Notes under the pieces: generated by a model
Seen by the model: the letters and a program-made list of their open reading frames with translations, nothing else
Database searches by the model: none
What the model was told of the DNA's origin: nothing
Part shown: piece after piece, positions 1 to 23,169 of the stretch
Layout of the letters: the number at the start of each line of letters is the position of its first letter
How positions within the stretch are numbered: position 1 is the first letter of the stretch
Position numbers and translations under genes: made by a program
DNA from: Candidatus Planktophila limnetica
Lineage (GTDB): Bacteria; Actinomycetota; Actinomycetes; Nanopelagicales; Nanopelagicaceae
Reading direction: 5' to 3'
Length of the DNA: 23,169 nucleotides
NCBI GenBank assembly: GCA_029979485.1
Contig: JAPOHK010000003.1
Coordinates: forward strand, 1 to 23,169

Positions 1-150
1 ACAGCATGTGCTGCCATAAAATTGGTTCAAAGAAGTGGCGCAATAGTTTCTAGAATTGTTTTTTTACTTGAACTTCAATCTCTGCAAGGACGCAAAAAGA
101 TAGAATTAGATTTTCCATCCGTTGAAATTCAATCTTTGAAAATTATCTGA
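1..150 (+). CDS. apt: Adenine phosphoribosyltransferase, C-terminal end (partial)
   Basis: The reading frame is open from base 1 to a TGA at 148-150 and gives 49 residues without a start, so the gene begins left of the window. The residues TACAAIKLVQRSG, followed by a hydrophobic strand and LQGRKKI, match the tail of adenine phosphoribosyltransferases: the helix after the PRPP loop, then the core strand and the 'L.G..K' turn. Apt converts adenine and PRPP to AMP in the cytoplasm. Its diagnostic PRPP-binding loop would lie outside the window, so the call rests on the C-terminus alone. The stop shares its last base with the next gene's start (TGATG), so the two are probably cotranscribed. A purine permease further right fits a salvage theme. 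Confidence 0.8.
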   Translation, partial: TACAAIKLVQRSGAIVSRIVFLLELQSLQGRKKIELDFPSVEIQSLKII

Positions 151-2027
151 TGGTGGACAAAACAACTCAGAAAATTACCCAAATACAAGGGCTACGAGCA
201 CTTGCTGCGCTACTAGTCACTCTCTTTCATGCAAAATGGGTTAGCGGAGGTTTCATTGGCGTTGATATTTTCTATGTAATTAGTGGTTTTCTAATAACAG
301 GACTTTTGCTTCGCGAAATAGATCGTACCGGCACTATTAATTTTACCGAGTTTTATGCGAGACGCTTTAAGCGCTTGCTGCCAACTTCCTTTTTTGTGTT
401 AGCCATAACTGCTATCGCGTCTTGGTTGTTAATTCCAGCAACAATGAGAGCCTCGTTGGGACGAGATGTCATTGCCGCGAGTTTGTACGTATCGAACTAT
501 CTCTTCGCTTGGTGGCAAGCTGATTATCAAAATTTAGATGCAACACCTTCTCCCGTAATCCATTACTGGTCTCTCGCAGTAGAAGAACAGTTCTATGTTG
601 TGTGGCCACTACTGATTTTGCTCTTCTTTGCCTTCGCTAAACGTCTGAAGAGAAAAGTCATTCTGACTTACCTTGTCGCCGCTGTAACCGTTTCCTCATT
701 TATTTTCTCTATCTATCAAACTGAAACTTCACCAATATGGGCGTTCTACTCACTACCAACAAGAGCGTGGGAATTAGGCCTTGGAGCTTTGTTAGTGCTA
801 CTTCCTCCTATTAAAGCTAAAAAATTTGTTGGCTTAATCGGATTCCTGTTGATAATTTTTAGTGCTTTCATATTTAATGAAAGTACTGCCTTTCCTGGGA
901 TAAACGCCGCGTTGCCCGTTCTAGGAACGGTTTTATTGCTAGCTACGATCAATTCCTGGCCACCTTTCCTAAACGATGTAGCAAATAGTCGTTTGTTCCA
1001 ATGGTTAGGGGAAATTTCCTACCCTCTGTATTTGTGGCACTGGCCATTATTAGTTCTTCCCAGCACATATTTATCTAGACCCCTTGAGATATACGAACGT
1101 CTAATAGCTATTGCTGCAACTATTCTTTTCGCTGATCTCACACATCGTTTTATTGAGGAACCATACAGAAACAAGAAAGTTCTTCCGTCTCTCATATACA
1201 AAAAAGTTGCTTACGTAACAGGTCTCTCAGTTTTTATGGGCACACTGATTATGTTTAGCAATAGCGATAAAATCGACGTTTCTGGCATAAATGGAGCTGT
1301 ATCGCTTGCGCAAATAAAGGCTCGCCCACTTGTTTACGATGATGGATGCCATGCAAATTATGCTCAAACGAAATCGGCTAACTGTGAATATGCAGATCTT
1401 GAATCTGACAAAGTCATGGTCCTTTACGGAGATTCTCACGCCGCGCAGTGGTTTCCCGCTTTATTCGAAATCGCAAATAGATCTGGATATAAATTGGTTT
1501 CATTGACGAAATCTGCCTGCCCTTCCGTTGAAACGATACGCAAAGATCAAGGTGGATTTAAAATGTCTAGATGTGCACAATGGCGAAAAAACACAGTTGA
1601 GCGAATTCGCCAATTACAACCGGATGTTTTGATTATGAGTAGTTTTCAATATTACGCGCAGCCGCCACAATTTGGGGATCGAAGCAAGTGGTGGGATGAC
1701 GGGCAAAGAAAGCTAATAAGAGATGTTAGTGATTCATCTTCCCAGTTGATATACATCACAGATACGCCCCATCCGATGCGCGATATACCTGCGTGCTTAA
1801 CGAAAAATTCAATATCAAAATGCAATACATCGCAGAGAAGTGAAAATCTATCTATTTCAGGATTTAAAGTTGTAGATCCAAATCCATGGTTATGTTCAAA
1901 TGTTTGTCCGGCCGTTAAAGATGGCGTGGTCGCGTACAGAGATGCATCTCATATCTCAGTAGACATGTCTATTGCCCTTATTCCTAGGCTTACTCAAGCT
2001 TTGCGGGATTTGGGTGTAAATCTCTAG
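150..2027 (+). CDS. Acyltransferase-3 membrane protein with C-terminal SGNH domain (OafA/YrhL type)
   Basis: This 625-residue protein has two parts. The first roughly 350 residues form a multi-span acyltransferase-3 domain, with R16 and H27 in QGLRALAALLVTLFHAKW (the R-x10-H motif of the family) and a run of about ten hydrophobic segments. The C-terminal part is an SGNH hydrolase-like domain, with GDSH at 427-430 and the catalytic-pair region DASH at 598-601. Proteins of this build move an acyl group, usually acetyl, across the membrane onto cell-surface polysaccharide or peptidoglycan sugars. The substrate cannot be read from the sequence. The ATG overlaps the apt stop by one base, so expression probably depends on readthrough from apt. 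No glycan-biosynthesis genes lie nearby. Confidence 0.88.
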   Translation: MVDKTTQKITQIQGLRALAALLVTLFHAKWVSGGFIGVDIFYVISGFLITGLLLREIDRTGTINFTEFYARRFKRLLPTSFFVLAITAIASWLLIPATMRASLGRDVIAASLYVSNYLFAWWQADYQNLDATPSPVIHYWSLAVEEQFYVVWPLLILLFFAFAKRLKRKVILTYLVAAVTVSSFIFSIYQTETSPIWAFYSLPTRAWELGLGALLVLLPPIKAKKFVGLIGFLLIIFSAFIFNESTAFPGINAALPVLGTVLLLATINSWPPFLNDVANSRLFQWLGEISYPLYLWHWPLLVLPSTYLSRPLEIYERLIAIAATILFADLTHRFIEEPYRNKKVLPSLIYKKVAYVTGLSVFMGTLIMFSNSDKIDVSGINGAVSLAQIKARPLVYDDGCHANYAQTKSANCEYADLESDKVMVLYGDSHAAQWFPALFEIANRSGYKLVSLTKSACPSVETIRKDQGGFKMSRCAQWRKNTVERIRQLQPDVLIMSSFQYYAQPPQFGDRSKWWDDGQRKLIRDVSDSSSQLIYITDTPHPMRDIPACLTKNSISKCNTSQRSENLSISGFKVVDPNPWLCSNVCPAVKDGVVAYRDASHISVDMSIALIPRLTQALRDLGVNL

Positions 2028-2081
2028 TTAAACCTCTACTTAATACCTGCATAAAATTGAGAGCAATGGCAAGATAACCCC

Positions 2082-2723
2082 GTGCCTGAACTCATTTACT
2101 ACTGCGGGACGATGGATAGCGGAAAATCAACCCTTGCGCTGCAAACTGCGCATAACCATCAGAGTCGCGGTCGAACAGGAGTGATTTTTACTTCCCAAGA
2201 TCGAGCTGGTTCGGGTGTTATATCTTCACGGTTAGGTTTACAGAGTCCCGCGATCGAAGTTTCATCCGACCTTGATCTTCATAAATATGTAGTTGATAAA
2301 TTGTCACAAGGAACGCGCATTGATTACATAATTTGTGACGAAGCACAGTTCTATCTACCTGCTCAGATAGAGCAATTAGCAAAAATAGTCGACGGGCTAG
2401 GTATCGACGTTTATGCATTCGGAATTCTCTCCGATTTTAGAACAAAACTTTTTCCAGGTTCGGCTCGTCTCGTAGAACTAGCCGATCGAGTAAATACGTT
2501 ACAAGTTGAAGCACTATGTTGGTGCGGAGCTCGAGCTACTCACAATGCCCGAACCATCGGTGGAACAATGGTTACTCAAGGAGAACAAGTGGTTGTTGGC
2601 GATGTTGCCCCAGATCAAGAAGTAGCCTATGAAGTGCTCTGTAGACGCCACCACATGAGAGAAGTTACAGCTCGATCATCTAAAGCAGCACATGTTTCAA
2701 CAGAACCACTTCCATTCACATAA
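2082..2723 (+). CDS. tdk: Thymidine kinase (TK1 type)
   Basis: The 213-residue protein phosphorylates thymidine to dTMP for DNA precursor salvage. It carries the TK1-type P-loop GTMDSGKST at 9-17, the DEAQF motif at 86-90 with the likely catalytic base E87, and a zinc-site set of C146, C148, C187 and H190/H191 in the lasso domain. Length is normal for bacterial TK1 enzymes. The start is GTG: the reading frame fits the family N-terminus (PELIYYCGTMDSGKS), and the nearby ATG at 2066 runs into a stop after two more codons. There is no good Shine-Dalgarno. A weak CAAGAT element sits six bases before the GTG, resembling the leaderless arrangement seen at other genes here. The 54-base gap to the acyltransferase suggests a separate promoter. 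Confidence 0.95.
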   Translation: MPELIYYCGTMDSGKSTLALQTAHNHQSRGRTGVIFTSQDRAGSGVISSRLGLQSPAIEVSSDLDLHKYVVDKLSQGTRIDYIICDEAQFYLPAQIEQLAKIVDGLGIDVYAFGILSDFRTKLFPGSARLVELADRVNTLQVEALCWCGARATHNARTIGGTMVTQGEQVVVGDVAPDQEVAYEVLCRRHHMREVTARSSKAAHVSTEPLPFT

Positions 2724-2756
2724 CAATCAATATATGAATACTGAAAAGGGACAATC

Positions 2757-3797
2757 ATGAAATCACGCGGACTAGCTGTAGACAGTGCTACATCTCCACT
2801 CAAATCTTTCGAGTTTGATCGCCGTGAAGTTGGGGCACATGATGTTGCACTGGATGTGAAATTTACGGGCATATGCCACTCGGATATTCATACAGCTCGC
2901 GGTGAATGGGGTTCTGTCTACTATCCCTTGGTTCCAGGACATGAAATCGCGGGAATCGTCACCGCAATTGGCTCATCAGTAACGAAATTCCAAATTGGAG
3001 ATCTAATCGGGGTTGGCGTGTTCGTGGATTCATGCCGTAAGTGCGAGAACTGTAAGCAAGGTCTTCAGCAATATTGCTTAGAAGGTATGACGGGCACTTA
3101 CAACAGCCTGGAAAGAAACGGCGGAGCGCAAACTCGCGGTGGATATTCAAATAATTTTGTTATCAATGAAGATTATGCGGTGCACATTCCAAAAAATCTT
3201 GCCTTGGAGGGCGTTGCACCTTTACTGTGCGCGGGAATTACTCTTTACTCTCCAATTAAGCACTTCAAAGTTGGTGCTCAAACGAAAGTGGCTGTCATGG
3301 GTCTTGGCGGCTTGGGTCACATGGGCGTTAAGTTTGCAGTTGCAATGGGGGCTGAAGTAACAGTGCTTTCACATTCTGCAGAAAAGAAAGCAGATGCTCT
3401 CAAAATGGGTGCTCATCACTTTGTTTGCACCAAAGATGCAGGTGCACTAGCTAATTTGAAGAAATCTTTTGACATCGTGCTCAATACTGTCAGCGCTGAA
3501 CTAGATATCAATGAATATTTACAAACATTAAAACTTGATGGAACCTTGGTTGTCATCGGTCTTCCAGGCAAGCCATACGCGGTTCACGCAGGAGTAATGC
3601 TAGATGGTCGCCGTTCAATTACTGGTTCAATGATTGGCGGAGTATCCGAACTACAAGAGATGCTCGATTTCTGCGGTGAGAAACATATCGTTAGCGATGT
3701 TGAAGTTATCAGAGCCGATTACGCCAATACGGCATACGATCGAACTGTTGCAAGCGATGTGAAATATAGGTTTGTAATAGACGCAAGTACTTTTTAA
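2757..3797 (+). CDS. Zinc-dependent alcohol dehydrogenase, cinnamyl-alcohol-dehydrogenase family (YahK/AdhC-like)
   Basis: This is a 346-residue medium-chain dehydrogenase that probably reduces aldehydes to alcohols. Catalytic zinc ligands are C40 (in GICHSDIH), H62 (in VPGHE) and C158. The structural zinc site is C93, C96, C99 and C107. The Rossmann motif GLGGLG is at 182-187. At the end of the second Rossmann strand the sequence is VTVLSHS, with Ser where NAD-specific enzymes have Asp, so NADP(H) preference is likely; this matches the YahK group. The physiological substrate is unknown. The ATG has an AGGG Shine-Dalgarno about eight bases upstream. It follows tdk by 33 bases and could be cotranscribed. 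Its TAA overlaps the stop of the convergent gene. Confidence 0.92.
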   Translation: MKSRGLAVDSATSPLKSFEFDRREVGAHDVALDVKFTGICHSDIHTARGEWGSVYYPLVPGHEIAGIVTAIGSSVTKFQIGDLIGVGVFVDSCRKCENCKQGLQQYCLEGMTGTYNSLERNGGAQTRGGYSNNFVINEDYAVHIPKNLALEGVAPLLCAGITLYSPIKHFKVGAQTKVAVMGLGGLGHMGVKFAVAMGAEVTVLSHSAEKKADALKMGAHHFVCTKDAGALANLKKSFDIVLNTVSAELDINEYLQTLKLDGTLVVIGLPGKPYAVHAGVMLDGRRSITGSMIGGVSELQEMLDFCGEKHIVSDVEVIRADYANTAYDRTVASDVKYRFVIDASTF

Positions 3798-4531
3798 GCT
3801 ACAAAGCTGTTTAGTACAAAAACAAAAATCGGTGCGATAGCAAGGGCTGGAAGTAGGTTCCCGACTGCTACTTCTTTTATACGTAGCAAGCGCAATCCAA
3901 TAGAAAGAAGCATCAACCCCCCTACAATTGTCATGGCATCAATTTGATACTGAGCCAAAACACTTCCGAGGGCAAAACCAATGAGCGTCCATAATCCTTG
4001 ATAAATTCCTACCGGAATTGATGAAGCTGCAACACCCCAGCCCAAAGATGCGGCAAAAGCAATCGCGGCAAAAAAGTCAAGAATAGATTTTAAAGAGAGT
4101 TGATCGATTCCTGTCCCCATACCATCGCTGATACTTCCCAAAATCGCGAGAGGACCAATCACAAAGAGCAATGAAGAGGAGACAAATCCCTCAACGAAGG
4201 TACCTTCCTGATTTGCGCCAAATTTCTTTCGAAGATTCTCTCCCAGCTTTTCTAATCGAATTTCAATTTTTAGAGCAGATCCAACTATTCCACCAATAAG
4301 TAGAGATCCCAAAATACTAAGCAAGGTCCATCCTTTAGGTAAGGATTCTGAATAATTTGTTGTGAACATTGGGATAACTGCACTAGCGGCAGCCAAAATG
4401 GTGATGAGTCCTAATATATCCGTGATTAATTCTCGTGTTTTGGCACTCAAACGCGCACCAACTAATACGCCTACAGATGCACCAGCGATAATTGTGATTA
4501 CATTTATCAATGTTCCAAGACCGATTAACAT
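3794..4531 (-). CDS. DUF554 family membrane protein (YdfK/YqgA-like)
   Basis: This 245-residue integral membrane protein starts MLIGLGTLINVITIIAGASVG and contains repeated Gly-rich hydrophobic segments (about seven), a short charged loop near residues 85-105 (IEIRLEKLGENLRKKF), and a motif-like FVIGPLAILGSISDG. These match the DUF554 family, which includes Bacillus YdfK and E. coli YqgA; no established biochemical role is known to me. The ATG is preceded by GAGG at about eight bases. It is transcribed divergently from the YczE-like gene, with only 43 bases between starts. Its stop overlaps that of the alcohol dehydrogenase. Transport of a small solute is a guess only. Confidence 0.87.
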   Translation of the reverse strand: MLIGLGTLINVITIIAGASVGVLVGARLSAKTRELITDILGLITILAAASAVIPMFTTNYSESLPKGWTLLSILGSLLIGGIVGSALKIEIRLEKLGENLRKKFGANQEGTFVEGFVSSSLLFVIGPLAILGSISDGMGTGIDQLSLKSILDFFAAIAFAASLGWGVAASSIPVGIYQGLWTLIGFALGSVLAQYQIDAMTIVGGLMLLSIGLRLLRIKEVAVGNLLPALAIAPIFVFVLNSFVA

Positions 4532-4562
4532 AGAAATATCCTCACATCTGAAGTGTATCGCG

Positions 4563-4574
4563 TAGACTGCTTAA
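4563..4574 (+). promoter_or_regulatory. Putative leaderless promoter -10 (TAGACT + 6 nt) of the YczE-like gene
   Basis: TAGACT at 4563-4568 is followed by exactly six bases and then the ATG at 4575. There is no Shine-Dalgarno, so a transcript starting at or next to the A of the ATG is likely. No clear -35 is visible. The same arrangement precedes serB, hisE, def and gmk. Confidence 0.5.
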
Positions 4575-5255
4575 ATGACTTCAGAACCCTCAAAGAACTT
4601 TTTATCAGAGTTCCTGCGTCCACACCGAACTATCCCTCAAACTTCTTGGGCTGCAAAACATCGCTGGGATCTCTCTTTTTCTCGGATAGCAATACTTTTT
4701 TTTGGATTGTTTATTTTCGGTTTAGGTGATTCATTGTTGGTTCAAAGTGATACTGGAAATGCTCCATGGACAGTTCTTGCGCAAGGAGTTGCGAATAAAT
4801 TAGATATCTCAATCGGAATTTCAACTCTTGCTATAAGCACATTGGTTTTACTTTTATGGATTCCGTTACGAGAAAAGCCAGGATTTGGAACGATTGCAAA
4901 CATCGTGATCATCGCGAGTGCAATACAAATTGGAGTAAATGTTTTTCCTCTTGCCCATAACTATCTAATTGGGATAGTTATGGATTTTCTCGGAATCGCA
5001 ATGGTAGGAATAGGTTCGGCGCTATACATTACGTGTGCTCTAGGCCCTGGCCCCCGCGATGGATTAATGACTGCCATTCATAATCGCAGTGGAGTTCGAG
5101 TAGGTCGTGTTCGCTTAGGTATCGAGGGAACGGTTCTGATCCTCGGAAGTCTTCTAGGAGGCACAGTCGGCTTAGGAACTGCCCTATTTGCCCTCTTCAT
5201 AGGTCAATCAATTGCAATTTCTCTGGGTGTTGTTTCGCGAATTACTTCCAAGTAA
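4575..5255 (+). CDS. YczE/YyaS/YitT-like membrane protein
   Basis: The 226-residue protein has a soluble N-terminus of about 30 residues followed by five to six hydrophobic segments. It contains GLGDSLLVQSDTGNAPWTVL in the first membrane region and the signature ALGPGPRDGLM between later ones. Both are typical of the YczE-like family, whose molecular function is not established. The start is the first ATG in frame and lies six bases after a TAGACT element, without a Shine-Dalgarno. It may be expressed with the purine permease that follows 93 bases downstream, but a structured leader lies between the two. What it carries or senses cannot be said from sequence. Confidence 0.85.
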   Translation: MTSEPSKNFLSEFLRPHRTIPQTSWAAKHRWDLSFSRIAILFFGLFIFGLGDSLLVQSDTGNAPWTVLAQGVANKLDISIGISTLAISTLVLLLWIPLREKPGFGTIANIVIIASAIQIGVNVFPLAHNYLIGIVMDFLGIAMVGIGSALYITCALGPGPRDGLMTAIHNRSGVRVGRVRLGIEGTVLILGSLLGGTVGLGTALFALFIGQSIAISLGVVSRITSK

Positions 5256-5270
5256 TAGATAGCGTTCTCT

Positions 5271-5344
5271 TATCTTCCTCCGGCCTGCGAGCCGTGATTT
5301 CGCACGGGGTCGCAAACACCCCCGATACCAAAATCAGGAAGGTA
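5271..5344 (+). promoter_or_regulatory. Structured 5' leader of the NCS2 permease; candidate translational riboswitch of no class I recognise
   Basis: Bases 5271-5279 (TATCTTCCT) can pair with 5336-5344 (AGGAAGGTA) in nine pairs with one G-U. This would bury the permease Shine-Dalgarno, AGGAAGG. Enclosed is a hairpin with GCGA 5287-5290 / TCGC 5310-5313 and CCGTG 5292-5296 / CACGG 5303-5307, loop ATTTCG. A competing hairpin, CGGGG 5305-5309 / CCCCG 5320-5324, excludes it. There is no U-tract, so it is not an ordinary terminator. It does not match the purine (guanine/adenine) aptamer I know. Caution: TATCTT at 5271-5276 could itself be a -10, in which case the anti-SD strand would not be transcribed. 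Confidence 0.5.
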
Positions 5345-5348
5345 CTTC

Positions 5349-6758
5349 ATGCTAGATAAATACTTCAAAATCACAGAACGCGGATCAACCATGGGTCGCG
5401 AAATTCGCGGCGGAGTGGTTACGTTCTTCACGATGGCATACATCGTGGCGCTTAATCCGCTCATCATCGGTCTCACAAAGGATGCTGATGGTAAGTATCT
5501 TGGTGGCGGCGACGCTCCAAACCTTGCATTGGTAGCAGCTGCTACAGCGTTGATTGCAGGAGTTCTTACAATCCTTATGGGTGTTGTTGGAAACTATCCA
5601 CTAGCCCTTGCAACTGGCTTAGGTTTAAATACTTTCGTCGCTGTTGGTATTGCTTCAAAAATGTCGTGGGCAGATGCCATGGGACTGGTAGTTCTAGAAG
5701 GAATCATTATCACCGTCCTCGTTTTAACAGGATTTAGAACTGCAGTATTTCGCGCAGTTCCAGCGCAATTAAAGATTGCGATTTCTGTTGGTATTGGTTT
5801 GTTTATCGCTTTAATCGGTCTAGTTGACGCAGGATTCGTTCGCCGTACAGGTACTGGACCAGTTCCAGTAACTTTAGGTGATAACGGAACTCTTGTTGGC
5901 TGGCCAATTATTATTTTCGCACTCGGTCTTTTCTTGATGATTACTTTGATGGTCAAAAAGGTCAAAGGTGCATTACTTATCGGCATCGCCGTAGCAACTG
6001 CAGCAGCAATCGCAGTTGAATCAGCCTTCAAAATTGGACCAAACTTCATCGCTCCAGATAAAGTCAATCCAAAGGGTTGGGGGCTAAACGTTCCTAGCGT
6101 TCCATCTGATGTCATTGCAACACCTGATTTCGGCTTACTTGGACAATTCTCCCTCTTCGGATCCTTTAGCCGTATTTCAATTGTCGCAGCAATCTTAATT
6201 GTGTTCACCCTCTTGCTCTCAGACTTCTTCGATACCGTTGGAACTGTTACAGCAATTGGTCATGAATCAGGACTTATTGACTCAAAGGGAAATATTCCAA
6301 ATAACGATCGAATTCTTCTTGTTGACTCTCTAGCAGCAGTTGCAGGTGGCGCTGGAAGCATTTCTTCAAATACCAGTTATATCGAATCCGCTTCAGGTGT
6401 AGGTGAAGGTGCCCGAACAGGATTAGCTTCTGTTGTAACAGGTGTTCTGTTCCTGCTAACAACTTTCCTAGCACCATTGGTTGCAGTGATTCCTTACGAA
6501 GCCGCAACTCCAGCGCTTGTAATCGTTGGATTCCTGATGATGACTCAAATCAAAGGTATCGATTGGGCGGATTACGGAATCGCAATTCCAGCGTTTCTCA
6601 CCATCATCCTTATGCCATTTACCTACAACATTTCAGTTGGTATCGGTGCAGGGTTTGTCTCACACGTCGTAATTCGTTTGGTTCAGGGACGTCGCAAAGA
6701 AGTTCATCCACTTCTTATCCTCGTCAGTGTTTTGTTCATGGTTTATTTCTTGGCATAG
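5349..6758 (+). CDS. NCS2 family purine permease (AzgA/PbuG-like)
   Basis: This 469-residue inner-membrane transporter has about 12-14 hydrophobic segments. The start FKITERGSTMGREIRGGVVT, followed by FFTMAYIVALNP, is the hallmark N-terminus of the AzgA-like branch of NCS2, which imports adenine, guanine or hypoxanthine with protons. Other family stretches are LATGLGLNTFVAVG, DFFDTVGTVTAIG and SNTSYIESASGVGEGARTG (the substrate-site helix region). Length is typical. The ATG has a strong AGGAAGG Shine-Dalgarno at 5336-5342 that can be masked by the upstream leader. With apt in the same window it suggests purine scavenging. The exact base carried is not decidable here. Transcription probably ends at the hairpin beyond its stop. 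Confidence 0.93.
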   Translation: MLDKYFKITERGSTMGREIRGGVVTFFTMAYIVALNPLIIGLTKDADGKYLGGGDAPNLALVAAATALIAGVLTILMGVVGNYPLALATGLGLNTFVAVGIASKMSWADAMGLVVLEGIIITVLVLTGFRTAVFRAVPAQLKIAISVGIGLFIALIGLVDAGFVRRTGTGPVPVTLGDNGTLVGWPIIIFALGLFLMITLMVKKVKGALLIGIAVATAAAIAVESAFKIGPNFIAPDKVNPKGWGLNVPSVPSDVIATPDFGLLGQFSLFGSFSRISIVAAILIVFTLLLSDFFDTVGTVTAIGHESGLIDSKGNIPNNDRILLVDSLAAVAGGAGSISSNTSYIESASGVGEGARTGLASVVTGVLFLLTTFLAPLVAVIPYEAATPALVIVGFLMMTQIKGIDWADYGIAIPAFLTIILMPFTYNISVGIGAGFVSHVVIRLVQGRRKEVHPLLILVSVLFMVYFLA

Positions 6759-6791
6759 CCAATTAATACCTGGATTGGATAACTAACAGAT

Positions 6792-6830
6792 GCAATAGCG
6801 CGGGGCGTAAATGCTCCGCGCTATTGCTTT
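6792..6830. terminator. Strong hairpin terminator between convergent NCS2 permease and ung
   Basis: Bases 6792-6806 pair with 6813-6827 in a 15-bp stem containing one G-U, with loop GTAAAT. On the + strand it is followed by TTT then GTC, a short U-tract. The ung stop codon (6821-6823, - strand) lies inside the stem, so the hairpin may also stop - strand transcripts, although that side lacks a T-run. Confidence 0.8.
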
Positions 6831-7465
6831 GTCAAAACAATTGCTTTTTTGTTTTCAGATAACAAAATTTTGTTAACGGCTGAGAAAGGTTTACTGCCAA
6901 AGAAGCCTCTGTACGCTGAAAGCGGACTTGGATGTACGCTCATTATTCGTTTTTCCTTAGGAAAGAATCGTGCCAGTGCTTGTGCTTGATTACCCCAAAA
7001 AACTCCTACAGCTCCTAACCTTGCCAATTCTTTAGCCACTTCATCTGTAAATTGATGCCATAAAGGATGAGAAGTTTTGCTCTTTAAATCCAGAGTGAGT
7101 CCTCTATTTAGCAACATAACACCTTGTGAGCTTAAATACGTGAGATCTCCCTTGTGCGGAGGAATACCTCCAATATCCTCATCTAATTCTTTAAAGATAT
7201 TTCTCAAAGATGAAGGTAGTTTGTCTACCTCTCTCCTAACACTAAAGGCTAAGCCCATAGCATGCTCATCATTTGGATAGGGATCTTGTCCGAAAATGAC
7301 AACTGAGACATCTTGTGGCTCGCATTCGAATGCTTTAAAAATCAAATCTTTTTTCGGCACACTATTTGAAAAATCAATTTCATTTTCGAGTTTCTCAAGG
7401 ATGGAAATGGTGGAAGGTAATAACGCTCTCCATCGGCGATCTAACAACTGACTAAGCGCGGGCAA
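6821..7465 (-). CDS. ung: Uracil-DNA glycosylase, family 1
   Basis: The 214-residue enzyme removes uracil from DNA, the first step of base-excision repair. Visible motifs are the water-activating loop GQDPYP at 59-64 (D61), the uracil-side region LLNRGLTLD near 118-126, and the Leu-loop HPSPLSAYRGFFG with H178. Length is typical. The start is a TTG at 7465, giving the expected short N-terminus; no ATG or GTG lies between it and the conserved core, and the Shine-Dalgarno is weak. It overlaps the 3' end of the upstream ABC ATPase gene by 14 bases, so translation is probably coupled. The TTG start is the least certain part of the call. Confidence 0.95.
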   Translation of the reverse strand: MPALSQLLDRRWRALLPSTISILEKLENEIDFSNSVPKKDLIFKAFECEPQDVSVVIFGQDPYPNDEHAMGLAFSVRREVDKLPSSLRNIFKELDEDIGGIPPHKGDLTYLSSQGVMLLNRGLTLDLKSKTSHPLWHQFTDEVAKELARLGAVGVFWGNQAQALARFFPKEKRIMSVHPSPLSAYRGFFGSKPFSAVNKILLSENKKAIVLTKQ

Positions 7466-8237
7466 AGAACCGTGAACTCTCGTGTGTTACTTCAATGGGC
7501 AATCCAAAAACCGCACTCACATGCTCGGTTGTGATAACCGATTGAACGGGGCCGCTAACAGCTACTTTCCCATCTTTGAGCAAGATTGCGTGAGTTGTTC
7601 CGACTGGAATTTCTTCGATGTGATGCGTCACCAAAACACTGGCTGGTGCTGTCGGATCATTCGAAAATTCCGCAAATCGACGGAGTAAATCCTCACGGCC
7701 GCCAACATCTAATCCAGCCGCAGGCTCGTCTAATAGAAGTAATTCTGGATCAGCCATTAATGCACGAGAAATCATTACACGTTTTTTCTCACCGGAACTA
7801 AGTGTGGAATAACGACGTTCACCTAATTCGCGAACACCAAAGGTTGTTAATAAAGCAACTGCTCTAGATTCATCCCACAAATCATAATTTTCATTCCATC
7901 GTCCGATAATTGCGTACGCAGCAGTAAGAACAACATCTCTAACTAACTCATCACTCTCAATCATTGCATCAAGTGATGGTGAAGCTAGTCCTATACGGGT
8001 TCGTAACTCTGATAAATCCACTCGACCAATTTGTTGATCTAGTAAAACCGCTCTACCTTTGCTCGGAAAAACTCGAGCCGCTAGAACTCCTAGCAGTGTT
8101 GATTTTCCTGCACCATTAGGTCCGAGAACAACCCATCGTTGCCCGGAATCAATTTGAAATGAAACAGGACCCAAGATTTGTTTACCATCGCGAACAACAC
8201 ATACCCCGTCAAGAGTCAGGACTGATTGCGCGGTCAT
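7452..8237 (-). CDS. ABC transporter ATP-binding protein (stand-alone, YlmA-like)
   Basis: This 261-residue single nucleotide-binding domain carries Walker A GPNGAGKST at 39-47, the signature LSSGEKKR from 146, Walker B LLLLDE at 166-171, the D-loop GLD, and the switch histidine in VTHHIEE near 205. It couples ATP hydrolysis to a partner protein, but no permease or binding-protein gene is adjacent. YlmA-like ATPases of this kind are often found alone, so the partner and cargo are unknown. The start ATG lacks a Shine-Dalgarno; a TATCTT element lies eight bases upstream (8246-8251), giving a very short or absent leader. It is divergent from serB and overlaps ung. Confidence 0.9.
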   Translation of the reverse strand: MTAQSVLTLDGVCVVRDGKQILGPVSFQIDSGQRWVVLGPNGAGKSTLLGVLAARVFPSKGRAVLLDQQIGRVDLSELRTRIGLASPSLDAMIESDELVRDVVLTAAYAIIGRWNENYDLWDESRAVALLTTFGVRELGERRYSTLSSGEKKRVMISRALMADPELLLLDEPAAGLDVGGREDLLRRFAEFSNDPTAPASVLVTHHIEEIPVGTTHAILLKDGKVAVSGPVQSVITTEHVSAVFGLPIEVTHESSRFFARA

Positions 8238-8321
8238 AGAGCAAAAAGATAGCGGCTAACTAGGTAATTACGGAGCAAGCAAGAGTAATTTCGCATGTGT
8301 AATTCGCGATAATCTATCTCC
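8238..8321. promoter_or_regulatory. Divergent promoter region between the ABC ATPase and serB
   Basis: The 84-base region separates two divergent starts. On the - strand TATCTT (8246-8251) lies eight bases before the ABC start. On the + strand TAATCT (8310-8315) lies exactly six bases before the serB ATG. Neither gene has a Shine-Dalgarno. No clear -35 boxes or operator repeats are visible. Confidence 0.5.
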
Positions 8322-9524
8322 ATGAATGGCACAATTGAGAAAGAAGAACGATACACAGGGTTAATTCTCTTATCTGGCGTTGACTCCCCTGGCATATCGT
8401 CAGCTCTATTTTCTACGCTTGAACCATTTTCTATCACTGTCATAGATATAGAGCAAGTGGTTATCCGTTCACGTTTAATTTTGACGGTTTTGATTGAACT
8501 CGATCCTGCACACGCTCTGGCAGTTGAGGAAGATCTCAATCAATGTGCGAAGAGATTAGACGTAGACATCGCTACTTCCTTTGGTTCAGAGTCCGCGCAA
8601 TCTATAGCGCAAAAAACTGGATTGCTGCACGTTATTGCTTTGGCAGAAAAAATAACGCCGGGGGCTATTGCCAATCTGGCATCTCACATCGCGCACGCTG
8701 GTGGCAATATTGAAAGAATCCATCGAAGTGCCTCATTTCCTCTTACCGCTATCGAATTTTTAGTTTCGGGAGCTGATTCGGAATCTCTAAGAAACGCAAT
8801 TGTTCCTTCTGTAAAAAAATTTGGTGTTGACATTGCCATTCAATCAGCTGGCTTAAATCGTTTTGCTCGCAAATTAGTTGTTATGGATGTTGACTCCACT
8901 GTTATTGCGCAGGAGGTCATTGATCTCCTTGGAGAAGCAGCTGGGGTAGGTGAAGAAATCCGCGTAATTACAGAGAGTGCAATGCGTGGAGAAATTGATT
9001 TTGAAACTTCGCTTCGTAAACGTGTTGCGTTACTTGCGGGTCAACCTGAAGAGATTATTGTAAATGTTGCTAAGCAGGTTTCGCTCACCCCCGGTGCAAG
9101 AACTTTAATTAGAACGCTAAAAAAACTTGGGCACGGTATAGGTCTAGTCTCTGGTGGGTTCTCACAAGCCATTTTGCCAATAGCCCAGGAATTGGGCATA
9201 ACCAATGTGAAGTCAAATACTTTAGAAATCGCAGATGGAGTATTAACAGGAAATCTGCTGGGTCCAATAATTGACCGAGCTGGTAAAGCTCTTGCACTTA
9301 AAGAATTTGCAAAACTAGAAAATGTGTCTATGTCGAACACTATTGCGATTGGTGATGGAGCCAATGATTTAGACATGATTGCGGCTGCTGGACTCGGCAT
9401 TGCATTTAATGCCAAACCAAGTGTCCAGGCAGTAGCTGACAGTGCACTTAATGCTCCATACCTAGATTCTGTGCTCTTTATCTTAGGAATAAATAGAGAA
9501 GATATAGAAGAGTCAGAGCGTTAA
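8322..9524 (+). CDS. serB: Phosphoserine phosphatase with N-terminal ACT-like domains
   Basis: The 400-residue enzyme dephosphorylates phosphoserine, the last step of serine synthesis. Residues 1 to about 175 look like two ACT-type regulatory domains (RYTGLILLSGVDSPGISS, then LLHVIALAEKITPGAIANL). The HAD catalytic domain follows, with the nucleophile motif DVDST at 189-193, the Ser motif LVSGGFS near 275-281, and GDGANDLDM at 344-352. This long two-ACT layout is common in mycobacteria and their relatives, where serine can act as a feedback inhibitor; that control is inferred here. The ATG lies six bases after TAATCT with no Shine-Dalgarno, pointing to a leaderless mRNA. It stands alone, convergent with hisG with one base between stops. 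Confidence 0.95.
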   Translation: MNGTIEKEERYTGLILLSGVDSPGISSALFSTLEPFSITVIDIEQVVIRSRLILTVLIELDPAHALAVEEDLNQCAKRLDVDIATSFGSESAQSIAQKTGLLHVIALAEKITPGAIANLASHIAHAGGNIERIHRSASFPLTAIEFLVSGADSESLRNAIVPSVKKFGVDIAIQSAGLNRFARKLVVMDVDSTVIAQEVIDLLGEAAGVGEEIRVITESAMRGEIDFETSLRKRVALLAGQPEEIIVNVAKQVSLTPGARTLIRTLKKLGHGIGLVSGGFSQAILPIAQELGITNVKSNTLEIADGVLTGNLLGPIIDRAGKALALKEFAKLENVSMSNTIAIGDGANDLDMIAAAGLGIAFNAKPSVQAVADSALNAPYLDSVLFILGINREDIEESER

Positions 9525-9525
9525 A

Positions 9526-10371
9526 TCAAAGGCGGCAAGCATGAATATCTGTCACCAAAATTCCCCGCGCACCTAAATCCCAAAGTTCATCCATAACACG
9601 GTTTGTATCTTTTCGTAAAACCATCGCTCGCACGGCGACCCATTTTTCATTTTGTAATGGGGAAATGGTTGGTGATTCCAATCCTGGCGTAATGGCACAC
9701 GCGGCTTCGGACTTATCTTTTGGAACGTCATAGTCCAACAACACGTACAACCGAGCAGTGATCACTCCTTGTAAACGTCGAAGCAATATTTGGAGAGCAG
9801 GATTATTTCTTTCAGATTCACGTGTAATTAGTATCGCTTCGCTAACCAAAATAGGTTCGCCGAAAATTTCTAAGCCCGCTTGACGCAGAGTATTTCCTGT
9901 ACTAACCACATCGGCAATTAGATCTGCTACTCCTAAGCGAACGCTGCTCTCCACTGCTCCATCAAGGCGAACAACGTTTGATTTAATTCCAAGAGAATTT
10001 AAGTGCGCATTGACTAAACCGGGATATGCCGTTGCCACTCGCTTACCTTCAATATCTTTAATCTTCCAATTTTTGCCATTTGGAGCTGCGAACCGGAATG
10101 TTGAACCACCGTAACCCAAAGACAAAATTTCATCTGCTTCTGCCTGCGAATCTATGAGTAAATCGCGACCTGTGATTCCAGCTTCTAGCTCTCCAGATCC
10201 TACGTACAGGGCAATATCCCGAGGCCTTAGATAGTAAAACTCAACTTGGTTTTCGGTATCTATGAGAACTAAATCGCGACTATCACTTCGTTGCCTATAA
10301 CCTGCTTCTTTAAGGACAGCGATCGAATCATCGGCTAATGAACCTTTGTTTGGGATTGCTATTCTTAACAT
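9526..10371 (-). CDS. hisG: ATP phosphoribosyltransferase, long form
   Basis: This 281-residue enzyme catalyses the first step of histidine synthesis, joining ATP and PRPP. The N-terminal MLRIAIPNKGSL and the PRPP-binding segment with DGAVESSVRLGVADLIADVV are clear. The extra C-terminal part ending RGILVTDIHACRL is the ACT-like regulatory domain of the long form, which lets histidine inhibit the enzyme without HisZ. The ATG has AGGAG about nine bases upstream. It follows hisE by 11 bases, so the two form a short operon. The other histidine genes are not in the window. Confidence 0.96.
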   Translation of the reverse strand: MLRIAIPNKGSLADDSIAVLKEAGYRQRSDSRDLVLIDTENQVEFYYLRPRDIALYVGSGELEAGITGRDLLIDSQAEADEILSLGYGGSTFRFAAPNGKNWKIKDIEGKRVATAYPGLVNAHLNSLGIKSNVVRLDGAVESSVRLGVADLIADVVSTGNTLRQAGLEIFGEPILVSEAILITRESERNNPALQILLRRLQGVITARLYVLLDYDVPKDKSEAACAITPGLESPTISPLQNEKWVAVRAMVLRKDTNRVMDELWDLGARGILVTDIHACRL

Positions 10372-10382
10372 CTAAATCTCTC

Positions 10383-10646
10383 CTAAAGGTTCTTATAAAT
10401 ATCTTGTAGTGTTAATCCTCTTGCGAGCATTAACGTCTGAAGGTGATAAATCAATTGGCTTATTTCAATTGCTAACGCTTCATTGTCTTCGTGTTCAGCA
10501 GCCATCCAAACTTCGCCGGCCTCTTCAATAATCTTTTTTCCAATGCTGTGGAGCCCAGCGTCCAATGCTTTGACTGTCCCAGAACCTTCAGGGCGAGTAA
10601 GTGCGATATCTTCCAACTCGTTCCATAATGATTCAAAAGTTTTCAT
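10383..10646 (-). CDS. hisE: Phosphoribosyl-ATP pyrophosphatase
   Basis: The 87-residue protein performs the second step of histidine synthesis, hydrolysing phosphoribosyl-ATP to phosphoribosyl-AMP. The metal-binding helices of the MazG-like fold are visible: [19 protein letters not shown] and then [12 protein letters not shown]. The length matches a stand-alone HisE of the actinobacterial type, not fused to HisI. The ATG lies six bases after a TAAACT element and has no Shine-Dalgarno. It is the first gene of a hisE-hisG unit. A hairpin upstream separates it from rpe. Confidence 0.95.
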
Positions 10647-10658
10647 GAGTTGAGTTTA
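10647..10658 (-). promoter_or_regulatory. Putative leaderless promoter -10 (TAAACT + 6 nt) of hisE
   Basis: On the - strand TAAACT (10658-10653) is followed by CAACTC and then the hisE ATG. No Shine-Dalgarno is present. The spacing is identical to that at serB, def, gmk and the YczE-like gene. Confidence 0.5.
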
Positions 10659-10672
10659 CTAGACCTTCGTCA

Positions 10673-10705
10673 TCTGATTCTTGGCAATTTCAAGGCAGAA
10701 TCAGA
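10673..10705 (-). terminator. Hairpin between rpe and hisE, possible terminator or attenuator-like element
   Basis: TCTGATTCT at 10673-10681 is an inverted repeat of AGAATCAGA at 10697-10705, with a 15-base loop that holds an extra CTTG/CAAG match. It begins eight bases beyond the rpe stop in the direction of transcription. No T-run follows on the - strand, so intrinsic termination would be weak. It carries no histidine-rich leader peptide. Confidence 0.45.
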
Positions 10706-10713
10706 CTAAAACC

Positions 10714-11391
10714 TTAAACCCCAATTACAGGTTTCGTACGCTCAGCAAGGGCACGAAGTGCATTGATCATCTCTGCGGGATCATCTGATTTGTAAACAGC
10801 ACTGCCAGCAACAAAGGTATCGGCTCCAGCCGCTCGAGCAATTTCAATTGTCGCCTTTGAAATACCCCCATCAACTTGCAACCAAATCGGTCTATCTCCA
10901 ATCAAATGACGTGTTTTGGAAACCTTATCCATCATTTCAGACATAAATGATTGACCACCAAAACCGGGTTCCACAGTCATAATTAGAAACATATCGACAT
11001 CATCTAAATGATCTATATATGTTTCTATCTGGCTCGCAGGCTTGAGAGCAAGACTCGCTCGAGCGCCATTGGATTTGATATTTCTTATAGTTCTCTTGAT
11101 GTCTTTAGTTGACTCAACATGAACAGTGACGCTTTTACATCCTGCCTCTGCGTATTGTGGTCCTTGCACATCACTATCAATCACCATGAGATGAGCGTCT
11201 ACAGGAAGAGGTGAACCAGAAATAATGTGTAGCGCTTGTTCCCAAGTGAAGGATGTATTAGGTGCGAATTTTCCATCCAAAATATCCAAATGAAGGAAAT
11301 CCGAAACTTTAGACACTCTTTCGATTTCAGAGAGAATATTTGAATGATCTGCATTCAAGATACTCGGATGTATACGCACTGAGCTCTTCAT
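10714..11391 (-). CDS. rpe: Ribulose-phosphate 3-epimerase
   Basis: This enzyme interconverts ribulose-5-phosphate and xylulose-5-phosphate in the pentose phosphate pathway. The TIM-barrel motifs are in order: HPSILNADHSN, LHLDILDGKFAPN, VDAHLMV, MTVEPGFGGQSF and LQVDGGI with the second catalytic Asp. The common DGHF is DGKF here, a mild variation. I chose the ATG at 11391 (225 aa), nine bases after the rsmB stop; a TTG two codons upstream is also in frame but adds nothing conserved. It is the last gene of the long - strand cluster, followed by a hairpin. Confidence 0.95.
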   Translation of the reverse strand: MKSSVRIHPSILNADHSNILSEIERVSKVSDFLHLDILDGKFAPNTSFTWEQALHIISGSPLPVDAHLMVIDSDVQGPQYAEAGCKSVTVHVESTKDIKRTIRNIKSNGARASLALKPASQIETYIDHLDDVDMFLIMTVEPGFGGQSFMSEMMDKVSKTRHLIGDRPIWLQVDGGISKATIEIARAAGADTFVAGSAVYKSDDPAEMINALRALAERTKPVIGV

Positions 11392-11400
11392 GCGCAAATA

Positions 11401-12759
11401 CTATTTCTTCTTGCGCATAACACTTAGAAACATCGCATCTGTGTTGTGTCGGTGTGTCCAAAGAGTCAAGCTTCCTCTATCAACCCCTGTTTCTCGCAGA
11501 TTTGGATGTAAATAGGGAGATACATCCAGCACTTCCATCTCTGGGTGGCGCTTCAATGTTTCAGAAACGGCAATACGTGTTTCAGAGAGATGCGGGCTAC
11601 ATGTCGCATAACCGAAGATTCCGCCAGGTTCCAAAACACTTATAGACGCGTCAATGATTTCTGATTGCAAAACAACTAAAGATTTTAAGTCAGCCACACT
11701 TCTTCGCCATCTGACTTCTGGACGTCGACGAAGAGCGCCCAAACCAGTGCACGGAACGTCAGCCAAAATCGCGCCGTAAGTCTTTTGCAATGAAGCAATT
11801 TCACGAGCATCCAGTGTTGTTACTAACGCTCCTTGTACAACTTGGCGAACCAATTTAGCTCTTACATCCGAAATTTCATTCGCTGAGAATTCGATTTCAT
11901 TATTTTTTGCAATAGCTGCAAGAAGGGCTGCTTTACCACCCGGACCTGCGCAGACGTCTAACCATGAATTTCGGTCTCTTGATATCTGTGAGAACACATC
12001 TGCAACTAATTGAGATCCCTCGTCCTGAACACCAGCTTTTCGAGAAACAATTAAATCTACTGAAGCTGGAGATCCGTCATAAATTGCACCGTAAGGTGAG
12101 AACGGAGTTGCCGTGGCGCCTATATCCAACAAATCTTGTTGAGTACTTAATCCAGGCCAAGAAACTAGCGTAGGACGTGCAGCAATGTTGTTGGCCATCA
12201 AAAGTTGTTCAACCTCCGCAATATTTCTCAATTTATCCATATAAGCACTGATAATCCATTGAGGATGAGAATGTAAAATCTCTAACCTCTCAAAATCATC
12301 CTCTATTAATGCAATATCCGACACATATTCATCCAACGATTTCTGGCTGACTTTTCGCAAAATAGCGTTCAGAAAGGAAGCTTTAGACTCTCCTAGAACT
12401 TTTCGTCCGAGTTCAACTGTTGCGGAAACAGCTGCGTGTGTAGGAACACGCATTTCAAATAATTGATGCGCCCCTAATCTGGCAACATCGACCAAAGAAG
12501 GATCAACTTCATTCCAAGGTCTGTCACTTACCTGTGAAAGTATCCAGTCGTGCCTGCCTTGCATGCGTAAAGTTCCATAAACTAATTCAGTAGCGAATCC
12601 TCTGTCACGTTCGTCTAATGAGGATTGCGCGAGGGATTTAGGTAATAACAAATTCGAATAGCCACCGTTGCGATTAACTTCATGCAAAATGTCATACGCT
12701 AATAATCGTGGCCCATCCGGGTGCGGAGCGCTGAATTTCCTGCCCCGTGTATTACTCAA
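11401..12759 (-). CDS. rsmB: 16S rRNA (cytosine-967-C5) methyltransferase RsmB
   Basis: The protein has an N-terminal NusB-like RNA-binding domain (AYDILHEVNRNGGYSNLLLP onward) and a C-terminal SAM-dependent methyltransferase domain. The latter shows LDVCAGPGGKAALLAA, the catalytic PCTGLGALRRRPEVRWRRS and the second cysteine in GYATCSPHLSETR. It methylates a cytosine of 16S rRNA. Two starts are possible. I chose the TTG at 12759 (452 aa) because AGGAG lies six bases before it and the overlap with fmt is only eight bases. An ATG at 12789 would add ten residues, overlaps fmt by 38 bases and lacks a clear Shine-Dalgarno. Confidence 0.93.
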   Translation of the reverse strand: MSNTRGRKFSAPHPDGPRLLAYDILHEVNRNGGYSNLLLPKSLAQSSLDERDRGFATELVYGTLRMQGRHDWILSQVSDRPWNEVDPSLVDVARLGAHQLFEMRVPTHAAVSATVELGRKVLGESKASFLNAILRKVSQKSLDEYVSDIALIEDDFERLEILHSHPQWIISAYMDKLRNIAEVEQLLMANNIAARPTLVSWPGLSTQQDLLDIGATATPFSPYGAIYDGSPASVDLIVSRKAGVQDEGSQLVADVFSQISRDRNSWLDVCAGPGGKAALLAAIAKNNEIEFSANEISDVRAKLVRQVVQGALVTTLDAREIASLQKTYGAILADVPCTGLGALRRRPEVRWRRSVADLKSLVVLQSEIIDASISVLEPGGIFGYATCSPHLSETRIAVSETLKRHPEMEVLDVSPYLHPNLRETGVDRGSLTLWTHRHNTDAMFLSVMRKKK

Positions 12760-13663
12760 AAGTTTCTCCTGGGGCAATCCTTGCTCCATTTAGCCACTCT
12801 GCCGCTGTCATTTCTTTCTTTCCTGCCGGGATAACTTTGGAAACCTCAATTGGAACATCAAGAGTTCCCACAAAAAGTTTCTTGTTTTCTATGTGAATTA
12901 TTCCCGGAGCTAAGATCGTTTCGGTGGTCGATAGACCAAGTTCAGTAATTTTCAAAACAATTCCTTGGAAACTTGTCCATGCCCCAGGAGTAGGAGTAAA
13001 TGCTCTAACTGTGTTTAAAACACTTGCAGATCTCGCTTTCCAATTAATCCGCGTTTCTTGCTTGGATATTTTTGGAGCGAAGCTAATTCCATCTTGAACT
13101 TGTTTTATAGGTTGCACTCCCCTTTCAATGTCGTTCAAAACTTGAGAAAAGGCTTTAGCTCCCCGTTCTGAAAGGGCCTTGAGGACATCTCCGCTGGTAG
13201 CGCGTGTATCGACGTCGTATTTTTCTTGATGATATATCGGACCTGTATCTAAATTTTGATCTATTTTGAAAATTGAATAACCAGTAACACTTTCACCGTT
13301 TAACAAAGCTCTTTGAACTGGCGCCGCCCCGCGATAGGCAGGCAAAAGTGAAAAATGTAAATTTATAAATCCATATCTTGGTAGATCCAAAATATTTGCA
13401 CTCAGAATTTTGCCGTATGCAATCGCTATCACGATGTCGCAATCTTCAAATGCTGCCTTCATCTCATCTACTGTGCTTGGTTTGAAAATAGGAATGGAAT
13501 TTTCGTTAGCCCACACGGCAATTTGTGATTGGGTGAGCACTTTCCCCCGTCCCGACCTAGAGTCAGGAGTGGTAACGATTCTCACTAGTTCGTGTTCAGA
13601 TTTATTCAGCCACTCTAAGGTTGGGATAGCTACATGTGCTGTAGCCGCCACAACAACACGCAC
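12752..13663 (-). CDS. fmt: Methionyl-tRNA formyltransferase
   Basis: This 303-residue enzyme formylates initiator Met-tRNA using 10-formyl-tetrahydrofolate. The catalytic triad is visible as N101 and H103 in FINLHFSLLPAYRGAAPVQ and D139 in NLDTG; these sit five positions below the E. coli N106, H108 and D144. The C-terminal OB-like domain follows (TRINWKARSASVLNTVRAF onward). The usual N-terminal AGTP turn reads AATAHVAIP here, a departure from the common form. The start is GTG, sharing one base with the def stop (TAGTG), so def and fmt are coupled. This is the usual pairing of formyl addition and removal. Confidence 0.95.
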   Translation of the reverse strand: MRVVVAATAHVAIPTLEWLNKSEHELVRIVTTPDSRSGRGKVLTQSQIAVWANENSIPIFKPSTVDEMKAAFEDCDIVIAIAYGKILSANILDLPRYGFINLHFSLLPAYRGAAPVQRALLNGESVTGYSIFKIDQNLDTGPIYHQEKYDVDTRATSGDVLKALSERGAKAFSQVLNDIERGVQPIKQVQDGISFAPKISKQETRINWKARSASVLNTVRAFTPTPGAWTSFQGIVLKITELGLSTTETILAPGIIHIENKKLFVGTLDVPIEVSKVIPAGKKEMTAAEWLNGARIAPGETFE

Positions 13664-14223
13664 TAGAAACCTTTTCCGAATGTATTATGCGGTGAAATTT
13701 TAATGGTTGGTGATGTTCCCTTAGATATAGATTCGGCAAACCACTCAGATTCTCTAATGTCTTTCATTGCTATTTTTCGAGTTTCAACATCTAGACGATC
13801 AATAAAGACAATCCCATCTAAGTGATCAGTTTCATGCTGAATGGCTCTTGCGAGCAACTCTGATCCTTCAACAACTACCGGTTCGCCGTGCATATTCCAA
13901 CCTTTTGCTACAACACGCATCGCGCGTTTTGTGGGGTAAGAAAGCGATGGAAAAGATAGGCAACCTTCATCACCTTCTTGAGTTTCTTCACTTAAATCCA
14001 AGGAGGGATTTATCAAATGCCCAAGTTGCTCATCAACATCCCATACGAATACGCGCAACGAAACACCAATTTGAGGCGCTGCTAAACCAGCACCAGGAGC
14101 AGCAATCATTGTGTCGGTTAAATCCTGAACTAGTTTCCTCAGCTCCTTGTCAAAATCAACGACAGGGGATGCGGGCGTTACCAATACTGGATCGCCAAAT
14201 AATCGGATTTGTTGCAAAGACAT
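13663..14223 (-). CDS. def: Peptide deformylase
   Basis: The 186-residue metalloenzyme removes the N-formyl group from new proteins. All three motifs are intact: GAGLAAPQIG at 44-53, EGCLS at 86-90 with metal ligand C88, and QHETDHLDG with H130 and H134 as ligands and E131 as catalytic base. Length is normal. The ATG lies six bases after TAGACT, with no Shine-Dalgarno, in the 21-base gap after priA. So def-fmt-rsmB-rpe may have its own leaderless promoter in addition to readthrough. Confidence 0.96.
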   Translation of the reverse strand: MSLQQIRLFGDPVLVTPASPVVDFDKELRKLVQDLTDTMIAAPGAGLAAPQIGVSLRVFVWDVDEQLGHLINPSLDLSEETQEGDEGCLSFPSLSYPTKRAMRVVAKGWNMHGEPVVVEGSELLARAIQHETDHLDGIVFIDRLDVETRKIAMKDIRESEWFAESISKGTSPTIKISPHNTFGKGF

Positions 14224-14235
14224 AACCGAAGTCTA
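14224..14235 (-). promoter_or_regulatory. Putative leaderless promoter -10 (TAGACT + 6 nt) of def
   Basis: On the - strand TAGACT (14235-14230) is followed by TCGGTT and the def ATG. The hexamer is identical to the one before the YczE-like gene. No Shine-Dalgarno is visible between priA and def. Confidence 0.5.
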
Positions 14236-14244
14236 CCAATCTTA

Positions 14245-16029
14245 TTACCCCAATAGAGCGTATGGATCTATAGCGATACTTACAAAACTCTTCTTCGATA
14301 TTGCTCTTCTGCGACCCAATTCGAAGACAAAATTACTTAATACTTTCCGTTCACCTCTGGGCACGCTAACGAGTATCCGCGCCTCGTTCCTTGCGTGATT
14401 CTCTGACAAATACACCTTAGATGAACTCGGCAATCTGCCATCTTTTATACTTTTTAAGATTCCATTCTTCAACACCGTACCTTCGGATAGCGGTACGCGA
14501 AGTACAGCAGATGATGCAACTGGAGGCAGAAATGCGTCACTGTTTTCCCGCAAAATCTTTTTTACAAGCACACTGGGGTTCCATCGAGATAATGATGCGA
14601 CGACCGGATGAACTGGATCAAGCACAACTAAAACGCTCCCGTTCTTTCTAACACGAGAAGCAGCTTCAAAGAAAGACTCGTAAACCATTTCCTCATAAGC
14701 TGACGTACCGCTAGCAAGGAATCTCTGACCTTCCAAAATCACAACAGAAGAATATGAATCAAATGATCCTGGAATGGAACCTGCAGTTGCAATTACAATT
14801 TTTGTTTTCGGCGATATTTCTTCCAAAATATTCGGAGCATTAGATAATTGAATTGCACTATTCGGGAACGCTTTTCCTATCTCTTCGTAGAATCTTTCAA
14901 TCCCGCGAGCTGCTGCGTATCTTGTAGTTCCCCTGCACCAGCTGCACTTCCAATTTTTCACTTCATTGCTGCACAGTGCGCAAAGTGGATCTGCGTTTTG
15001 GCTATTAAGAAACAATCTGCCGCCACACTCACATAACGCGACGTTTTTACACTTGGCGCACAATAGAGCATTTGCATATCCCTTGCGAGGTGCTAAGAAC
15101 AGTACAGTCCCCTGACCCAAGGATTTACGAATCTCTGAAACTATTCGATCAGGGAGCAACTCCCCTCTCTCTTGAGCGAATGCTAGGGTTCTAATGTTTT
15201 GTTTTTGTCCTAAGAATTTAACGTTTCTGTTTTCAATTTGATAGGCCATCTCTGACGATGGAACGTATCCGGTAAAAAAGACATTACTTGAATCGATAGA
15301 TGATCGTAAGAAAACACTATCTCGAACATTCCAGTAAGGATGCTTTTGCTCATAAAAATGCTCTGATTTCTCAAACCCTACAATTATCGAATCCACATTA
15401 TTTGCTGGAACAAATAATGCACTTCGTGTACCGATAACTAAAACTTTTGGAAGCACGGAAGCCGAGAGATAATTCTTGTATCTTTCTGAGCGAGTTAGAG
15501 AAGAATCCAATCTAATAATCGGAGTGTCTAGTTCGAGGGCTTGCAGCAATATTTCTAGGCGCGAAACATCCTTCACATCAGGCAACAAGATTAGAACTGA
15601 GCCACGTTTCAATCGATTTACGGCCAATTCTGCCAACTCGACGTAGGCCGAAACATGTGGACTGTGCATCAAATAGGTGAACTCACCTCTTTTGGAACTC
15701 CGCGGCTTGTATTTGGAGAATTCGCTGTCATTGCTCTTAACCAACTTTTCAACAGCAGCAACTCTTGCTGGAATCCCTGATTTGATAATTGAATATGGAT
15801 CGCTAGCCCAATAACTGGCCATTTCAGAGTAGAAAGAAATCATGGCTGGATTTGTCACCGGGTAATCACCCAATAATGATTCAATAACTTTCAAATTTCC
15901 TAAAGGTTGCGTTGTGGTAGCCAATTCAACGACGATGGCCTCGCAGCTACGTGAATTGAATGGAACTTTTAAACGAGAACCAATGGCGACGTTAAGCAAA
16001 AGATCATTTGGGATTCGATACGAATACAA
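14245..16029 (-). CDS. priA: PriA, primosomal/replication restart protein, N-terminally truncated by an in-frame stop
   Basis: The open frame gives 594 residues from a TTG at 16029. PriA helps reload the replisome at stalled forks. Eight zinc-binding cysteines are intact (324, 327, 333, 335, 350, 353, 362, 365). GTRSALFVP near 200 matches the helicase core, but Walker A is absent (residues near 118-126 read TYLMHSPHV) and the DEEH box is replaced by FEKSEH at 219-224. This degeneration is usual in Actinobacteria, so the protein is probably not an active helicase. The N-terminal DNA-binding domain is incomplete: the frame upstream encodes its first strand but is cut by TAA at 16042-16044. The TTG has no good Shine-Dalgarno, so whether this protein is made is uncertain. 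Confidence 0.85.
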   Translation of the reverse strand: MYSYRIPNDLLLNVAIGSRLKVPFNSRSCEAIVVELATTTQPLGNLKVIESLLGDYPVTNPAMISFYSEMASYWASDPYSIIKSGIPARVAAVEKLVKSNDSEFSKYKPRSSKRGEFTYLMHSPHVSAYVELAELAVNRLKRGSVLILLPDVKDVSRLEILLQALELDTPIIRLDSSLTRSERYKNYLSASVLPKVLVIGTRSALFVPANNVDSIIVGFEKSEHFYEQKHPYWNVRDSVFLRSSIDSSNVFFTGYVPSSEMAYQIENRNVKFLGQKQNIRTLAFAQERGELLPDRIVSEIRKSLGQGTVLFLAPRKGYANALLCAKCKNVALCECGGRLFLNSQNADPLCALCSNEVKNWKCSWCRGTTRYAAARGIERFYEEIGKAFPNSAIQLSNAPNILEEISPKTKIVIATAGSIPGSFDSYSSVVILEGQRFLASGTSAYEEMVYESFFEAASRVRKNGSVLVVLDPVHPVVASLSRWNPSVLVKKILRENSDAFLPPVASSAVLRVPLSEGTVLKNGILKSIKDGRLPSSSKVYLSENHARNEARILVSVPRGERKVLSNFVFELGRRRAISKKSFVSIAIDPYALLG

Positions 16030-16146
16030 GCCGTCTAAGTGTTATAATCCAGAATCAACCCAGACGTTAGCGATGGCATGAGAGTCCGCTGGACGTTCTA
16101 AACGAAAGGTTTCCCGTTTCAATCGAAGCGGTTTAACGCTTTGCAT
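16030..16146 (-). pseudogene. priA: Displaced 5' end of priA, separated from the body by an ochre codon
   Basis: From an ATG at 16146-16144, 15 bases after the metK stop and with a weak AGG about nine bases before it, the frame reads 34 residues ending IANVWVDSGL. A TAA follows at 16044-16042, then HLDGLYSYRIP runs in the same frame into the priA body. The joined text VWVDSGL-x-HLDGLYSYRIP is what actinobacterial PriA N-termini look like. The stop is therefore inside the gene, not before it. A single change in TTA (Leu) or CAA (Gln) would create it. It could be a real mutation, a population variant or a consensus error. Confidence 0.75.
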
Positions 16147-16161
16147 GAGAGCGCCTGAAAT

Positions 16162-17352
16162 TTATTTTATAGCGGCACGTAAAGCGTCTACGCGACTTGT
16201 TGACTCCCACGTAAATTCCTTCAATTCACGACCGAAGTGACCATATGCGCTGGTCTTTGAATAAATAGGACGAAGTAAGTCTAGATCCCGGATGATTGCA
16301 GCTGGACGTAAATCAAAGACTTGCAGAACTGCATCTTGAATTTTACTTATTGGAAAACTTTCTGTTCCGAAAGTTTCAACAAAAAGACCAACTGGTTGAG
16401 CTTTTCCAATTGCGTATGCAACTTGCACTTCACAGCGACGTGCAAAACCGGCTGCTACAACATTCTTAGCTACCCATCGCATTGCGTACGCTGCAGATCG
16501 ATCCACTTTCGACGGATCTTTGCCGCTAAATGCACCACCGCCATGGCGTGCCATACCGCCGTATGTATCCACAATAATCTTACGACCAGTTAATCCAGCG
16601 TCACCCATTGGGCCACCGATAACGAATCGACCAGTTGGATTTATAAGTATACGCAGATCATTTTTTGGCAGATCTATTTTTGCAAGAATTGGATTGATAA
16701 CTTGTTCAATAATTTCAGGAGTTAACTGCTTTTCAACCGAAACTTCTTCGCTGTGTTGAGAAGAAATAACAACCGTATTGAGAGCAACTGCTTTATCGCC
16801 TTCGTATTCAATAGTTACTTGCGTCTTTCCATCTGGGCGAAGATACGGCAACGCGCCTGACTTTCGTACTTTAGATAGTTGGGCTGCCAATTCATGGGCA
16901 AGCCAAATAGGTAAAGGCATTAATTCTTTTGTATCATCACAAGCGTAACCAAACATCAATCCTTGATCTCCAGCTCCCTGCAAATCTAGTGGATCAACTG
17001 ATGAAGCGACGCGATTTTCATAAGCATCATCTACGCCTTGAGCAATATCTTGTGATTGCTGACCAATAGAAACTGAAACACCGCAAGAATTTCCATCAAA
17101 TCCCTTAACTGAAGAGTCATAACCAATATTCAATACAGTTTCTCTAATAATTCCAGTGACATCGGCATAAGCATCTGTTGTCACTTCGCCCGCTACATGA
17201 ACTTGACCAGTTGTGATGAGTGTCTCTACAGCCACTCTAGATTTCTTGTCTTGACCGATTAATGAATCCAGAATTGCATCAGAAATCTGATCTGCAATTT
17301 TGTCGGGATGACCTTCTGTTACGGATTCGGAAGTAAATAGTCTCTTAGCCAT
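16162..17352 (-). CDS. metK: S-adenosylmethionine synthetase
   Basis: The enzyme makes SAM from methionine and ATP. The family motifs are clear: [19 protein letters not shown] near the N-terminus, [14 protein letters not shown] in the middle, and the P-loop-like [16 protein letters not shown]. The predicted product of 396 residues is normal. I chose the second ATG (17352), with AGG eight bases upstream, because it gives the usual [11 protein letters not shown] start; the first ATG at 17358 adds two residues. The start overlaps the coaBC stop by eight bases, so the two are translationally linked. There is no room for a SAM riboswitch in front of it. Confidence 0.97.
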
Positions 17353-18544
17353 TGGCATAACCTAACCTAGAAACGACCTTATCTAAAATATATTTTGCAA
17401 TTTTGGCCTTGGAAGTCTGCTCAATGTAGGTGCTCTCGCCATCGGCGCTTATCAAATATCCTGCACTTTCATCGGAGGCAAAGACAGCTCCATTGGAAAC
17501 ATCATTTACGTAGATAAGATCAAGTTCCTTTGATAGAAGTTTTGCCTTACCTAACTCCTCTAAGTTCGAAGTTTCTGCCGCGAATCCCACAATCACCTGC
17601 GAATCATTCGCGGATGTACTCAGATCTTTGAGTATGTCTAAATTTGATACCAAATCGATGGAATTTAAATCATTCTTCTTGATCTTCTCTGTCGCTACTG
17701 AAGTTGGTCTTGCGTCTGAAACCGCAGCTGCCATTATCAAAACATCACTATCCTGCATGTTAGCCAACAAAGCGCTATGCATCTCTGCAGCAGTTTCTAC
17801 TTTGAGTGTTTTGACTCCTGCTAATTCGCTAGCGTCAGAGTTGGCAAGAACCATGGTTACAAGGGCGCCTCGATTTCGAGCCTCGATTGCTAGAGCCTGC
17901 CCTTGTTTACCGGAACTGCGGTTACCGATGTAGCGAACTGGATCAATTGCTTCTCTTGTTCCGCCTGCGGAAATAAGAATTTTTTTACCAACTAAATCTT
18001 GCGTCGACCCAATATGCTCAAGAAATGCAGCAATAATCTCATTTGTATCAGGAAACCTTCCTACGCCAGAATCTTCACCGGTGAGACGTCCTGTTGCTGG
18101 TTGCATAACCGCAAATCCACGTGAACGCAGAATTTCAACATTCGCTTGAGTCGTTGGATTAAGCCACATTTGTGGATGCATTGCAGGAACAAGGAATTTA
18201 GGTTTCGAGCTTGCGCAAACAACATTCGTCAGAAGATCATCAGCCCTACCTTGAACTAAGCGGGCAAGAAGATCAGCTGTTGTTGGAGCAATTATGATTG
18301 CATCAGATTGATCGGCTAATGAAACGTGTTTCACCTTTTCAACATCTTGCCAGACTTCCGTACTCACACTTCGACCGGAAAGAGCTTCCCATGTTGCCGT
18401 TCCAACAAAGTTCAAACTCGATGGCGTTGGAACAACGGTTACAGAAAAATTTAAATCTTGGAGCCGACGTAATAAATCGCAAGCTTTGTACGCTGCGATT
18501 CCGCCACCAACTCCGAGAACAATTTCTCGCTTGGCACCGCTCAT
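17345..18544 (-). CDS. coaBC: Bifunctional phosphopantothenoylcysteine decarboxylase / phosphopantothenate-cysteine ligase
   Basis: This 399-residue enzyme performs two steps of coenzyme A synthesis. The CoaC flavin domain comes first, with [20 protein letters not shown], the [14 protein letters not shown] region and the PAMHPQMW motif. The CoaB ligase domain follows from about residue 185, with [20 protein letters not shown] and SSGKQG, then the TEKIKK loop. Length is typical. The ATG lies nine bases after the rpoZ stop. rpoZ-coaBC-metK is a common actinobacterial arrangement. Confidence 0.96.
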
Positions 18545-18553
18545 AAGCTCGGA

Positions 18554-18802
18554 TTAAGCGGTTGGTTCGAGATTTTCGATTGAAAGAAGACCTTCGTTGA
18601 TTTCACGCAAAGCAATAGATAAAGGCTTTTCGTGCACATGCGTTTCAACGAGTGGTCCAACATATTCAAGAAGACCCTCGCCTAATTGAGAGTAATAAGC
18701 ATTGATCTGACGAGCGCGCTTAGCTGCATAGAGTACGAGGCTATATTTTGAACCGCTCTTATCTAGCAATTCATCAATAGGTGGATTAGTAATTCCGTCC
18801 AT
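18554..18802 (-). CDS. rpoZ: RNA polymerase omega subunit
   Basis: The 82-residue protein helps assemble and stabilise RNA polymerase. The conserved core [20 protein letters not shown] and the C-terminal [13 protein letters not shown] match actinobacterial omega, and it sits directly after guanylate kinase, its usual neighbour in many bacteria. The ATG is preceded by GAGG AG about eight bases upstream, a good Shine-Dalgarno. It is 39 bases from the gmk stop. Confidence 0.95.
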
Positions 18803-18841
18803 TGTTTAACTCCTCAGTACATGCGTTTTTCGTGAATGGCC

Positions 18842-19711
18842 CTAGTGGGCAGAAGCCAAGGATAACAGTTTCTTAACTACGTTCTCGACCTGGTCATTTA
18901 CGAGACGATGATCGAAAAACGAGGCGGCGGCTAGCTCTTCTTGAGCCAGAGCGAGCCTTTCTGCCCGCCTTTGCTCTGAATCTGTTGCTCGTTTTTCCAG
19001 TCGCGACACTAATTCTTCCCAAGACGGTGGTTCTAAGAAAACCAAGATCGCTTCAGGAGTTTGAGCCTTCACTTGTTTGGCTCCTTCGATTTCAATTTCC
19101 AACAGAACATTTGCCCCTGAAGCTAAAACCCTCTCAACAGGTTCACGTGGGGTTCCATACCTAGAACCAGCAAAATGCGCCCATTCCAAAAAATGATTGC
19201 GCGCAATCTCTTCATCAAACTCTTGATCCGTGAGGAAGAAATAGTCAACTCCATTTTTCTCATTAGGACGTGGCTTTCGAGTTGTAGAAGAAACACTTAC
19301 CCAAAAACTCTTATGCTTTCGAACATAAGCGGCGATAGTACTTTTGCCTACTCCCCCAGGTCCTGAAAGTACAACAAGTTTTCCGCGCGAAATAGATGGA
19401 ACAAATTCAGAAATCAATGCCGCAATTTGATGTTTTCCTAAACCTTGTATGCGCCTAGTTGAAGAAATATTTAGTCGCTCCATAATTAAGTTCGCACGAA
19501 TTTTTCCAACTCCGCTGAGTGCTGCCAATAATTCAGCAACACGCATTTTTCCGACAATAGGATCGGTATCAGCTAACTTGAAAACGTCCGCTAGAGATAA
19601 CTCTCCTGATTTGACCCTAACTTTTACTACAGAGCGAACCTGACGAGAATGCTTTGCTTTTTCTAGTGCCGCGTTCCTCTCTTCAGCACTTAATTGAGGC
19701 GGCATTCCCAT
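18842..19711 (-). CDS. gmk: Fusion of actinobacterial integration host factor (mIHF) and guanylate kinase
   Basis: One open frame encodes two proteins that are normally separate. Residues 1 to about 104 are mIHF: PQLSAEERNAALEKA, VGKMRVAELL, then GVGKIRANLIMERLNI and TRRIQGLGKHQ, the helix-two-turn-helix DNA-binding region. After a linker of only a few residues comes guanylate kinase, with P-loop GPGGVGKST near 117-125, the GMP-site segment STTRKPRPNEKNGVDYFF, and LLEIEIEGAKQV. It makes GDP from GMP, and the N-terminus may bind DNA. I see no internal start with a Shine-Dalgarno at the junction. I chose the second ATG (19711, 289 aa), six bases after TAGATT; ATGs at 19717 and 19705 are alternatives. 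Confidence 0.92.
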   Translation of the reverse strand: MGMPPQLSAEERNAALEKAKHSRQVRSVVKVRVKSGELSLADVFKLADTDPIVGKMRVAELLAALSGVGKIRANLIMERLNISSTRRIQGLGKHQIAALISEFVPSISRGKLVVLSGPGGVGKSTIAAYVRKHKSFWVSVSSTTRKPRPNEKNGVDYFFLTDQEFDEEIARNHFLEWAHFAGSRYGTPREPVERVLASGANVLLEIEIEGAKQVKAQTPEAILVFLEPPSWEELVSRLEKRATDSEQRRAERLALAQEELAAASFFDHRLVNDQVENVVKKLLSLASAH

Positions 19712-19723
19712 GTACATAATCTA
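19712..19723 (-). promoter_or_regulatory. Putative leaderless promoter -10 (TAGATT + 6 nt) of mIHF-gmk
   Basis: On the - strand TAGATT (19723-19718) is followed by ATGTAC and then the ATG at 19711. No Shine-Dalgarno lies before any of the three candidate ATGs. A promoter here would let gmk and the genes after it be expressed apart from the pyrimidine genes. Confidence 0.4.
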
Positions 19724-19739
19724 GTGCAAAAATATGAAT

Positions 19740-20450
19740 TTAAGAATTAAGTATTTCACTCGCTATCTCTTGGGCGCGCTTGCCAATTTTTACGCCATCC
19801 GGTTCCCACGCGCTGGTGATTGGTCTACCTATAACAACGTAATTAGCGCCCGCTGCTATCGCAGCCGAAGGCGTCATAGTTCGACTCTGATCATCTTTAC
19901 CAACCATCGAAATAGGACGCACACCTGGCGTAATAATTATTGTCTCATCCCCAACAGCGTTGCGAATCGTTTTGGTTTCTAATGGTGAACATACGATTGC
20001 GCGAGCACCTGCATTAACAGCTAATTCGGCAAGTTTAGTAGCAGCATTTACAGAATCTGCTTTGAACCCCACAGCTTTGACATCTTCTTCTGACATTGAC
20101 GTCAAAATAGTCACCGCTGTTACATGTGTTTGTGGCGCTGCTTCTACGGCTGCCTTAATCATTGCACTACCACCGCTAGCATGAACCGTAAGAAAGAATG
20201 GGTTTAAGGTTGCCGCACTTCTTGCCGCGTGAGCCACAGTGTTAGGAATATCGTGCAGTTTTAGATCTAGAAAAATCTTTGCATCCGAGTTCTCGGTAAT
20301 CGCGCGTATTCCATTAGGTCCGAAATTAAGAAAGAATTCCAATCCTAATTTATAAACACTGACATATTCTGCAGTATGAGAGATCCATGATTTTGCCAAT
20401 TCTAAATCAGAGGTATCTACCGCAAGAATGATTGGAGCTTTATTGTTCAT
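19740..20450 (-). CDS. pyrF: Orotidine-5'-phosphate decarboxylase, type 1
   Basis: The enzyme makes UMP from OMP. The predicted product of 236 residues begins MNNKAPIILAVDTSD and carries the catalytic KLGLEFF and DLKLHDIPNTV (Lys-Asp charge network). The C-terminus has TPGVRP and GANYVVIGRPIT. This is the type 1 form of E. coli and Bacillus, whereas mycobacteria have the type 2 form with DAKRGDIG. I chose the ATG at 20450, which overlaps the pyrD stop by 11 bases; an ORF start 69 bases further upstream adds residues with no family match. Confidence 0.95.
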   Translation of the reverse strand: MNNKAPIILAVDTSDLELAKSWISHTAEYVSVYKLGLEFFLNFGPNGIRAITENSDAKIFLDLKLHDIPNTVAHAARSAATLNPFFLTVHASGGSAMIKAAVEAAPQTHVTAVTILTSMSEEDVKAVGFKADSVNAATKLAELAVNAGARAIVCSPLETKTIRNAVGDETIIITPGVRPISMVGKDDQSRTMTPSAAIAAGANYVVIGRPITSAWEPDGVKIGKRAQEIASEILNS

Positions 20451-21393
20451 GTCGGGTATCAATATCTTCCACTGGTCGATGCGCATAGCCAACTGCTTGA
20501 GCAACTGAAGTAAATTCACGAACTTTTAACAACTCTTTCAACTCATTTTGAATAGAAATGATTGCCGCTGGATCTCCAAATGACGCTGTTCCTACAGATA
20601 CGCCTTTTGCGCCAGCAAGGATCAGTTCCAAAGCATCTCTTCCTGTTGCAACACCACCCATTCCCAAAATTGGAACAGTAGGCAATGCTTCGTGCACTTG
20701 GTAAATGGCGCGAACAGCAATCGGTCTGATAGCTGGACCAGATAATCCTCCGGTCTTTGCGCCTAAATGTGGCCGCATCGTTTCTAAATTAATAACCATG
20801 GACAAAACGGTATTAATCAGCGCTAACCCGTCAGCACCGGCATCCACGACTCCCTTTGCAATCGACACCAAATCAGTTACATCTGGAGATAGTTTTGCAA
20901 TTATTGGTAGCTCTCCTCCTAAAGTTTTGCGTACGCCATCGATAACTCTACGAGACGCATCTGGGTCACACGCAAAAACTAAACCGCGATTTTCAACATT
21001 CGGGCAGGAGATATTTACTTCTAAAGCACTAATTCCAGGGGCTGATCTCACTTTTCGAGCCAAAGTTGCGTACTCTTCAACAGTTTCACCTGCTATCGAA
21101 ACTATGACGCGAGCTTTTTGACTAACTAACCAAGGCAAATCCTGTGCTAAAAATTGATCAATTCCAGGGCCTTGTAAACCTATCGAATTAATCATCCCGC
21201 TTGGTGTTTCTGCAATGCGCGGCGTTGGACGACCATGTCGAGGTTTACTCATTACTGATTTAGTTACAACCGCACCAATCTCACGCAAATCTATGAATTG
21301 CGCTAACTCTTTACCCGAACTTGCACAACCACTAGCTGTAAACAAAGGAGAGGGAAACCATGCGTTACCAAGCGTCGTTGATAAATCAATCAT
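20440..21393 (-). CDS. pyrD: Dihydroorotate dehydrogenase, class 1B catalytic subunit
   Basis: This FMN enzyme oxidises dihydroorotate to orotate. The 317-residue product starts MIDLSTTLGNAWFPSPLFTA. It shows KPRHGRPTPRIAE, NSIGLQGPG, the active-site base cysteine in VNISCPNVENRG (class 1 uses Cys), and GMGGVATGRDALELILAGA for FMN phosphate. With pyrK directly upstream it is class 1B, which passes electrons to NAD rather than quinone. The ATG at 21393 overlaps the pyrK TGA (ATGA) and has AGAGG eight bases upstream. A longer ORF upstream adds no conserved residues. Confidence 0.95.
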   Translation of the reverse strand: MIDLSTTLGNAWFPSPLFTASGCASSGKELAQFIDLREIGAVVTKSVMSKPRHGRPTPRIAETPSGMINSIGLQGPGIDQFLAQDLPWLVSQKARVIVSIAGETVEEYATLARKVRSAPGISALEVNISCPNVENRGLVFACDPDASRRVIDGVRKTLGGELPIIAKLSPDVTDLVSIAKGVVDAGADGLALINTVLSMVINLETMRPHLGAKTGGLSGPAIRPIAVRAIYQVHEALPTVPILGMGGVATGRDALELILAGAKGVSVGTASFGDPAAIISIQNELKELLKVREFTSVAQAVGYAHRPVEDIDTRHEQ

Positions 21394-22238
21394 GGAAATA
21401 CCTCTGGAACCTTGCCTACTAGATCCCAAGCAACGTTGGCTCCATCCATTACAGGACCATCAATACAAGATCGTCTCATCGAGACATTACCGTCAGCATC
21501 GGCCACAGGAAGTACACACGTCATGCAAATACCCACGCCGCACGCCATTGATTCCTCCACTGCGCATTGATGTACAACATCACTTCCGGCCACTATTTCA
21601 GAAATAGCGCGCAACATAGGCATAGGCCCACATGAATAAATCACGTCAACTAAACCATCAGCTATCAGAGTTGGAATGGGTTCTGTTACGCGACCGCGTT
21701 CTCCCATCGATCCATCCTCTGTATAAATACGAAGAACGTTTACTGATCGCTTACCCTCCATGGGCGCATAGATTTTTCCACCCGTGCTCGCGCCTAAATA
21801 CATATCTACACGGCATCCACGATTTTTTAGTACTTCGGCCAGTCCGAATAGTGGAGCAGAACCATAACCACCACCAACTAAAAGAGCTCGCACTGGTTGT
21901 GTGGGAATACCAAAAGCGGTTCCAAGTGGCGCAATTAAATCAATTTCTGAACCTTCATCTTGCGAACACAGCCACTTGCTGCCTTGACCGAATGGAGCCA
22001 CGATCAATTCCATGGATCCGCCGTATGGACCCGTTAATGAAACCCGTGAAATGGCAAAGGCTCTGCGAAGAATCATCTTCGCGTTTTCTCCACCGACTTT
22101 GATAGCGACGAAGTTTCCGGGCTTACAGTTGTTAACCATTTCGCCAACATTTAAAAGTATCTGATGATACTGACCTACTCGCTTGTTCGACACAACGGTT
22201 GCAATCATTCGACCTGAGAATTTGTTGATTGGTGACAT
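21390..22238 (-). CDS. pyrK: Dihydroorotate dehydrogenase electron-transfer subunit
   Basis: The 282-residue partner of PyrD carries FAD and a [2Fe-2S] cluster and hands electrons to NAD. Seen are the flavin motif RRAFAIS, the NAD-binding LLVGGGYGSAPLFGLAEVL, and the C-terminal cluster ligands in ACGVGICMTCVLP with a fourth Cys in MRRSCIDGPV. I chose the ATG at 22238, two bases after the carB stop; a TTG five codons upstream would overlap carB and adds nothing conserved. The tight spacing with carB and pyrD indicates one operon. Confidence 0.95.
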   Translation of the reverse strand: MSPINKFSGRMIATVVSNKRVGQYHQILLNVGEMVNNCKPGNFVAIKVGGENAKMILRRAFAISRVSLTGPYGGSMELIVAPFGQGSKWLCSQDEGSEIDLIAPLGTAFGIPTQPVRALLVGGGYGSAPLFGLAEVLKNRGCRVDMYLGASTGGKIYAPMEGKRSVNVLRIYTEDGSMGERGRVTEPIPTLIADGLVDVIYSCGPMPMLRAISEIVAGSDVVHQCAVEESMACGVGICMTCVLPVADADGNVSMRRSCIDGPVMDGANVAWDLVGKVPEVFP

Positions 22239-22240
22239 AC

Positions 22241-23169
22241 TTACGCCAACCAACTCTGAATAGAACGTATTGATAACTCTTCACGTTGCAATGATTTTAT
22301 GCCTTCAACGGCCGCCTTAAATCCTGCTGTTGTTGTGATGCACGGTACTGATCTTTGAACAGCGGCGGTGCGAATAAGCCAACCATCTTGACGGGTTCCG
22401 CGCCCTACTGGAGTATTGATGATCAAATCAATTTCTCCAGAATTAATCAGTTCGACAATAGTTTTCTCTCCAAGAGGACCCGTACCTTCTGAATGTTTGC
22501 GAACACGAGTACAAGGTATTTGTTTTACTGCTAGCGCGTCGGCGGTACCGCCGGTAGCAAGAATTCGAAATCCAATACGCGAAAGATCATGCGCTGCTTG
22601 AATTCCCTGCGCCTTGTCCTTATCTGCCAAACTTACAAATACTGTTCCATTCTTAGGAAGTGCGCCAAATGCACTGATCTGTGACTTGGCGTAACTTTGT
22701 CCAAATGAGTTTGATATTCCCATTACTTCACCGGTAGAGCGCATTTCTGGACCAAGTACCGCATCAACTCCGCGACCATCAGTTCTACGAAATCTGTTCC
22801 AAGGCAGAACAGCTTCCTTTACTGAAATACCCCTAGCAATTCCATCACCATGTCGAGGTAATAACCCCTCTTCACGCAATTGCGTGATTGATACACCAAC
22901 AGCTATACGCGCTGCAGCTTTTGCCAGTGGAACACCTGTTGCCTTACTTACAAATGGAACTGTTCGAGATGCTCGAGGATTGGCTTCCAAAACGAATAAT
23001 TGAGAATCACTCATGGCAAATTGAATATTTATCAATCCTAGAACACCGACAGCCTTAGCAATTTTTGTTGTAGCTGTTTTTATCGCAGCAATTTGATCGC
23101 GAGTTAGAGACATAGCAGGTAGTACACAAGCACTATCTCCGGAGTGGATCCCTGCTTCTTCTATGTGCT
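22241..23169 (-). CDS. carB: Carbamoyl-phosphate synthase large subunit, C-terminal part (partial)
   Basis: The frame is open to the right edge of the window, so about 309 of the roughly 1,100 residues of CarB are present; the 5' end lies outside. It begins in HIEEAGIHSGDSACVLPAMSL of the second ATP-grasp domain and includes EANPRASRTVPFVSKATGVP. It ends with the MGS-like allosteric domain (GTVFVSLADKDKAQ, ILATGGTADAL, INTPVGRGTRQDG). CarB makes carbamoyl phosphate from glutamine-derived ammonia, bicarbonate and ATP for pyrimidine and arginine synthesis. Internal ATGs such as 23113 are not the start. It is followed by pyrK after two bases. Confidence 0.97.
   Translation of the reverse strand, partial: HIEEAGIHSGDSACVLPAMSLTRDQIAAIKTATTKIAKAVGVLGLINIQFAMSDSQLFVLEANPRASRTVPFVSKATGVPLAKAAARIAVGVSITQLREEGLLPRHGDGIARGISVKEAVLPWNRFRRTDGRGVDAVLGPEMRSTGEVMGISNSFGQSYAKSQISAFGALPKNGTVFVSLADKDKAQGIQAAHDLSRIGFRILATGGTADALAVKQIPCTRVRKHSEGTGPLGEKTIVELINSGEIDLIINTPVGRGTRQDGWLIRTAAVQRSVPCITTTAGFKAAVEGIKSLQREELSIRSIQSWLA

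Follow-up and report, generated by a model that had tools for sequence, protein, structure and literature searches.

PriA helicases carry a Walker A motif, and the cysteine-rich region of PriA binds zinc. A smaller and very divergent putative orthologue is described for the actinobacteria in the accessible part of one report (PMC1193525). On the sequencing side, 8-oxo-G formed during DNA shearing gives C:G>A:T errors, according to the accessible part of another (PMC5521083). A literature search gave no paper treating premature stops together with assembly errors in metagenome-assembled genomes.

The locus described here is a priA-like gene of Candidatus Planktophila limnetica, interrupted by a single in-frame TAA. 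It lies in a stretch of 23,169 nucleotides, the whole of which is called the window below. The assembly containing it has 1,012,534 bases in 162 contigs and is 76.56% complete and 4.33% contaminated. We consider, with a probability of about 0.8, that the TAA stems from an error at one base of the consensus of this fragmented draft and does not reflect biology.

The interrupted priA frame and its intact homologues

On the minus strand, an ATG at 16146 is followed by 34 sense codons and by the TAA at 16044-16042, as confirmed in the deposited sequence. The frame resumes right after the stop as HLDGLYSYRIP and runs through 598 open codons, without a further stop, to a terminator ending at 14245. 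The preliminary description of this DNA had reported the same arrangement, and all of its elements are present. It had also taken the gene for priA, which is borne out by the intact homologue P0001 (see below) and by a match to PF17764, the PriA 3'-DNA-binding domain, just after the stop (E = 4.6e-16; 58.9 bits, cut-off 22.7). This match covers profile positions 8-96 of 96 and, since it begins only at position 8, the start of the domain is located at or before the stop. In the mechanical ORF list, the long frame begins at TTG 16029 and encodes 594 amino acids. The gene order on the minus strand, with names from Pfam families, is coaBC, metK, priA, def, fmt and rsmB (Table 1).

Table 1. Features of the priA region and genes of the same assembly cut by one lone stop
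Feature	Location	Strand	Description	Evidence
priA-like gene	window 14245..16146	-	633 codons + terminator in relatives' terms, one in-frame interruption	PF17764; P0001 match
priA, first 34 codons, upstream of stop	window 16045..16146	-	34/34 residues as P0001	conserved in six closest same-genus loci
In-frame TAA in priA	window 16042..16044	-	codon 35 TAA; most likely consensus error	Ser in G014, P0001 and 40/43 further homologues; stop in 0/47 same-genus loci
priA, remainder	window 14245..16041	-	598 open codons + terminator	PF17764
TTG proposed as restart codon	window 16027..16029	-	codon 40 in P0001 frame	no Shine-Dalgarno-like stretch
CAT (His 263)	window 15358..15360	-	at near-invariant Gln	Gln in P0001 and 42/43 further homologues
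metK	window 16162..17358	-	intact, directly upstream of priA	Pfam; 96-98% identical in six relatives
def	window 13663..14223	-	intact, directly downstream of priA	ORF list and Pfam
dhaK-like	L148:1553		codon 32 TGA	Gly in G014
glmS	L064:227		codon 516 TAA; 227 bases from contig end	Ser in G014
Aldehyde dehydrogenase family gene	L060:11579		codon 140 TGA	Gly in G014
ParA-like gene	L159:4338		codon 133 TAA	Glu in G014
tpiA	L167:7712		codon 225 of 257 TAG	Glu in G014
rapZ	L167:2516		codon 206 TAA	Lys in G014

A homologue search with the priA frame, in which the stop position was entered as X, listed P0001 and 119 other matches. P0001 (633 residues; cluster of 73 member sequences) is identical to the window frame at 628 of 633 positions without gaps, the five differences being at positions 35 (the stop), 136, 204, 263 and 317. 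It is intact, with Ser at position 35, and all 34 residues upstream of the stop are identical. Some of the PriA homologues bear the source name Candidatus Planktophila sp. or a truncated one starting with Candidatus Nanopel, and both indicate freshwater actinobacteria, order Nanopelagicales. The sequence from the window was aligned with P0001 and with 43 of the other 119 matches, giving 45 rows. At position 35, Ser was found in 40 of these 43 further homologues, and Thr, Ala and Phe in one each. At position 263, the window has His versus Gln in P0001 and all but one of the 43; judged from this alignment, the His codon is possibly a second private change in priA of the same origin as the stop.

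Within the genus, a priA match is present in 128 of 135 genomes and in all 44 of those with a completeness of 90% or more and a contamination of 5% or less. The match in one genome (G118) contains a TAG and extends to residue 598, the usual end being 596; this TAG may be the normal terminator. The best 47 of the 128 genus matches (loci L003-L049) were fetched, and none of these 47 has a stop at position 35, where Phe (28), Ser (9), Asp (4), Leu (3), Tyr, Ala and Pro (1 each) are found. The six closest loci among those fetched (60-73% identical) all have Ser at this position and share the motif MxSVKPLRLKR...VWVDSG, and in close relatives priA starts at the upstream ATG. The identity of the 34 residues to P0001, together with this motif, shows both sides of the stop to be one PriA N-terminus, as had been proposed, and the 34 codons before the stop to be conserved PriA sequence and no chance frame. 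The residue lost was proposed to be Leu or Gln, which is contradicted by the Ser in P0001, in the great majority of the further homologues and in the six closest loci. The alignment of the upstream codons to PriA of relatives, which had been suggested as a check, reveals similarity upstream and a start that is not at the TTG.

Two further observations concern the rates at which genes of the window diverge. The priA gene evolves fast, being about 34-72% identical in the genus versus 88-98% for the adjoining metK (seven relatives for metK). A permease gene at 5349-6758 (plus strand) is 94-97% identical in G045, G110 and G009 versus 68-69% in G098 and G014. The neighbouring genes do not show this pattern, which suggests that the gene was replaced or exists in two allelic types.

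Lone stops in other genes of the assembly

The background rate of such stops was estimated by comparing 1,240 ORFs of a complete genome of the same genus (G014) with 47 of the 162 contigs (279,172 bases). At least 55% identity was found for 241 ORFs, with 72,123 aligned residues. In 14 cases, a stop was flanked on each side by 20 or more aligned residues, and in nine of these the flanks were at least half identical. The stops in L137 and in an ABC transporter gene (window 8258) were dropped, being located before the true start. Seven of the 241 matched genes in this part of the draft genome, priA among them, are cut by one lone stop (Table 1), and each of TAA, TAG and TGA is represented. Gene names were assigned by scanning the uninterrupted orthologues in G014: glmS, tpiA and rapZ score above the curated cut-off, and the matches behind the names dhaK, aldehyde dehydrogenase and ParA score below it.

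In the case of rapZ, P0241 is identical at 287 of 287 positions other than the stop, and position 206 is Ser in 10 of 10 proteins 98-100% identical to it; by this comparison, the stop is private to the assembly. In the case of the dhaK-like gene, full-length matches are at most 93% identical, and the closer P0170 (99%) and P0178 (96%) start only at residue 70, past the stop, which may reflect cutting at a contig edge or mean that other sequences are shortened too. The other four genes (glmS, aldehyde dehydrogenase, ParA-like and tpiA) were compared with G014 only. The dhaK-like protein also reads AAAHTRTMG where fetched homologues having that stretch show Q for H, and the His-for-Gln changes in PriA and in this protein are possibly more errors of the same class.

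Two controls were run. In the reverse comparison of the assembly's own ORFs with G014 (224 matched; 68,736 residues), two stops were flagged, both in short ORFs antisense to longer G014 genes. In the comparison of the 47 loci of relatives with G014 (175 gene matches, many of them the same few genes around priA; 55,567 residues), two were flagged as well, one in the stretch ahead of the ABC transporter gene already mentioned and one four residues before the Met that starts the window's own gene at 4575. After inspection, no lesion resembling the seven was found among the 224 reverse matches or the 175 gene matches in relatives. Stops in seven gene-relative pairs were likewise rejected as lesions, since those in pyrD and pyrF precede the first Met and those in rpe and coaBC are among the final residues. 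The only frameshift-type candidate was against a 110-residue ORF and, therefore, substitutions dominate. A scan of the contigs with the 598-residue priA frame gave 30 stretches fitting the pattern, none of which was confirmed.

The base changes behind the stops are constrained by the genetic code. In one step, Ser can become TAA only from TCA and Gly can become TGA only from GGA, while the Glu codons GAA and GAG give TAA and TAG, respectively. If the residues of relatives are ancestral (Ser for rapZ), seven of seven stops would be one-step G:C-to-T:A changes, the ancestral residue resting on one relative, G014, for five of the seven and G014 having Lys in rapZ. This class makes up 35.5% of the one-step routes to a stop in 71,449 codons of the assembly, and, were all rates equal, the chance of seven of seven would be about 0.0007; a value of 0.0097, computed before rapZ was resolved, applies to six or more of seven. 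Among private residue changes, 11 of 49 in the window are of this class versus 40 of 288 summed over six relatives. Pairwise counts against G014 at 85% identity or more were 141 v 107 for C>A and 124 v 125 for G>T at nonsynonymous sites, and 1286 v 1145 and 762 v 680, respectively, at synonymous sites; at 75% identity, the nonsynonymous skew was 200 v 177 and 163 v 167. The missense spectrum weakly shows a G:C-to-T:A skew which, being weak and mixed genome-wide, was discarded as proof of the error type.

Origin of the stop codon

The near-identical intact PriA and the similar lone stops in other conserved genes make an error more likely than biology. The genes glmS and tpiA are of the essential type, and lone stops in glmS, tpiA, rapZ and priA of one organism are hardly all real null alleles. 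Counted in favour of error are that the stop is private to the assembly in both priA and rapZ, and that glmS and tpiA are cut. Counted against it are the weak missense skew, the lack of an intact near-identical copy of dhaK among the matches, and the possible absence of mutY and mutM from the genome, a loss that would speak for real G:C-to-T:A changes. A sequencing error had been offered as one possible cause in the preliminary description, and it gains support from the six other genes with lone stops. The natural population would then most likely have an ordinary priA of about 633 codons, beginning at ATG 16146. The cause of the stops may be oxidised guanine that was read as T where coverage was thin, and the reads of the source sample would be expected not to support the stop base.

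The principal alternative is a recent, real nonsense allele of a minority strain, possibly one with raised G:C-to-T:A mutation. Such a strain would either have lost priA or translate, from TTG 16029, a small amount of protein without the beginning of the 3'-DNA-binding domain. The 598 codons open after the stop are what a fresh lesion would leave, and the smaller, very divergent actinobacterial orthologue described in the accessible part of PMC1193525 may be dispensable. As for signs of a pseudogene, no further stop is found in the 598 codons and the lesion is absent from the near-identical P0001. We regard such an allele as unlikely, given the six other lone stops in the assembly, glmS and tpiA included, and the retention of a PriA match in every near-complete genome of the genus. 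The preliminary description had held that the cell would lack full-length PriA unless it reads through or restarts at TTG 16029; neither the loss nor the restart finds support, as an intact P0001 exists, further lone stops accompany this one and close relatives start at the upstream ATG. It was right that the TTG has no good Shine-Dalgarno, no such stretch being present in the 25 bases preceding it. This TTG corresponds to an internal Leu codon of the intact homologue.

The repair genes bear on the same alternative. No match to the mutM model was found in this genome or in G014, G055, G045 and G009, and 18 of 61 genus genomes match. No match to the mutY model was found in this genome either, while 56 of the 61 match, none over the curated cut-off. 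The other four genomes without a mutY match are 41-65% complete, this one 76.6%, and both genes could sit in its missing quarter; the incompleteness of these genomes makes the absence of mutY weak evidence. Should the stops prove real, the strain would be a striking natural mutator whose core genes are disrupted. Such a G:C-to-T:A mutator, in a clade seemingly without MutM and a strain seemingly without MutY, would have nonsense alleles of priA, glmS, tpiA and other core genes, and would survive by leaky readthrough or by uptake from neighbours, which we hold to be very improbable.

A genuine PriA start at TTG 16029 in this lineage, with the 34 codons unrelated to the protein, has the mechanical ORF call on its side. 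It was rejected as scarcely credible, since PF17764 would be left without its start, the upstream residues are those of P0001 and are conserved in close relatives, and relatives use the upstream ATG. Readthrough or reassignment of TAA, for which the conserved frame past the stop might speak, is the least credible of all and was rejected, as three different stop codons occur among the lesions, all three end ordinary ORFs of at least 150 aa (TAA 121, TAG 33, TGA 43), none of the 47 best same-genus loci has the stop, and a tRNA scan of 47 of the 162 contigs gave only tRNA-Val and tRNA-Ser(gct) and no suppressor tRNA.

With a consensus error as the preferred reading, the priA stop is probably without importance as biology. 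Nevertheless, with seven of 241 matched genes cut in the part examined, claims of gene loss or recoding from this draft need read support.

Comparison with known systems

A recent bacterial nonsense pseudogene resembles this locus in having one stop in an otherwise open, conserved frame. It differs in that, here, several unrelated core genes are cut and an intact form exists at 99% identity. The G:C>T:A sequencing artefact of oxidised guanine shares the base-change class and the scattered single substitutions. It is known, in the accessible part of PMC5521083, from low-frequency read errors in human DNA, whereas here the error must reach the assembly consensus, needing thin coverage.

The closest likeness among proteins is to the actinobacterial PriA-like primosomal protein N'. 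The PF17764 domain is at the N-terminus, residues 170-556 are similar to solved PriA chains, and the region of residues 356-410 contains eight Cys in 44 of the 45 homologues and seven in one. The G014 orthologue matches PRK14873 and further PriA models, each with a score short of the model's cut-off. In contrast to helicase PriA, the homologues of the window are without a Walker A motif, apart from one chance-like match in 45, and judged by this the PriA of the window is probably inactive as a helicase. The protein is smaller and divergent, as the accessible part of PMC1193525 describes for actinobacteria, and the deposited copy differs from that family in its interruption at codon 35.
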